Origin: a virus
Strand: one strand, 5' to 3'
Length of the DNA stretch: 55,266 bases
IMG/VR virus record: IMGVR_UViG_3300030106_007887
Coordinates: 1-55,266 of that record
The notes beneath the pieces were generated by a model, which was given only the letters and a program-made list of their open reading frames with translations, was not told where the DNA came from and did not search any database. Both the position numbers and the translations under genes were made by a program. This document shows positions 1 through 55,266 of this stretch, in pieces (position 1 is the first letter of the stretch; every line of letters starts with the position of its first letter).

Positions 1-649
1 CAGAGAACAAAGAACCTCCAAACATCCCCGCAACTCCCAACATATGGAAAGGATGCATAAGGATATTATGTTCCGCTTGAAAGACAAACATAAAGTTAAA
101 CGTCCCTGAGATGCCCAACGGCATACCGTCAGAGAGACTTCCTTGTCCGAACGGATAAATAAGGAATACCGCAAAGGCGGCTGATACTGGTGCTGAATAC
201 GCGACACAAATCCACGGTCGCATTCCTAATCTATAGCTAAGTTCCCATTGTCGTCCCATGTAAGCAGAGATACCAATGAGGAAGTGGAAGATGATGAGTT
301 GGTATGGCCCTCCGTTATAGAGCCATTCATCAAGCGTCGCAGCTTCCCATATTGGGTAAAAATGCATGCCGATGGCATTGGAACTGGGGACAATCGCTCC
401 CGAGATGATGTTGTTTCCATAAAGAAGAGATCCCGCTACTGGTTCACGGATCCCATCTATATCAACGGGAGGAGCAGCTATAAATGCAATAATAAAACAG
501 GTTGTCGCAGTCAAAAGACAAGGTATCATTAAGACTCCAAACCAACCGACATAAAGCCGATTATTTGTAGATGTTACCCAGTCACAAAACTCCGGCCATC
601 CCTGTAGCAGAGGGGAATCTAACTCCCTCTGCTTTATGGCAGTGCTCAT
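1..649 (-). CDS. psbA: Photosystem II D1 protein, 5' part (cut by window edge)
   Basis: This is the D1 reaction-centre subunit, which phages carry to keep photosynthesis running during infection by replacing photodamaged host D1 in the thylakoid. The first 216 residues are present and read without interruption; the C-terminus lies beyond base 1. Key D1 residues are visible at a +4 offset from standard numbering: Tyr165 (TyrZ, Tyr161), Asp174 (Asp170, Mn ligand), Glu193 (Glu189), His194 (His190) and His202 (His198, P680 ligand). The family blocks [21 protein letters not shown] and [12 protein letters not shown] are intact. The N-terminus before FCDW is about four residues longer than usual. 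The ATG start gives an MSTA start typical of D1. It lies on the same strand as the virion genes, so late expression is inferred. No intron is seen in this part. Confidence 0.97.
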
Positions 650-795
650 GATGATTGGTTATTAAAAGATAATTAAGCCTGTTAGATGGCTTAGCATAAG
701 TCTACATGGGCTAGATAAGCTTATGATCCAAAAGTATTCCTAATCCCTAAAGTAATCTACCTAGTCCGTATATCACTAATACAAGTACGAGACAA
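650..795. promoter_or_regulatory. Divergent intergenic region between psbA and a small plus-strand gene
   Basis: This 146-base AT-rich stretch separates the psbA start (leftward) from a small gene starting at 796 (rightward), so it should carry a promoter for each. No convincing paired -35/-10 set stands out on either strand. It is called only from its position and composition. Confidence 0.35.
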
Positions 796-963
796 ATGAC
801 CTACAACGCTGATCAGGAAGCAATAAAAATCATTTATAAAGATGAATTTTTCGCTAAACCTGAAAATAAACATAGACGTGATGAATTAATAAGAGAAATC
901 CTTAAAAACCAAGTTGAAACAGAAAATAAGATTATGAACGCAAAAAATCAAACAACAGAATAA
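796..963 (+). CDS. Hypothetical small charged protein (55 aa)
   Basis: An ATG-started reading frame encodes 55 residues, rich in Lys, Glu and Asn (starts MTYNADQEAI, ends NAKNQTTE), predicted to be mostly helical. Its purine-rich plus strand fits the other plus-strand genes. No family is recognised. The last 32 bases overlap the end of the convergent dioxygenase-like gene. It is the first gene to the right of the psbA promoter region. Confidence 0.55.
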   Translation: MTYNADQEAIKIIYKDEFFAKPENKHRRDELIREILKNQVETENKIMNAKNQTTE

Positions 964-1432
964 ATCTCCAAGTCTCAGATTCATTATGTGCCTCGTGCCA
1001 TTTATGGTCATCAAATGCAAATGCTTTGCCAGGTTCCCACTGATAGGTAGTATCTTCAACTCGAAGCCAGCAAGAAGATGAGTTCTTAGGAATGATTAAT
1101 CCTAAATGGCCACGAAAAACATCCTCATCAATGTAACCCTGATGAGGCTTGATATGTGTGTGAGGAGCTAAAGCTGAAAACCCAGCAGTTCTCAATCCGG
1201 GAATCTGCTCAACTAGCGCAGTTGTTTTTGGGCACAACTTACAGTTCTTTTCATTCTTTTTACCAAGTGTGTAGAGACCAAAAACATCCCATTTCCCTAC
1301 ATATAGTTTGGTATCAGGCCATTCTGTGAAGTGATCAGTGTCATGCTCAACTTCATCAAAAAGTAAATCATCAAGCTCTTCAAGTATGTCTTGCCAACTC
1401 CCTTCTAGTGTTTCTAAAAATGGGAATTCCAC
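932..1432 (-). CDS. Aspartyl/asparaginyl beta-hydroxylase-like 2OG-Fe(II) dioxygenase
   Basis: This 166-residue protein resembles the Asp_Arg_Hydrox family, which uses 2-oxoglutarate, O2 and Fe(II) to hydroxylate protein side chains. The C-terminal half has the family layout: HTHIKPHQGY (His97), GHLGLIIP (His109), RV at 124-125, FAFDDHKWHEA (His146) and WRFILLFD with Arg156 as candidate 2OG-binding Arg. These would supply the iron ligands and the co-substrate contact. The N-terminal 80 residues are acidic and not recognised. The start is GTG; no upstream in-frame ATG is available. Cyanophages often carry 2OG oxygenases, but the substrate cannot be told here. The 3' end overlaps a plus-strand gene by 32 bases. 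Confidence 0.8.
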   Translation of the reverse strand: MEFPFLETLEGSWQDILEELDDLLFDEVEHDTDHFTEWPDTKLYVGKWDVFGLYTLGKKNEKNCKLCPKTTALVEQIPGLRTAGFSALAPHTHIKPHQGYIDEDVFRGHLGLIIPKNSSSCWLRVEDTTYQWEPGKAFAFDDHKWHEAHNESETWRFILLFDFLRS

Positions 1433-1462
1433 GGCAAGACATTAAGAGCTTACCCAGTTTAA

Positions 1463-1624
1463 TCAGACTGCTACTTTGCGATCTTTAGGTTCGTAATGGT
1501 AAACAATGCCACGATAAGTATGCTTCGCTTCACCACGAACACGCTTAAGCTCGCAATCAGAGCTACTAAGTACTTCGGGCTTCTGGTAAGAAATGCCTCT
1601 GTAGGTTAAACGTTTGCAGGTCAT
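1463..1624 (-). CDS. DUF4278-like microprotein with two YRG repeats (53 aa)
   Basis: A 53-residue frame from ATG contains two copies of the motif LTYRGISY / HTYRGIVY (residues 6-13 and 35-42), the signature of DUF4278-type proteins common in cyanobacteria and their phages (assigned from memory of the motif). Function is unknown. It lies directly upstream of the dioxygenase-like gene on the same strand, 30 bases apart, and may be co-transcribed with it. Confidence 0.75.
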   Translation of the reverse strand: MTCKRLTYRGISYQKPEVLSSSDCELKRVRGEAKHTYRGIVYHYEPKDRKVAV

Positions 1625-1719
1625 AAGAGTGTCCTCTTGTGTGAGTCCTCTTAATTATACATTTTTTGTAGCGATCGATACAGTTTATAGTGATACACCA
1701 ATAGTTAAGAAAGTATTAA

Positions 1720-1812
1720 GAAGCTGGAGGGGAGCAGCCCAACCGCTGTCTCTCGGCAAGGCCCTTAATTTAAAAGCGCAGGAAACAGTAAAAACCGCGC
1801 TTCCCTCCAGGC
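1720..1812. ncRNA. Candidate structured RNA in a gene-free stretch (strand unknown)
   Basis: Bases 1625-1992 hold no convincing gene. Within them is a GC-rich island with a 12-bp closing stem: CTGGAGGGGAGC (1724-1735) pairs with GCTTCCCTCCAG (1799-1810), with one G-U pair on one strand. Inside the loop, AAGCGC-GG (1774-1782) faces CC-GCGCTT (1795-1802) as a competing hairpin, and CCG/CGG (1743-1755) can form a small third helix. A plus-strand TATAAT lies at about 1842 and its reverse reads TATTAT, so neither strand can be excluded. On the minus strand a stretch partly resembles the conserved SRP RNA segment, but the tetraloop region is tied up in the long stem. No known class is claimed. Confidence 0.35.
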
Positions 1813-1992
1813 CTGACACTGTTCTTCTCCGGCCCACCGGATATAATACAATTACTATACTTTTAAGAACTATTAAATACTTAGACCCACGAGCATCGCC
1901 AAATAAATGGCTGAAATTTACACTGCTCGATCTTCTGAAACAAGATACAGAAGAATCAAAAAAAGCATTGGAATGGGCTCTACCAGCAATGG

Positions 1993-2592
1993 CTAGTTGG
2001 CTAGAAGCTGGCTTAATAGATCAGCTGTTTGCGGAATGGATAGAGCAGTACGTCCATCTTCTAGAAAAACCCGAAAACAATCAAAATAACGAAAATCAGC
2101 TGTGTTTGCATATAGATTCTCAGGAATAAGTCCCTCTATCTTGAAATGTTTTCTCACAGGATCGTGCATAAAAGGAGGACGATACCAACGAAAAGCCTTA
2201 CGCTTAGTATCTAAAATCCACTCTGGATGATGTTTATGCCAGCGACTCCAGGCATGGAACTGTCGATCTGGATCCCCGGATGTGCAATCTAATTCAATAA
2301 AATCACCTGGCTGAATTACCCAACGTAAACGTAAAACTTCTTGAAATCCTCGACGGATCGCTTTCATTCCAACTTTACCCGTGAAATGATTTTTTATAGA
2401 TCGTTTCCGTTTATTAGATCGATCATTCCACCAATCATTTAACTGACGACGAGACTTACCAACAGCAAAACCAACCTTCCAAAAATAGTGGCCGTCCTCA
2501 TATTTGTACTCAGGAGCAACACAAACTTTACAAAGTTGATCCTCGACATAAAATGTAGAACTTGTAAACTTGCGGCGTACTCGATAAGTCAT
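1993..2592 (-). CDS. Hypothetical basic, Trp/Arg-rich protein (199 aa)
   Basis: This 199-residue protein has an Arg/Lys/Trp-rich centre (KSRRQLNDWWNDR, residues about 46-58) and several aromatic clusters, suggesting nucleic-acid contact, but no family is recognised. There are two Cys near the N-terminus (QLCKVCV) that could bind metal or pair. The ATG start lies one base from the start of the divergent plus-strand gene, so any promoter must sit inside that neighbour. A long antisense frame across its 3' end is treated as a shadow. Confidence 0.75.
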   Translation of the reverse strand: MTYRVRRKFTSSTFYVEDQLCKVCVAPEYKYEDGHYFWKVGFAVGKSRRQLNDWWNDRSNKRKRSIKNHFTGKVGMKAIRRGFQEVLRLRWVIQPGDFIELDCTSGDPDRQFHAWSRWHKHHPEWILDTKRKAFRWYRPPFMHDPVRKHFKIEGLIPENLYANTADFRYFDCFRVFLEDGRTALSIPQTADLLSQLLAN

Positions 2593-2593
2593 C

Positions 2594-2878
2594 GTGGAAG
2601 AACTACTAAAGCTAATTCAATCAGATCCTCAGCTCTGGGAAATAGTTGAACAACTAAAACACCAAGACGAAGAACCTGCTGATTTTTTTCTCAATGTAGC
2701 AAACATGCTAGCAGTCGAATTTGAAGAATTGCATAGAACAGATTTAAGCGACAAGCTCGCAGCTCTGTTCGGGGGTCTACCAGAACCAGCATTCAAAATG
2801 GTCCCACTTCTTATTCATATCGCATTAGACATCTTTCTAATGAGAGCCATACCCAATTCCGACGCAATAAAAGATTGA
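2594..2878 (+). CDS. Hypothetical acidic helical protein (94 aa)
   Basis: The protein starts at GTG, one base after the start codon of the divergent gene. It is acidic in its first half (EELLKLIQSDPQLWEIVEQL) and ends in a hydrophobic stretch (FKMVPLLIHIALDIFLM, about 71-87) that may be a buried helix or a membrane-associated segment. No family is recognised. It opens the tightly spaced run leading to the DNA polymerase, so a replication-linked role is possible by position only. Confidence 0.65.
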   Translation: MEELLKLIQSDPQLWEIVEQLKHQDEEPADFFLNVANMLAVEFEELHRTDLSDKLAALFGGLPEPAFKMVPLLIHIALDIFLMRAIPNSDAIKD

Positions 2879-2881
2879 GCC

Positions 2882-3115
2882 ATGCAAAGCGGATTCGTAT
2901 TATGTGACCCTGATAATAAAAAAGTACTGTGCATTTCAGGGGATAAAACACGTGTAGAACTTGTCGACATTAACAAAACAAACAACCTAAATAAAGCGCT
3001 CTGCTTGCCAGACCTAACATCGGTTAAGAATATCTACGAACGATTCAAAAAACTAGATTTAGTTGAAGAACTTGATATAGTAAACATCGCAAGATTATAT
3101 AAAAACCGCTACTAA
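2882..3115 (+). CDS. Hypothetical protein upstream of DNA polymerase (77 aa)
   Basis: A 77-residue protein beginning MQSGFVLCDPDNKKVLCISG, with a short beta-rich N-terminus and a Leu/Lys-rich helical second half. It lies three bases after the previous gene and three bases before the DNA polymerase, so the three are probably one transcript. No family is recognised. Confidence 0.7.
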   Translation: MQSGFVLCDPDNKKVLCISGDKTRVELVDINKTNNLNKALCLPDLTSVKNIYERFKKLDLVEELDIVNIARLYKNRY

Positions 3116-3118
3116 TAC

Positions 3119-4948
3119 ATGCCAAAATACGTATTTGACTGCGAGACCAATGGTCTAGTTCATGAATTAGACACAGTTCACTGCTTAGTACTTCGTGATA
3201 TAGAAACTGGAGACGTCATCAGCTGTGCAGATCAAAAAGGATATGAACCAATATGCAACGGTATTCATTTATTAATGCATGCAGACGTACTAATCGGACA
3301 CAACATAATAAATTTTGACTTCAGAGCCCTACGAAAAGTTTACTCAGACTTCAAAAAGAAAAAGAACTGCGAGCTCATCGATACACTTATTCTCAGTCGT
3401 GTCCTATGGCCAGAGTTAGAGCCAATCGATGAGCAAAAATTCTCACACATTAATCCTAAAAACAGGGGAAGACATTCTCTAGGAGCATGGGGAGACCGGT
3501 TAAATGTTAATAAAACCAGCCTCTCAAACGAGGGCGAAAATAAATGGGATACATGGTCAGAAGAAATGCAAAAGTACTGCGAAAACGATACCCTAGTCTC
3601 ATCAGAACTCTACAAATACTTCCAATCTCAAAAATTAGACCTAAGATGCCAAGAATTAGAACATTCCTTCGCAATTATCATGACATTACAGGAGAGCTTC
3701 GGCTTTCCTTTTAATGAAAAAGCTGCATATGCTCTAGTTAATACCTTAAAAACCCGACGCACTGAAATTGATGATGAATTACAAAAAGTCTTCCCACCAA
3801 TCACAGAAGAAAGGATTTCTCTTAAAACCGGTAAACGACTTAAAGACAAAGTCACTACGTTTAACCCCGCTTCACGTAAACAAACTGCCGATCGGTTACG
3901 AGAACATTATCCTGAGATTAGATTCAGTAAAACCGAAAAAGGAAACGTTAAACTTGATGACGATGTCTTGGAACTTCTGGGTAAAAAGTATCCAGAAGCT
4001 GCTCTCTTAGCTGAATATCAATTACTTAATAAAAGGTTAGGACAGATATCTGAAGGAAAAGAAGCTTGGTTAAAACACAGTCAAAAATATAAAGACAGTA
4101 AAATTCATGGCTCAGTAATAACAAATGCCTGTGTAAGTGGAAGGTGCAGCCATCGAAGTCCTAACATGGCACAAATACCACGAGTAGGTCATCAGTTTGG
4201 AGCTGAATGTCGTGCACTTTTCTATGCCCCTAATGGATGGTTACTAATAGGGGCTGATGCCAGTGGTCTAGAACTACGTGGACTTGGTGCTCAATTGGCG
4301 TACTTTGATGGTGGAGAATATGCAAAATTAGTTAGTACTGAAGGCTTTGATATTCACACCCATAATGCAAAATTATTCGGAATATTTGATGGGAAAGGAA
4401 CTATTGATAAAAAAACAAGAGAACTGGCAAAAACTTTAATTTATGCTGTACTTTATGGCGCAGGTGCCAAGAAATTAGGGACAATACTAGATGTTTCATT
4501 AGACGAATACAAACAACAAGAACTAGGACGAGAAACTATTAATACGTTCTACAAAAACCTACCAGCAATCAAACAGTTAAAAGATAAAGTCGATGAACGT
4601 GTCCTACAACGTGGCTACCTCACGGGTATAGATGGTCGACATTTACAAATAAGATCGAGACATTCTGCGCTAAATCAACTACTTCAATCTACTGGCGCAA
4701 TTGCAGTCAAAAAAGCAACATGCATCCTATATGAAGATTTACACAAAAATGGACTAAAATGGTCTTGCCACTTTGCCTTCGTAGCACATATCCATGACGA
4801 GATCCAAGCACTCGTTAAGCCACAATTCGAAGAACTCTATAAAAACTTAGCAATCGATTCATTTCGAAAAGCCGGTGAGTTCTATAACCTAAAATGTCCT
4901 TTAACCGGTGAAGCTAAGGAAGGTAAAAACTGGATGGAGACTCACTAA
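3119..4948 (+). CDS. Family A DNA polymerase with 3'-5' exonuclease (T7-like)
   Basis: This 609-residue enzyme copies the phage genome. The N-terminal DnaQ-type proofreading domain (1-170) has Exo I FDCETNG (Asp7, Glu9), Exo II HNIINFDF (Asp67) and Exo III YCENDT (Asp157). The polymerase domain (about 180-609) has motif A GADASGLELRG (Asp380), motif B RELAKTLIYAVLYGAG (Arg434, Lys438, Tyr442) and motif C HIHDEI (Asp560, Glu561). The arrangement matches T7 gp5, about 95 residues longer. Tyr442 occupies the position of E. coli Pol I Phe762 and T7 Tyr526, a state associated with lytic phages in published surveys. All catalytic residues are present. It heads the replication block that also supplies SSB and primase-helicase. 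Confidence 0.97.
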   Translation: MPKYVFDCETNGLVHELDTVHCLVLRDIETGDVISCADQKGYEPICNGIHLLMHADVLIGHNIINFDFRALRKVYSDFKKKKNCELIDTLILSRVLWPELEPIDEQKFSHINPKNRGRHSLGAWGDRLNVNKTSLSNEGENKWDTWSEEMQKYCENDTLVSSELYKYFQSQKLDLRCQELEHSFAIIMTLQESFGFPFNEKAAYALVNTLKTRRTEIDDELQKVFPPITEERISLKTGKRLKDKVTTFNPASRKQTADRLREHYPEIRFSKTEKGNVKLDDDVLELLGKKYPEAALLAEYQLLNKRLGQISEGKEAWLKHSQKYKDSKIHGSVITNACVSGRCSHRSPNMAQIPRVGHQFGAECRALFYAPNGWLLIGADASGLELRGLGAQLAYFDGGEYAKLVSTEGFDIHTHNAKLFGIFDGKGTIDKKTRELAKTLIYAVLYGAGAKKLGTILDVSLDEYKQQELGRETINTFYKNLPAIKQLKDKVDERVLQRGYLTGIDGRHLQIRSRHSALNQLLQSTGAIAVKKATCILYEDLHKNGLKWSCHFAFVAHIHDEIQALVKPQFEELYKNLAIDSFRKAGEFYNLKCPLTGEAKEGKNWMETH

Positions 4949-5131
4949 ATGATAAACAAGAAGCAATACCAAATCAAAGCACGATGGTATTACATTTTCT
5001 GGTCAATTATGTCAGCTTCCGTAGTAGCTGGACAAATCTATGTTGGAACTGGCTATAGAGAAATGTCAGAAACGATTAAACAGGCTGTAATTCGTTTTGA
5101 TCATCCTTTAAGCGTTCCACACAAACGTTGA
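4949..5131 (+). CDS. Small single-pass membrane protein (60 aa)
   Basis: The ATG follows the polymerase stop codon directly. Residues about 12-32 (RWYYIFWSIMSASVVAGQIY) form one hydrophobic segment, with a basic N-terminus that predicts the inside-positive end in the cytoplasm. The aromatic WYYIFW start followed by a VGTGYRE segment is reminiscent of small membrane proteins seen in other cyanophages (from memory). Function is unknown. Its last 56 bases overlap an antisense Cys-rich microprotein. Confidence 0.75.
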   Translation: MINKKQYQIKARWYYIFWSIMSASVVAGQIYVGTGYREMSETIKQAVIRFDHPLSVPHKR

Positions 5132-5210
5132 GACATGTCTCCTCTTCATCGTCTAAATAACAATGAGAGATACACTCAAAGTAAGTTTCAACTGGATCAT
5201 GTGTGTTCAT
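5076..5210 (-). CDS. Twin CX3C microprotein (44 aa)
   Basis: A 44-residue frame from ATG has two CX3C pairs spaced like a helical hairpin: CISHC (Cys13, Cys17) and CLNVC (Cys26, Cys30), with an acidic turn DDEEET between. The start VETYFECI recalls small Cys-rich proteins of other cyanophages (from memory). Two disulfides or a bound metal are possible. It lies antisense to the end of the membrane-protein gene and to a weaker plus-strand frame (5135-5287), and is preferred to the latter because of its patterned cysteines and acidic composition. Confidence 0.65.
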   Translation of the reverse strand: MNTHDPVETYFECISHCYLDDEEETCLNVCVERLKDDQNELQPV

Positions 5211-5273
5211 TTCCACACTTTACCCTACTACCTATCAAAAAGTCACTGAGTAAATCTTCTCAAAAAGAGATAA

Positions 5274-5594
5274 ATGGACAAACATGACATTCCAATCTTA
5301 GGTGACTTTTACACCAAAAAAGAAGTAGATGCAATGATTGCAGCTGCTGTTGAAGAAGCTAGAGCGATCGATGCTGAATCAATGGCACAACATAATTTCA
5401 AAGCCACAATTATTAGTATTATTCTCGGATTTATGTGTCTTGCCTTATTCGTAGATGGATTACTTCGTATACTAGGTATCATTCCACCATTCATGGATAT
5501 CGACGTTAATATTCTGGACGATATAGCAGAAAAAACTAAAGCAATTGTAGAAAAAGATTTAGCACCTATGTTAAATAAAATTCCTAGAATTTAA
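5274..5594 (+). CDS. Membrane-anchored hypothetical protein (106 aa)
   Basis: The protein has an acidic helical N-terminus (TKKEVDAMIAAAVEEARAI, about 14-32), one strong membrane helix (TIISIILGFMCLALFVDGLL, about 45-64) and a C-terminal amphipathic region (DDIAEKTKAIVEKDL). It is probably inserted in the host inner membrane. No family is recognised. The upstream sequence AAAAAGAGATAA offers a weak ribosome-binding site. It is the last plus-strand gene before a pair of minus-strand genes. Confidence 0.7.
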   Translation: MDKHDIPILGDFYTKKEVDAMIAAAVEEARAIDAESMAQHNFKATIISIILGFMCLALFVDGLLRILGIIPPFMDIDVNILDDIAEKTKAIVEKDLAPMLNKIPRI

Positions 5595-5616
5595 CTAAAA
5601 AGAATCTAAAATCTTA

Positions 5617-5868
5617 TTACTGAGCCAAATAATTAAATAACTGCTGTCGAGTTTCAGATGGAAGAGGCTCTGCGAAATTCCCCATTACAGGATTAAAGCC
5701 ACGATTAGGCATAACAGCGGACTCACCTATATCAAAAGTCACTTCTTTAGTAATAGGATCAACTAAAACTTGAGGAACACCAACTACTTGATGATATGAA
5801 CTTGCGACATCAGCTGCCCTAGCCCATTTCTCTAATTGACCTGGATATGCGACCTGAAGACTTGACAT
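5617..5868 (-). CDS. Hypothetical protein (83 aa), possibly virion-associated
   Basis: An 83-residue protein with a helical start (AYPGQLEKWARAADVASSYH) and a Pro/Asn-rich second half. No family is recognised. It is the downstream partner of the repeat-bearing 137-residue gene, 18 bases apart, and both lie on the late strand, which suggests a late or virion role by position. Confidence 0.65.
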   Translation of the reverse strand: MSSLQVAYPGQLEKWARAADVASSYHQVVGVPQVLVDPITKEVTFDIGESAVMPNRGFNPVMGNFAEPLPSETRQQLFNYLAQ

Positions 5869-5886
5869 AAGTTCACCTTATATATT

Positions 5887-6300
5887 TTAAAAGGGAAGTT
5901 GACCCCAATTAGGATCACCTACCTGAGGCATGGGTACAGAGTTTGATTTCCCATCCACAAAAAACCCAGGATCATATTTAGCTCCCCAATTAGGATCACC
6001 TACCTGAGGCATGGGTGCTGGCATATCAGGTCTATGGCCTGGGAGAGGCTCAAGCTGACCAGTCAACGGATTCTCCCACCTTGGAATCTCACCCATAAAC
6101 CCAGCCATAGAATCACTATCTCGTGCAACAAGAGAACCTTGAGAAAGCCATGGATGTTGAGGCCTCCAGTTGGGTCCTAAGATCTCATCAAACTTAGGTC
6201 TTAAAGCTCTGCCTCTATTAACAGCATCCTGTTGCTCAGGACTTAAAGGGTCGCCAGGAAGCATTATATCTAATGTAGCTACTACGTCAGGATGCAACAT
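5887..6300 (-). CDS. Proline-rich protein with PMPQVGDPNWG repeats (137 aa)
   Basis: The first 45 residues are helical and acidic; the rest is rich in Pro, Gly and Trp and probably disordered. The 11-residue element PMPQVGDPNWG occurs twice (about 96-106 and 123-133), from a matching direct repeat in the DNA (about 5902-5933 and 5982-6013). The final residues GQLPF are hydrophobic. No family is recognised. The composition resembles the other small late-strand proteins at 8549-9652 and 43940-44251. Confidence 0.7.
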   Translation of the reverse strand: MLHPDVVATLDIMLPGDPLSPEQQDAVNRGRALRPKFDEILGPNWRPQHPWLSQGSLVARDSDSMAGFMGEIPRWENPLTGQLEPLPGHRPDMPAPMPQVGDPNWGAKYDPGFFVDGKSNSVPMPQVGDPNWGQLPF

Positions 6301-6374
6301 ATCAACTAAATAAATTAATTACTCTTGTACATTTTAAGTTATCCAAGTACAGTCCTGATGCTCATCTATATCTC
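6301..6374. promoter_or_regulatory. Short divergent promoter region
   Basis: This 74-base AT-rich gap lies between the start of the minus-strand proline-rich gene and the start of a plus-strand microprotein that leads into the SSB gene. Both directions need a start of transcription here or further inside the neighbours. No clear consensus promoter was recognised. Confidence 0.3.
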
Positions 6375-6539
6375 ATGCCGACCCAAAATCAAAAAAGCGA
6401 ACGTCTTGAAGACATGTCTAACGAAGAGCTTACAGAATTACAAAGCGGCTTCCTAGACTTGCGTAATCATGCCGATAAACATCTTGAAGTAATATTAAAA
6501 ATCATACAAGATCGCCTCGAAAAAAACCTCATCAAATAA
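6375..6539 (+). CDS. Hypothetical coiled-coil microprotein (54 aa)
   Basis: A 54-residue frame from ATG, highly charged and helical (SERLEDMSNEELTELQSG, then a Leu/Ile-spaced stretch to IKIIQDRLEK). The regular hydrophobic spacing suggests a coiled coil. It ends two bases before the SSB start and is probably co-transcribed with it. No family is recognised. Confidence 0.65.
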   Translation: MPTQNQKSERLEDMSNEELTELQSGFLDLRNHADKHLEVILKIIQDRLEKNLIK

Positions 6540-6541
6540 CC

Positions 6542-7336
6542 ATGAACATCCTCACTGCATGCGCCACATACACAGGCCACGTACAAACTTTCAATGGCCT
6601 TGAAGCACTTCGTTTCCTAATCCCAGATGGTAAAGATAAAGATGGAAAATCAAAAGACATCCCAATCTTCGTCATCCCTAACCTCCCCGCTGGTGATAGC
6701 TGTGCAGCAGGAGCATACGAGATAGGCACAAACCTTCTAATAGAAGGACGCGTCTACAAAAGAAATCTAACTAAACAACAGAAAGATGAAAAAATTATTG
6801 ATGACAGATTATATGTAGTACCCACATGTCCCCTACAAGTAGCTAATAAAGCTTTAAGAAAAAATCGAGTCGATCTAGCTGGAGGTGTCGGTTTTATAGA
6901 GCCACAAAATAGAGATGACGTTTTAAATTTTGGCTTAGTATGCTCTGGACAACCTCAAAGACGTCTAAACGTCACACCAGATAACAACGGAGTTGCCTTT
7001 AAAATTTCAGCTTGGAATGACGATTGCAACCGTTTAAAGCATCTTCTTTACCAAGGGCGACAGATTGCACTAGGAGGAAAACTCAACTTCAGAACCTACC
7101 TTAGTAAGGAAGGAATACAACGTTGCGAATACAGAGTAACAATTAAAAGTAATCAAACTTCAGCATTCGGTTCAGGTAAACCAAAAGAGAAATCAACCAG
7201 GCGAGATCTGGACAGCCTAGACGGAAGAGTCGATACCACAAATAAGCCAGGAGTCTTTGAATCCCCACATCAACAAGCAATTGCAAAAACAACAATAGAT
7301 ATTAAAGATCCTGTCAATGATGGGATTCCTTTCTAA
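6542..7336 (+). CDS. Single-stranded DNA-binding protein, probably two OB folds (264 aa)
   Basis: The protein probably coats single-stranded DNA during replication and recombination. Residues about 150-205 look like an OB-fold SSB core (GVAFKISAWNDD, then LKHLLYQGRQIALGGKL and YRVTIKSNQ), and the first 100 residues also read as a beta-rich OB-like domain. A disordered linker (about 205-245) leads to the C-terminal tip DPVNDGIPF, close to the bacterial SSB peptide that recruits partner proteins. At 264 residues it is longer than a single-domain SSB. It stands between polymerase and primase genes, as expected. The assignment rests on the core pattern and the tip, not on a search. Confidence 0.75.
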   Translation: MNILTACATYTGHVQTFNGLEALRFLIPDGKDKDGKSKDIPIFVIPNLPAGDSCAAGAYEIGTNLLIEGRVYKRNLTKQQKDEKIIDDRLYVVPTCPLQVANKALRKNRVDLAGGVGFIEPQNRDDVLNFGLVCSGQPQRRLNVTPDNNGVAFKISAWNDDCNRLKHLLYQGRQIALGGKLNFRTYLSKEGIQRCEYRVTIKSNQTSAFGSGKPKEKSTRRDLDSLDGRVDTTNKPGVFESPHQQAIAKTTIDIKDPVNDGIPF

Positions 7337-7378
7337 AATTCCAACTTAACGCTATCCTTTACACAAATACCAGAAACT

Positions 7379-8326
7379 ATGTCTGTACTTGACCGTTATC
7401 TTGACACTGAAAAGTATCAAGGAGAAATTCGTCCTCTACCAAAAGCACTCTTCTATCAAAGATTCGGAAAACATGAACTATGGATAACAGACCAAGATGC
7501 CGATAAAGCTGGAATTGATACTAAAAAAATTAAAACCCAGCCTGACGCTCAAAAAGCAAAAAGAAAATTCGGTAGTGGAGCAAGTGGTGTCACTAAAGAT
7601 GGCATTGTCTTAAAAACCCCTAGGCTCATGATCATTCGTGGTGCAAAATATGATGATCCAGTATTTTGGGAAGATAAAAGACCAGAAGAACAAGGAAAAA
7701 TATATGGACAAGTTGGAGTTATTCCAAATCTCTGGGAGGAGTGGAATAATGATGACAGCAAACCAGGTGACCCACCATTTAGAAAGCGTCGCGTAATCCT
7801 ATTCTTTATAGTTGATGAAGATGGGGTACCTATTCACAAAAAGCCAATCTCCTTAGCATTACATGGTGGCGCATCAATTAAATTCGTCGAACGCTATCAG
7901 CAATTCCTAGAACAATTGGAATCAGCATTTAGTAAAAAGTACAACACTAAGTCAGCTGCAGCCATGAGTGACTTACAAGCTGCTGCATCAATCTGGACTC
8001 CCACATTCGAAGCAGAGGAATATGGAACTGATGCTGGATCATCAGCAATCACAGTCGCCGAATCATGGGTAGTACCTTCTCCAGATAATCTGGAAGATTT
8101 CTATCCGAAAAAAGAAGAAGACTTCAAATACATTGAAGAAGTCTTTGAGTCCATACCACCGGCACTCGTATATAAAAGGTATTTTGCAGCTTGTGAAGAT
8201 GAATCACGATGGCATTCACTAGTCCCTGGAGCACTAGATAGCTTGAAACTCCCTGAAGCTAGAGATGTAGGGCCAACAATAGGGATCCGAGATGAGACCG
8301 GTGCTCTAGCAGGTGGACTCAAATAA
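7379..8326 (+). CDS. Conserved-looking DNA-metabolism-region protein, DUF5895-like (315 aa)
   Basis: A 315-residue soluble protein placed directly after SSB. A beta-rich core has RLMIIRGAK, YGQVGVIPNLWEEW and RVILFFIVDEDGVPIHKKPISLALHG; residues about 175-205 are helical and the C-terminus is acidic. The layout recalls DUF5895 proteins of cyanobacteria (weak, from memory). No catalytic motif is seen. Its place in the replication block suggests a role with single-stranded DNA or recombination, but no function is claimed. Confidence 0.65.
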   Translation: MSVLDRYLDTEKYQGEIRPLPKALFYQRFGKHELWITDQDADKAGIDTKKIKTQPDAQKAKRKFGSGASGVTKDGIVLKTPRLMIIRGAKYDDPVFWEDKRPEEQGKIYGQVGVIPNLWEEWNNDDSKPGDPPFRKRRVILFFIVDEDGVPIHKKPISLALHGGASIKFVERYQQFLEQLESAFSKKYNTKSAAAMSDLQAAASIWTPTFEAEEYGTDAGSSAITVAESWVVPSPDNLEDFYPKKEEDFKYIEEVFESIPPALVYKRYFAACEDESRWHSLVPGALDSLKLPEARDVGPTIGIRDETGALAGGLK

Positions 8327-8332
8327 CTCTAA

Positions 8333-8521
8333 GTGAAATATGAATGGAATGTTGACCCAACCAGTCCAACGACCATTTTGCGTTTAATCAGTGAACTTGA
8401 AGGTGCCTGGTATCTATTGAACTGTCTGGATCAACCGGAAGATCTCGACACAATAGATACCTTGCGCAAAAAGTATTACAAACTTTATTTTAGAATGATT
8501 AAAAAACAATCAAGTACCTAG
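8333..8521 (+). CDS. Hypothetical small protein (62 aa)
   Basis: A GTG-started 62-residue protein six bases after the previous gene, with a helical segment (ILRLISELEGAWYLLNCL) and a basic C-terminus (RKKYYKLYFRMIKKQ). No family is recognised. It closes this plus-strand run before three minus-strand genes. Confidence 0.6.
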   Translation: MKYEWNVDPTSPTTILRLISELEGAWYLLNCLDQPEDLDTIDTLRKKYYKLYFRMIKKQSST

Positions 8522-8548
8522 GCTACCTTTTGGAAGATATTTAACTCA

Positions 8549-8983
8549 TTATCTATTCCAAGATCTACCAGGTTGGTGTGGCCATCGATTGCCTGTCGAT
8601 CGATTTGACTGCATATCATACCAACCTCTGTCTAAACCACCGGCAAATCTTGCAGGAACAAATTCCCTTAAATCTTGACCACTTGATGTAAGCTGTTCTC
8701 TCTCCCTCCTCAACCAATTAGGTACCGGAATATCCTCATATATCATATCGTAATTAAAATTATCCTTATTACCTTTACCAGTACCTCCATAATTTCTCAT
8801 AAGATCTCTGGAATTCCATTGATCCGTTGAATCTTTTCTCCATCCTAAACCATGAGCGTCAGCCCATTTTAATTCATACTTTGTGCGATCTTCATCAGAC
8901 ATCTCTCGATAACGTTCAATCTGCTTTTGTCTGTCCTTAGTAGGACCACCTTTTTCATCATCACGGCCTAATAAATTTCCCAT
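8549..8983 (-). CDS. Hypothetical charged protein, possibly virion-associated (144 aa)
   Basis: From the ATG at 8983 the protein begins MGNLLGRDDEKGG; an upstream ATG at 9010 would add nine residues but would overlap the preceding gene. The first half is highly charged and helical, the second Gly/Pro/Trp-rich with the phrase ARFAGGLDRGW, similar to PRFAG in the two genes upstream on the same strand. No enzyme motif is seen. The three genes form a small late-strand cluster inside the replication region. Confidence 0.65.
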   Translation of the reverse strand: MGNLLGRDDEKGGPTKDRQKQIERYREMSDEDRTKYELKWADAHGLGWRKDSTDQWNSRDLMRNYGGTGKGNKDNFNYDMIYEDIPVPNWLRREREQLTSSGQDLREFVPARFAGGLDRGWYDMQSNRSTGNRWPHQPGRSWNR

Positions 8984-8985
8984 AA

Positions 8986-9363
8986 TTAAAATGGCATATT
9001 GTCTCTCCATTCCATACCTTTGCCACCCGGATGGAATCCAAACTCTCTAGGATCTCCTCTCCATTCCATACCTTTGCCACCCGGATGGAATCCAAACTCT
9101 CTAGGATCTTTCGCAGCAGGAGATAACAACCGACCACTTGCCCATTCCAAACCTTTGCCGCTCGGATGGAATCCCCATGCTCTGGGATCTCCTTTTCGTC
9201 TCTCCTCTAATGCAGCCATTTGTCTCTCTCTCATCTCCAGAGCTGCTTGTGGACCCCTCGTCAAATTCGGACGCTCCCTTAACTCTCTTTCTTCAGGAAT
9301 AAAATAAAAAGACTCTCCAGCAAATCTTGGTTGATTTTCTGACCATCTAGTAACTTCCATCAT
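8986..9363 (-). CDS. Protein with three FGFHPGGKGMEW repeats (125 aa)
   Basis: The first 60 residues are Arg/Glu-rich and helical (ERELRERPNLTRGP). The C-terminal half holds three copies of an element of the form DPRxxGFHPxGKGxEW (about 59-74, 86-101, 104-119), the last two 18 residues apart. No known repeat family is recognised. The His/Lys/Trp-rich, Gly/Pro-broken units are likely extended and may bind a partner or nucleic acid. It ends two bases before the preferred start of the next gene on the strand. Confidence 0.7.
   Translation of the reverse strand: MMEVTRWSENQPRFAGESFYFIPEERELRERPNLTRGPQAALEMRERQMAALEERRKGDPRAWGFHPSGKGLEWASGRLLSPAAKDPREFGFHPGGKGMEWRGDPREFGFHPGGKGMEWRDNMPF
9003..9110. 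repeat. Tandem 54-bp direct repeat in coding DNA
   Basis: Two near-identical 54-base units (about 9003-9056 and 9057-9110) share CCATTCCATACCTTTGCCAC and downstream sequence. A third, more diverged copy lies near 9144-9190. They encode the protein repeats of the overlapping minus-strand gene. The near-perfect DNA identity points to recent tandem duplication or strong conservation. Confidence 0.85.
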
Positions 9364-9397
9364 CAGATCCCATATCTATTTAAAAGGTGTGTTAGGT

Positions 9398-9652
9398 TTA
9401 CCAGGCTTTGCGATTTGGGTGTCTCGGATCCCTGAAGGCAGTATCTCCACCACGGTATGGCGGAGCTGGCCACGTTTCCGGTGATAGCCAAGGATCATCT
9501 CCAGCGAATCTTGGAGGTGCACCATAAGGTCGTGGACCTAGATCTTCTCTCATTTTCTGTGCGTCCTTCGTCATGCTTTCTGAGGAGAAGGGCATTATCG
9601 AATCTAGACTTTCTATCTCCCTTTTCGACATCTTCCTAGATCGAGCTCCCAT
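9398..9652 (-). CDS. Hypothetical small protein with PRFAGDDPW motif (84 aa)
   Basis: An 84-residue protein with a basic helical start (GARSRKMSKREIESLDS) and a Pro/Trp/Gly-rich second half (PPRFAGDDPWLSPETWP). It shares the short PRFAG phrase with its two neighbours. No family is recognised; a late structural role is inferred from strand and composition. Confidence 0.65.
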   Translation of the reverse strand: MGARSRKMSKREIESLDSIMPFSSESMTKDAQKMREDLGPRPYGAPPRFAGDDPWLSPETWPAPPYRGGDTAFRDPRHPNRKAW

Positions 9653-9712
9653 AACTCCTTACCAAAACAATATTAAACTAGTATTCTAAAAGATATCCTC
9701 CTAAGACTGAAG

Positions 9713-9841
9713 ATGGCACAAGAAACAATGCTTTATTTCATTATGACAAGACTCCTATTCATCGCCATTGGAGCAGGTCTAGCAGCAACTATCGTTGGAA
9801 TTATAGGTCTAGCTTTACAGAGTACAATAGAAAATGAGTGA
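9713..9841 (+). CDS. Single-pass membrane microprotein (42 aa)
   Basis: The frame encodes 42 residues dominated by one hydrophobic helix (RLLFIAIGAGLAATIVGIIG, about 13-32). The stop overlaps the ATG of the next gene by eight bases, indicating translational coupling. Function is unknown. Confidence 0.6.
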   Translation: MAQETMLYFIMTRLLFIAIGAGLAATIVGIIGLALQSTIENE

Positions 9842-10097
9842 CTATCTCTTTGATGACAATCATTTATTTGAGCCCGTGAAAGAAGAATTATCAGAAAGCG
9901 CCATAAAAACATTAAAAAATAAAGGTTACATTTGGGATCCTCATGAAAGTTGGTGGGTACGAGTTTGGACTGCCAATGAAGGAAAAGAAAAAATCCTAGA
10001 ATGCTATAGCCGAAATGGAAAGAATCAATGGTCAAAAGTAATGGTCAGTGAAAAAGGTTATATTTTCTATGAAGAAACCGTTGACAACTTAGAATGA
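9834..10097 (+). CDS. Hypothetical Trp-rich small protein (87 aa)
   Basis: An 87-residue protein with an acidic start (DYLFDDNHLFEPVKEEL) and a compact aromatic core (GYIWDPHESWWVRVWTANEG). It resembles a small beta-domain, but no family is recognised. Its end overlaps the end of a convergent minus-strand microprotein by 31 bases. Confidence 0.7.
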   Translation: MSDYLFDDNHLFEPVKEELSESAIKTLKNKGYIWDPHESWWVRVWTANEGKEKILECYSRNGKNQWSKVMVSEKGYIFYEETVDNLE

Positions 10098-10204
10098 GCC
10101 TTATCAGCTTTAATAATCAACTTCTGCGCCTCTTCTCGAGTTAAACATTGTTCGGCCTTCACTGCAAATTTCAATAACTTTTTATGTTGCTTTTTCTCGT
10201 TCAT
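10067..10204 (-). CDS. Hypothetical Lys-rich microprotein (45 aa)
   Basis: A 45-residue, basic, helical protein (MNEKKQHKKLLKFAVKAE, then CLTREEAQKLIIKADKAH). Its ATG overlaps the stop codon of the gene upstream on the strand by four bases (ATGA), which supports it as real and coupled. No family is recognised. Confidence 0.6.
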   Translation of the reverse strand: MNEKKQHKKLLKFAVKAEQCLTREEAQKLIIKADKAHSKLSTVSS

Positions 10205-10458
10205 TCCTGACGCTGTGTTTTAGTAATCTCATGTGTTTCAAATTGTGCCAATCGTTTAGCTAAGCCACGAATAACGACCTGTCGATGTATACAGATTTTT
10301 AATAGATTCATAGCACCTTGACGCAGCTGCTCAATATCTTCAGCATTCTCAATCTCTTTCGAAACTGCTGTCAAAGTAAACTCATCTTCTAACGTTGGGT
10401 CAAAATCAATAGGATCAAATGATACTTCCACTAATCGAAAAGAAGACATAAGAAACAC
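10201..10458 (-). CDS. Hypothetical acidic helical protein (85 aa)
   Basis: An 85-residue protein with an acidic first half (PIDFDPTLEDEFTLTAVSKE) and a helical second half with basic residues. A later ATG (residue 4, MSSFRLVEV) is an equally good start. It forms a two-gene coupled pair with the Lys-rich microprotein downstream. No family is recognised. Confidence 0.65.
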   Translation of the reverse strand: MFLMSSFRLVEVSFDPIDFDPTLEDEFTLTAVSKEIENAEDIEQLRQGAMNLLKICIHRQVVIRGLAKRLAQFETHEITKTQRQE

Positions 10459-10536
10459 GCTTATAATTCAGTCTATCTAATGTTATTGACAGAAAACCAA
10501 CAAACTATAAAATTGAACTATATCTTTTCATAAAAA

Positions 10537-10677
10537 ATGCCAAGAAAATCTGTATGGGAAAGCAATAATGCACCGAGAGAAACTGTACCGAAGAAAACCT
10601 CTATTGGACATGGCAGACGAAAACGAGGCTCCTTCCTATGGAAAAGTAAAAAAAAGTATAGAGGTCAGGGAAAATAA
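10537..10677 (+). CDS. Small very basic protein (46 aa)
   Basis: A 46-residue frame from ATG, Lys/Arg-rich (GHGRRKRGSFLWKSKKKYRG), with the phrase VPKKTSIGHGRRKR that resembles a recurrent small basic protein of cyanophages (from memory). Nucleic-acid or ribosome binding is a reasonable guess from composition only. Its stop shares one base with the ATG of the next gene (TAATG), so the two are coupled. Confidence 0.65.
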   Translation: MPRKSVWESNNAPRETVPKKTSIGHGRRKRGSFLWKSKKKYRGQGK

Positions 10678-11279
10678 TGGCTGATCCATTGACCTACACA
10701 ACGCTACTCGAGAATAGTCACCTAATCGAGCTCTCCTTAGCAGAGGAGGAGCTTGATGATGATGAGAAAAAAGAACTCACGAACATCTGGAACTCATTAA
10801 AGTCCAGACAAGAATCAAAATTTGACGCCATAATAAGCCTAATAAAAGAGTGTGATAGGCAAATTAAAACCCTTGATAGAGAAATTAAAGACCTAAAAAA
10901 TAATAAAACTCACTGGGAAAACAAAAGGAAGTGCATTATTAATATTATTAAAGCAGCTTATGAAAAGGATTTAATAGACTCTAAACCAACAGGAGAACGA
11001 TACCAAGCAACAATCAAAACTGTTAAGTCAAAACTCGTAACTAACTATGAATATTGGACAACTAATGAGAAAGAAGACTTCTCCTTACATAAAAAAACTA
11101 CTGTTACCGAATTGAAAACTAATAAGTTAGTCTCAAACTACGAAGAAGATCTACCTAATAAAGAAAAATTACAAAAAATATTAGAGACCCAACCAAAAAA
11201 AGCACCAACAAGTGCCCACTTAATTCGAAGAGTATCCCTTACATATGGGTTAAGAAAAAGAATTAAAAGGGGAGTATAA
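10677..11279 (+). CDS. Siphovirus Gp157-like coiled-coil protein (200 aa)
   Basis: The protein matches the layout of the Gp157 family: a helical, acidic N-terminus (LAEEELDDDEKKELTNIWNS), a long coiled coil (about 45-105, LIKECDRQIKTLDREIKDL), then a beta-containing region and a C-terminal helix. Gp157 members sit with recombination genes and have been linked to phage-phage interference in Streptococcus; biochemical function is not settled. Here too it lies near SSB and a RecB-type nuclease. The family call is by pattern, not by search. Confidence 0.65.
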   Translation: MADPLTYTTLLENSHLIELSLAEEELDDDEKKELTNIWNSLKSRQESKFDAIISLIKECDRQIKTLDREIKDLKNNKTHWENKRKCIINIIKAAYEKDLIDSKPTGERYQATIKTVKSKLVTNYEYWTTNEKEDFSLHKKTTVTELKTNKLVSNYEEDLPNKEKLQKILETQPKKAPTSAHLIRRVSLTYGLRKRIKRGV

Positions 11280-11283
11280 AATC

Positions 11284-11595
11284 TTGATTAAAAAATCAAT
11301 CAATCCTACACTTGTGTGTAATCCAACTTCAGAAAATACCCTAACTGCGTATATTGAACAAACTAAGTTCAATATTTGTAAACAATCTTGGACAATTCGC
11401 TTTAGTCAAACTGGTACATTTGAATTCCCAGAAAGCTTACTTAAAAAGCTTAACTGGGAAATCAATAATGAAATCAGTTGGATAGACCAAGAAAACGGTA
11501 CATTCACTCTTACTAAAATCAATTCGAATTCACATGGATCCTCGGAGAAAGAGAATGCACGACACAATCGAGCAAGCAGCAAGGCATCGCGATGA
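11284..11595 (+). CDS. AbrB/SpoVT-like small protein (103 aa)
   Basis: Residues about 36-80 have the swapped-hairpin pattern of AbrB-type DNA-binding domains: WTIRFSQTGTFEFPESLLKK followed by LNWEINNEISWIDQENGTF. The C-terminus (about 80-103) is polar and overlaps the next gene in another frame. The start is uncertain: TTG at 11284 follows the previous gene by four bases and no in-frame ATG lies upstream of the domain. It may be a phage transcription regulator acting on early promoters, but small AbrB-like phage proteins with no proven role are common. A second one lies at 51474-51656. Confidence 0.65.
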   Translation: MIKKSINPTLVCNPTSENTLTAYIEQTKFNICKQSWTIRFSQTGTFEFPESLLKKLNWEINNEISWIDQENGTFTLTKINSNSHGSSEKENARHNRASSKASR

Positions 11596-11716
11596 GAAAT
11601 CTGAATGGAAATTAATTCGACCAAAGCGCCCAAGCCAACAAGATATTGCAGCAGCTCAGCCAAAGCCAAGTCCAGATCTAACCTCAGAGGTCCACTACAA
11701 CTTATTCGACCGGTAA
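11534..11716 (+). CDS. Hypothetical basic small protein (60 aa)
   Basis: A 60-residue, basic, polar protein (MDPRRKRMHDTIEQAARHRD) with a Pro-rich second half. It overlaps the AbrB-like gene by 62 bases in a different frame. No family is recognised. A competing frame inside it (11605-11802) has poorer composition and is not annotated. Confidence 0.55.
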   Translation: MDPRRKRMHDTIEQAARHRDEKSEWKLIRPKRPSQQDIAAAQPKPSPDLTSEVHYNLFDR

Positions 11717-11758
11717 AGATTAGGGCAGATAATCTAGTCCTGTTATTAGGATTAAACC

Positions 11759-11998
11759 GTGAAACAATCGAAGAAAATTCGCTACCGAGGTGGCCCCTCT
11801 GAACTACTTGATTCGATTATCTTTTCAGGTTACGAAATAAAAAGTTTAAAACATGGGAATACTGGACATACTCTCTATAAATTTCCCAGTAAAGCCCATG
11901 ATTGGGAAGAATGTTGGACTATGGACTTACAAACAGCCAAGACCGGAATTTTAAAATACCAACAACATTTGAAAACTGGAGATAAAAAAGAAGAGTAA
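11759..11998 (+). CDS. Hypothetical small protein (79 aa)
   Basis: A GTG-started 79-residue protein, basic at the N-terminus (KQSKKIRYRGGPSELLD), with a compact aromatic core around YKFPSKAHDWEECWTMDL. No family is recognised. It lies in the plus-strand early run ahead of a winged-helix regulator. Confidence 0.6.
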   Translation: MKQSKKIRYRGGPSELLDSIIFSGYEIKSLKHGNTGHTLYKFPSKAHDWEECWTMDLQTAKTGILKYQQHLKTGDKKEE

Positions 11999-12022
11999 GA
12001 CACCCGTAGAATCAAATACACG

Positions 12023-12277
12023 ATGATGAACAAAGTGACAACAAACCTAATGGATGATCTGGCAAAAGACATCCATACCTATCTCCTAGAAGTATCAACT
12101 GATTTCGAAGGAAACCACCTTGTCTTAATACCAATAACAGAGGTCGTGAAAAAATTTGGACGTAATCACAGAACTATTCAGCGACGGATTCATGCTCTAA
12201 AAGACGAAGGTCTGTTGACACCTGTAATCAAAAGAAACACTATTGCTCTCTACCACATCCGTAATCTAGAGGATTAA
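12023..12277 (+). CDS. Winged helix-turn-helix regulator (84 aa)
   Basis: Residues about 36-84 form a winged-HTH pattern: ITEVVKKFGRNHRTIQRRIH as helix-turn-helix with its recognition helix, then ALKDEGLLTPVIKRNTIALY as the wing. The protein is small enough to be a single DNA-binding domain with a short N-terminal helix. It probably regulates phage transcription; the target is unknown. Two adjacent ATG codons occur at the start. Three bases separate its stop from the next gene. Confidence 0.75.
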   Translation: MMNKVTTNLMDDLAKDIHTYLLEVSTDFEGNHLVLIPITEVVKKFGRNHRTIQRRIHALKDEGLLTPVIKRNTIALYHIRNLED

Positions 12278-12279
12278 CT

Positions 12280-12585
12280 ATGCCTGAACATTCCGCCCCT
12301 AACCCAAATCTCGAACACGTCAATTTTTTACTCTCTTCTTTCACAGATAACGGAAAATCCTTAAGAGATTTTTCAGTTAATCCACAAGAGCTATCTATTA
12401 CAATATTAACGGCGGCTTTACTTGCAAACTCAAAGCTAATGATTGGCCCTGATGATGCAATTAAATCAGCTTTTGACATCCACGCACGGATTCAAGCTCA
12501 CGTGGGACAATTTCAAAATATGCAATTTGCAGCAAAAATTGAAAATTGCTTCACTGAGAGACCACCAGAAGTAGAACATGACTAA
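12280..12585 (+). CDS. Hypothetical protein (101 aa)
   Basis: A 101-residue soluble helical protein (PQELSITILTAALLANSKLM and DDAIKSAFDIHARIQAHVG). No family is recognised. It follows the winged-helix regulator and its stop overlaps the next ATG (TAATG), so the three genes look co-translated. Confidence 0.65.
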   Translation: MPEHSAPNPNLEHVNFLLSSFTDNGKSLRDFSVNPQELSITILTAALLANSKLMIGPDDAIKSAFDIHARIQAHVGQFQNMQFAAKIENCFTERPPEVEHD

Positions 12586-12767
12586 TGAACACTAAACCAA
12601 AGCTAATATTCCAAACCGATAAAGGTGGAACCATTCACACTTATCCAGTAACCGGAGGAAAAACAACATTCGAAAAATATTTAAGCTGCTACACAGGAAC
12701 CTGCGAATTCTTCAACAGCATAGAAGAAGCTAAAGAGCATTTACTTGAGATAGAACCTAAGAAATAG
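12585..12767 (+). CDS. Hypothetical small protein (60 aa)
   Basis: A 60-residue protein with a beta-rich N-terminus (LIFQTDKGGTIHTYPVTGG), two Cys (SCYTGTC) and a C-terminal acidic helix. No family is recognised. Coupled to the previous gene by a one-base overlap. Confidence 0.6.
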   Translation: MNTKPKLIFQTDKGGTIHTYPVTGGKTTFEKYLSCYTGTCEFFNSIEEAKEHLLEIEPKK

Positions 12768-12797
12768 GCAAGATTTAGGAGGGTTATTCTCCTTGCA
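12768..12797 (+). other. Hairpin between small gene and nuclease gene
   Basis: GCAAG (from 12769) can pair with CTTGC, enclosing GGAG and CTCC with a bulge, to give a short imperfect hairpin. It has no T-run, so it is more likely an RNA-processing or translation-modulating hairpin, or chance, than a terminator. Confidence 0.3.
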
Positions 12798-12814
12798 GCC
12801 TATGTACAAGTTCG

Positions 12815-13657
12815 GTGCCAAATAACAATCTGGATTACCGCTCTAAAGGAGATACACGATTAACAATAGATGGATCGAGACACTATAAAACTCCGTATGG
12901 TGATCTCCCTTCAGTCACAACTATTCTCTCAGCTACATCAGGAAATAAAGCTGCATTAGAGAGATGGGCTAAGAAGAATCCTGGTGGAAGAGAAGCTGCT
13001 GCTGCCAGAGGGACAAAAGTTCACTCATTAATGGAAGAGTACCTCTTAGGTGTCAATAAAAATCCACAAATCGATAACCCAGAGATAGCAGAATTTTGGG
13101 ATGGCTTATCGGAAAATCTTGATAAATTAGAAAATATCTTATGGGCTGAAAATCCCGCTAATCCTTACGATTATGAATGGACAATGGGAGGGGATGGTAT
13201 ATCTCGAGTCTGGCACCCCGGTATACATGAAAATAAAAACCAAGGTTGGGCAGGAGCCCCAGATATTATTGCTGAATACAAAGGACAATTAATACTGGGA
13301 GATTTAAAAACTAGTAATGGACCATACTACTCCCGTTGGCCAGGTTCTGAAACACCTAAAGGAGAATATGGAAAACGTCGGGCTGGATTTGTAAAATATA
13401 CAAAATGTCAACTACAACTAGCAGCTTATTCACTAGCAATAGAACACACTATTGATCTGGTACCAGAAATCTTCATGACTTTCGTAGCAACCAGGGAAAG
13501 TGTTCAAGTTTTTGCAATTCAAAGCTCGACAATCGCTAAATATAAACAAAAATGGCTAGATACAGTAGATAAGTACTACAACGAAATCTTACCCGCACAG
13601 CAAAAAACGGAAGTTGAAATGGAAGGAATAGACGGTGACACTAAGGAACATCAATAG
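12815..13657 (+). CDS. RecB-like PD-(D/E)XK nuclease (280 aa)
   Basis: The protein carries the active-site order of RecB/Cas4-type nucleases: His70-x3-Glu74 (KVHSLMEEYL), GAPD (Asp150), DLKT (Asp163, Lys165) and the QxxxY-type helix CQLQLAAY (Gln199, Tyr205). Such phage enzymes act as exonucleases in recombination or degradation of host DNA. The length fits a stand-alone single-domain member. The start is GTG. Placed between small regulators and the primase-helicase, it belongs to the replication-recombination block with SSB and the Gp157-like protein. Substrate polarity cannot be told. Confidence 0.85.
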   Translation: MPNNNLDYRSKGDTRLTIDGSRHYKTPYGDLPSVTTILSATSGNKAALERWAKKNPGGREAAAARGTKVHSLMEEYLLGVNKNPQIDNPEIAEFWDGLSENLDKLENILWAENPANPYDYEWTMGGDGISRVWHPGIHENKNQGWAGAPDIIAEYKGQLILGDLKTSNGPYYSRWPGSETPKGEYGKRRAGFVKYTKCQLQLAAYSLAIEHTIDLVPEIFMTFVATRESVQVFAIQSSTIAKYKQKWLDTVDKYYNEILPAQQKTEVEMEGIDGDTKEHQ

Positions 13658-13761
13658 ACAAATGCATGCCCTATAAATTAGAGTTGCCCCATATCTAGCG
13701 CATCAGTTAAAACCAGCTACCCTATTGCTGGTGTATCACCTGATATACGAACAAAAAAAAC
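13658..13761 (+). promoter_or_regulatory. Leader of the primase-helicase gene
   Basis: A 104-base gap, one of the longest in the plus-strand run. It contains the hairpin CCAGC-N9-GCTGG (about 13711-13729) followed by a smaller TATC/GATA inverted repeat and an A-run just before the GTG start. A promoter or leader-level control of the primase-helicase is likely; no consensus promoter is certain. Confidence 0.4.
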
Positions 13762-16350
13762 GTGCCCATAACATCTCCCGAATCAAATCAATCCAATAAT
13801 CATCTAACACCAGGAGAAATTAACCTTGACCTAATACCTCAACATTGGCCTCTAACACCCCTAAAAGATAAAAGAGCTTACGTAGCTGGCTGGGTCTCTC
13901 AACCTTACTCTATAGACCAAATTCGTAGGGAATTAAAGGCAGGTAATGCAACTGGTGTAGGACTCATAAGCGGGCAATGGTCGAACGAAGGAGGACTCCT
14001 TTGGATAGATATTGATGGTCCAGATGCAATACCGAAATTAGAAGAACTAGGTGGTGGCCCACTCAACGAGATATTTCCACCAACATTAACTGTCTCATCT
14101 GGAAAACCAGGGCGACAGAGAATGCTCTACAGCGTACCAATACAGAAAATCCCCATGTTGCCAGATAAAGCAACAATAAAAATTGGGATACCTTCATTTG
14201 AAATCCTTTTCCGCTCCAGGCAAGGAGCAATTATGGGCGCATGCCCAAGTACAAAAGGATATTTCACTACCCCTCACGGAGGATTCGAATATGCGAAAAA
14301 TCCTCCAGAACTTCCAGAATGGCTATATCAGGCAATAGCAAAAGCTTTCCCCACTAATAAATATCGGAAAACACCAAAATCAGGGATAGTCACACAGCAA
14401 GTAAATCTAAGTTATGAAGAAGGATCTGAATATCACAAAGAAGATTTAATTAATGAAGCAAAGATTTATCTTGATCACCTCAGCATAGATAGAGCAACCG
14501 ACTACGACGAATGGATTGCAATAGGTGCAGCACTTCATCAGCTTGACGATACATTATTAAAAGAATGGATCGACTGGTCTTCTGAAGCTCCTAACTTTGA
14601 AGAAGGGGTATGTGAACAAAAATGGGAAACCTTTGAACGAATACCAGGTGGGCCTACACCTGAAGGCGCTGCTGGCATTCATACCCTAAGAGCAAAAGCA
14701 AAGGAGGATGGCTTTGTAGACTTTGGTGGGTTTGTAGTTGAGTCTTCACCAGAAGTCTTAGCACAGCGTGCTAAAGCTCTATTTAAAAATAAAAATGAAG
14801 AAAAAACCGATATCGAAGATATAAATAAAGCGCTAAAAACAATAATAGGAAGTCCTACTAGTGAAACAAAAAACAACGTAGAGCAAATAATAAAAAGCAA
14901 AACTAAGCCAAAAACTCCGCCAGCTTCAGAATTAGCCACCTTTGTAACCGGAATGGTAATCGAATGTGGATGGCGATATGATCCTAAATTTGACACTTTC
15001 ATGTTCTATCAACGAAGTAAAGGAACATGGAGGCGTGAAGAATACCGAAACGAATTCAAACACTTCGTACAAGACCTCTTTATACATGAAAGAATACCTA
15101 CCCCCGGAGGATTTACTTCCCATTTACTAAGCGACGTTGTCAACTTAACTCAGGCTTATATCACTCATACCTATTGGGATGATGATGACGATAGACTTGC
15201 CTTCCGAAACGGAGTGCTTGAGATCAGTACTAGCGAATTCTTAGAGCATAACCCTGAACATTTTTTAACCTGGGGACTTGATTTCGATTACGATCCACAC
15301 GCTGATCCTGGCCCCATTATCGCGTGGCTGGAACGAACTCAATATGGAGACAAGGAGAGAGTTCAAGTACTACGTGCATGGCTTAAAGCGTGTCTTATCG
15401 GTCAAGGGCATGAATTACAACGTTTTCTAGAAGTCACTGGCCCAGGAGGAATGGGTAAATCAACTCTCGCAAATCTCTGCTGTTCCCTCGTTGGTCCAGG
15501 CAATTATGCCACTACAACAATGAATCAATTAGAACAAAGTCGATTTGAACTAGCCTCAATAAAAGGAAAACGATTAACTCTAATCAATGACTCTGAGAGA
15601 TACGGCGGATCAGCTCAGATCTTTAAAGCCCTAACAGGCGGTGACAATCTACGATTTGAAGAAAAAAATAAAAACGTTGGAGAACCCTTTGTCTATACAG
15701 GAATGGTTATGGTCTGTGCCAATGAACCAATCCAAACAACAGATAACACATCCGGGCTAACACGTAGAAGGCTAACAATCGAATTCAATAGACCTTTATG
15801 GAATAAAAATTCTGAAGCAAAAGAGATGATTAAATTAGAAGATGGAATCGTAAAAGGCTTATGGAAGAGTTATTTACCTGGTTTGGTGAATTGGGTTCTG
15901 GAAATGAAAACAGAAGAAATGAGGGAATACTTATTAGATACCTACGAAAAAGTACCATCACTACGCAGAACTCGAAATGAAATCCTATTAACGAGTAATA
16001 ACTTAATAGAGTGGCTCCAGTCGGAAGTTGTACACGACCCTAATGTTGTAACTTCAGTCGGCAAGAAGATACCTGCTGCAAAAGATGCAAAAGAACGCTA
16101 CTGCAACAGCAATTATCACCTCTATGCTAGCTACTGCTCATACTGCGAGGACACAGGATCAAAACCAGTTGGACAAAAACGCTTCATTGCCCTACTGCTG
16201 GACTGCTGTAAACATCAATTAGACCTTAAAGAAGTTAGATCATTCACTAAACAAGGCCGTCCATTCATAAAAGGATTGGCAGTAAGAACTTCAGATCAAA
16301 AACATGAATCATCACCCACTATACTGCCAGAAAATAAATTGGCATACTGA
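13762..16350 (+). CDS. Primase-helicase: Prim-Pol-like, PriCT-like and D5-type SF3 helicase domains (862 aa)
   Basis: This large protein probably primes and unwinds DNA at the fork. The N-terminal domain (about 25-190) looks like a Prim-Pol/AEP domain: HWPLTPLKDKRAYVAGW, GVGLISG and WIDIDGPD (Asp83, Asp85). Residues about 225-305 resemble PriCT (YDEWIAIGAALHQLDD, WSSEAPNF). The C-terminal part is a D5/SF3-type AAA+ helicase with Walker A GPGGMGKS (560-567), the Walker B-like segment LTLINDSERYGG, a sensor-like VMVCANEP and a basic TRRRLTIEF segment. Start codon GTG. It ends inside a terminator hairpin. Together with the polymerase and SSB it completes a near-autonomous replisome. Confidence 0.9.
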   Translation: MPITSPESNQSNNHLTPGEINLDLIPQHWPLTPLKDKRAYVAGWVSQPYSIDQIRRELKAGNATGVGLISGQWSNEGGLLWIDIDGPDAIPKLEELGGGPLNEIFPPTLTVSSGKPGRQRMLYSVPIQKIPMLPDKATIKIGIPSFEILFRSRQGAIMGACPSTKGYFTTPHGGFEYAKNPPELPEWLYQAIAKAFPTNKYRKTPKSGIVTQQVNLSYEEGSEYHKEDLINEAKIYLDHLSIDRATDYDEWIAIGAALHQLDDTLLKEWIDWSSEAPNFEEGVCEQKWETFERIPGGPTPEGAAGIHTLRAKAKEDGFVDFGGFVVESSPEVLAQRAKALFKNKNEEKTDIEDINKALKTIIGSPTSETKNNVEQIIKSKTKPKTPPASELATFVTGMVIECGWRYDPKFDTFMFYQRSKGTWRREEYRNEFKHFVQDLFIHERIPTPGGFTSHLLSDVVNLTQAYITHTYWDDDDDRLAFRNGVLEISTSEFLEHNPEHFLTWGLDFDYDPHADPGPIIAWLERTQYGDKERVQVLRAWLKACLIGQGHELQRFLEVTGPGGMGKSTLANLCCSLVGPGNYATTTMNQLEQSRFELASIKGKRLTLINDSERYGGSAQIFKALTGGDNLRFEEKNKNVGEPFVYTGMVMVCANEPIQTTDNTSGLTRRRLTIEFNRPLWNKNSEAKEMIKLEDGIVKGLWKSYLPGLVNWVLEMKTEEMREYLLDTYEKVPSLRRTRNEILLTSNNLIEWLQSEVVHDPNVVTSVGKKIPAAKDAKERYCNSNYHLYASYCSYCEDTGSKPVGQKRFIALLLDCCKHQLDLKEVRSFTKQGRPFIKGLAVRTSDQKHESSPTILPENKLAY

Positions 16351-16376
16351 AAACCCTTCCTACATCTGGGGTTTTC
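16349..16376 (+). terminator. Hairpin overlapping the primase-helicase stop codon
   Basis: GAAAACCC (16349-16356) pairs with GGGTTTTC (16369-16376) around a 12-base loop. Four T sit in the right arm. The stem includes the last bases of the stop codon. It probably ends or weakens transcription from the replication block; symmetric arms could let it work in both directions. Confidence 0.6.
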
Positions 16377-16422
16377 AATGTTAGTGTAACAATGTCTTAT
16401 TACTTTCTTTGATCAAGGAAAC

Positions 16423-16791
16423 ATGATTAAACCTATTATTTTTCTAGCAGCTGCTTCTTTAGCTGCTCCAGCTGCATTTGCTGGTGGCTTCTATGCCAAT
16501 ATCGAATCGAATGCCAACTACACTGGCGACCAGTACGATGACCGTACAACAGACTTCCATCTGGGTTATGAAGGTAACGCAGGATCTGTCGATTGGTATG
16601 CCCAAGGTGGTCCAGCTGTCGTAGCTGAAGAAGACGAAGATTCAGATACCAGGCTTTCTGGAAAAGTCGGTGCAAGCTTCGCTGCTACTGAAAAACTTGA
16701 CTTCTATGGAGAATTAGCAGTAATTACTGCTGAAGATGAAGATGATGACAAGTCATGGGGAACCAAACTTGGAGCTACCTACTCTTTCTAA
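16423..16791 (+). CDS. Secreted outer-membrane-like beta protein (122 aa)
   Basis: A signal peptide is clear (MIKPIIFLAAASLAAPAAFA, cleavage after AFA about residue 20). The mature part alternates polar and aromatic residues in strands (GGFYANIESNANY, DFHLGYEG, VDWYAQGG, KLDFYGELAVI) and ends GTKLGATYSF, with the terminal Phe typical of outer-membrane barrels. About 100 residues could form a small or partial barrel. Acidic loops (EEDEDSD, EDEDDD) are prominent. It is flanked by terminators on both sides and is likely transcribed on its own. It may alter the host envelope or permeability; no exact family is recognised. Confidence 0.7.
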   Translation: MIKPIIFLAAASLAAPAAFAGGFYANIESNANYTGDQYDDRTTDFHLGYEGNAGSVDWYAQGGPAVVAEEDEDSDTRLSGKVGASFAATEKLDFYGELAVITAEDEDDDKSWGTKLGATYSF

Positions 16792-16806
16792 ATAATCTCT
16801 AGAAAC

Positions 16807-16845
16807 AAAAAAAGCCCTGCTAGTCTCATCTAACAGGGTTTTTTT
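16807..16845 (+). terminator. Rho-independent terminator after the outer-membrane-like gene
   Basis: CCCTG (16815-16819) pairs with CAGGG (16834-16838), flanked by an A-run on the left and seven T on the right (16839-16845). It lies 16 bases after the stop codon. The A/T flanks make it usable on both strands. Confidence 0.85.
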
Positions 16846-16846
16846 A

Positions 16847-17137
16847 ATGAGTTACCAAGCACTACCTAAAGAGCTGCATATACGAGATAGCCCCATAGCA
16901 GGACAGGGTTTATTTGCGAAAAAAGATATACCTCCAAAAACTCATTTAGGAATGTCTCATCTAGTAGTAGATGAAACGCTGTACCGAACACCACTCGGAG
17001 GATTTATTAATCACTCCGATAACCCAAACTGCACAAAATATTGTAAAGATAACTTCTACTTCATAGAAACAATTAAACCTATAAAAACTGGCGAAGAACT
17101 TTTTCTAAAATATACTTTTTACACAATAGATAAGTAA
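16847..17137 (+). CDS. SET-domain protein (96 aa)
   Basis: The protein is a minimal SET domain, the fold that transfers methyl groups from S-adenosylmethionine to protein lysines. Visible motifs are GQGLFAKKDI (19-28), GGFINHSDNPNC (51-62, with Asn55, His56) and IKPIKTGEELFLKY (76-89, with Glu84 and Tyr89). At 96 residues it is at the short end of the family and lacks a post-SET zinc region, although Cys62 and Cys66 follow the NHS motif. The ATG follows the preceding T-run directly, so a promoter of its own is not obvious and some read-through is implied. Confidence 0.85.
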   Translation: MSYQALPKELHIRDSPIAGQGLFAKKDIPPKTHLGMSHLVVDETLYRTPLGGFINHSDNPNCTKYCKDNFYFIETIKPIKTGEELFLKYTFYTIDK

Positions 17138-17141
17138 TATC

Positions 17142-17173
17142 TTGAAATGAACATAGGAATAAATACCTATAAT
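17142..17173 (+). promoter_or_regulatory. Candidate promoter for hli
   Basis: TATAAT (17168-17173) lies 47 bases before the hli ATG. TTGAAA (17142-17147) is a possible -35 at 20 bases spacing, slightly long. A small inverted repeat AGGAAT / ATTCCT (17155-17160 and 17205-17210) flanks the start region and could be an operator. Confidence 0.45.
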
Positions 17174-17219
17174 TAACAAAACTTCATATAAAATAGATGT
17201 ATAAATTCCTATCACAAAC

Positions 17220-17411
17220 ATGACTGTTACTACTGAATCTGGCGGACGTCAGAATATGTACGCCAAAGAGCCACAAATTGCCGTAATGACAGGAGAAAGC
17301 TCCTACGTTGAAGCAGCTGAAAAAGCTAATGGACGTTGGGCCATGATCGGATTTGTTGCAGCTTTAGGAGCATATGTAACAACTGGCCAAATTATCCCCG
17401 GCATCCTGTAA
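17220..17411 (+). CDS. hli: High-light-inducible protein (63 aa)
   Basis: HLIPs are one-helix chlorophyll-binding proteins of the thylakoid that protect photosystem II assembly and photodamage repair. The chlorophyll-binding motif EKANGRWAMIGFVAALGAYV (about 34-53) and the following TGQIIPGIL end are canonical. The N-terminal 30 residues are polar and variable, as usual. In phages hli accompanies psbA to sustain energy supply; here the two genes are far apart on opposite strands. It has a candidate promoter upstream and a strong terminator downstream, so it is probably an independent transcript. Confidence 0.95.
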   Translation: MTVTTESGGRQNMYAKEPQIAVMTGESSYVEAAEKANGRWAMIGFVAALGAYVTTGQIIPGIL

Positions 17412-17457
17412 GATTAATCCGATCCTTGATCCGAGTCCAAGGGTCTGCATGGCTACT

Positions 17458-17485
17458 ACCCCACTGGTGGTTCGGTGGGGTTTTT
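17458..17485. terminator. Terminator between hli and the convergent fibre gene
   Basis: ACCCCAC (17458-17464) pairs with GTGGGGT (17475-17481), followed by a T-run on the plus strand. It lies 47 bases after the hli stop and directly at the end of the convergent fibre gene. It acts for hli; service to the minus strand is possible but lacks a T-run there. Confidence 0.85.
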
Positions 17486-18203
17486 AATGAACGCTTTCGC
17501 CTAAACTATAGATAGTAACTGCTTCTGAACTAGAAGTTTTATTTGTCACACGTCCTAAAAACTGCCTAGTTTTTGTCGCTGCAACGGTATTTGTATTATC
17601 ACTATCGAGAGTCACACCAGAGCCACCGACTAATGTCATAGCATGAGTAGCAGAAGCCTGATTCCTTAAAGTAATTGTAAAAGTAGTCCCAACTTTCACA
17701 TTTGTGCCTAGCTGAGTAACAATATTTGCTGCTGTTGCTGTTGTCACATTACGAGCCGCAGAAGGCGTCATAACGACAAAACTATTAACAGATTGAGCGG
17801 CTGATAAAGCAGTAGCAGAGTCAGATGCAGAAACTAACTCTAAACTTGATGTGACAGTTCCTGGAAAAGTAAAATTACCACTATTTGCAACTTTAGCCGG
17901 ACTTACAGAACCATCAGATGGAGTATTTGAATCAGTAACATCACCTTGAATTAAACCCCAAAAAGATACACCAGCACCAGGGGCACTCGTAAATGTAATT
18001 TGAGAAGCAGCAACAGTAAATGCTGTCCCTGGCTCCTGTAAAACATTATTAAGTACAATCCATAACTGATAACTGCTGCCAGGGGAAGCAGCTGAGCTTG
18101 ATACAGTCAGATTAAAAGTAGTTGTGCTCCCATTGAAACCACTGGAGATATCATCAAGAACACGATTCTGCCCTAAAACCAGTTGTCTACCTATGTACGC
18201 CAT
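17484..18203 (-). CDS. Short tail fibre protein sharing the long fibre's N-terminal domain (239 aa)
   Basis: The N-terminal 90 residues match the start of the 1894-residue fibre: RVLDDISSGFNGSTTTFNL, LWIVLNNVLQEPGTAF and a hydrophobic FWGLIQGD end. This is the T7 gp17-type N-terminal domain that attaches fibres to the tail. The rest (about 105-239) is Ser/Thr/Ala-rich beta sequence without the YHDGSNS repeats. It may be a second short fibre or a baseplate adaptor. It ends at the terminator shared with hli and is the last gene of the fibre block. Confidence 0.8.
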   Translation of the reverse strand: MAYIGRQLVLGQNRVLDDISSGFNGSTTTFNLTVSSSAASPGSSYQLWIVLNNVLQEPGTAFTVAASQITFTSAPGAGVSFWGLIQGDVTDSNTPSDGSVSPAKVANSGNFTFPGTVTSSLELVSASDSATALSAAQSVNSFVVMTPSAARNVTTATAANIVTQLGTNVKVGTTFTITLRNQASATHAMTLVGGSGVTLDSDNTNTVAATKTRQFLGRVTNKTSSSEAVTIYSLGESVH

Positions 18204-18243
18204 TTAGATAACAATGAAAAGAGATGAAAAGGTAAGTCTCATC

Positions 18244-18579
18244 TTACCAAGGTACTGCTCGTTTCTGTGTAGGTGCTTTTGACTCAGCTATTTGAGCTGC
18301 AACCTGTGACTCGTAAGTCGTCGTATAACTTCCTATCTTCGCTTTCGCCCAAGAGATTGCATCAGCTTCAGTAACAGAATCATAAGCAGTAAAGTCAGCT
18401 GGATCAGGAGCGGCAATATCAACTGTTCCATATACACGTCCAAGATGAACAACAGCTGAATCACCACTACCAACTGTCTCAGAGTCGGTTATCTCCCAGT
18501 GGATAGTTTTAATGACGTCAGAAAGGCTCCCTTCTGTATTAACAGAATCCATAGCCGGAATATTCCAAGTAACAGCCAT
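18244..18579 (-). CDS. Small tail or fibre-associated protein (111 aa)
   Basis: The protein starts MAVTWNIPAMDSV and continues IKTIHWEITDSETV, a pattern seen in small beta-sandwich proteins next to cyanophage fibre genes (DUF7936-like, from memory). The C-terminus is helical and polar. It lies between the two fibre genes and is probably a virion or assembly protein. Confidence 0.7.
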   Translation of the reverse strand: MAVTWNIPAMDSVNTEGSLSDVIKTIHWEITDSETVGSGDSAVVHLGRVYGTVDIAAPDPADFTAYDSVTEADAISWAKAKIGSYTTTYESQVAAQIAESKAPTQKRAVPW

Positions 18580-18646
18580 ACGTCTAATTGTTTTCTTTTT
18601 TCTATTGTAAGATCACTAACCCGTTAACTCAGACGAATACAAGGTG

Positions 18647-18973
18647 TTATCCTGACTCCAGAGATGCTACTTTTGCTTCAAGCTCTTCAATTTTTTTAAC
18701 AGCAGCAGATAAAGTTGTAGCCGGTGTATTTCCTTTTGCAATCAATTCATCATATTTAGCTTTAGCAGCAGTATAGGTAACTTTAAAGTCTTTAGGGTCA
18801 GTTGAAAATACTGCTTCATCCTTATCTACTCCACCAGTTACACTGGTAATTTCTTTATACCGTGAGTTATATTCAGCTTCTGTTAAATCTTTTTTATGAG
18901 ACGCTTGCATTACAAATCTACCTGTTGGATGTAAAGCATGGATAGCTTCAATATAGGATATTCGTTTTTCCAT
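18647..18973 (-). CDS. Hypothetical protein with C-terminal coiled coil, next to long fibre (108 aa)
   Basis: The protein ends in a short coiled coil (TTLSAAVKKIEELEAKVASL, about 86-105) suited to trimerisation or fibre contact. The start ATG overlaps the stop codon of the long fibre by one base, so it is translationally coupled and probably a fibre chaperone or partner. No family is recognised. Confidence 0.7.
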   Translation of the reverse strand: MEKRISYIEAIHALHPTGRFVMQASHKKDLTEAEYNSRYKEITSVTGGVDKDEAVFSTDPKDFKVTYTAAKAKYDELIAKGNTPATTLSAAVKKIEELEAKVASLESG

Positions 18974-21900
18974 TAGCCTATACGCTCCCAGAAGAAGAAG
19001 TTTCTGCCATTTGCATCATTCTGTATACTAGTACCAGTACTGTCTACACTGCTTCTAAATTGGCACATAACATCATCAGCTCCAGTGGCTGGATAAATCC
19101 ATTCGACGTTAACTGAAACATTATAATCACCTTCTGCTTCACCAGATTCAAATAACATCTGAGCATGTCCATTACCATAATTACCTGAGAATCTAGCCTT
19201 TATATAACCGTTAACATCCCATATTCTTACTCGTACATTAGCTGAGAGCCTATACGTACCAGCTGCCGGTAAATTCCAAGAATAATCAGCATCGATTGTT
19301 GTCCAACCATCATGAGGTACATTTATGTCACCTTCAGTACTTCTTTCTTTAACCTCCCAACCAGTACCATCTGTAGATGTGAAACAAGCAGCATCTACTG
19401 TTCCATCGCAATTTACTCTGAAAGTATTTGAAGTTCCAAACCACCCTTGGAATAGAGCATTACCAGCAGCACCACCATTAGCAGCACTCTTACCTTGAAC
19501 GCCAAGAACACAAGCACTATCAACAGACTGAAATGCAAAGCCAGAAGTAGAATTACCACCTGATTGAACACCACTAAGTGATTGAAGTTTTCCGTCTGAT
19601 GCGATGCGTAGTCTTTCTTCTGGTGCTGTTGTACTACCACCATCCTGAGTTTTAAATATTATGGCGCCATCAGGAGTTGTATCTTGACATACTGCTTCTA
19701 TCTCTGCTTTTACACAAGCACCAGCACCCGAAGCATCTGAACTATACCATTGAACTCTACCCATACTTTGACCAGCAGCTGCGCTTGTATCAGTATCAGT
19801 AAATCTAAGAATATTTTTTGAACCTGCTGTCGACATCTCGGAACGCATTTCCATCATTCCATCTTTAGTTATACGGAGTCTTTCGGAGCTCGCATTAGTA
19901 TCACCAGTATTGAAAATTAATGCATTATTTCTGCCATCAAAATAGATGGATGCTGTCTTATGGCCAGAATCTAATATAGATTCATTACCACCAGAGTCAA
20001 GTTTTATATTTTGTCCAATTAATGTATAGACTCCATTACCATCTTCATATTGACTGAAAGTAAAGTCATTAGCATCAACCGCGCTTTCTATTGCAAATAT
20101 TGGAGTTGAACTTTCTCCAGCAGGTAATGCTAATCTTGCATCAGGAGCAGTTACACCAATTCCAACTTTACCATCATCATCAATTACTAATACATCAGAA
20201 TTACCACCACTTGCAAATTTAATTTGTCCATCACTTTCTTGGTTAGTGATGTAAAGATCATCATCAGACCACATAGAAATATGAGTACCATTGGCCGCAG
20301 CAGCTCCAGTGGCTCCATTAGTTAAGTGGATTTGAGATCCAGCAGAAGAACTACTTGTTTGATGTAAATGTAATGCAGCACCATCATAATTAGAAGCTGA
20401 AGCAACTGGAGCAGTTGTACCAACACCTACGTTTCCTTTGGATGTGATACGCATTCTCTCTACTGGGGAATTACTTCCATCAGCAGTAGTCCAGAATGCA
20501 AGCCGGCCAGGTATATCATTACTGCCTGGAGTTCCATCAATTTCACATGTAATTTGAGCAGCACCAGTTAATAAGTCAGTTCCATCATCAGCAGCAAAAC
20601 CTATTATTCCTATGTAATCATCATCCTGAACAGCAGCATGAGTACCAACGGCTCCACCTCTACTCTTACCAATTATGAAATGAGGACAACTAGAACTATT
20701 AACCCAACGAGATAGTGTTATTGAAGAACCGGAATAATCTGTCCCTGCTAGTTCTAAGTTAGTACCATCACCGTTCCAAATATCATCTCTCGCACTTGTA
20801 AGCCCCACCAACAAACGACCGCTAGTGTCAATACGCATCTTTTCTGAGTTATCAACTTTAAAGGCCATATAACTATTAGAACCTGCTGTGTTAGCATCAG
20901 AATTAAATACTAAATTATTCCCATCATCCATTGTTATTAGGGCATAACTGGAATTAGTCCCATAATGGAATTTTTGCTCAACTTTACTATTAGCAGCATT
21001 TGACAGTTCAATACCATCTGAAGCGGTTTCAAACTTCTTATCTGCATTATGAAAGAGCTCTACATTTCCATCTGAATTAGCATTAATAAGCCTTTCTGTA
21101 GTTCCGAATTTTTGAACAGTGAATAATCCATCAGTCTGTACGAATAAATCTCCTCCGCCGTTATGGTTTATATAACTATGATTACTATCATGTTCAATCG
21201 TTAGATCCCCACCCGCTCCAAATATAGCTTTAGCACTATCAGCAAATTCAAGAGCATTATCTGATTTATCCCAAACAACATTATTAGAAGCACCTGTAAA
21301 TGTTACGTCTCCATCGTGTGTAGCTCCATCGTCTACATGAACTCCGGTAACATCTGTTCCCGTACTAGTGGTTTCAAACTTCTTATTGTTATTGTGATAG
21401 AGTTTTACCGCACCATTCGTATCACACCATATTGCATTTTCTGTACCATTAGTATTAAATTCAAGACTATTATCAGATCTTATCTGTAAATCACCTGTAC
21501 CATCTTGATGAATATGCGAGTTAGAGCCATCATGGTAGATTTGTAGATCATTACCGTCCCCAAGTTTTATCTTGTCAGAGTCAGCTAAAATAAGATCATC
21601 TCTAATCCAGACATCACTTGCTCTAGTTTGTAACTTTATAACATTATCGTGATAAAGCTCTACTGCTCCATTATCTATAAACTTAGCTGAATATTCATTA
21701 GCACCTACATCACCTATTAAAACACTATTATCAGATTGAAGGTATAAATCACCAGTATTACTTACAACTAAATCACCTGTAGTATTGGTAATTTTAGAGT
21801 AACTACCTGTATGTTGAAGTTGAAAGTCATCTCCTGCTCCAAATACAGCTATAGCACTATCAGCAAATTCAAGAGCATTATCTGATTTATCCCAAACAAC

Positions 21901-24657
21901 ATTATTAGCTGCACCTGTAAATGTTACATCTCCATTAATAGTTAACCCAGTAAGAGTTCCAAGACTAGTAATTGCAGATTGAGCAGCACCTGTAACAGTT
22001 GCAGCACTTCCACTCGCATTACCTGTTACATTACCGGTTACATCTCCAGTTAAAGTAGCTGTTATTCCTGAACTATTTACTGTACATTTTGTTGATCCTC
22101 CAACCTGTAGAAGAATATCCCCAGTGCCAGCATCATTTATAACTGAATGACTAGCATTATGGAATATTTCTAGATCCCCACCCGTTCCAAATACAGCTTT
22201 AGCATTATCAGCAAACTCAAGAGCATTATCTGATTTATCCCAAACAACATTATTAGAAGCACCTGTAAATGTTACATCTCCATCGTGTGTAGCTCCATCA
22301 TCTACAACTGTGCCAGTTACATCGATGCCTCCAGTAACCGTGTCTAATTTTTTACTTCCCTCATAATATAACTCTGCAGTCGTTGCTGTTGTTCTAATTA
22401 AATCATTACCAGCGCTATCTTCTATCGTGAAAGTGTCACTCTGTACAATAATCGCACCCGTACCGGCATCAGTTATGTAACTGTTACTTCCATCATGATA
22501 AATTTGTAAATCTGAGCCAGTACCAAATGCAGCTTTAGCATTATCATTGAATATCAAATCATCAACTGACTTGTCCCAAGTGACATTGGCAGCATCACCT
22601 GTGAATGTTACATCTCCATTGAGAGTAGTAGCGCCAGTAACTGATAAAGGCGTAGCAGGATTGGTAAGTCCTATTCCAACATTTCCCCCTGAGAAATAAA
22701 TATCATCCCCAGCTGTTACCCACTGTCCACTAGGATCAGCAATCCAAGAAAGTGTCCCACTACCATTCGAAGCTAATACATAATTTGCTCCCGCAGCATC
22801 AGCAGCTGGTAACGTATAAGTGATATTGCTAGCAACCGTAGCTGGAGCTTTAAAAGAGATATAATTACTTGAATCAGCATCCGCATAACGCAACTCATTC
22901 TGAGCATTAATCTGGATATCCCCAGTTACATTGACACCCCCAGTAACCGTTTCTAACTTCTTACTACCGTCATAATATAATTCTGCAGCAGTTGCTGTCG
23001 TATTGATTAAATTATTACCGGCACTATCTTTTACAGTAATAGTGTCACTTTTCAGAATAAGAGAACCAGTACCGGTATCAGTTATATAACTATTACTTCC
23101 ATCATGATAAACCTCTAAACCATCGCTACTAGTACCAAATACAGCTTTAGCATTATCATTGAATATCAAATCATCAGCTGATTTATCCCAAGTAACGTTG
23201 GCAGCATTACCAGTAAATATTACATCTCCATCATGTGTAGCTCCATCATCCACAACTGTGCCAGTTACATTTACTCCTCCAGAAACAGTCTGAAGCTTAC
23301 TTGAATTGTCATAATAGAGAGCTACAGCACCATCGAGTGTGCAATCTATATAATTCTCTCCACTTGCACTTTCTAAAATAAGATTACTGGCCATGACATG
23401 GAGATTTCCAGTTCCAGCATCCTTGACATAGCTATTACTTCCGTCGTGGTAAATTTCTAAATCACCACCTGTTCCAAATACCGATTTAGCATTATCGTTA
23501 AATATCAAATCATCAGCTGATTTATCCCAAGTAACGTTGGCAGCATCACCAGTAAATGTGACATCTCCATCGTGTGTTGCACCATCATCTACAACTGTTC
23601 CAGTTACATTTATGCCTCCAGAAACAGTCTGAAGTTTACTTGAATTGTCATAATAGAGAGCTACAGCACCGTCAGCTGCGGCTGTGAAGAAAGTCTCACT
23701 ACCAGCTGCATTAGCTAAGATATAACTATCAGTCCTGGGTCTAATAACTGTACCTTTGAGAATTAAATCACCTGTACCCCCATCTTCGACATAACTGTTA
23801 CTTCCGTCGTGATAAATCTGTAGATCTGAACTAGTACCAAATGCAGCTTTAGCGTTATCGTTGAATATCAAATCATCAGCTGACTTATCCCAAACAACGT
23901 TGGCAGCAGCACCTGTAAATGTTACATCTCCGTCGTGTGTCGCACCATCATCTACTACTGTTCCGGTAACATTTATACCTCCAGTTACCGTCTGAAGTTT
24001 ACTTGAATTGTCATAAAAAAGAGCTACTGAACCATCCGAAGTACACTCTATATAGTTCTCCCCACTTGCATTCTCTAAAACAAGATTAGTCCCCATAACC
24101 TGGAGATTTCCAGTTCCAGCATCTTTGATATAACTATTACTCCCGTCGTGATATATCTGTAAATCATTAGCTGAGCCTAGCTGAAGCTTCTTATTATCTG
24201 GGAAATTAAATCCATTCCCATCCATAGTGAAAATCTGGGTCCCACTAGCAGTGAAACCAACTGTTCCACTAGAAACTGAATAGAATCCTGTTAGATTATC
24301 TAAACTAAAAGTAATACTTGGTGAGGCTTCACTACCAGAAGGAAATTCTGTACCTACCGTGACATAATCTGCACCTGATAAAATTACACCAAAAAAAGCA
24401 TGCCCACCAGTAGGAGCAGAGCTAAATACAATATTGTTCCCTAATATTTTAAAACCGGAACTACCAGTCGGATCTGGTTCCTGTACAACATTGTTAACCG
24501 AAATATAAATCTGCTGAGTATTAATTGGAAAGGGTACAGGAACTACACCACCAACCAGTAAAGCGAATGATGTCGTACTCCCATTAAAGCTAGAGCTTAT
24601 ATCATCAATAATCCGATTACCTGATTCAGCAACCTGCAGATCATTCCCAATATACAT
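18973..24657 (-). CDS. Long repetitive tail fibre with C-terminal jelly-roll-like tip (1894 aa)
   Basis: This is the main receptor-binding fibre candidate. Residues 1-120 are a T7 gp17-type attachment domain (RIIDDISSSFNGSTTSFALL, SVNNVVQEPD). Residues about 150-1100 are an array of about 100-residue units built on LQIYHDGSNSYI, a short YYDNSSKLQTV segment and VVDDGATHDGDVTFTG; at least six clear and several diverged units are visible. Then come general fibre-shaft segments (GNVGVGTTAP, ERLRI repeats). The last 130 residues (VPHDGWTTIDADYSWNL, AGTYRLSANVRV, FFFWERIG) look like a C1q-type jelly-roll tip. No S74 autoprotease is seen at its end. It is the largest gene in the window. Confidence 0.92.
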   Translation of the reverse strand: MYIGNDLQVAESGNRIIDDISSSFNGSTTSFALLVGGVVPVPFPINTQQIYISVNNVVQEPDPTGSSGFKILGNNIVFSSAPTGGHAFFGVILSGADYVTVGTEFPSGSEASPSITFSLDNLTGFYSVSSGTVGFTASGTQIFTMDGNGFNFPDNKKLQLGSANDLQIYHDGSNSYIKDAGTGNLQVMGTNLVLENASGENYIECTSDGSVALFYDNSSKLQTVTGGINVTGTVVDDGATHDGDVTFTGAAANVVWDKSADDLIFNDNAKAAFGTSSDLQIYHDGSNSYVEDGGTGDLILKGTVIRPRTDSYILANAAGSETFFTAAADGAVALYYDNSSKLQTVSGGINVTGTVVDDGATHDGDVTFTGDAANVTWDKSADDLIFNDNAKSVFGTGGDLEIYHDGSNSYVKDAGTGNLHVMASNLILESASGENYIDCTLDGAVALYYDNSSKLQTVSGGVNVTGTVVDDGATHDGDVIFTGNAANVTWDKSADDLIFNDNAKAVFGTSSDGLEVYHDGSNSYITDTGTGSLILKSDTITVKDSAGNNLINTTATAAELYYDGSKKLETVTGGVNVTGDIQINAQNELRYADADSSNYISFKAPATVASNITYTLPAADAAGANYVLASNGSGTLSWIADPSGQWVTAGDDIYFSGGNVGIGLTNPATPLSVTGATTLNGDVTFTGDAANVTWDKSVDDLIFNDNAKAAFGTGSDLQIYHDGSNSYITDAGTGAIIVQSDTFTIEDSAGNDLIRTTATTAELYYEGSKKLDTVTGGIDVTGTVVDDGATHDGDVTFTGASNNVVWDKSDNALEFADNAKAVFGTGGDLEIFHNASHSVINDAGTGDILLQVGGSTKCTVNSSGITATLTGDVTGNVTGNASGSAATVTGAAQSAITSLGTLTGLTINGDVTFTGAANNVVWDKSDNALEFADSAIAVFGAGDDFQLQHTGSYSKITNTTGDLVVSNTGDLYLQSDNSVLIGDVGANEYSAKFIDNGAVELYHDNVIKLQTRASDVWIRDDLILADSDKIKLGDGNDLQIYHDGSNSHIHQDGTGDLQIRSDNSLEFNTNGTENAIWCDTNGAVKLYHNNNKKFETTSTGTDVTGVHVDDGATHDGDVTFTGASNNVVWDKSDNALEFADSAKAIFGAGGDLTIEHDSNHSYINHNGGGDLFVQTDGLFTVQKFGTTERLINANSDGNVELFHNADKKFETASDGIELSNAANSKVEQKFHYGTNSSYALITMDDGNNLVFNSDANTAGSNSYMAFKVDNSEKMRIDTSGRLLVGLTSARDDIWNGDGTNLELAGTDYSGSSITLSRWVNSSSCPHFIIGKSRGGAVGTHAAVQDDDYIGIIGFAADDGTDLLTGAAQITCEIDGTPGSNDIPGRLAFWTTADGSNSPVERMRITSKGNVGVGTTAPVASASNYDGAALHLHQTSSSSAGSQIHLTNGATGAAAANGTHISMWSDDDLYITNQESDGQIKFASGGNSDVLVIDDDGKVGIGVTAPDARLALPAGESSTPIFAIESAVDANDFTFSQYEDGNGVYTLIGQNIKLDSGGNESILDSGHKTASIYFDGRNNALIFNTGDTNASSERLRITKDGMMEMRSEMSTAGSKNILRFTDTDTSAAAGQSMGRVQWYSSDASGAGACVKAEIEAVCQDTTPDGAIIFKTQDGGSTTAPEERLRIASDGKLQSLSGVQSGGNSTSGFAFQSVDSACVLGVQGKSAANGGAAGNALFQGWFGTSNTFRVNCDGTVDAACFTSTDGTGWEVKERSTEGDINVPHDGWTTIDADYSWNLPAAGTYRLSANVRVRIWDVNGYIKARFSGNYGNGHAQMLFESGEAEGDYNVSVNVEWIYPATGADDVMCQFRSSVDSTGTSIQNDANGRNFFFWERIG
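21170..24190. repeat. Array of long direct repeats within the fibre gene
   Basis: Roughly 300-400-base units recur in the fibre gene. Marker sequences such as CATCGTGTGTAGCTCCATC (21312 region, 22281 region and close variants near 23228, 23570 and 23929) and GATTTATCCCA recur at near identity. The units are close enough for recombination to change copy number, so fibre length may vary between relatives and assembly errors are likely here. Confidence 0.85.
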
Positions 24658-24728
24658 TTGTATTTAGTAACTTATTATTCTCTATTGTATTCTGCCCTTA
24701 TTTATCTATCTAACCTAATCTACTAAAT

Positions 24729-25070
24729 CTATGTCTGATCAAGATAGCTCACAGTTAAATCAATCGCAGATGCAGTATCTGCACGTGCTCTAAGAATGTC
24801 ATCAGATTCAAGAACAAGCTTACTTCCAACAGTTAATTCCAAAGATGATCCAGCTGGAATTGGTACACTCTTCAAAAGATAAACGTTGTCTCCACTACTT
24901 GGTACTAAATAAACATCTATATTCGCATTAGTACCTGTCTTGTTAGCCGCTAATACGTTAATTATGACAAGCGTCGAAGAAGAACCGGCGGTCACAATAT
25001 TTGTATCAGCACTAGTCACTGCTGAAGTAGATAAGCTGGACTTAGTTGCTTGTTTAAAAGTATTGGCCAT
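24729..25070 (-). CDS. Small beta-rich virion protein (113 aa)
   Basis: The sequence alternates hydrophobic strands with Ser/Thr-rich turns (SSTLVIINVLAANKTGTNA, IDVYLVPSSGDNVYLL, PIPAGSSLELTVGSKLVL). This resembles small decoration or tail-tip proteins in phages. A second protein of similar type lies at 44254-44598. It lies upstream of the long fibre on the late strand, one base after the next gene upstream. Confidence 0.7.
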   Translation of the reverse strand: MANTFKQATKSSLSTSAVTSADTNIVTAGSSSTLVIINVLAANKTGTNANIDVYLVPSSGDNVYLLKSVPIPAGSSLELTVGSKLVLESDDILRARADTASAIDLTVSYLDQT

Positions 25071-25475
25071 TCAAGCTAATGCTATGGTGATATTGATGTT
25101 GTCATTAGAATTGAACAATCCATCCACAGTTAAACTCCCTGTAATAGAAGTATTGCCTGGAATAGTAATTGATCCTGACCCATCTATTGTAAGTCTAGCA
25201 ACACCACCAGTAACTACAGAAACTTGATCGGCACCAGGGGATATTATTCCTGTATTAGGATCACCTGCAAATTTAAATGCACAACTATTTACCGCCCCTA
25301 AAGAGAAAGAACAATTAGTCCCATCTTCTCTTAAAAGAGGAAAACCACCAGCATTAGTTCCATCGTGGATAACACAGACTTGTTTATCTGTATCTACAGT
25401 AACCTCACCTGCAGCCCCCGTAAAAAGGCCTGTTTCATTAGATGTGCCTCGCCGGAATTGTACTTGAGTTGCCAT
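25071..25475 (-). CDS. Fibre-type protein with QFRRGT start (134 aa)
   Basis: The start MATQVQFRRGTSNETGLFTG, then AAGEVTVDTDKQVCVIHDGT, is a phage fibre module in which a short repeat motif (RRGT, GE, D, HDG) precedes a beta-shaft. The rest (SGSITIPGNTSITGSLTVDG) is beta-helical. It is probably a short fibre or tail-tip protein. A related start occurs in the gene at 40253-40678. Confidence 0.75.
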   Translation of the reverse strand: MATQVQFRRGTSNETGLFTGAAGEVTVDTDKQVCVIHDGTNAGGFPLLREDGTNCSFSLGAVNSCAFKFAGDPNTGIISPGADQVSVVTGGVARLTIDGSGSITIPGNTSITGSLTVDGLFNSNDNINITIALA

Positions 25476-25505
25476 ACCTAATTTTACGTGTAAGAAACTT
25501 ACTCT

Positions 25506-25739
25506 TTAAAAAAGTAAGCTAGGAGTAATACCAAACTCTTCATATCCTAGAGGAGACATATCTGATCCATCTGCAAACTCACCCTGGCTATACATACTTC
25601 CAGTAGGAATATGAGTCCCACTTTGACTATAAGATGATGAACCACTTCGATATTCTTTCCATTTAGAAGCCTTATCTTTAGCTTCATCCCAGCCGCCATT
25701 AGCCATTACAATGGGAAAATCATTGTCACCCATCGTCAC
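25506..25739 (-). CDS. Hypothetical Ser/Gly-rich small protein (77 aa)
   Basis: A 77-residue polar protein with a Ser/Tyr-rich centre (YRSGSSSYSQSGTHIPTGSM), probably disordered. It starts MTMGDNDFPIV and its start overlaps the end of the next gene upstream by four bases, which supports the start choice. No family is recognised; a virion role is inferred from strand and place. Confidence 0.6.
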   Translation of the reverse strand: MTMGDNDFPIVMANGGWDEAKDKASKWKEYRSGSSSYSQSGTHIPTGSMYSQGEFADGSDMSPLGYEEFGITPSLLF

Positions 25740-25972
25740 GCCCCGCCACCAAGTTGATGCAGAAATTCACCAACCTTATCTCTTATTCCGATACCCTGAG
25801 AAGCAGCATTCATAGGGTTAGTTTTTGCTGCTGCAGCCATATTAGCAGCTGCGTAAGGAGCACTAACAGCCTGACCCTGAGTTGCATAACCACCAGGTAA
25901 CTTTGATTGACGACGAGGATCACCCAAAGCCGTCATATCAAATCCAGCTTGATCAAAACCACCGCCGTTCAT
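25736..25972 (-). CDS. Hypothetical Ala/Gly-rich small protein (78 aa)
   Basis: A 78-residue protein, rich in Ala, Gly and Met, with QAVSAPYAAANMAAAAKTNP as a likely helix. Translationally coupled to the downstream Ser/Gly-rich gene. No family is recognised; it lies in the late tail block. Confidence 0.6.
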   Translation of the reverse strand: MNGGGFDQAGFDMTALGDPRRQSKLPGGYATQGQAVSAPYAAANMAAAAKTNPMNAASQGIGIRDKVGEFLHQLGGGA

Positions 25973-26020
25973 TACTTTATAGACTATTTATATTAATTAT
26001 AAGGCTATGACTATCTATAA

Positions 26021-27115
26021 TTAACCAAACATTCCAGGAGGTGGAGTCCAGCTACTCCCTTGCCCAATTCCTCCAAGATTCGGAGTCCAGCTACCTCCCA
26101 CAGGGGCAGCAACAGGAACTACAGGGGCTGCAGCAGGAATAAATTCCCCATGAGTAAAAGGTCTACCATGATCTCTCTGCCATTGTTGATCACCTAAATG
26201 TGTTTGCCATCGTTGAGGACCACTAAATGCGCCTGACTGTGCAGCTGGACTGTTAACAGTTGCATCAAGCCATTGGTCACGCGCCTGAATTTCAGCAGGG
26301 CTCATTGCTTCCTGTAACATCTGAGCTTCTAAATTAGCCTCATTTTCTAATTGTTGGCCAAGTTCGAGTCGCCTTAAAGCAACTGCCCTTTGACCTCTCC
26401 CTTTTCGATAGAAAGGGCTAGAACCTTGCAACTGGTTTAACTCACCGAGAGTCCTGATATTATCAAGACCATGAGATCTCGGTAATCCAATTTGATGCTT
26501 AGGAATATCTATAGTTGGAGATATATCACCTAAAGGAACTTGGAATTTAGTACCTGGAATACCGATTGATCGACCAGTATACTTTCCAAGCCCACCAGTT
26601 CTTGAATGAACAGTACCTCCACCTACAACAGGTCTAGTATCTTTAAAAGAATCACCAGGTTGACCTTTGACAGGAACCCCAGCTGAAGTTGTCATTCCAG
26701 GTGGAATGTATGCGCCTTGCCTCAGACGTTCCTGAAGTTCAAAATCTTTAGTTCCTACAGGAATATTCGACATTCCTCTCGGATTAACTCTAGAATCCGG
26801 CCAAAGTTTATCAAAGGCTTGGCCTCCAAGGTAACTACCGCCGAAAAATCCACCAAGTCTAGTACCTGGTACAGGTATAGGAGCTCCTATGGCTGCTCCT
26901 AATACTCCAGTTCCATACGAAGCCCCAGCTCTTAATGTTTCTCTTAAAGGATCTCCACCCATTGCAGTTGCAATTGCTGCATCCGTCCCAATAATTGCAG
27001 GTCCTGCAAACTGTTTAAGAAATAAACGTGGAGAGATGGATCTAGCAGGGCGAAGATTGGATGAAAACTTACTAAAAGGTTCTAATCTTAACGACCTAGG
27101 AGCTATATCATTCAC
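26021..27115 (-). CDS. Gly-rich putative internal or membrane-active virion protein (364 aa)
   Basis: Residues about 35-105 are hydrophobic and Gly/Ala-rich (FAGPAIIGTDAAIATAMGG, YGTGVLGAAIGAP, RLGGFFGGSYLGG) with GxxxG spacing that favours helix packing in membranes. The rest is Pro/Gly-rich with a helical segment near 240-275 (LRRLELGQQLENEANLEAQM) and a C-terminus with two SxWTP repeats (GSWTPNLGG, SSWTPPPG). Such proteins can be ejected with the DNA or line the tail channel. No family is recognised. It is the first gene of the leftward tail block. Confidence 0.65.
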   Translation of the reverse strand: MNDIAPRSLRLEPFSKFSSNLRPARSISPRLFLKQFAGPAIIGTDAAIATAMGGDPLRETLRAGASYGTGVLGAAIGAPIPVPGTRLGGFFGGSYLGGQAFDKLWPDSRVNPRGMSNIPVGTKDFELQERLRQGAYIPPGMTTSAGVPVKGQPGDSFKDTRPVVGGGTVHSRTGGLGKYTGRSIGIPGTKFQVPLGDISPTIDIPKHQIGLPRSHGLDNIRTLGELNQLQGSSPFYRKGRGQRAVALRRLELGQQLENEANLEAQMLQEAMSPAEIQARDQWLDATVNSPAAQSGAFSGPQRWQTHLGDQQWQRDHGRPFTHGEFIPAAAPVVPVAAPVGGSWTPNLGGIGQGSSWTPPPGMFG

Positions 27116-27170
27116 AATAAAATAAACTACGGTGACTTTATAATATTAACATCGGGGAATAATAAATAAG

Positions 27171-27341
27171 ATGACAACTTTCACCCACGGAACAACATTA
27201 GAAATCTTTGAAAATAGAGGACATAAAACCCGATTAGTTTGCTGTCCAGGAGGTGGCATGTGCCGCTATGCAAAAGATGAGTATGAAGCAGAGGATTTTG
27301 CTCGAATGTTCGAAGAATTTTTTGAATATCATTGTGCCTAG
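27171..27341 (+). CDS. Hypothetical Cys-containing microprotein (56 aa)
   Basis: A 56-residue frame from ATG: beta-rich start (TFTHGTTLEIFENRGHK), a Cys-rich turn (LVCCPGGGMCRYA) and an acidic helical end (EDFARMFEEFFEYHC). The three clustered Cys plus His could bind metal. It is the first plus-strand gene after the tail block and its stop lies within the left arm of the first inverted repeat. Confidence 0.6.
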   Translation: MTTFTHGTTLEIFENRGHKTRLVCCPGGGMCRYAKDEYEAEDFARMFEEFFEYHCA

Positions 27342-27390
27342 GTATTTGAGTGTCATATAGTTTTCTTTGAGAATTAACAGTCACATACCT
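27340..27390. repeat. Inverted repeat element 1, shares its right arm with element 2
   Basis: AGGTATTTGAGTGT (27340-27353) is the imperfect reverse complement (12 of 14) of ACAGTCACATACCT (27377-27390), around a 23-base AT-rich spacer. The right arm and its flanks (24 bases, from GAATTAACAG to CTAACC) are identical to those of element 2. The left arm overlaps the stop codon of the microprotein. It could be a protein-binding site, a replication origin part or a promoter operator. Confidence 0.8.
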
Positions 27391-27566
27391 AACCCAAAAC
27401 CATAAAAATATAAATAGGTGTAAAAACAGTAGAAAAAACAGGGTGGGGAAGTCGCCTTTTTCAACCGTCCTCCGCTGAAATCCGTTCTCCTAGAATCGAT
27501 TTACTATCAACACCCAAGTTCAGAAAAAAAAGGGCGATTTCACTCAGGTACGTATATGTTGTGGAT

Positions 27567-27607
27567 AGGTAGTTGACTGTATACAAGGAATTAACAGTCA
27601 CATACCT
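27567..27607. repeat. Inverted repeat element 2
   Basis: AGGTAGTTGACTGT (27567-27580) pairs imperfectly (12 of 14) with ACAGTCACATACCT (27594-27607) around a 13-base spacer. The right arm and its flanks are identical over 24 bases to element 1, 217 bases away. The 384-base gene-free stretch 27342-27725 holds both elements; between them is a GC-richer segment (GGTGGGGAAGTCGCC to CCGTCCTCCGCTG) and an A-run. The arm segment GTTAGGT recurs once more near 27671. The next gene starts at 27726. Confidence 0.8.
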
Positions 27608-27725
27608 AACCTCACTTTTCTTAGAAGTAAGTAAATAAGCCTAAAAAAAATTGAATTTGGCTGTTGAATGAGTTAGGTTGCTACAGCTGGGATCTAAGTA
27701 GTTCACTCCTTGCACCCTACTTAAC

Positions 27726-28832
27726 ATGCTTAAAGAATCCGTATTTCTCTACGAAAATCTCACTCCTTACGATCAAATTACGTTCGCAAAAGCATTTCAA
27801 ATAGCTCTACAGCTATGGGATAAAGATGAATGTTGGTGTATGAAAGAAAAAAATCACAACGTATTTAAAGGCTTCAATACAAGTAAACCAAATCGACTCC
27901 TTTATAAAAAGCGAGATGCCAGAATTCTTATGCTCGCCATGACGAATCGTTTCTATAGTGAAGAAAAACCTATTATTGTTAGATCTGGAAAATGTAAATC
28001 ACAACATTGTCTAAACCCATCACATTACTATTGGGGAACAAGAAAAGACGTAGCCCAAGAAAATATAAATCGTAAAGATAATGGGATTAATAAGGAATTA
28101 ATAACTGAATTAAGAACTAAAAATAAAGAAGGAATTAACAGTTTAAAGCTATCAAAAATCTATAAAATTCCTTATCATACAGTTAGGCGAATCTGTAATA
28201 ATGAAACTTATAACAGCATTGCACAAGAACTACAATCAGATAATCTATGGGAGACAACATTAGCGGTCTGTGAAAGCCTCACAACCACATATCCCTTAGA
28301 AGCAAAAAAATTCAATCTGACTTATCACGTGACAAACGAACTTGAATGCCCCTGGCATCGACAATCTGAATCCAAACATAAAGGTAACTTCGGTTTAATG
28401 GGAGAATGCCTCGACTGCTTAGAAGAAATCAAGAATGGACGCTGTACAGTGGATGTTCGAAATTTCGATTTCCGTTGGTACTGGCAAGTCAAGCGCTTCT
28501 GGGATCAAGTTGATATAAGAGATTCAGATCTCTGCTGGAAATGGAGAGGTGCTACCAGGAAGAACAATACAGAATCAACTGCATATTTTCCATCTCCGTT
28601 TCACGCAGCAAAAACTCAGTCTGCTTCAAGGATTGCATTCTGGTTAAGTCGTGGCTATACAGGGAAATATAGAATTTTCAGTAAATCTTCTTGTGAATCA
28701 TTCTGCTGCAACCCAACACACCTTACAATCAAAGAACTCAAAGATTGCCCCACTCCAAATGAAATTGAGAGAATCCGTCTTGCCCATGGAAATATCTTTC
28801 AGCACTACAAAGAGAAAGAAGATAGTTGCTAA
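27726..28832 (+). CDS. Double HNH-fold zinc-loop protein with internal HTH, nuclease histidines missing (368 aa)
   Basis: Two tandem regions resemble the HNH_3/His-Me zinc-loop fold. In the first, CWCMK (36-40) precedes KCKSQHCLNPSHYYWGTRKD (89-108); in the second, LCWKWRGATRKN precedes CESFCCNPTHL (323-333). The CxNPxH zinc ligands are present in both. In active members the first Cys is preceded by a catalytic His (pattern HxC); here those places read SGKC and SSC. Between them lie a helix-turn-helix pattern (LSKIYKIPYHTVRRICNNET, 142-161) and a possible zinc knuckle (Cys208, His211, Cys228, Cys231). A DNA-binding rather than DNA-cutting role is inferred. The two inverted repeats sit directly upstream. 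Confidence 0.7.
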   Translation: MLKESVFLYENLTPYDQITFAKAFQIALQLWDKDECWCMKEKNHNVFKGFNTSKPNRLLYKKRDARILMLAMTNRFYSEEKPIIVRSGKCKSQHCLNPSHYYWGTRKDVAQENINRKDNGINKELITELRTKNKEGINSLKLSKIYKIPYHTVRRICNNETYNSIAQELQSDNLWETTLAVCESLTTTYPLEAKKFNLTYHVTNELECPWHRQSESKHKGNFGLMGECLDCLEEIKNGRCTVDVRNFDFRWYWQVKRFWDQVDIRDSDLCWKWRGATRKNNTESTAYFPSPFHAAKTQSASRIAFWLSRGYTGKYRIFSKSSCESFCCNPTHLTIKELKDCPTPNEIERIRLAHGNIFQHYKEKEDSC

Positions 28833-29157
28833 AGAAAGTTCTGTAGAACCAAGCAATTATCATTTAGGAGATGATAGGCAGTATGCGGCTCTTGTAGCTA
28901 TAAATGGCAAAGTAACTTTCTCAAACTGGTATGACACTAAAGAAGAGGCTGAAAGAGCAAAAGTATTTTTAGAAGCAGCATTAGATTATGGATCTTATAT
29001 AACTATGGAAGAAGAAGGTACATATCCTGAGCGCGCTACAATAATGAGAGAAAGATATGAAAAATCCGGTAGAGATGATCCAAATCATCCTATGCATGGA
29101 TTTTACACTGGATTAGCAACAGAACATGAGCAGATTTCTAACAACAATCCCAAATAA
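28786..29157 (+). CDS. Hypothetical acidic protein (123 aa)
   Basis: From ATG 28786 the protein begins MEISFSTTKRKKIVAKE, overlapping the end of the HNH-like gene by 47 bases; an ATG at 28759 is an alternative. The middle (YAALVAINGKVTFSNWYDTK) is beta-rich and then strongly helical and acidic. The end PMHGFYTGLATEHEQISN recalls small cyanophage proteins of the form GxYTGL (from memory). No function is known. Its end overlaps the next gene by 32 bases. Confidence 0.65.
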   Translation: MEISFSTTKRKKIVAKESSVEPSNYHLGDDRQYAALVAINGKVTFSNWYDTKEEAERAKVFLEAALDYGSYITMEEEGTYPERATIMRERYEKSGRDDPNHPMHGFYTGLATEHEQISNNNPK

Positions 29158-29800
29158 CTCAGGATTCTATAATTTCGGAACTATTGAAGCATATCCAACA
29201 GGAGGAACAGGGCCTACAGCATATGGACCAACTTCGTATTATGGCTCTGATCCTCTACCAGCAAACACTGGGGATAGTCTGAATGACCCAGTAGATTTAG
29301 GTACTTTCCCATCTATATTTCGATCAATTCCGATAAAGAATACACATGGTGGTCTATCCAGAAAACAAACAACTTTTTATAAATTAAAACTACCAGGAGC
29401 ACGAGCAGTTCAATTTACTCAAGATTATTCACAATTTTCTTATGAAAAGAATACAAATAAGAATACTTTACTAGCTTTTTATCGAATAACTGAAGATAAG
29501 CGGAGAGAAGAACTACCTATAAATGACGAAGGCTATGTATATACAGAAAGCGCAATTGATTATTTAGATGAAAATGTAACAAGCGGTGTTGAATCAGAAT
29601 ATCCGACGACAAATTTAGCTGCAGGAGACTATCTATTTCTAATTACAAATGATATTCGATATCTAGAGACAACTTATTCAATAACTCTAAATGTCAATCT
29701 TCTCGATTGGGGGAAAGTTATTGATGAAGTTGATGCTTCAATAACATTTGGATTTATAACTGATGTAGTGGCAGAGTCCCTTGACTTTGGAAACGTTTAA
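29126..29800 (+). CDS. Putative virion or surface protein with PPC-like domain (224 aa)
   Basis: The first 60 residues are Gly/Pro/Tyr-rich (TIEAYPTGGTGPTAYGPTSY), then a beta domain with TFYKLKLPGARAVQFTQDY, LLAFYRITEDK and LAAGDYLFLITNDIRY near the end. The order of strands recalls a PPC (bacterial pre-peptidase C-terminal) domain. No signal peptide is seen. Function is unknown. It ends by overlapping the end of the convergent Hint-like gene by four bases. Confidence 0.65.
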   Translation: MSRFLTTIPNNSGFYNFGTIEAYPTGGTGPTAYGPTSYYGSDPLPANTGDSLNDPVDLGTFPSIFRSIPIKNTHGGLSRKQTTFYKLKLPGARAVQFTQDYSQFSYEKNTNKNTLLAFYRITEDKRREELPINDEGYVYTESAIDYLDENVTSGVESEYPTTNLAAGDYLFLITNDIRYLETTYSITLNVNLLDWGKVIDEVDASITFGFITDVVAESLDFGNV

Positions 29801-30885
29801 GCGCACTCACGAAGATCCTTAACAAAGAACGCAACTTCGGCTAATGCATCATTAACTTCAGTACTTTCTAGTGGAGCAATATCAACTTTAAAACGTTCAT
29901 CACAGAGACCTAAGAAACCACCGCCGCCGCCATCGTCAGCCAAAGGTGCTCTATCAGGATAGAAAACATCTGGCTTAGGATCTCTAGGTGCAACATAGAT
30001 ATTTCTATCTCTCCAGTCTTCATAGATAGGCTCCCAATCCATATCAGCCCAAGCAGGTTCTCTAAATTCTTCAGTTGGTTGGAATCCAGTAGCGAGTTCT
30101 TCATCTCTCCGACTCCGCGCTAAATTATAAGCTCTTTCAGCAGCTGCAACTCTTTCAGAAGGAGCTCTGTCTTGTGACATCTCAAATGCTTCTTTCCCTG
30201 AGTAACCTGCATCACGTAATTCTTGTCTATAGTTTCTGGTATCAACTTCATCTTTCTTCTCTGCATAATCTAAAGCTGTTCGAGTTCGATCCTGAGCTTG
30301 CTGTAATGGAGTTATACCACGGTCAAAATCCTTTCGCTCAAGATTTTGTCTAAGTTCATGATTCCGTCTCATCACATCAGCCATTTGCTGATATGTTTCT
30401 GTTGGAGTTACCTCATGAACAATAGTCGGAGGAGTAGGTGGAGAAGGGACAAAAACAGGTGGTGGAGGACCAACCTGTTCTTTATTTCCATTATGTAGAA
30501 GTACTCCATCACATACGTATGTATGTGCACCTTCGACTATTATTTCAACTGAATCACCTGTCCCTAATTTCTCTGAATCAGTAAATTCTAATTCACCATC
30601 CAATTGAGAAACTTTATCTCCTTCCTCTAAATCAATTGCACTAAGCCAACTTTTCCTACTAGGAGAATAAAAACGATCTTCTTCTGAACAAGTAAATTGC
30701 CTACCTGAAAAGTTGAGATTAACTAGAGGAGATTTAACAATTCGAACATAACTAATCTCAGCCTCACCTCTTTTTAAAGTATATTGATGAAGAGTATCTA
30801 ATTTATCGCCTATTTTTAAATCTTTTACCGCTTTAGTAACGCCCCCTGCTAAGAGAACCTCCATATCAGGTACGCGAACACCCAT
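29797..30885 (-). CDS. Virion protein with degenerate Hint domain and truncated S74-like end (362 aa)
   Basis: Residues 1-132 look like a Hint (intein/Hedgehog) fold: EVLLAGGVTKAVKDLKIGDK at the N-terminus, EEGDKVSQ in the centre and TYVCDGVLLHNG at its end (His131, Asn132). The N-terminal catalytic Cys expected before the first strand is absent, and the residue after Asn132 is Gly, not Cys/Ser/Thr. A Pro-rich linker (about 139-165), a charged coiled-coil region (about 170-290) and an acidic/Gly linker follow. The last 36 residues (CDERFKVDIAPLEST) match the start of an S74 chaperone domain (usual SDERLKxDI), here with Cys328 in place of Ser and the rest of the domain missing. Confidence 0.7.
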   Translation of the reverse strand: MGVRVPDMEVLLAGGVTKAVKDLKIGDKLDTLHQYTLKRGEAEISYVRIVKSPLVNLNFSGRQFTCSEEDRFYSPSRKSWLSAIDLEEGDKVSQLDGELEFTDSEKLGTGDSVEIIVEGAHTYVCDGVLLHNGNKEQVGPPPPVFVPSPPTPPTIVHEVTPTETYQQMADVMRRNHELRQNLERKDFDRGITPLQQAQDRTRTALDYAEKKDEVDTRNYRQELRDAGYSGKEAFEMSQDRAPSERVAAAERAYNLARSRRDEELATGFQPTEEFREPAWADMDWEPIYEDWRDRNIYVAPRDPKPDVFYPDRAPLADDGGGGGFLGLCDERFKVDIAPLESTEVNDALAEVAFFVKDLRECA

Positions 30886-30940
30886 TGTACTACTTTAATT
30901 TAATCTCTATACTGATTCTATCTGTCACAAATCCATGTAA

Positions 30941-31354
30941 ATGTTGGACCCCCATCCACCCGACAGGCAAGAGTGCCAGAACCAGAATCAATTCAGCGTA
31001 AGTGATGGGGCGACGCATAATAATGAACAATATCCTTTCCTTAGAGAGTTTAGCGACCTGATCACTAGATTGTCCAGAAAAGAGTTAGAGCCGTTATTAT
31101 CTCATCAACAGAAATTATTTGCAACAGCAATTTGGGAAGCAGAAAATTATGGTGGATCGACTAAAAAATGCCGAGATCGATTAATAGAACTGTATGGACC
31201 TCATTTTAAGCAAATCTTATCTAGCGAAGAACTAAGAGAACACATGACTCCTATCGAAGAATATTACAGATACGTTCTTCGATTAGATCATAGAAAACAA
31301 TGGGATAATCAAAAAAAATCCGCTAAACTCGCTTCAAGTAAGGACTCCGAATGA
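30941..31354 (+). CDS. Hypothetical helical protein (137 aa)
   Basis: A polar N-terminus (about 1-35) leads to an all-helical, charged protein (LREFSDLITRLSRKELEPLL, then KCRDRLIELYGPHFKQIL). It overlaps the next gene by four bases (ATGA). No family is recognised. It opens a plus-strand operon of six small genes. Confidence 0.65.
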   Translation: MLDPHPPDRQECQNQNQFSVSDGATHNNEQYPFLREFSDLITRLSRKELEPLLSHQQKLFATAIWEAENYGGSTKKCRDRLIELYGPHFKQILSSEELREHMTPIEEYYRYVLRLDHRKQWDNQKKSAKLASSKDSE

Positions 31355-31950
31355 CAAATATCAATAAAGAAGAATGGTTAGTCATCTTAAATCAAAATGA
31401 ATATACACCAATAGAGAGTGATGCCAACCTATATCAAAGTTATAGATTCTCAGAACTCAATATAGATACAGTCACAATAGAAAATTACAAAGATCTACTT
31501 GTCCCATCACTCTGCAAACAGATTGAGATCTTTATCCCACCATCAGGAAGTTTCGAAACACCTGATCTCAGACGATATCTAGAGCTGATTTGCAGTTACG
31601 AAACCAGTACAACTGATGTAGTGCTAGGACTCTCCTTAGCGGATCAAATTCGACTGACCTTTAGTGATATGCAAACTAGTACAATCTGTGATCGCTACCC
31701 TGAAATAAATTTGACAGAAAAACGGCGATATCGATGCGTTGCAGAGTATTTAATACGACAAGAAGAGCTAACCAAGCTTAGGGATAGTAATGGCAAACTA
31801 ATCAAAAAAATCGGAAATATGCAAAAAGCTGTAGTTCTCTATCGACCGCTACCAAAACTATTAGAAACTCTAAAAAAATCTGGCTTAGGGCATCTAATTA
31901 AATCGATACCAAAAGTTGCGAATGCCCCTGTAAAAGAAGAGAAAACTTGA
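31351..31950 (+). CDS. Hypothetical protein (199 aa)
   Basis: A 199-residue soluble protein with alternating helices and short strands. There is a central Ser/Thr-rich stretch (YETSTTDVVLGLSLADQIRL) and a basic C-terminus (LKKSGLGHLIKSIPKV). No family is recognised. Coupled to the gene before it by a four-base overlap. Confidence 0.65.
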   Translation: MTNINKEEWLVILNQNEYTPIESDANLYQSYRFSELNIDTVTIENYKDLLVPSLCKQIEIFIPPSGSFETPDLRRYLELICSYETSTTDVVLGLSLADQIRLTFSDMQTSTICDRYPEINLTEKRRYRCVAEYLIRQEELTKLRDSNGKLIKKIGNMQKAVVLYRPLPKLLETLKKSGLGHLIKSIPKVANAPVKEEKT

Positions 31951-31975
31951 TACACTTAATCAGATCTAATTAATT

Positions 31976-32386
31976 ATGACTAATAGACGAAGCAAATTAC
32001 TCACAAAGCTATTACAAGGAGTAAAAGGAGAAGACGAAGCAAAGCTCCTAAAACTCACAATCGAGCGCATCTGCGCAGATATGTGTGAATTTTATACAAA
32101 ATTCTATGAAAAAGAAGGCCCAGGGGCCATGGTTTATGTCCCGGATGCAGAAGATGAGAAAAAAAGTATGTTTTATCTAACAGTTGATCACTTAATAAAT
32201 GCTCTGAATGACTTCAATAATAGGAGTATGAGTGGTGTTGCAGAAGTAATGCAAAAAGCTATAAATCGTGCCGAACAAATCGAACCTGATAAAGAATCGC
32301 TATTTATCATTCAAGATCAAGAAAAGATGCAACTTGTGCATTATAAACACGATAGTGAAGGCGCTGATTTTATAAAAATAACGTGA
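31976..32386 (+). CDS. Hypothetical acidic protein (136 aa)
   Basis: A 136-residue protein, acidic and helical (ERICADMCEFYTKFYEKEGP, then EDEKKSMFYLTVDHLINALN). No family is recognised. Its stop overlaps the GTG start of the Dam-like gene by four bases (GTGA). Confidence 0.65.
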   Translation: MTNRRSKLLTKLLQGVKGEDEAKLLKLTIERICADMCEFYTKFYEKEGPGAMVYVPDAEDEKKSMFYLTVDHLINALNDFNNRSMSGVAEVMQKAINRAEQIEPDKESLFIIQDQEKMQLVHYKHDSEGADFIKIT

Positions 32387-33009
32387 AAAAAAGAAAATTA
32401 CGATGGTCTGACTATAAATTCGTACTAGGACGAATAGCACACTTAAATAGTGATTGGATAACACCAGCAGACTATCTACCTTACATTTATGCGCTATTAG
32501 GTGATGTTGACCTGGATCCTTGTTCGACACATCATGCAAATGTAGAATTCGTGCGTGCTAAGAAGATTTATACGCTAGAAGAAGACGGATTAAACATTCA
32601 AGAGCCCTGGACTGGTAAAACCTATCTATTTCCCCCTACATTTGGTCGTTGTTCCTTCAGTAAAGTTCGCGGAACGTGGAAATGGAGCTTAAGAGCTGGT
32701 GCATCAGCAAAAGCCCCGTCAGTAATTTGGTTTCGACGACTAGTAAGGGAGTGGAAACTCAGAAATATCCCTGAAGCTCTGTTTTATACGATTTATCCTG
32801 AAATGATTAGAACATGCCCTGAAATGTGGGATTTTCCAGTCTGTATTCCAAAAGATCGAGCTAATTTAATCCATGGTAAAAAGCTATTTACCTTAAAAAC
32901 ACCGATGTTTTGGGGTTATTTCATATATTTACCAAATCTTGAGTTTGGTTTCGATCAAATTGAGAGATTTAAAGATATATTCTCTAATTTAGGGAAAATT
33001 ATCTGTTAA
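32383..33009 (+). CDS. Dam-like phage DNA N6-adenine methyltransferase fold, catalytic motif altered (208 aa)
   Basis: The N-terminal part follows the phage Dam (PF05869) pattern: DWITPADYLPYIYALLG, GDVDLDPCSTHHANVE, YTLEEDGL and W-x-GKTYLFPPTFGR. Members that methylate adenine have Asn/Asp-Pro-Pro-Tyr/Phe; here that motif reads FPPT, so the catalytic Asn/Asp and the stacking aromatic are both gone. The C-terminal part (FWGYFIYLPNLEFGFDQI) keeps family-like strands. It may bind DNA or SAM without methylating, for example as an antirestriction or regulatory protein. Start codon GTG. Confidence 0.65.
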   Translation: MKKRKLRWSDYKFVLGRIAHLNSDWITPADYLPYIYALLGDVDLDPCSTHHANVEFVRAKKIYTLEEDGLNIQEPWTGKTYLFPPTFGRCSFSKVRGTWKWSLRAGASAKAPSVIWFRRLVREWKLRNIPEALFYTIYPEMIRTCPEMWDFPVCIPKDRANLIHGKKLFTLKTPMFWGYFIYLPNLEFGFDQIERFKDIFSNLGKIIC

Positions 33010-33037
33010 ATTGTATTTTTATGAGCCGAATATCGCT

Positions 33038-33346
33038 ATGACAGAAACACAGTTTGAAATCGCTAAGATATGTGACGATGTAAAAGAACTCCTTTTGTAT
33101 AAAAATGAGAGATATGGTGATTCTGCGTTAAATCCTTGTCGAATATTCAGTAAAGCAAGTCCTGTAGAGCAATTACTCGTCCGAATTGACGATAAAGTCA
33201 ATAGAATTCATAAAGGAATAGGACTGCTAGACACCGACGAAGACATTATTATGGATTTAATAGGATATTTAGTACTACTTAAAATTGGATTAAAGCGTCA
33301 AAAGCAACCTTTAGAAATCTTGCCATCATGCAATACGAAACATTGA
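33038..33346 (+). CDS. DUF1599/Nmad1-like protein (102 aa)
   Basis: The protein matches the short DUF1599 pattern seen in phages: YKNERYGDSALNPCRIFSKA, VEQLLVRIDDKVNRI, and DEDIIMDLIGYLVLLKI. This family belongs to the all-alpha NTP-pyrophosphohydrolase-like group that includes MazG and has been linked to phage base modification; the function here is not proven. The ATG at 33038 is preferred over a TTG at 33011. It lies directly after the Dam-like gene, consistent with a DNA-modification or nucleotide theme. Confidence 0.75.
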   Translation: MTETQFEIAKICDDVKELLLYKNERYGDSALNPCRIFSKASPVEQLLVRIDDKVNRIHKGIGLLDTDEDIIMDLIGYLVLLKIGLKRQKQPLEILPSCNTKH

Positions 33347-33702
33347 TAGAAAATTACTCTCCCGCACTTCAATTAATAGATTCACTAGAAATGTTCAAAC
33401 ATTTTGAACCGAACGCGGCGGAGATCCTAGACCACTGGGCTTCTGAGTCCAATAACGAAAAAAGCGACGTAGAACTTCCCCAGAAGGATCCCAATCAAGA
33501 AGCTTTTTCTCAAGATACTCAATTGCTTTTAACTGATTGGGAGCCCCAGTATAAGTCTCAGGAAGATTTAGTAGACATCTCTTTACCCGGCAACGATGGG
33601 GCACTAACGTGGGAATCTCTTTATCTGCAGCGTAATAGGTATCCAATTCGACACGACGTTTATCTACCATCAGATCACCACCGGACGTCCAAAGACGATT
33701 AA
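33328..33702 (+). CDS. Possible hypothetical protein almost wholly antisense to the lysozyme-like gene (124 aa)
   Basis: The frame begins MQYETLIENYSPALQLIDSL and is acidic and helical at its start, with 19 bases overlapping the previous gene. From 33395 it is antisense to the lysozyme-like gene, including part of that gene's conserved core. It may be real as an overlapping gene or a long shadow; the first 45 residues look the most protein-like. Confidence 0.35.
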   Translation: MQYETLIENYSPALQLIDSLEMFKHFEPNAAEILDHWASESNNEKSDVELPQKDPNQEAFSQDTQLLLTDWEPQYKSQEDLVDISLPGNDGALTWESLYLQRNRYPIRHDVYLPSDHHRTSKDD

Positions 33703-34141
33703 TATAAGGACTCCATTCTCGGATAATCTTATTCTTACTTGAAGAGGTATTTATTAACTCCAATAAACGACAAGTCTTGAATGAAGATATTCCAATACTA
33801 TGAGCGAAACTGAGTAATGCTGCTTTTCGATTGGTATTTAGAGGAACTAAAACATATTGTGCCACTAGATCAGAAAATTCTTTCAAGTCTTCTTCGAGTT
33901 GGAGGTCTATTTCTTCCTTAGTTGCCTTGTCAACAGAATTAAGCCATCTTTTACCAAGCTTTTTACTTCCATAACCAATCCGCCATATATTTTCGCCATA
34001 ATCCTTATAAGAAGCATAACGATCCATACCAAGATAAGTACGAGGTAAAGTATGCTGCTTTATTAAATTAATACCTTTTCGAGTTAGGAAAGGATGCTCT
34101 TTCCATCTAGTCTGTATTTTCCGTTTCTTATGGGACGACAA
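33395..34141 (-). CDS. T4-lysozyme-like (GH24) protein lacking catalytic Glu and Thr (248 aa)
   Basis: Residues about 18-171 follow the phage lysozyme fold: RKGINLIKQHTLPR, SYKDYGENIWRIGYGS, TKEEIDLQLEEDL, VLVPLNTNRKAALLSFAHSI and a WTSGGDLMVDKRRVELDTYY end. In T4 lysozyme Glu11-x8-Asp20-x5-Thr26 cut peptidoglycan. Asp47 matches Asp20, but no Glu is found at the Glu11 place (LPRTYLGM) and Arg54 replaces the Thr side. Residues about 172-248 are an additional helical tail not usual for the family. The gene lies in the lysis-like cassette. It may bind peptidoglycan, or use another residue (Asp40), or be a structural tail lysozyme. Confidence 0.75.
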   Translation of the reverse strand: MSSHKKRKIQTRWKEHPFLTRKGINLIKQHTLPRTYLGMDRYASYKDYGENIWRIGYGSKKLGKRWLNSVDKATKEEIDLQLEEDLKEFSDLVAQYVLVPLNTNRKAALLSFAHSIGISSFKTCRLLELINTSSSKNKIIREWSPYINRLWTSGGDLMVDKRRVELDTYYAADKEIPTLVPHRCRVKRCLLNLPETYTGAPNQLKAIEYLEKKLLDWDPSGEVLRRFFRYWTQKPSGLGSPPRSVQNV

Positions 34142-34511
34142 CGCTACCGCTGTAATTAACCTCAGAATAGCCGTCTAACTTTAATAAAACAATGTAATTT
34201 TTAGCTGCATTTGTCACTGTTACCCCAACTACACCCTTACCTTTACCATCACGAGCAATGTTTGTAAACTTTTTATACCCAGCAGGAGCACTTCCCCCTG
34301 TATAAGCATCTTCTTGAAAAATTTCCATAGTATTAATTCCACTACTCTTATCAAGTGTCACCTTAATATCACCAGTACCACCAGGGTTTACACGGAATCC
34401 GCGGATAGCTTCTCCGGGATTATTTGCTGCAGTAGACCCAAGATAAGTAACCTCAGATCCGGTATCAACGCTTTGCGTATCTAGAGTGCCTTCAATAGTA
34501 CGAGTAGCCAT
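34128..34511 (-). CDS. Beta-rich virion or surface protein (127 aa)
   Basis: A 127-residue Gly/Thr/Val-rich protein with repeated strands (IRGFRVNPGGTGDIKVTLDK, GVVGVTVTNAAKNYIVLLKL). The strand pattern suits a small jelly-roll or Ig-like virion protein. No signal peptide is seen. Its end overlaps the start of the lysozyme-like gene by 14 bases. Confidence 0.65.
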   Translation of the reverse strand: MATRTIEGTLDTQSVDTGSEVTYLGSTAANNPGEAIRGFRVNPGGTGDIKVTLDKSSGINTMEIFQEDAYTGGSAPAGYKKFTNIARDGKGKGVVGVTVTNAAKNYIVLLKLDGYSEVNYSGSVVVP

Positions 34512-34516
34512 GGTAT

Positions 34517-34732
34517 TTAGGAAATTTGCTCCATCGTGGAAAGGTTGAACTTAATGTCAGCATCTATGCCATGATCCTTTAAAATATTAAAGAACATCTG
34601 GCGATCTAAAGCTTTTTGATGAAGCATTTCAACAAAAGCTTCTTCTAAAGAACTGCGATCAAGATTCTGAATTGCAAGAGAAGCGGCGTGAATTGAAAAT
34701 TCTACGTCAACTGGAAGCTCTAATGCATCCAT
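34517..34732 (-). CDS. Hypothetical helical protein (71 aa)
   Basis: A 71-residue all-helical protein with a tight hydrophobic pattern (IHAASLAIQNLDRSSLEEAF, then MLHQKALDRQMFFNILKDHG). This resembles small helical phage assembly or chaperone-like proteins seen near lysis or tail genes; no family is certain. Five bases separate it from the next gene downstream. Confidence 0.65.
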   Translation of the reverse strand: MDALELPVDVEFSIHAASLAIQNLDRSSLEEAFVEMLHQKALDRQMFFNILKDHGIDADIKFNLSTMEQIS

Positions 34733-34757
34733 AAAAAATTAAAACCTTATATTTATA

Positions 34758-34898
34758 TTACCAGCGCTGAACTGAGGTGGCAATTATTCTTCTAGAGTAG
34801 CTATCTCTATGTTTTTCCGTAGTACGTCTGAGAAGTAGCGTACTAAATCCATAGCTTCCACTAAAAAGAACTGCAAAACTGAGAACAATGGCTTCCAT
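34758..34898 (-). CDS. Small membrane protein (46 aa)
   Basis: A 46-residue frame from ATG with one N-terminal hydrophobic helix (EAIVLSFAVLFSGSYGFSTL) followed by a basic tail (LLRRTTEKHRDSYSRRII). The layout, in a lysis-like region, is that of a small spanin-like or holin-accessory protein, but no motif proves it. It starts one base after the stop of the upstream gene. Confidence 0.6.
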   Translation of the reverse strand: MEAIVLSFAVLFSGSYGFSTLLLRRTTEKHRDSYSRRIIATSVQRW

Positions 34899-34899
34899 A

Positions 34900-35088
34900 T
34901 CAAGTATTAATGACTTTATCGTCCATTTTTTCTCGAACAGTATTAGGCTTCTTACCTTTTAATGCACGCTCACCAATATTGACATCACGTTCAGTCCTAT
35001 GATCTTCCATCTCTTGACCAACTGCTATTGCTCTATCACGTAGAAATTTATAAGGATCTCGACTAGGAGTAATTTCTGGATCAGCCAT
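34900..35088 (-). CDS. Hypothetical charged small protein (62 aa)
   Basis: A 62-residue polar protein (DPEITPSRDPYKFLRDRAIA, then HRTERDVNIGERALKGKKP). Helical and highly charged; no family is recognised. It lies in the tightly packed leftward run of small genes in the lysis-like cassette. Confidence 0.6.
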   Translation of the reverse strand: MADPEITPSRDPYKFLRDRAIAVGQEMEDHRTERDVNIGERALKGKKPNTVREKMDDKVINT

Positions 35089-35120
35089 CGTTAATTTACA
35101 AAATAAATAAACTTCCTAAC

Positions 35121-35366
35121 TTAGTTTAGCAAAGCCCCCTCTTCTTCTACTTCTTTGGCAGGATCATAATCGGCATCTTCTAAGAGTTTCAGTAGATAGT
35201 AATGAATTCGCCCTGTAACCCAACGTAAATCATCATCACTAATATCACAAATAATAGCGTCAATAGAGAGCTCACGAGATGGGGACCGTACATGCTCAGC
35301 AAGGAGCTCGAGTGCACGATATCTATCTTTTGTGAGTTCTCCTAACATGACATCATGCACCCTCAA
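35121..35366 (-). CDS. Hypothetical acidic protein (81 aa)
   Basis: An 81-residue protein with an HD-like alternation of helices (LTKDRYRALELLAEHVRSPS, then DISDDDLRWVTGRIHYYLLK) and an acidic end. ATG at 35366 or the later in-frame ATG (MLGELTKD) could be the start; the first overlaps the upstream gene by 14 bases. No family is recognised. Confidence 0.6.
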   Translation of the reverse strand: MRVHDVMLGELTKDRYRALELLAEHVRSPSRELSIDAIICDISDDDLRWVTGRIHYYLLKLLEDADYDPAKEVEEEGALLN

Positions 35367-35559
35367 CTACTTCTGGACTGTCCTCTGTGGAAGATTCAGC
35401 CTGTTGTTTTTGAATCGCAGCAAACTCAAGAGCTCCCACAACTTTCAAGTATTGTTCTTTCGAACGAGCAACAGCTAATTCACCCTCTCTAATTTGATTT
35501 TCTAATTGCTGTCTCTGAGTTTGTAGCTGCTCTACCAAATCAGGAGTAGTCTCGGACAT
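35353..35559 (-). CDS. Small coiled-coil protein (68 aa)
   Basis: A 68-residue helical protein with a clear coiled-coil stretch (LVEQLQTQRQQLENQIREGE, about 8-27) and an acidic tail. Small Gln-rich coiled coils of this type occur in cyanophage late regions. Function is unknown. Its end overlaps the start of the next gene by 14 bases. Confidence 0.65.
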   Translation of the reverse strand: MSETTPDLVEQLQTQRQQLENQIREGELAVARSKEQYLKVVGALEFAAIQKQQAESSTEDSPEVVEGA

Positions 35560-35618
35560 AATTTAAAAATTTATAATATCTGAATTGAGTATAACTCTTC
35601 ACAGCTTGTATTGCCATA

Positions 35619-36416
35619 TTATTGTTTTCTAAAATTAACCCAACACCAACCAGAAGCTCCTCCACTTGCAAATAATCTTGGATTCATATTTTTAAAGCTA
35701 TATTGAACATTCTGTCCTGAGAATGGGCTTCTATCAGACCATAAACCATTAACTAGATCCATCTTTCCAAAAGGATCCTGAACTTGCCAATAGTCTTTAC
35801 CATATCCGGTAATCGCTACAAGATGAGTCCCACGAATGGGATTAGTAACGTCACCTCTAACTAATAAACTTGCAGCAACAGGACGTCCACTATGTAATTC
35901 TTCTTGAATATCTAAAGAATCCGCAGATAAAGTAAAGTTCGCATTCATTCCAAATTCATTTAAAGTCTTCTTGTGGGCTTCTCTAGAAGACCCCTTACCA
36001 TGCTTATTAAGTACTTCTAAATAATCCATAACCCCATTAATACCAGGGGTATTGAGATATTTCAAGCACATAGCAAGAGTAAATACTTGACTATTATTCC
36101 ATCGATTTGAGGCTTGTGGGTAATAAGGGAAATCTCTTAAGTAGATCAAATCCCTATTAATTGAATAAGGTAATTGACGTTTTTCATCTGTTAAACCATC
36201 CCAGTGTTCATCATCAATCCACCAATCTCCTAAACCTGTTCTTAAATATGTATGATTATTCTCTCGATCTAAAACTTGACAGCGACGTATAGATCTAGCT
36301 GACAAGATCTCAGCTTTATCATCAGAAGTGAGATCTGACACATCAACTGGTCTTTTCTTTAACCATGTCTGACATCGAGATACAACAGAAACCCATCCCC
36401 AATGAAGGTTAGGCAT
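35619..36416 (-). CDS. C39_2-type peptidase fold with Cys-to-Ser change (265 aa)
   Basis: Residues about 90-220 follow the C39-like peptidase pattern: YLRDFPYYPQASNRWNNSQ, LAMCLKYL, then RGTHLVAITGYGKDYWQVQD with His198 and Asp214 as the second and third catalytic residues. The usual Cys, in a motif like GSCNVTS just before the helix AMCLxYL, is replaced here by Ser109 (NNSQVFTLAM). The N-terminal 85 residues contain a TYLRTGLGDWWIDDEHW segment like an SH3-type binding domain. It sits in the lysis-like cassette; it may bind peptidoglycan or be a serine variant. Relatives in cyanophages keep the Cys (from memory). Confidence 0.7.
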   Translation of the reverse strand: MPNLHWGWVSVVSRCQTWLKKRPVDVSDLTSDDKAEILSARSIRRCQVLDRENNHTYLRTGLGDWWIDDEHWDGLTDEKRQLPYSINRDLIYLRDFPYYPQASNRWNNSQVFTLAMCLKYLNTPGINGVMDYLEVLNKHGKGSSREAHKKTLNEFGMNANFTLSADSLDIQEELHSGRPVAASLLVRGDVTNPIRGTHLVAITGYGKDYWQVQDPFGKMDLVNGLWSDRSPFSGQNVQYSFKNMNPRLFASGGASGWCWVNFRKQ

Positions 36417-36441
36417 GGAAAACTTTAATGCTGCTCACATA

Positions 36442-36777
36442 TTACAACACTTGAACTACTTCATAAACCTCTGGAAAAATATTTTGTATATGCTTCTCTA
36501 TACCCATTTTTAATGTTTGAGAACTCATCACACAAGTAGAACATGCACCATGTAAGCGTACTTTAACAACTGGACCTTCGTCTATATAGTCAACTTCTAC
36601 GAACTCTAAATAACCACCATCAGCTTCAATATACGGACGTATTTCATTTAAAGCTTCATTAACCTTAACTGGATCAAGCTCTTTCTTATCCTTATAAGGA
36701 TTCATAGGGACACCTTTTGCAAAATAAACTGAACTATTGGGTGGCCATTCCACCGTATCTAGTTCATCTGGTTTCAC
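36442..36777 (-). CDS. NifU C-terminal-like Fe-S scaffold protein (111 aa)
   Basis: Residues about 34-110 match the cyanobacterial NifU/NfuA C-terminal domain: VNEALNEIRPYIEADGGYLE, VVKVRLHGACSTCVMSSQTL and EKHIQNIFPEVYEVVQV. The CxxC pair (Cys79, Cys82) binds a 4Fe-4S cluster between two subunits and passes it on to acceptor proteins such as photosystem I parts. The first 33 residues are an extra polar segment. It overlaps the holin-like gene by four bases, so the two are coupled. As an auxiliary gene it could support Fe-S supply in the infected host. Confidence 0.92.
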   Translation of the reverse strand: MKPDELDTVEWPPNSSVYFAKGVPMNPYKDKKELDPVKVNEALNEIRPYIEADGGYLEFVEVDYIDEGPVVKVRLHGACSTCVMSSQTLKMGIEKHIQNIFPEVYEVVQVL

Positions 36778-37229
36778 ATAGTATACTTAGTTTTCTCTGA
36801 AGGATCTTCAGCCTTAATTACTAATGGAGCCTGCTCAATTCTAATAGTCTGTACAGCAGAATTTGCCGCAGCTTTTTCAATCATCTGCTCCATATCTTTC
36901 TTACTTACCTGTCCACTTTCACCATTTGATTTATAAGTTCCATCACCTTTTTTACTCGCTGTCTGGATCCCGAAAGACGCCAGAACACCAGTAAACACGC
37001 TAGCTATGAAGGTTGGATCTATCTTCTGTTGGGGTATCCCTGGGATGGAAACATAATTTAATGTCAAGATCCCACCACTCCATGCAAGAACGGTAATTCT
37101 GACTGCTGTAGAAATAATTGCAGCCTGCTCTTCTTGATCCGGTAATAGTGCATCTTTGACTTTGCCAAGCACACCTTTCTTTTTAGGGGAATCCTTTTTC
37201 TTAGGCTCCTCAATCACATTTTCAGACAT
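36774..37229 (-). CDS. Holin-like membrane protein (151 aa)
   Basis: A charged N-terminus (about 1-35, KKKDSPKKKGVLGKVKDALL) is followed by two hydrophobic segments (AAIISTAVRITVLAWSGGIL, about 36-55, and PTFIASVFTGVLASFGIQTA, about 72-91) and a polar C-terminal tail. This two-helix layout, next to lysozyme-like and peptidase-like genes, suggests a holin or a related late membrane protein. A similar protein is remembered from other cyanophages, without proof of function. It is the first gene of the leftward lysis-like cassette. Confidence 0.65.
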   Translation of the reverse strand: MSENVIEEPKKKDSPKKKGVLGKVKDALLPDQEEQAAIISTAVRITVLAWSGGILTLNYVSIPGIPQQKIDPTFIASVFTGVLASFGIQTASKKGDGTYKSNGESGQVSKKDMEQMIEKAAANSAVQTIRIEQAPLVIKAEDPSEKTKYTM

Positions 37230-37272
37230 CGTATAGTAGCAATACGTATTAAGTTTACCCTCAGGTAAACTT
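37230..37272. promoter_or_regulatory. Two inverted repeats in a divergent promoter region
   Basis: In the 71-base gap between the holin-like gene (leftward) and the secreted-protein genes (rightward), a perfect 9-bp inverted repeat AAGTTTACC-N4-GGTAAACTT lies at 37251-37272. A second, CGTAT-N7-ATACG, lies at 37230-37246. The first is GC-poor with no T-run beyond two bases, so an operator or a processing hairpin is more likely than a terminator. AT-rich sequence with TATATT follows it toward the plus-strand gene. Confidence 0.6.
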
Positions 37273-37300
37273 ATATTGAATTTAAATATTAATTGCCACT

Positions 37301-37813
37301 ATGTGGAAACTTCTACCGTTATTAATATTACTTATTTCACCAACTGCAAAAGCAGATCTTGTTCATCGGCTATCAACAAGTACTCAACTTACAGTAAATG
37401 GAGCAGCAACCGCTGCAGAACGTGTTGGTAGCACATACACAGTTTCAGGATCCAACATAAGAGTAGGTACTGGAAATAGTGATGTATTTGGTGGATTAAC
37501 AGCTGGAACTGCAACAGCCGCAGCAACAATGAAAGCTGGAACTTATGATGTAAATACCGCAGGATCTGCATTCAGTTTTTCTGAATCATGGACCCAAGGT
37601 GATGCTGTACCAGCAATAGGCGCTGGTGTTGATGTTACTAGTGGAGTCGTCGCAGATATGCCAGCATTTGGATCAACAACAACACAATCTGGTGGAGTCG
37701 CAGGAACGCTTGCAGGCACTATCACCAGTGCTGGAGTTGTCACTCTAACTGCAGGAGGTGCCGGTACGACAGCAACGGGACAATTTGTTAGTGAAATAAC
37801 TGTCGGAGATTAA
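37301..37813 (+). CDS. Secreted Ala/Thr/Gly-rich beta protein (170 aa)
   Basis: A signal peptide is clear (MWKLLPLLILLISPTAKADL, cleavage after AKA at about 18). The mature part is small-residue-rich beta sequence (GSTYTVSGSNIRVGTGNSDV, AFSFSESWTQGD, SAGVVTLTAGGAGTT). The segment AFSFSESW matches FQFTESYQ in the next gene, so the two may be related. It is probably exported to the host periplasm or carried on the virion. Function is unknown. It is the first of three consecutive secreted proteins. Confidence 0.7.
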   Translation: MWKLLPLLILLISPTAKADLVHRLSTSTQLTVNGAATAAERVGSTYTVSGSNIRVGTGNSDVFGGLTAGTATAAATMKAGTYDVNTAGSAFSFSESWTQGDAVPAIGAGVDVTSGVVADMPAFGSTTTQSGGVAGTLAGTITSAGVVTLTAGGAGTTATGQFVSEITVGD

Positions 37814-37820
37814 AAAGATC

Positions 37821-38252
37821 ATGAAACAGCTATTAACGCTGTTATTTTTTATATTTATACCTAAAGCTTCAGCAATCCCGGTGGTGCCTAATTTCACCCA
37901 AGGAAGTATGACATCCCATACAGAGACAACGTCCAAAGTGACTGAGACGATAAACTCAATGGATTACGCAACTGGATGGCAGTATACTGTAACTGGCACA
38001 AATGTTGATCACTCAGGATCAACTATTTCACCTACATCAACAACTGGTAATACCAATACTCTGCAAGGTGTCACAACAACATGGTCGGGCTTGGATCTAT
38101 CAAACAAACCAGATTGGAACATAGTAGTTCCTGGCAACAGTTTTCAATTTACAGAATCATATCAAGCTCCAGGTTTAGTCAATCAAACAATAATCCAACG
38201 AGAAACAGAAATAAGAAGCGTCACCGATACAACCTCTGTCTTCTCCAACTAA
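37821..38252 (+). CDS. Secreted beta protein related to the previous gene (143 aa)
   Basis: A signal peptide is clear (MKQLLTLLFFIFIPKASAIP, cleavage after ASA at about 18). The mature protein is Thr/Ser-rich (TTWSGLDLSNKPDWNIVVPG, FQFTESYQAPGL) and shares the FxFxES motif with the previous gene. It starts eight bases after the previous stop. The last 170 bases overlap, in another frame, the open frame of the third secreted protein. Confidence 0.7.
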   Translation: MKQLLTLLFFIFIPKASAIPVVPNFTQGSMTSHTETTSKVTETINSMDYATGWQYTVTGTNVDHSGSTISPTSTTGNTNTLQGVTTTWSGLDLSNKPDWNIVVPGNSFQFTESYQAPGLVNQTIIQRETEIRSVTDTTSVFSN

Positions 38253-39097
38253 AATATCTTTTTATAACACTTTTAAATACAATAATATTTACACCAACAA
38301 CTGTTTTGGCAGCTGATGTTGGAGGAGTATCAGCGACTGCAAATCCAGTTGCAAACTCCTCAGGAAGCGTTACTAATCAAGCTATACAAGTTCTACAAGG
38401 TCCATATATAACTAATACTTATGGAGATGGAATCAGTTGTCAGGGTCCTACCCTCAATATCACGCCATTCTTAGCTGATAGTAAATCTTGGCAGATTCCT
38501 AAGGAGGAATATTATGATCAACCTGTCTACGACATGACAACTGATGATGATGGGAACTTACAAAATCCAGGAGATATTCTTTATTACGTACCTACTAGAA
38601 CTGGTCAAAAAGATACGTTTAATTTTAACTGGGGAATATCAGCAACTGTATCTGTCCCATTAGATGAAAAATTACAAGATCAATGTAAACAATCTGCAAA
38701 TAGTCAAATAGCCTACAGAAATCAGTTAGTAGCAAATAAAAGATTAGATTTTGAATTAGCCAGGCTTAAAAATTGTGGGAACTTAATGAAAGAAGGAATT
38801 CGATTCCATCCGAAATCACAATATGCAGCTATCTGTGCAGATGTAATGCTGACACCTATCCCTGGGAAAGTTACACCTCATACACACTCTATTTCCGCAT
38901 TGCCCGCCGAAGCTCCATCACTGCCCGATTCCGAGATCTCTGAGCAAGAATCCGCTCCCTCAAAGAAAGTTCCTTCGGCTCCTTCCCAAGGATTTTTTGG
39001 ATTTTTCCGATCACTTTTTTCACGGCAGGCTTCACAACCTTTAGAAGAAGATCAGCCAGAGGCTTTGCTAGGAGGGCCGATGTCGTTGCCACAGTAG
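38081..39097 (+). CDS. Secreted cyanophage-family protein; true start uncertain (up to 338 aa)
   Basis: From ATG 38081 the frame has 57 polar residues, then a signal-type helix (KYLFITLLNTIIFTPTTVLA, about 58-77) followed by ADVGGVSATANPV, NTYGDGISCQGPTLNITPFL and GDILYYVPTRTGQKD. The family is remembered from other cyanophages, where it begins directly with the signal peptide. No ATG/GTG/TTG in frame lies close before the helix, so the start may be an atypical codon, a frameshift from the preceding gene (which ends 38252, one base out of phase), or ATG 38081. The last 70 residues extend antisense into the neighbouring minus-strand gene. Confidence 0.65.
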   Translation: MVGLGSIKQTRLEHSSSWQQFSIYRIISSSRFSQSNNNPTRNRNKKRHRYNLCLLQLKYLFITLLNTIIFTPTTVLAADVGGVSATANPVANSSGSVTNQAIQVLQGPYITNTYGDGISCQGPTLNITPFLADSKSWQIPKEEYYDQPVYDMTTDDDGNLQNPGDILYYVPTRTGQKDTFNFNWGISATVSVPLDEKLQDQCKQSANSQIAYRNQLVANKRLDFELARLKNCGNLMKEGIRFHPKSQYAAICADVMLTPIPGKVTPHTHSISALPAEAPSLPDSEISEQESAPSKKVPSAPSQGFFGFFRSLFSRQASQPLEEDQPEALLGGPMSLPQ

Positions 39098-39647
39098 CAA
39101 TAGCAGCAGTAGTAGCTACAACTTGTGGTGCTGGTAAATATTGCTCAGCAATTCCAATACTTTCATACAAAGTAATACAGGTTTTACCGTCTTTACTTAA
39201 CTCGAATCCAGATACTTTTTCTTCTTTACTCTGTGCAACATCCCCTATTCGAGGAGCATTAGGTCCTGGACATTCAACTTTTTCCGCTGGTTTAGTAAGA
39301 GACGAATCAGGAGGTGTAGGGGGAGGAGCTTTAGGTTGTTGATAAGCCGGAGGTTCTGCAGCGGTTGTATATACCAACTCCTCAGGAGAATAATCCATTG
39401 CATTAAAAGATGGATATTCACCATGAGGACATAGTGTCTTAATACCTTTCGGATCTTCTACAAGTAAATTACCTGCTCTTTTATCATCAGGATGCCATTC
39501 AACACAGCCTGGAAGGTCAACTATAGGGAATCCTATAGACGTTGTAACTGGAGGGCTTACAACAAGACTAGAGGGGGTTCTAATAGACCAAAAAGGAATC
39601 TGATGAATAGTTAGATTCCTGACTTGAACATCAGGAATTTCTTCCAC
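38889..39647 (-). CDS. Cyanophage-family protein with C-terminal membrane-active helix (252 aa)
   Basis: The N-terminal part has a Cys-containing domain (GCVEWHPDDKRAGNLLVEDP, TLCPHGEYPSFNAMDY) and a Pro-rich middle (about 108-125). Residues about 175-195 are hydrophobic (VVATTAAIATVATTSALLAK), followed by a basic C-terminus rich in Lys/Arg (PAVKKVIGKIQKILGKEP). This combination recurs in cyanophage proteins of unknown function (from memory). It overlaps the convergent secreted-protein gene by 209 bases; the conserved look of its C-terminus argues that this frame is genuine. Confidence 0.75.
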   Translation of the reverse strand: MEEIPDVQVRNLTIHQIPFWSIRTPSSLVVSPPVTTSIGFPIVDLPGCVEWHPDDKRAGNLLVEDPKGIKTLCPHGEYPSFNAMDYSPEELVYTTAAEPPAYQQPKAPPPTPPDSSLTKPAEKVECPGPNAPRIGDVAQSKEEKVSGFELSKDGKTCITLYESIGIAEQYLPAPQVVATTAAIATVATTSALLAKPLADLLLKVVKPAVKKVIGKIQKILGKEPKELSLRERILAQRSRNRAVMELRRAMRK

Positions 39648-39898
39648 TAAAAGCCAGGTAAACCTAATCCTTTAGGAACCCCAGGAATAGCTTTTACCCC
39701 TGGAAGAGCTCCTCCAGTAACACCAGGTAGTTTTGAATCAACTAACCCAGGAAGTGATCCAGTGACTGATTTAAGTACTTGAGACTTAATACTATCAACG
39801 AGTTTATCTCGCTGTAAGTATACATATAGACCACTCCCAACAACGGCAAGAGATACGACACCAGCCGACACTGCGATGACATTTACAACTTTTTGCAT
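39647..39898 (-). CDS. Small membrane protein with Gly/Pro-rich tail (83 aa)
   Basis: One hydrophobic helix (NVIAVSAGVVSLAVVGSGLY, about 6-25) precedes a basic segment and a Gly/Pro/Leu-rich tail with LPG repeats (SLPGLVD, KLPGVTGGALPG, GLGLPGF). It shares one base with the next gene downstream. A similar layout is remembered from other cyanophages. Function is unknown, possibly a partner of the protein encoded next to it. Confidence 0.75.
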   Translation of the reverse strand: MQKVVNVIAVSAGVVSLAVVGSGLYVYLQRDKLVDSIKSQVLKSVTGSLPGLVDSKLPGVTGGALPGVKAIPGVPKGLGLPGF

Positions 39899-40010
39899 AA
39901 CTGACTTAGAAATTAGAATTCCTACGAGAATTATAACAATTGGTGATATTGGAAAATCCTATAAAAATATTCATAACTCAATTAGAATAGAAATAGATCA
40001 AAGTAAAAAA

Positions 40011-40256
40011 GTGTCCACGGAATTAATTGCTGCAATCGTATCAGGAAGTATTGGTGCCTTTGCGGGCTTATCAAGAGCACTATCCAATTTTAATCAGAAA
40101 TTAGACAAACGATTCGAAATGGTGGAACGTGATATCGATAGCTTACATGAACGAGTCATTAGGGACTATGTTTTAAAAGAAGACCTATTAAGAGAAATGC
40201 AAGCTGTACACACAAAATTAGATCGTATCTTCGATCATTTACTTAGCCATAGTTAA
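40011..40256 (+). CDS. Small membrane-anchored coiled-coil protein (81 aa)
   Basis: The GTG at 40011 gives STELIAAIVSGSIGAFAGL, one hydrophobic helix, followed by a charged coiled coil (VERDIDSLHERVIRDYVLKE) and a C-terminal helix. The longer open frame from 39876 would run through the divergent small-membrane-protein gene and has poor composition, so the GTG start is preferred. The helix-plus-coiled-coil layout recalls phage holin-accessory or XhlA-type proteins. Confidence 0.7.
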   Translation: MSTELIAAIVSGSIGAFAGLSRALSNFNQKLDKRFEMVERDIDSLHERVIRDYVLKEDLLREMQAVHTKLDRIFDHLLSHS

Positions 40257-40678
40257 ATAGCTACCCAAGCTGTAGTCCCTAAATTATACATATAAAGAGT
40301 ACTAGTTGATTGATTATAATGCAATTGACCATCAATTGGATTAGCAGGATACCCAGCAGAATTAGAAACAACTGCTTTCACTGTCTGCCAATTACTGCCA
40401 TCAAAAATTTTATGTACCTGTGTGCTGGCAGTATCTAACCAAGATTCACCTTTACTAAGAGAAGTAAAGCCAGCTGGAGAAGTATTTGGAGCTGTAGAAC
40501 CTACAAATGTAGGACCAACTTTAATTAAACCTGTTGAAGGAGAAGCTGTATTGTCAGCAAAAAAAAGTCCTGGTTCCCCTGCATTGTTATTAATAGCCAG
40601 CTCAGCAGCACCAAGACGAATAGGATAAGGCCGATCACGGAGAGTACTAGAACGACGAGAAAGAATTTGTACAGCCAT
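40253..40678 (-). CDS. Fibre/tail-tip protein (141 aa)
   Basis: A beta-rich protein with LRDRPYPIRLGAAELAINNN and GEPGLFFADN near the start (GE-x-FF-D pattern of phage fibre modules), then GESWLDTASTQVHKIFDGSN and a similar YNQSTSTLYMYNLGTTAWVA end. Two such WxD/YxG half-repeats suggest a beta-helical shaft. It belongs to the tail part of the late block and starts two bases after the large tail protein's stop. Confidence 0.7.
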   Translation of the reverse strand: MAVQILSRRSSTLRDRPYPIRLGAAELAINNNAGEPGLFFADNTASPSTGLIKVGPTFVGSTAPNTSPAGFTSLSKGESWLDTASTQVHKIFDGSNWQTVKAVVSNSAGYPANPIDGQLHYNQSTSTLYMYNLGTTAWVAI

Positions 40679-40680
40679 AT

Positions 40681-42948
40681 TTAAATATTAATATAAAGAT
40701 CAGCATCAACAACTGTATCCTGATCAGTAATAGGACTATAAGTACTACTGTCTATTGTACTGTTGGAAGCTGAATCTTCAACTGGAGTACCATTAATATA
40801 TTCCCCTGCGTCAATTAATCCGGCTTCAAACTCAGAGGTGTATTCGTCAATAGGCTTATCAACAATGCCGAATTTTATATCTTCTAATAAAGTAGGAGAT
40901 CGATTAAACAACTTATTAATTAATGTAATCATTCGATTTGTCGTATTAACATCTTTCCCAGTTCGACTTAAACGCCCGTCTGCATCACGTTTTAAACCGT
41001 CTGTCAAAGTCATTCCAATAACAGATGGATCAAAATCTGCTATTGATTGAGGTTGATTTCGATTACCAGTAATATCTTTACCTCCACTCCATTTCGTATT
41101 TTGTCTTGTCAAGAGCAATGTATTAAAAGCTTCTTCTAGACGTGTTTGTTCCTTTTCAAAAGTTTTTTCAAAATGTACCAAACCTTCCCCAACTGGTTTA
41201 TCACTTGGCTCTAACAACCAAGAACGAACATAATCGTGCTTTTTTAAATTACTAACAGTGCAATAACCACTAGTGGTACTAGTGAAAGGATAGATAATAA
41301 CAAAACTATTTGGATCAGGAACTGAAGTAATTGTGTATTCACCAGAAACTGCATTTCCACTCGTAAAAGTGATTTCTACTTTAGTATTAGCCTCTAAACC
41401 ATGATTGTCAACATCAACTGTTATATTTACACCAGATTGAGTGTACTTCGCTATTAAAGTAATTGGTTCATTACCTTCGTCATGAGTTAAAGCGAACATT
41501 GCTGCATAAATATGCTTACACCATCTCAACTGATAATACATTAAACTTTGCACCGAATTTTCAGCAGTATCTTTGTAACTAGGAAGTTGATAAAAACTGT
41601 TAATTGTTACAAATCCTAAATCTCTGAAAGTACCTGGTATATCACGTTCATCACTTAAAGTTCCATCAGGTTCCAAAACTTGTCCAGGTTTCGTTGAACG
41701 AACTGTTGTTCTTGGAAAGCGTTCACTCCTTAAATCACTATATAAATCATAACTATCCCGTCGAGAAAAATCTTGACAAGAGCATTGCCATCTTAACTCA
41801 GTAGTTAAGTAACGTCCTACAAGAAAGCCACGTTGAGCTGGAACCACAGTAGAAGTTTTTTCATCAGCTGTAGTTGCTCCATAACTATCCTTACGTTGGA
41901 AAATTATTTCTTTTGTTGTTGCATCTAAACCCTTAACTGTATAACCAACATAATTTTTATAATCCCGACCACGCAGTAACCTACTAAGTGTTAAATTACC
42001 AGAAGTGGTTCCACTAGTAATTGTTGTTAGCGTGAATTGAGTAGTACTGGTAACAGTAATTGTATATCTACCAGAAGAGACGTCGCCACTACTAACATCA
42101 ATAAAGACTTTATTTCCACTAGATAAACCATGGACAGAAGCACAGGTAACAGTAACAGTAGATCCACTTCTCGAATATGTCGAGGAAACCCCAGGATCTT
42201 TTTCAATAATACGATCAGCTAGACGTTCGCCTGTAAAGAAAGAAAGTTCTGTAGGCAAATAACGAAGGCGAGTTCGTGTAGTGGTCCAACGTGAATCCCC
42301 AAAAGTAGTCGATAAATAATAAGTAACGTTCCCGTCATTTGTTCCTGATGCAGATGTAGTTACAGTAAATGTATTTTGTGTAGTACTAACGATTGAGAGA
42401 GTTTCATCAACACCTCCACCGGTTGAAATATCTAACCAAACACTCTCTCCAGGATACAATCCATGATCTTGTTTCGTTACAACTAAAGTAGTACCTGATT
42501 GACTATATGTTCCATTTACTGCATCCCCTAAATATCTAACTGCAAGGATTGGTAAACCAAAATCATAAAAATTAAATGCGTCAGTGTCACGCATGCCAAC
42601 CATTTGCTCACCTAATTCTTGTCGAGTAGATGGAAAAGTGTAAATCCTAGCAGGTATAAAAACACCAGGAAATTGTTGGAAAGTAAAGTATACTCGATAA
42701 TCCCCACGACGTTGTCTTTCTCCAGCTGTAGACCCCAACATACTTTGGGTCATTGTATACAATTCGTATCCTCTACGCCAACGACTCCATAGAGAATCCT
42801 TATTATAAAATCTAACACCACGGGGCGGACCAGAAACTTCACTCCTGGGAACTATGCTGAATGGGGCACTATCATCTATCCCCTTTGAAAAGTTAGATTT
42901 AAAATCTAATTTTGATGTAGATTTAAATCCACCAACTCCAAATGGCAT
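40681..42948 (-). CDS. Large tail protein with repeated beta modules and a split SWIM-like zinc motif (755 aa)
   Basis: This is probably a major tail component. Three modules of about 65 residues share a strand pattern like E1_FCCH domains: TYSQSGTTLVVTKQDHGLYP, TYSRSGSTVTVTCASVHGLS and KYTQSGVNITVDVDNHGLEA. A CxC pair (WQCSCQDFSRRD, Cys389/Cys391) and a CxH pair (LRWCKHIYAAMF, Cys477/His479) reproduce the SWIM zinc-finger pattern with an 85-residue insertion. The N-terminus is basic and polar; the C-terminus (about 640-755) has helical and acidic parts. By position and size it could be a tail tube or nozzle protein. No family is proven. Confidence 0.7.
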   Translation of the reverse strand: MPFGVGGFKSTSKLDFKSNFSKGIDDSAPFSIVPRSEVSGPPRGVRFYNKDSLWSRWRRGYELYTMTQSMLGSTAGERQRRGDYRVYFTFQQFPGVFIPARIYTFPSTRQELGEQMVGMRDTDAFNFYDFGLPILAVRYLGDAVNGTYSQSGTTLVVTKQDHGLYPGESVWLDISTGGGVDETLSIVSTTQNTFTVTTSASGTNDGNVTYYLSTTFGDSRWTTTRTRLRYLPTELSFFTGERLADRIIEKDPGVSSTYSRSGSTVTVTCASVHGLSSGNKVFIDVSSGDVSSGRYTITVTSTTQFTLTTITSGTTSGNLTLSRLLRGRDYKNYVGYTVKGLDATTKEIIFQRKDSYGATTADEKTSTVVPAQRGFLVGRYLTTELRWQCSCQDFSRRDSYDLYSDLRSERFPRTTVRSTKPGQVLEPDGTLSDERDIPGTFRDLGFVTINSFYQLPSYKDTAENSVQSLMYYQLRWCKHIYAAMFALTHDEGNEPITLIAKYTQSGVNITVDVDNHGLEANTKVEITFTSGNAVSGEYTITSVPDPNSFVIIYPFTSTTSGYCTVSNLKKHDYVRSWLLEPSDKPVGEGLVHFEKTFEKEQTRLEEAFNTLLLTRQNTKWSGGKDITGNRNQPQSIADFDPSVIGMTLTDGLKRDADGRLSRTGKDVNTTNRMITLINKLFNRSPTLLEDIKFGIVDKPIDEYTSEFEAGLIDAGEYINGTPVEDSASNSTIDSSTYSPITDQDTVVDADLYINI

Positions 42949-42957
42949 GACAATAAA

Positions 42958-43749
42958 TCAATAGTATCCACCTTGTACATTACAATAGAAACCATTAGTT
43001 AATGCAGTTGCTCCACTAACAGAGACATATAAAGCTTGACCACGTGAAAGCATTAAACCACGTTGTTTAGGAGCTATTTCATTATTAGCAGATCCAAAAT
43101 TAGAGCCTGCTTGAACAACAGGATGATTCACAAATGGCAGAACCTCTTTCAATGTAAGACTGCAATATTGTTGTGCAGCAACAGCATCAATACTGGCAAC
43201 AAATAGAGGAAAGAATTGGTTAATGTTAGTAACTGAACCAGTGCTAACTAAATAGAAACAAAAATCAATTGGATCATAAACACTTACATTACCCGTAATT
43301 GTTCCACTAGCAATATTAGGAATCGTAACAGTAAATGTTGTCGGAGTAATGGTAACAATTGTAAATGTCCCATCAATTGGAACAGCACCTGTGTTGTAAG
43401 TTGTGAAGTCTAAAAAGACACTTTGACCAACTTCTAAATTATGTCCACCACTAATTGTTATTGTGGCTGTAGTTGAAGCAGCTGAGTATGTACCAGAAGT
43501 TGCAGTTTTTGCATCAATCTTCTCGATTACCCGTTTGCTATAACGGAACCATATATCATCAATATAAGCACCACTAATTGAAGTATCTGTTAAAGCAGAG
43601 TCAGCATCAAAAACCTTTGTAGCATTACCTACAGCAGTTGGAATTAAACTGGTAGAGAATGCTTGCCCTGAAGCAACAGTTAAGAGCGTCGAAGTTGTCG
43701 CTGGACGATCAACCATCAATGGTTGTTTATTTGAACTACTGCTTGCCAC
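42958..43749 (-). CDS. Tail or head protein with one FCCH-like module (263 aa)
   Basis: The protein has a central module (about 85-155: TYSAASTTATITISGGHNLE, SVFLDFTTYNTGAVPIDGTF, TFTVTIPNIASG) of the type repeated in the large tail protein next to it. The remaining parts are beta-rich (NKQPLMVDRPATTSTLLTV, TLKEVLPFVNHPVVQAGSN). It ends in an aromatic GFYCNVQGGYY. It lies nine bases from the large tail gene and is probably its assembly partner. Confidence 0.7.
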   Translation of the reverse strand: MASSSSNKQPLMVDRPATTSTLLTVASGQAFSTSLIPTAVGNATKVFDADSALTDTSISGAYIDDIWFRYSKRVIEKIDAKTATSGTYSAASTTATITISGGHNLEVGQSVFLDFTTYNTGAVPIDGTFTIVTITPTTFTVTIPNIASGTITGNVSVYDPIDFCFYLVSTGSVTNINQFFPLFVASIDAVAAQQYCSLTLKEVLPFVNHPVVQAGSNFGSANNEIAPKQRGLMLSRGQALYVSVSGATALTNGFYCNVQGGYY

Positions 43750-43794
43750 GTTTATTTACAGATAGACTTAAAAATCATTATAGCGGAAGGGTTT

Positions 43795-43947
43795 TTACTT
43801 CTCTTTCATTTTATTCTTTTCTTCTAAACGTAAACGTGCTTTATTAAGTGCTTCTTCTCTCTTCTCATTATCATTTTTAGATAAGTCTGTAGCTTTATCC
43901 TTTTTAAGAAGTTCTAATATTTCTAATGATTTTCGTTTTTTAACCAT
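43795..43947 (-). CDS. Very charged helical microprotein (50 aa)
   Basis: A 50-residue, Lys/Glu-rich helical protein (MVKKRKSLEILELLKKDKAT, then REEALNKARLRLEEKNKMKE) with coiled-coil spacing. Its start overlaps the end of the next gene upstream by eight bases. No family is recognised; placed in the late block it could be a small assembly chaperone. Confidence 0.6.
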   Translation of the reverse strand: MVKKRKSLEILELLKKDKATDLSKNDNEKREEALNKARLRLEEKNKMKEK

Positions 43948-44251
43948 AAGGTCTATTTTCGTAAGGATCTAAATTTTCATCAAACGTCTGCCAAGTTGTA
44001 GGACTATCTTCTACTTCCCAAGCATCACGTTCTTCTGGAACAAACCCTCTTCCTACTCCCTGAGGTGAATCTAAGTGGCCAGAAAGAAGGCCCCCAACGT
44101 CTCTTTGTCCGGCCATACGTGGCGCTCTTCCTTGTCGAAATCTCCTACTTGTATCCGGTCCTTCAGACTCCCAAGGTATCCTTCTTCTCCTAGCACCAAA
44201 AAGATACCCATTTCTGGTAGTAGGTTGAACGGCACCAAAACGACCTGCCAT
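43940..44251 (-). CDS. Arg/Pro/Gly-rich hypothetical virion protein (103 aa)
   Basis: A polar, basic first half (GRFGAVQPTTRNGYLFGARR, RRFRQGRAPRMAGQRD) and an acidic second half (EERDAWEVEDSPTTWQTFDE). Probably disordered. Its composition is like that of the small proteins at 8549-9652 and 5617-6300. No family is recognised. Confidence 0.6.
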   Translation of the reverse strand: MAGRFGAVQPTTRNGYLFGARRRRIPWESEGPDTSRRFRQGRAPRMAGQRDVGGLLSGHLDSPQGVGRGFVPEERDAWEVEDSPTTWQTFDENLDPYENRPYG

Positions 44252-44253
44252 CT

Positions 44254-44598
44254 CTATGCAGCCGCTACACTAAAAGTCACTGTCGCAGCAGTTCCACCTG
44301 CTTCACTAACCCACTTTGTTCGAACCCACCTAACAGGTCTATTAGCAACGCTATATACGGTTGTCCCATTAGCAGTTATTGTTTGATTTGCAATTATAGG
44401 TGCATAATTAGTACCATCAATACTTCCTTCTAAACATACAATTACATTTGTATCAACAGACGCCACAGTTACTATCAATGTGTAGTCCGTTGTAGAAAAA
44501 AGATTAGTATCAGCAACTTTTAATGCAGTACCAGTGGCAGGAGCTGTGAGTGCGCTTCCTGTAGTAAAAATTGTATCTTGAAAATAAGTTACCGCCAT
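44254..44598 (-). CDS. Small beta-sandwich virion protein (114 aa)
   Basis: The pattern (MAVTYFQDTIFTTGSALTAP, DYTLIVTVASVDTNVIVCLE, TVTFSVAAA) is like that of small phage decoration or tail-completion proteins with a beta sandwich. It resembles the protein at 24729-25070 in strand order. It lies two bases from the Arg-rich gene downstream. Confidence 0.7.
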   Translation of the reverse strand: MAVTYFQDTIFTTGSALTAPATGTALKVADTNLFSTTDYTLIVTVASVDTNVIVCLEGSIDGTNYAPIIANQTITANGTTVYSVANRPVRWVRTKWVSEAGGTAATVTFSVAAA

Positions 44599-44653
44599 GA
44601 AAATACCCTGAGCCTATTTACTAGAATAACAGGGGGAAATGTGCTTCTCTCTA

Positions 44654-45133
44654 TTAACGATGAGAGTTCTCAAGAACAAGTCTTGTTCCAACTGCAACAT
44701 CAGCAGGTCCAGGTAGAGCTTGAATAAATTCAGCACCTTCTCTATTGAAACGATATCGAGCTTGTTCTGGATTTCGATAGTTTGGAACATATAAGTGCAG
44801 AGCTAATCGGTCTGTTTCATATAAGTAAATCTGTGTCCAAGTTCTCAATGTCTCCTTAAAATCTGATGTAGAAATTGTCCGGTCAACGTCACCTAAAATA
44901 CTTTCAACTCGACTTTTAGGAATTGAATCATTATTGACACTACCTGTCATGTCAGTTCGCTTTTCAGCTTCGTCACAACGACCGATCTGTTCAACAATCT
45001 TGTCGTACCAGAACGAATCTTGAATATTATTCAATGCTTCCTCGAGACGTGCTAAGTCACCGCCGGGAATTGATGTTAAATTGTAACCTAAATGCCAACG
45101 GACTTTAGATTGTAAATACGTATCGAGCTTCAT
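44654..45133 (-). CDS. Head-tail connector-type protein (159 aa)
   Basis: A 159-residue helical protein beginning KLDTYLQSKVRWHLGYNLTS with a long acidic helix (IPGGDLARLEEALNNIQDSF). Size and position between capsid and tail genes match head-completion or head-tail adaptor proteins, which form a ring beneath the portal. No specific family is recognised. It is followed by small beta-protein genes and preceded by the HhH protein. Confidence 0.65.
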   Translation of the reverse strand: MKLDTYLQSKVRWHLGYNLTSIPGGDLARLEEALNNIQDSFWYDKIVEQIGRCDEAEKRTDMTGSVNNDSIPKSRVESILGDVDRTISTSDFKETLRTWTQIYLYETDRLALHLYVPNYRNPEQARYRFNREGAEFIQALPGPADVAVGTRLVLENSHR

Positions 45134-45159
45134 TAATCAACATTAGAACAAGCCTAGTA

Positions 45160-45600
45160 TTAGTCTACGCGAACTAAGTTCTCTTTAAAAATTTCATCCC
45201 AATCAACTCGTTTAATACTTCTTAATTGCTCTAACTTTTGGAATTTTTCTCCTGACTGCGAAGTCTGAAGATCTTTAATATCACGAGCAGTTTTAATACC
45301 TACACCAGGTAAAGCGTCTGCAATTTGGCGTGCAGATGCATTATTAATATTGACACGTGTATCAATAGGGAATGTTTCTCTAGTAGTTAGCTTGGGTGGA
45401 TCAACACCATCAGCTGCTAATTCAGCGGTAAGCCTCTCCTCAGTCCGCATCTTCTCATTAGTAGCATCTAGATGCGGAGTTAAATCCTCTTCGTTTACGT
45501 AAAGAACTTCATCTTGGGCATCTAAACACATCATGATGCCTTCACCATGCTTAGATATAACCTCTACCAGACCTCCGGTAATTTTGTATTGGTACAACAT
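45160..45600 (-). CDS. Protein with SH3-like start and ComEA-type helix-hairpin-helix (146 aa)
   Basis: Residues about 92-125 match a ComEA-type HhH motif, which contacts DNA backbones without sequence preference: RVNINNASARQIADALPGVG followed by IKTARDIKDLQ. The first 45 residues form an SH3-like beta region (YQYKITGGLVEVISKHGEGI, VLYVNEEDL). An acidic helical linker joins them. In a head-tail completion position such a protein could hold the DNA end after packaging. This is inference from position and motif. Confidence 0.75.
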   Translation of the reverse strand: MLYQYKITGGLVEVISKHGEGIMMCLDAQDEVLYVNEEDLTPHLDATNEKMRTEERLTAELAADGVDPPKLTTRETFPIDTRVNINNASARQIADALPGVGIKTARDIKDLQTSQSGEKFQKLEQLRSIKRVDWDEIFKENLVRVD

Positions 45601-45649
45601 AAATTAGATCAATAGTCTTTGATTAGCTTACCAAAGTAAATCTTTGTTT

Positions 45650-45742
45650 TCAACCAGGATGATTAGGATGAGAATTATCGTAAAACAGGAAACAAAAATA
45701 AATAAGAATTGCCAGGATAAGCAAAACAGTAAGAGGAATCAC
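45650..45742 (-). CDS. Membrane microprotein (30 aa)
   Basis: A GTG-started frame of 30 residues, VIPLTVLLILAILIYFCFLF, followed by a polar end (YDNSHPNHPG). One membrane helix fills most of the length. It lies alone in the gap between the HhH protein and the second capsid-region protein. Similar microproteins in cyanophages are remembered but not proven. The small size makes the call uncertain. Confidence 0.45.
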   Translation of the reverse strand: MIPLTVLLILAILIYFCFLFYDNSHPNHPG

Positions 45743-45780
45743 AAGTCAATTAGGATGAATACCTCTGAATATACAGCATG

Positions 45781-45815
45781 AAAAAGCGGGCTATTAAAAC
45801 CCGCCTTTTCTTTTA
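45781..45815 (-). terminator. Terminator after the capsid-region genes
   Basis: On the minus strand GCGGG (45804-45800) pairs with CCCGC (45790-45786) around a nine-base loop, followed by five T. An A/T-flanked mirror makes it usable from the plus side too. It lies 17 bases past the stop of the second capsid-region protein, so it ends the strongest late transcript. Confidence 0.85.
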
Positions 45816-45831
45816 AAGAGTTATTTCGCTC

Positions 45832-46653
45832 TTATTCGTCGTTACCGCCTACCTGAGAAGCAAAATCAATGAATCCTTGGATATCATTCCAGGAAACATT
45901 AGCAGCAGGACGGAGATAGTTGACACGAGCAAGAATATATCCTGCACGACCAGCATCAGAGTCATCCTGGCTAATGTATACACCGTCACCAGATACAGAA
46001 GTATTGGTAATAGCGTCAACATTATAGATTTTGAAAGTCGTGTCTGCTACGACTTTATACATCATGGAATCGGCTGCGTCAGCACGAGCAATCGTGGAGG
46101 TTACAGTTGTCCAGAATGGTAGGTTACCTGTAGTTGTGTCAGCGGCGCCTTGAGCAAAAGCACTAGAAGCAGCAGTAATTGAAGAACTAGCTGCAGCGTT
46201 ACCTAGAAGCTGAGTAGAAGGAACACCAATAGGAGATCCACTGTTGTCAGGACCTAGGAGCAAAAGCTCACCAGTTGTAGCACCTAAATCAGCTGTTACA
46301 GGAGCAGCAGGGAATCCTGCACGATCTTGAGCAGCTGTAGGAACATCCTGGCCAATAGCGATTGAAGCGCCATAGACATAAGCAGGACGTGCAGCAGAAG
46401 CTTGTACTACGAGACTGGTACGATCATTACGAACCCTGTCACCAGAACGGCGATCAGGAGAAGGTACTGTAATGCTAAAACTCTTATAAGAAGCTTTATC
46501 AGCGCTTAAGTTAGTAACTTTCGCGTAGCCGACAAGTTCAAAAGCTTCAACACCAGGGAGTCCGTAAACACCTTCATCGTTGAAACCAGAAAGCTTATTA
46601 ATCTGGTTACCTGGCTGAAGAATAGCTCCAGCGGAAGACTTGTAAGTTGCCAT
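45832..46653 (-). CDS. Second capsid-region protein, possibly decoration (273 aa)
   Basis: A beta- and Ala/Ser/Thr-rich protein (MATYKSSAGAILQPGNQINK, YKSFSITVPSPDRRSGDRVR, GYILARVNYLRPAANVSW). Placed right after the major capsid gene with the best ribosome-binding site of the block and followed by a strong terminator, it is likely made in large amounts. A decoration, minor capsid or tail-tube role fits. No family is recognised. The Shine-Dalgarno overlaps the capsid stop codon, so translation is coupled. Confidence 0.75.
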   Translation of the reverse strand: MATYKSSAGAILQPGNQINKLSGFNDEGVYGLPGVEAFELVGYAKVTNLSADKASYKSFSITVPSPDRRSGDRVRNDRTSLVVQASAARPAYVYGASIAIGQDVPTAAQDRAGFPAAPVTADLGATTGELLLLGPDNSGSPIGVPSTQLLGNAAASSSITAASSAFAQGAADTTTGNLPFWTTVTSTIARADAADSMMYKVVADTTFKIYNVDAITNTSVSGDGVYISQDDSDAGRAGYILARVNYLRPAANVSWNDIQGFIDFASQVGGNDE

Positions 46654-46662
46654 TAGTTAAAT

Positions 46663-46670
46663 ACCTCCTT
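46663..46670 (-). promoter_or_regulatory. Strong Shine-Dalgarno overlapping the capsid stop codon
   Basis: The minus strand reads AAGGAGGT, a full anti-16S match, nine bases before the ATG at 46653 and overlapping the major capsid stop codon. Most other genes in this window lack such a clear site, so it marks high-level, coupled translation of the second capsid-region protein. Confidence 0.85.
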
Positions 46671-47814
46671 ACTCAGTTACAGTGAAAGCTGTAGTGATGA
46701 AGTCCTTGTTCAAGTTCGCAAAGCCAGCATAAAGCTGCCAAATGAGAATTATGAAACGGCTGAAGTCATCATTATTGTTAATAAGAACTTGAGCGTTTGG
46801 ACCACCAATACCTACACCGATTGCCTGAGGGCCAAAGAATAGACCTGCAGGAGTGGTTTTAGAAGCGGCACCGTTACCATCACCAATATCGACTGTTATG
46901 GTTTTGGCTGGGAAGTTAGTGGATTCGAAGAATCTCACACCTTCAAACACGAAGCCTGCGGGCATAACGGGCTCACCACCTACGAATTGTGCCTGACCGA
47001 ATTGGCCGCCACCGTAGATAGATGCGTTAGGAGCCATGGCACCCATAAGAGGGTTAGGCTGCCCCATGCCAGGGTAACGTGCAACTTCACGGAAGCCTTG
47101 ATCGGCACGCAGATCCTTCATCAATGAAGGGTCAGCAATACACCGATAATAGCCGTCTGTGAAGACTGGTACGTGACGCTTTCTAAGACTCTTAACTACT
47201 TCTAAAAGGTCAGTTTTTACGTTGAACTTAAAGCGCTCAGAAGCATATTCTGTAGCGGTATAAGCGGTAAGAGTTGTTGAGTTTGTCTTAGCCTTATTGT
47301 TTGGATAGTAGTAACCACCCTGAGAATCAGAGGACTGACCACGGGATTCAGTCTTAAATAGCTCATCAAGGAAGACACGGTCACGCCAACGACGATAATC
47401 GTCGAGCAATGTCAGCGAACCAATCGACTGATGGAACATATTAAGGTTCCCAGTATCGAGCAGTAGACGCTGAGCGGTCATTAAGGTCTCACGAGCAATC
47501 TTAAATGTGCTTGGGAGATTTGTGTTATTAGGGTCAGCAGGACCTGTATATTCACGAAGAGATACAAGTACTTTGTCCTTAACGATAGACCTGCTGTTAG
47601 CTGTACCGATGGTTTGATCCTGAGTACGCTCACGGCTTGTCTTCGTGCCAGGGTTACCGAAGAAGCGGTAACGATCTAGCTGAACAGTTTGACCCGGTTG
47701 CTTAGTGAAGTCGTGGACAACAACTGGCTCTGCAGCCATCTCCACGATGTAAGCTGGATGAGGGCGGTATAACTCCGCACCCAGCAGCTTCGGGAAATCG
47801 TTATCAATAAACAT
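46669..47814 (-). CDS. Major capsid protein, N4 gp56-like type (381 aa)
   Basis: Size, position after a scaffold-like gene, and motifs support the main capsid subunit. The N-terminal arm (about 1-55) is followed by a long helix region, then DGYYRCIADPSLMKDLRADQ, REVARYPGMGQPNP and GVRFFESTNFPAKT, which fit the N4-gp56-type HK97-fold family. The C-terminus (IILIWQLYAGFANLNKDFIT) is helical. The subunits would form the icosahedral shell. No internal protease domain is seen, so head maturation, if any, uses another protein. Very likely one of the most expressed genes. Confidence 0.88.
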   Translation of the reverse strand: MFIDNDFPKLLGAELYRPHPAYIVEMAAEPVVVHDFTKQPGQTVQLDRYRFFGNPGTKTSRERTQDQTIGTANSRSIVKDKVLVSLREYTGPADPNNTNLPSTFKIARETLMTAQRLLLDTGNLNMFHQSIGSLTLLDDYRRWRDRVFLDELFKTESRGQSSDSQGGYYYPNNKAKTNSTTLTAYTATEYASERFKFNVKTDLLEVVKSLRKRHVPVFTDGYYRCIADPSLMKDLRADQGFREVARYPGMGQPNPLMGAMAPNASIYGGGQFGQAQFVGGEPVMPAGFVFEGVRFFESTNFPAKTITVDIGDGNGAASKTTPAGLFFGPQAIGVGIGGPNAQVLINNNDDFSRFIILIWQLYAGFANLNKDFITTAFTVTE

Positions 47815-47860
47815 TGGGTTTTTTCAGCGCTATGTAATTTGCTGATATCTGAGAACAAAA

Positions 47861-47875
47861 TCCTCTAAAAGAGGA
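47861..47875 (-). other. Hairpin in the capsid leader
   Basis: TCCTCT-TTT-AGAGGA forms a 6-bp stem with a three-base loop on the transcribed strand, 47 bases before the capsid ATG, followed by TTTTG. It may stabilise the capsid mRNA 5' end after processing, or slow read-through from upstream genes. Confidence 0.5.
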
Positions 47876-47914
47876 CTAATTCTCTATATCTGGAAAATAA
47901 ATTCCATTAAAACA

Positions 47915-47920
47915 ATTATA
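47915..47920 (-). promoter_or_regulatory. Candidate -10 element for the capsid transcript
   Basis: On the minus strand TATAAT occurs about 100 bases before the capsid start, in the only sizeable gap (47815-47961) of this part of the block. The -35 place reads TAAGGT and is weak. A phage-specific late factor may replace it. Confidence 0.4.
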
Positions 47921-47961
47921 ACAATAGTTTATCAATCACCTTATATAAGTTTAACGATCAA

Positions 47962-48147
47962 CTAAGCAGTATTATATGGAGAATAAGATGTGGAAGGCAC
48001 AACTCCCATACGATGGAAAGGTGTTGTAAATCCGTCTTGAGGTTGCAGTGTAGCTGGAGTAAGTCCCTGTTCTTGAGCAAGTAAAGCCATGACGGCTTTA
48101 TAATCTAAAGACTTTTTAACTGCTTCGTTAGCTTTAAGTTCGTTCAT
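47962..48147 (-). CDS. Hypothetical small protein upstream of capsid (61 aa)
   Basis: A helical N-terminus (NELKANEAVKKSLDYKAVMA) and a Pro/Ser/Thr-rich end (STSYSPYNTA). Its start overlaps the end of the next gene upstream by four bases. No family is recognised; an assembly role is inferred from position. Confidence 0.6.
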   Translation of the reverse strand: MNELKANEAVKKSLDYKAVMALLAQEQGLTPATLQPQDGFTTPFHRMGVVPSTSYSPYNTA

Positions 48148-48545
48148 TTTTTCTTAGCAGGTGGGAAGCCAACAGGTAGTGGTATTTGGGCACCCCTTGG
48201 CATAAATTTAGCCATTTGCACTTGATACTCTGCTAAAAACATACGTTGATTAAAAATCGCATTATTTAAAGTTTGAGCAGCAGTTAAACCCATTATAGGG
48301 AGCGGCGATCCAGGTAGATTTAACTTTAAATATGAAGAATCTAAATCCGTAGGCATTGCAGCACTAGTAACATCTGGATTTCGTTTCGCAGCGTTATTAT
48401 CTATCAGTCCGAAACCAATCTGATTTTGAATATCTCCAGCACCAAAAGCTACTAAATTAGGAGATCCAATAGCCCCACCAGAAGTTCCTAAACCTTGAAG
48501 GAATGCATCTGCTTTTGCCGCTGGTTTACGCTTTTGTCTTGCCAT
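48144..48545 (-). CDS. Hypothetical Ala/Gly/Pro-rich virion-region protein (133 aa)
   Basis: A basic N-terminus (ARQKRKPAAKADAFLQGLGT), a Gly-rich middle and a helix-like end (LNNAIFNQRMFLAEYQVQMA) with a basic tail. No family is recognised. It lies between scaffold-like and capsid genes and may be a minor head protein. Confidence 0.65.
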   Translation of the reverse strand: MARQKRKPAAKADAFLQGLGTSGGAIGSPNLVAFGAGDIQNQIGFGLIDNNAAKRNPDVTSAAMPTDLDSSYLKLNLPGSPLPIMGLTAAQTLNNAIFNQRMFLAEYQVQMAKFMPRGAQIPLPVGFPPAKKK

Positions 48546-48617
48546 TATAAGAAGTAACTTTTAAGCAGTGCTTACTATTTAATATTTTACTGTCAATAAC
48601 TTCTGGAAACTCATAAT

Positions 48618-48658
48618 CAAAAAAAATGCCCTGCCGAGCTTTTACACCAGGCAGAGCA
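48618..48658 (-). terminator. Strong terminator after the scaffold-like gene
   Basis: On the minus strand TGCTCTGCC (48658-48650) pairs with GGCAGGGCA (48635-48627), nine pairs with one G-U, followed by eight T (48626-48619). It lies 16 bases after the scaffold-like stop and separates the packaging/portal transcript from the capsid transcript. Confidence 0.9.
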
Positions 48659-48673
48659 ACTTTTAAAATTACT

Positions 48674-49717
48674 TTATTCCATCACTAGGAGCTTCTGACG
48701 GAAGATATCAGGGCTCTGCTGTGCAGCATTCAGATAGCGCCATGCATTCTGAGGATCTCTGTCAGCTGCACTACCGAAGTTGTTCCAGAAGTCAGTTGGA
48801 TTAGCGCGTCTCTGAGGCTGTGGAGGAACAGGCATCTGAGGACGACTTGGAGCAGTAACGTTAGGCTGTCCAGTAACGTTAGGCTGTCCAGTAACGGTAG
48901 GCTGATTTGCAACTCTAGGAGCTGGAGCACCTTGAGGGGCAGCCGCTCTTGCCTGAGCTGTAGGAACAGGATAAGGGCCTTTAGGTCCAAAGAATGCACA
49001 AGTGTAGTCAGCGAGAATATCTGGATCAGTCAGCATACGCTCGTAAATTTTGTGCTCCTTAGAAAGCTCACCGAGAAGTCCAGCTGCTTCATTAAGCTTT
49101 GAATTGGTCGCGATAACAGCGTCTTCTAACTGACAAGAATAGTTATTAAGAATTGCAGAGGTGTTTGGACCGAAACGATCAATAACGTGAATACTCTCAG
49201 GACTAACGCCGTTTGCGAGCAACTGGTCGGTTGTTATCTCCTGTTGCGAAATTCGGGAAGAGTTGCTGTAAGATCCCTGGTTGCTGTTGATCCCAGGCGT
49301 ATAGGTCTGAGCTGCCTGGTTGACGTATGGGGTCGTTTGTTGGGAACTGTAGCTGGCCGGGTCTATTCCTTGTGTCTGAGGAGACTGTTGACCCTGGAAC
49401 GGGAATTGGACTGGTGAACTCAGGAGGCCCACCACCTTGTTGAACGCTTCCTTGTAAGGACTCTCTTGTTGTTGGGGTGCCTGGGACACCTGGGGATACG
49501 ATACTGTAGGGGTTGATTGATAACCCTGGACGCCCATCTGGGCTTGCACTTGGGGCGCCGGTGCCGCCATCGGCTGGGAGGCTGCCACCCATTGGGGAGA
49601 TGTTCCCACTACCGGTGCTTGCGCTGCGGTTTGCGCTACCGGAGCCGCGTAGCTGGTCGGCTGGGTCTGGGATACTTGGGGTGCCGATTGGGTCGGCGCT
49701 ACGGTAGCGTCCTGCAT
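48674..49717 (-). CDS. Scaffold-like head assembly protein with N-terminus overlapping portal (347 aa)
   Basis: The first 165 residues are Gln/Pro/Ala/Ser-rich and disordered (QSAPQVSQTQPTSYAAPVAQ). Residues about 165-240 are helical (DQLLANGVSPESIHVIDRFG, LNEAAGLLGELSKEHKIYER). The C-terminal part has TGQPNVTGQPNV repeats and ends with a charged helix. Placement between portal and capsid and the helical-disordered layout fit a scaffold or internal assembly protein. A Shine-Dalgarno (AGAGGT) precedes the ATG at 49717. The first 515 bases are also read in another frame by the portal gene. Confidence 0.75.
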   Translation of the reverse strand: MQDATVAPTQSAPQVSQTQPTSYAAPVAQTAAQAPVVGTSPQWVAASQPMAAPAPQVQAQMGVQGYQSTPTVSYPQVSQAPQQQESPYKEAFNKVVGLLSSPVQFPFQGQQSPQTQGIDPASYSSQQTTPYVNQAAQTYTPGINSNQGSYSNSSRISQQEITTDQLLANGVSPESIHVIDRFGPNTSAILNNYSCQLEDAVIATNSKLNEAAGLLGELSKEHKIYERMLTDPDILADYTCAFFGPKGPYPVPTAQARAAAPQGAPAPRVANQPTVTGQPNVTGQPNVTAPSRPQMPVPPQPQRRANPTDFWNNFGSAADRDPQNAWRYLNAAQQSPDIFRQKLLVME

Positions 49718-51455
49718 AAGTTACCTCTTTTTGTAAGCTCTCGAGTGTTCGGTATAAGAAAGGAGTGAGATCAAGTCTCGGGTCCGCAGCCATCGGTAAA
49801 TTCGGTTGCTGTGGATGTGGCGTTCTCATTTCCATATTGACTAAGTCAATGAGACTTGAGAAAGCCCTTTGCACTTCTCCAACTATTCTGAACGGATAAC
49901 CGGAGAGCATTCCCGCGATTTCTTCGTCAGTTTTAGAAGGAAATAAGTACTTCAGTGCTTCTATACTATCAACACCCAATTCTTGTAGGTTTCTACAGAA
50001 CATAGATTGGTTTAATTTATCTTGTGCAGTGTCTTCATAAACTGGCCCCATCCATCTCCATGTAACAGTTCTATCACCATCAGGAGCTAGTCCTACTACA
50101 CCTGGAGGTAATTCTTTAAGTTCAATCGCCTCATCAATTGCGACTTGTAATTTCTTTTCATAACGAGCTTTCTGTTTTATATATTTTTCATATTCAACTT
50201 CATCGTCAGGATCCTCAGGAGGTATTGGATATTTTATTCCGGAGTTATAGGCTAAAGACTTACGGAAGATCTGTTCTTCCTGGAAAATCATTAACTCAAA
50301 GCACTTACAAATACCATATGTATAAAGCTGTAAACACTTCTTCTTAGCTGTAGCACTAACTCGACCGTAAGCAGATTTAATCTCTGTTGCAGTTACATTA
50401 GTAATACTTAAATCATCAATACCACCTAAAGCAAGTCTTATCTCACTTCTCAGCTGCTCTGAATAACGAGCCTGATCTGTACTTACTGCATTAGGAGTAA
50501 TAAAACCGACACGATCTGTAGGTTCAAGATTCGCAATAACACGAGGAACACGATAACCACTACCTGGTTTTCCTATATAACCAGGCTGATTACGAGATGA
50601 TGGATCTTGTTTAAAAGTAGAACTAGAAAGACTAAACTCAGATTGGAAACCAGATTGACTTGAAATGCTAGGACGTTGAGCTGTATCATCTGAATTCTGC
50701 TCAATAATATCTTGTTTTGGTCGAGAAGAAAGTAAAGTTGGATTTCCAAAGAACGATAAATTTGCTCTAATATTTTTTACCATCTCATCATGAGCAATTA
50801 TCTGAGTAGATAACCATTCAAATTCACCAGCCCCGTCAGTACCAAATGCATCAGGATTATTAAAAACTTCTACACATGGAATAAACTCCATGGTGTTGTC
50901 ATAAACTTCTTTGTCGTAAGTAGTGAAATCAGTATTTTCATTGTCAAATGATATCTCTTGCTCACTATGAAACTCTTCAATTTCTTGTGGAGTTATACGC
51001 AATCGCATATACCGCTTATCAGTATTTAACCCAACACCTTTAAACCCTTTAGAAGACTTAACCTTATAAGGATAAATAATAACTACTTCTTCTAAATCAC
51101 CCTCTGGAGTATAGTAAGTGCGATAAGCATCTTTATCAAACCAGTAAAGACGATAAGTTTTTTGTGTCGGACGAATATAAAAAAGACCTTTTCCATAAGC
51201 TAAAAAACGATCCCATATCGAATCGAGTCTGGCATCTAATTTATTAAATTTTATAACTTGTTGAATAAAATCAAACCTTTGAGATCCAAAATTATCTTGT
51301 TCTGGATAAAACTCAACACCCTGACGTATCCCAAACATTTTCATCTGGGACAGATGAGCATTAATCAACATTGTGTCAGCTGACCCAGACCCATCGCGGT
51401 TGACTACCGCTTTAAGAAGTTCGTCAAGCTCAGACTTAGTAGTGCTATCGCTCAT
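49203..51455 (-). CDS. Portal protein with long disordered C-terminal tail (750 aa)
   Basis: The portal ring lets DNA in and out of the head. Residues about 30-560 are the folded part: RQGVEFYPEQDNFGSQRFDF, IWDRFLAYGKGLFYIRPTQK, IAHDEMVKNIRANLSFFGNP and a helical LRSEIRLALGGIDDLSI with a TATEIKSAYGR segment typical of phage portals. Residues about 579-750 are Pro/Ser/Gly-rich and disordered, ending with basic ARKRR; this tail is encoded by DNA shared with the scaffold-like gene. Size is large for a portal because of the tail. It lies downstream of TerL as usual. Confidence 0.88.
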   Translation of the reverse strand: MSDSTTKSELDELLKAVVNRDGSGSADTMLINAHLSQMKMFGIRQGVEFYPEQDNFGSQRFDFIQQVIKFNKLDARLDSIWDRFLAYGKGLFYIRPTQKTYRLYWFDKDAYRTYYTPEGDLEEVVIIYPYKVKSSKGFKGVGLNTDKRYMRLRITPQEIEEFHSEQEISFDNENTDFTTYDKEVYDNTMEFIPCVEVFNNPDAFGTDGAGEFEWLSTQIIAHDEMVKNIRANLSFFGNPTLLSSRPKQDIIEQNSDDTAQRPSISSQSGFQSEFSLSSSTFKQDPSSRNQPGYIGKPGSGYRVPRVIANLEPTDRVGFITPNAVSTDQARYSEQLRSEIRLALGGIDDLSITNVTATEIKSAYGRVSATAKKKCLQLYTYGICKCFELMIFQEEQIFRKSLAYNSGIKYPIPPEDPDDEVEYEKYIKQKARYEKKLQVAIDEAIELKELPPGVVGLAPDGDRTVTWRWMGPVYEDTAQDKLNQSMFCRNLQELGVDSIEALKYLFPSKTDEEIAGMLSGYPFRIVGEVQRAFSSLIDLVNMEMRTPHPQQPNLPMAADPRLDLTPFLYRTLESLQKEVTYAGRYRSADPIGTPSIPDPADQLRGSGSANRSASTGSGNISPMGGSLPADGGTGAPSASPDGRPGLSINPYSIVSPGVPGTPTTRESLQGSVQQGGGPPEFTSPIPVPGSTVSSDTRNRPGQLQFPTNDPIRQPGSSDLYAWDQQQPGILQQLFPNFATGDNNRPVARKRR
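49723..49728 (-). promoter_or_regulatory. Shine-Dalgarno deciding the scaffold-like start inside the portal gene
   Basis: The minus strand reads AGAGGT five bases before the ATG at 49717, inside the portal coding region. It supports use of this start rather than a later one, and therefore true dual coding of 49203-49717. Confidence 0.7.
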
Positions 51456-51473
51456 GAGTATTCAGTAATTAAA

Positions 51474-51656
51474 CTATGCGTCAATGTTGTACCCAGCGTG
51501 TAAACGTTTGAGTGTAATAACGTCATCCTCAACTTCAACATCGAATCGTTCGCTTGGCTGAATAGCCATGTCATGACAAACTTCATCGGGAAGCGGAATA
51601 ACAACAGAACCATAAGCATCCTGTTCAATCTCTAGAGTGTAATAGCTGGTTGACAT
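51474..51656 (-). CDS. AbrB-like small protein between TerL and portal (60 aa)
   Basis: The sequence has an AbrB/MazE-type swapped-hairpin pattern: YYTLEIEQDAYGSVVIPLPD, then AIQPSERFDVEVEDDVITLK. At 60 residues it is a single domain. It may regulate late transcription or help packaging; placement between terminase and portal is unusual for a regulator. It has 17 bases to the portal start. A second AbrB-like gene is at 11284-11595. Confidence 0.7.
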   Translation of the reverse strand: MSTSYYTLEIEQDAYGSVVIPLPDEVCHDMAIQPSERFDVEVEDDVITLKRLHAGYNIDA

Positions 51657-51684
51657 TAGAAGGTGATCTTTCCAGTTTAAATCG

Positions 51685-53208
51685 TCAATACTCTAACTCT
51701 AGTTTTCCTTTAGACATTAGTCCATTACATAGCCATACCAGAGCATCTACACAATCATCATGAGAACTAACTCCAAAATTTATTATCTCATCTGTTAATG
51801 GGCCAAATTTACGATACTTATTAAAAACAATTCTGCGCTGTTCAAATAAACCCATAATTCCCCTAAAACGGGCAACTTTATCCCCTCGAAATCCCTTAAC
51901 AGCATGCCAAATTAAATTATAAAGACCATGTTCACCCTGGCATATCCGTTTAAAATCAGCTTCTAATGAAGCTTGATAAGCAACGGCTTCCGACCAGATA
52001 TGAACAGCGTTTCCTGTTGCGAAATAGTTTTTATTATCGTGATGAATAACTCCCCACTCCTCCATCATTTCCATAAGACTCTCTAGTTTCTCTAAATTAC
52101 CCATAATCCGAAGTCGTTTACAATCAATAATATGAACTTTATTGCCGATGCGACCACCCATTACAAAAACTGTATAATCATTCTGTTCTCTAACACCAGC
52201 AGACAAATCAACTCCAACTCCCATAGCATCAAACTGTGTTGAGATCGCTCCTTTAACAATCAGATCAGGTGAAATAGATAATTCACTAGTCTGAACAATC
52301 TGATTCTGATACTGAAAACTAAAGGCAATTGGAGCTTGTCTTCTCCGATCACGAAGATAGTCCAAAGACCACATATCTGGCCAATAAGATATTTCCTCCC
52401 CTTGTTTATCAACTGTAATAGCAGATTGAATAATCTGCACCCAATCATTTGCAGGAGTAAAAGTGCTGTTATGAATATCATCGTGGCGGAAGCGAGTTCC
52501 GAGACAAACTGCTCTACCGCCTTCAAACATCGTTGGAACAATGACCGCATTCCAGTTATCCTCCATTGCTTGACGAATATCCCTATTCTTTATATCATCT
52601 GCACTTTTGATCGCATCATCAATAATACATAAATGAGATCGTTTTGAAGTAACAGCGCCTTTTAAACCCGCACAACAAACACTGAATTCTTCTTCACCTG
52701 TAGATCTAATTCCAGCAAATTTCCAATCAATACTCCAGTATTCATTAGAATTAATGCCTTTAGCAATTTTTACTGTAGGAAAAATTTCTCTATAAATTTT
52801 ATTCTCATCAATAATTCTCTTAATTGCGGCACTCTTTGGTCGTGCAACATCAACAGTATATGAAATATATAAAATCTTCAACGGCATCCTACGTAACGCA
52901 TGAACACCAATTGACCAAGCTGTAAATAAACCAAGTACTGTTGACTTTGCCGAACCACGTGGAGCCAAAATATCTATATTTGGACCAGCAATACCAATTA
53001 AGCAGGAGCTACTCTCCCCTGTACATAAATACTTATGCCACTGTATATGATGCTCAGCAGGAGGTTTATTACCAACTACATCACAGAAATATGCAAAGTC
53101 TTCACGAGCCCTCTCAATGTCAACAAAAGAGGTTTTTTTAACTACTTGCTGTTTAGCAGCAGCCCGTGCAGTACGTCGATAGACGCTATAAATACTTGTG
53201 CCTGCCAT
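51685..53208 (-). CDS. Terminase large subunit
   Basis: The motor that packages DNA into the head. The ATPase has Walker A APRGSAKST (82-90, Lys88), an adenine/coupling region (KILYISYTVDVAR) and Walker B LCIIDDA (193-199, Asp197/Asp198). The nuclease part starts near residue 340 with GVGVDLSAGVREQNDYT (first active-site Asp) and ends with SSHDDCVDALVWL carrying further acidic residues. Length of 507 residues fits. It lies 24 bases after the small-subunit candidate and drives assembly with the portal downstream. Confidence 0.96.
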   Translation of the reverse strand: MAGTSIYSVYRRTARAAAKQQVVKKTSFVDIERAREDFAYFCDVVGNKPPAEHHIQWHKYLCTGESSSCLIGIAGPNIDILAPRGSAKSTVLGLFTAWSIGVHALRRMPLKILYISYTVDVARPKSAAIKRIIDENKIYREIFPTVKIAKGINSNEYWSIDWKFAGIRSTGEEEFSVCCAGLKGAVTSKRSHLCIIDDAIKSADDIKNRDIRQAMEDNWNAVIVPTMFEGGRAVCLGTRFRHDDIHNSTFTPANDWVQIIQSAITVDKQGEEISYWPDMWSLDYLRDRRRQAPIAFSFQYQNQIVQTSELSISPDLIVKGAISTQFDAMGVGVDLSAGVREQNDYTVFVMGGRIGNKVHIIDCKRLRIMGNLEKLESLMEMMEEWGVIHHDNKNYFATGNAVHIWSEAVAYQASLEADFKRICQGEHGLYNLIWHAVKGFRGDKVARFRGIMGLFEQRRIVFNKYRKFGPLTDEIINFGVSSHDDCVDALVWLCNGLMSKGKLELEY

Positions 53209-53232
53209 TGGCGTAGCATAGCGTGCTAACGC

Positions 53233-53718
53233 CTAAGATTCTTCTTGTAAAATTTTAGTCCAAACACCCATAGAAGCTTCAGATAATGGTCCTTCAATTG
53301 GATCATCCCTAAATATTGTTAACATCTCACGTAAAGCTCTATCTGCGCCAGCAAGAATTAACCCTTGTTTGTCGAGTAATACTTTCTCATCAGTCAGCTG
53401 CTTAATTGTACCTCTTAATTCTTTCTGCAACATCGCAATCCTGGCAGTACCCATATCTTGCTTCACCATACCCATTTGAATGCCGTCTCTTAAGTTAGAA
53501 ATATCTTGCTGCATTAGTTCAATTTCAGATTCTAAAACTTCTTGAAAATTACGTTTTTTAAATTTTTTCAATGCCCATTGATCACAATTCACAATGCTGC
53601 CAGTGAACCCGAGAAATCGAGCATACAAGTACATTTGAATCGGACTACGAGCTTGCTTACAAAAAGCGAGAAAAGACTCCCGATCTTTAACGGTAAGACT
53701 TTTAAGCCATTCAATCAT
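53233..53718 (-). CDS. Terminase small subunit candidate (161 aa)
   Basis: The position just before TerL, the size and the helical composition fit a small terminase subunit, which selects the packaging start. An N-terminal helical part (TVKDRESFLAFCKQARSPIQ, YARFLGFTGSIVNCDQWALK) could be a DNA-binding helix-turn-helix, followed by a coiled coil (about 60-115) for ring formation. It overlaps the repeat-protein gene by four bases. No sequence motif proves the role. Confidence 0.65.
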   Translation of the reverse strand: MIEWLKSLTVKDRESFLAFCKQARSPIQMYLYARFLGFTGSIVNCDQWALKKFKKRNFQEVLESEIELMQQDISNLRDGIQMGMVKQDMGTARIAMLQKELRGTIKQLTDEKVLLDKQGLILAGADRALREMLTIFRDDPIEGPLSEASMGVWTKILQEES

Positions 53719-55238
53719 ACACGAGCAGCGGCGCGTGCTTGACTGTAATCCCTATTCTCCTTATAGCGACGGAATTGTTCTCTTTGTTCATCTGTACGAC
53801 GAGTCTCCCTTCCAGTTTCCCTAGTTAATGCTCTAGCTTCTTGTCCTCTAGTACTTTCTAATCCTCTTTCTCCTGCATATCTCTCAGCTTGAGTCTGTCG
53901 AGCCTGTGAACCAGTTGTTGCAGCTGTGAGACGTGTCTCCCTTCCAGTTGTCTCAGCTAATCCCCTTTCTCCCGCATATCTTTCAGCTTGGGTCTGACGG
54001 GCCTCCCTTCCAGTTGTTTCCGTTAATCCCCTTTCTCCCGCATATCTTTCAGCTTGGGTTTGACGAGCCTGCGTTCCAGTTTCTCCAACTACTGATCTTT
54101 CTCCCACATACCTCTCTGCTTGAGTTTGCCGAGCTTGCTCACCAGTGGTTTCTACTAAGCCTCTTTCTCCTGTATATCTTTCAGCTTGGGTTTGACGTGC
54201 TTGCGCTCCAGTTTCTCCAACTACAGATCTTTCTCCTGCATACCTCTCAGCTTGAGTCTGTCGAGCCTGTTCACCAGTTGTCTCAACTAACCCTCTCTCT
54301 CCGGTATACCTCTCGGCTTGAGTTTGACGAGCCTGTGCGCCAGCTGTCTCAGCTAATCCTCTCTCCCCTGCATATCTCTCAGCTTGAGTCTCTCGTGCTT
54401 CTGCTCCGCCAATCGTTAATCCTTGTGCCTGAGTTAATCGTGCTTGCTCACCAGTTGTTGCAGCTAAGCCTCTCTCTCCTGCATATCTTTCTGCTTGAGT
54501 TTGTCGAGTCTGTGCTCCGCCAATCGTTAAGCCTTCTGCTTGAGTTAATCGTGCTTGCTCACCAGTTGCTGCAGTTAATCCCCTTTCTCCCATAAATCTC
54601 TCAGCCTGAGTCTGCCTACCTTCAGCAGCTCTAGTTTGTTCAGTTAATCGTGTTTGTGCCCCAGTTGTCTCAGCTAATCCCCTTTCTCCCATAAAGCGCT
54701 CTGCCTGAGTCTGCCTACCTTCTTCCTGACGACGCGTTTCAGATAAACGTTCCTGTTCACCAGACGCAGCAATATCTCCTCTCTGTCCTATAAAACGCTC
54801 AGCTTGAGTCTGCCTTTCCTGTGCAGCTTGAGTGGCAACAGTTGTCCGCTCTTCAGCAGCACGAGTTGCTTCAAATGCTCTCTCCCCCATAAACCTTTCA
54901 GCCTGAGTTTGACGAGCTTGCACCCCTTCTTCAGCACGAGTTAGACGATCTTCTTGTCCAGTTGCACCAATCGATGCTCTTTCTCCCAGGAACCTTTCAG
55001 CTTGCAGTTGCCTATCTTGTGCTGCTGCCTGCTCCTGAGTTAATCGTGTCTGTTGTCCAGTTGTTGCAGCAGTTGTTCGAGTTTGGAATCCTTCTTCCGC
55101 TAAAGTAGCTCGAGCTTCTTGTGCTTTTGTTCTTTCTAACTCCCGATCCTGTAGGCTAACTGTTTGATATTCAGCCTGTCGATTTAGACTTAACGCGTTT
55201 TCAAGATCTTTCTGCTGCCCTGTTGCAAATTGACTCAT
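53715..55238 (-). CDS. Hendecad-repeat protein, probably a long right-handed coiled coil (507 aa)
   Basis: About 440 of 507 residues are repeats starting RQTQAERYAGERGL with 14 copies counted. Distances between copies are 33, 33, 33, 33, 37, 37, then runs of 22 and a final 33, mostly multiples of 11, the hendecad period of right-handed coiled coils and amphipathic surface helices. Glu/Arg-rich faces alternate with Ala/Leu/Tyr. The unique start (about 1-70) and the end (KENRDYSQARAAARV) are helical too. It is translated just before the small-terminase candidate with a four-base overlap. It may be a virion-internal or tail protein; no known family is recognised. Confidence 0.8.
   Translation of the reverse strand: MSQFATGQQKDLENALSLNRQAEYQTVSLQDRELERTKAQEARATLAEEGFQTRTTAATTGQQTRLTQEQAAAQDRQLQAERFLGERASIGATGQEDRLTRAEEGVQARQTQAERFMGERAFEATRAAEERTTVATQAAQERQTQAERFIGQRGDIAASGEQERLSETRRQEEGRQTQAERFMGERGLAETTGAQTRLTEQTRAAEGRQTQAERFMGERGLTAATGEQARLTQAEGLTIGGAQTRQTQAERYAGERGLAATTGEQARLTQAQGLTIGGAEARETQAERYAGERGLAETAGAQARQTQAERYTGERGLVETTGEQARQTQAERYAGERSVVGETGAQARQTQAERYTGERGLVETTGEQARQTQAERYVGERSVVGETGTQARQTQAERYAGERGLTETTGREARQTQAERYAGERGLAETTGRETRLTAATTGSQARQTQAERYAGERGLESTRGQEARALTRETGRETRRTDEQREQFRRYKENRDYSQARAAARV
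53780..55030. repeat. Imperfect 66/99-bp direct repeats within the hendecad gene
   Basis: Multiple units that read in the plus strand as variations of CATATCTTTCAGCTTGGGTT and CTCTTTCTCCTGCATAT recur at 66-base steps (99 and 111 in places). Wobble-position differences between copies show that the amino-acid pattern, not only recent duplication, is kept. The array could change length by recombination. Confidence 0.9.
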
Positions 55239-55266
55239 ATCTTTATCGATATCAGCCGCAACCTGC

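Follow-up and report, generated by a model that had tools for sequence, protein, structure and literature searches.

The window analysed in this study, a virus record of 55,266 bases with its head-gene block on the minus strand, holds a true same-strand overlap in the +1 phase between two head-assembly genes, and we place the probability of this model as a whole at about 0.85. The preliminary description of this DNA had proposed that two disordered protein tails, those of a portal protein and of a scaffold-like protein, are encoded by the same bases; the relatives supported such dual coding, as no intact one had lost it and selection acted on each of the two frames.

Gene order and geometry of the overlap

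The head-gene block comprised the following features:

51685-53208, minus strand: terminase large subunit (TerL) gene, 1524 nt, upstream of the portal gene
Between the terminase large subunit and portal genes, minus strand: 60-aa ORF (ORF call)
49203..51455, minus strand: portal protein gene, 750 aa, with core residues 1-579 unshared and tail residues 580-750 in the overlap
49203..49717, minus strand: putative dual-coding overlap, 515 nt common to the portal gene and the 347-aa ORF, phase +1
48674..49717, minus strand: scaffold-like protein gene, 347 aa, in the +1 frame of the portal gene
Between the 347-aa gene and the major capsid gene, minus strand: 133-aa and 61-aa ORFs (ORF calls)
46669-47814, minus strand: major capsid protein (MCP) gene, downstream of the portal gene

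The order terminase, portal and head genes was that of tailed phages. Identity to Synechococcus phage S-EIV1, the only named record matching both the portal and the capsid protein of the window, was 64% for the terminase, 52% for the portal and 69.5% for the MCP. Judged by these homologous proteins, the window virus belongs with the S-EIV1-like cyanophages. The terminase ORF of S-EIV1 (L082, locus 2529-5069) is annotated at 2541 nt, against 1524 nt in the window, and matched the window terminase in two pieces, possibly reflecting an intein or other insertion.

The portal protein matched PHROG 20475, a virion structural family, with an E-value of 1.7e-211, and weakly matched the portal family PHROG 64. 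A Foldseek search of its predicted model, itself weak (pLDDT 46), against the PDB returned phage portals as nearly all top matches, the SaPI1/80alpha portals at an E-value of 2.9e-6. Identification of the 750-aa protein as a tailed-phage portal, made earlier from the letters of the DNA, was thus supported by predicted fold and by weak PHROG 64 homology.

The ORF coordinates gave exactly 515 shared nucleotides in the +1 phase, as first described, and a recount reproduced the reported GC contents of 65.0% (49561-49620), 68.3% (49621-49680) and 33.3% (50161-50220); the complete overlap was 58.3% GC, against 39.6% for the window. Predicted models also agreed with the claim that both tails are disordered, as pLDDT was below 50 for portal residues 519-750 and for most of residues 1-155 of the scaffold-like protein, with the exception of a single helix at 87-99. 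When synonymous portal codons were resampled in the window sequence alone, the +1 frame stayed open in 14-30% of trials, because the Pro/Gly/Ser tail rarely creates +1 stops. A single window sequence is accordingly weak proof of dual coding, and a chance open frame is excluded by the relatives; the significance of the overlap rests on them. Elsewhere in the window, two same-strand ORFs (37821-38252 and 38081-39097, plus strand) share 172 nt, which may be a start-codon artefact.

Conservation of the overlap among relatives

Three sets of relatives were assembled. The first held the 80 nearest window-like loci in IMG/VR plus S-EIV1, and the second, from a search centred on S-EIV1, held 80 further loci. 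The third was sampled with the DNA pattern that encodes the portal motif MAADPRLDLTP and not by similarity rank. Behind every complete portal gene of the first set, the same ORF was present with the same ATG, and overlaps in the second set measured 545-635 nt. Across all sets, 209 of 210 distinct sequences had an ATG in the same place, exactly 76 nt past the MAADPRLDLTP motif, and a +1 frame open beyond the portal stop; the third set was picked by the exact coding pattern just upstream, so that this set covers portals with that pattern. The overlap had a median length of 542 nt and ranged from 500 to 677 nt in intact relatives, L176 and L207 being left out.

The sole failure among the 210 was L176, which carried frameshifts in both genes. 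In L207 the overlap was 329 nt, and a change around 3500 broke both genes. A further locus, L165, contained a partial repeat within the portal around 5700-6050. All three are probably assembly or sequencing faults or damaged copies. A frame broken in close relatives, which had been named as evidence that would count against dual coding, was found only in the damaged-looking L176 and L207.

The family fell into two groups, between which portals were about 54% identical and the scaffold-like proteins about 43%. Since the overlap was present in both portal groups, it predates their split, and by sequence comparison it is kept across a widespread S-EIV1-related cyanophage family. A search for an outgroup outside the two portal groups found none. 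In codon usage, the portal tail was nominally nearer to background than the N-terminus of the scaffold-like protein, both values being near zero and linked to position.

S-EIV1 (KJ410740) carries a homologous overlap of 554 nt, with the same relative start as in the window and the Shine-Dalgarno sequence AAAGGAG. The overlap is unannotated in its record, and the second gene really spans 59287-60264 (325 codons); the annotated product AHV82225.1 (59863-60264) represents only the last 133 of them. The MCP ORF of S-EIV1 (L082, KJ410740.1, locus 9308-10432; about 60859-61983 of the record, plus strand) is also unannotated, its place in the record being covered by a minus-strand hypothetical protein, AHV82227.1.

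Selection on both reading frames

Selection was assessed within groups on 45 disjoint sequence pairs, through divergence at silent sites and through a count of the four change classes of overlapping-gene dN/dS methods in our own simplified implementation. In the class names (dNN, dNS, dSN and dSS), the first letter refers to the portal and the second to the scaffold. Aligning relatives to look for synonymous constraint in both frames had been suggested at the outset, and purifying selection was found on each.

Divergence at fourfold sites of the portal frame was 39.1% in the core and 6.4% in the overlap, the overlap being lower in all 45 pairs; background values were 39-45% for the terminase and most neighbours and 26% for the major capsid protein. 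In the scaffold frame, fourfold divergence was 34.7% in the unique part and 15.2% in the overlap (lower in 42 of 45 pairs), and the synonymous rate rose across the portal stop, from about 0.11 immediately ahead of it to 0.32 directly behind it. Within the overlap, rates were 0.050 (dNN), 0.160 (dNS), 0.096 (dSN) and 0.426 (dSS). The scaffold frame gave a dNN/dNS of 0.31 [0.25-0.38] and a dSN/dSS of 0.22 there, against 0.92 and 0.88 for the same ratios in the portal core. For the portal tail, dNN/dSN was 0.48 [0.41-0.55] in one group and 0.65 [0.50-0.77] in the other (pair-bootstrap intervals, all below 1). By pair, dNN was below dNS in 45 of 45 and below dSN in 38 of 45. These sequence-based ratios indicated purifying selection on each of the tails, and it was stronger on that of the scaffold. 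Complementary conservation of the two frames was considered and rejected, as per-site conservation was positively correlated (r 0.43).

Initiation of the second gene and competing explanations

The sequence around the inner start, AAAAAGAGGTAACTTATG, contained the Shine-Dalgarno site that had been described five bases 5' of the inner ATG:

49723..49728, minus strand: Shine-Dalgarno AGAGGT, 5 nt ahead of the inner ATG (49715-49717); AAAGGAG in the S-EIV1 group
49721..49723, minus strand: scaffold-frame TAA, one codon ahead of the inner ATG

Both groups had a Shine-Dalgarno sequence and ATG ahead of the second gene, formed by different bases (AAAGAGGTAACTTATG and AAAGGAGATGAGTTATG). An in-frame stop was found at the place of the TAA in 141 of 147 pairs, and the sequence from stop to start differed between the groups (TAA CTT ATG in one, TGA GTT ATG in the other). 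The inner start lay where the folded core of the portal ends (residue 580). By this model, ribosomes on the portal message would read on to the portal stop, and others would initiate at the inner Shine-Dalgarno sequence and ATG and read the +1 frame to yield the second protein, which is most likely to be the capsid scaffold. We infer that both proteins are made. The MCP-like codon usage of its unshared part suggests that the 347-aa product would be made in excess of the portal.

It is very improbable that the start was mispredicted, with the downstream gene beginning after the portal stop and the open +1 frame arising by chance. In one survey, 715 long co-directional overlaps in prokaryotes were inspected manually and every one was judged to be an error (PMC2478687); the GenBank entry AHV82225.1 starts after the portal stop in S-EIV1, and the resampling result agrees with a frame open by chance in the window. 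Against this, the ATG and the open frame were kept in 209 of the 210 distinct relatives, purifying selection ran along the whole scaffold frame of the overlap, the Shine-Dalgarno sequence was conserved with the stop just ahead of the ATG in 141 of 147, and the annotated S-EIV1 start would cut into a conserved region for which a long helix is predicted in the window protein. A start further downstream had been named as a finding that would undo the initial claim; in the sequence test, synonymous divergence instead dropped at the inner ribosome-binding site and ATG, and the scaffold-frame rate jumped at the portal stop.

Just as little probability attaches to the overlap being conserved as a DNA or RNA element that encodes no second protein. 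The adjoining upstream segment, in which no second frame is open, was also low in synonymous change, as such an element would predict. However, doubly silent sites in the overlap diverged at 0.43, against 0.10 at sites silent in the portal and changing the scaffold, so the DNA of the overlap itself is not frozen. Codon-position divergence in the overlap (0.05/0.09/0.15) followed the scaffold frame, and the +2 frame (NN/NS 2.57) gave no such pattern. The same strand, the +1 frame and the long common stretch would also suit ribosomal frameshifting into the second frame, producing a portal-scaffold fusion, but we regard this as highly unlikely. In 141 of 147 pairs a stop closes the scaffold frame one codon ahead of the inner ATG, so that a frameshift further upstream cannot produce a fusion at that place. 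Together with the good Shine-Dalgarno sequence ahead of the inner ATG, this stop argues, at the sequence level, for separate initiation rather than a frameshift fusion across the start. A frameshift within the overlap, rather than upstream of the ATG, could still occur.

Identity of the second protein

The 347-aa protein had no family match in PHROG or Pfam, none in the PDB and no fold match; with no scaffold family or fold match, it is called scaffold-like and not filed in any scaffold family. In its predicted model, which was weak (pLDDT 60, pTM 0.29), the N-terminus was disordered apart from one conserved helix, long helices occupied residues 163-243, and the C-terminus formed a small helical region. 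Relative synonymous codon usage in its unique part correlated at 0.87-0.89 with that of the MCP, the portal and terminase using another codon set. Each tail carried one short conserved motif:

49388..49462, minus strand: conserved scaffold-frame motif SPYKEAFNKVVGLLSSPVQFPFQGQ, residues 86-110, holding the predicted helix 87-99
49251..49307, minus strand: conserved portal-frame motif DLYAWDQQQPGILQQLFPN, residues 717-735, near the C-terminus

The 347-aa product is probably the capsid scaffold, as its position, shape and probable abundance fit. The first description had already given it this identity, which is plausible from the position between portal and MCP, the predicted disorder and helices and the codon usage, and which lacks a family match. 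It is possible, though we think it doubtful, that dual coding is real and the 347-aa protein is something else, e.g., an abundant internal head, decoration or tail-adaptor protein. That it matched no scaffold in sequence or in fold favors this, as do the 61-aa and 133-aa ORFs that also sit between the 347-aa gene and the major capsid gene. The canonical place of the 347-aa gene, between those for the portal and the major capsid protein, speaks for the scaffold, as do the modelled disordered N-terminus, long helices and small C-terminal helical region, and the MCP-like codon usage.

In the procapsid, the C-termini of portals normally point towards the scaffold core. If the second protein is the scaffold, the short conserved motifs (scaffold 86-110, portal 717-735) would bind inside the procapsid. 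To explain the co-encoding by an interaction between portal and scaffold is speculation.

Reduced synonymous change ahead of the inner start

The reduction in synonymous change began within the unshared portal core:

49719..50018, minus strand: constrained portal-core segment, candidate cis-acting element, residues 480-579, about 300 nt, with low synonymous divergence
49951..49973, minus strand: near-invariant block GTTGATAGYATWGAAGCACTGAA, residues 495-501, single copy in the window

Unexpectedly, synonymous divergence in this segment, which the preliminary description had not noted, was reduced 2.5-fold in both groups, and codon choice there was aberrant. Near residue 485-495, about 270-300 nt ahead of the inner ATG, fourfold divergence in the portal frame dropped to about 0.17 from a level of about 0.45, in each group independently. 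In the block at residues 495-501, fourfold divergence was 0.01, and the codons GTT, GAT, GCA and CTG were fixed in 147 of 147 sequences across both groups. Codon usage in the segment differed from both the portal set and the capsid set.

A further ORF was rejected, as no second sense or antisense frame was open across relatives, and so was an in-frame internal portal start near residue 490, where no start codon was conserved. Conserved RNA structure was likewise set aside; its signals were weak and strand-ambiguous, and the two groups shared few base pairs. An inverted repeat found in many relatives was imperfect in the window, and searches of the segment gave no Rfam match and no sigma-70-like promoter site. 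The segment is probably a cis-acting element, and may serve the scaffold-capsid unit as a promoter or leader; it would probably carry a signal raising expression of that unit. On a tentative reading, which we consider less likely than not, the final third of the portal gene could be a compact module that combines portal coding, a cis element (including the near-invariant block at 49951-49973) driving the scaffold-capsid unit and a second gene of roughly 500-680 nt; the same DNA would then encode two interacting tails of the procapsid core, and these would co-evolve.

Comparison with known systems and significance

Genes that overlap out of frame are a familiar arrangement, and there are scaffold genes that lie nested within other genes. 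In phiX174 (Microviridae), the scaffolding gene B lies out of frame inside gene A and has its own start. The window pair resembles this arrangement in its out-of-frame scaffold-like gene with an internal start. However, phiX174 is a small ssDNA phage in which B lies wholly inside a replication gene, whereas the window pair is a terminal overlap with the portal gene in a tailed dsDNA phage (the S-EIV1 genome is 79 kb). In lambda, the Nu3 scaffold is nested in the protease gene C, with an internal start in the same frame as C. Nu3 is similar in that a scaffold is started inside an upstream head gene; the window pair is out of frame, giving an unrelated protein sequence. A literature search found no report of an out-of-frame overlap of portal and scaffold, most subscription papers lying outside the search.

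Overlaps in the +1 phase in viruses have a median length of 14 nt (IQR 8-26; PMC8903798). The window pair is likewise a same-strand +1 overlap, but one of 500-677 nt in intact relatives. An overlap of about 500-680 nt between structural genes of a tailed dsDNA phage, with selection tests that show dual coding, is relevant because in prokaryotes long overlaps between different frames are routinely written off as mistakes of annotation (PMC2478687). The finding corrects the annotation of S-EIV1, where about half of the second protein is missing, and provides many independent sequence pairs for the study of dual-frame evolution. It also raises the question of contact between the two co-encoded tails in the procapsid.
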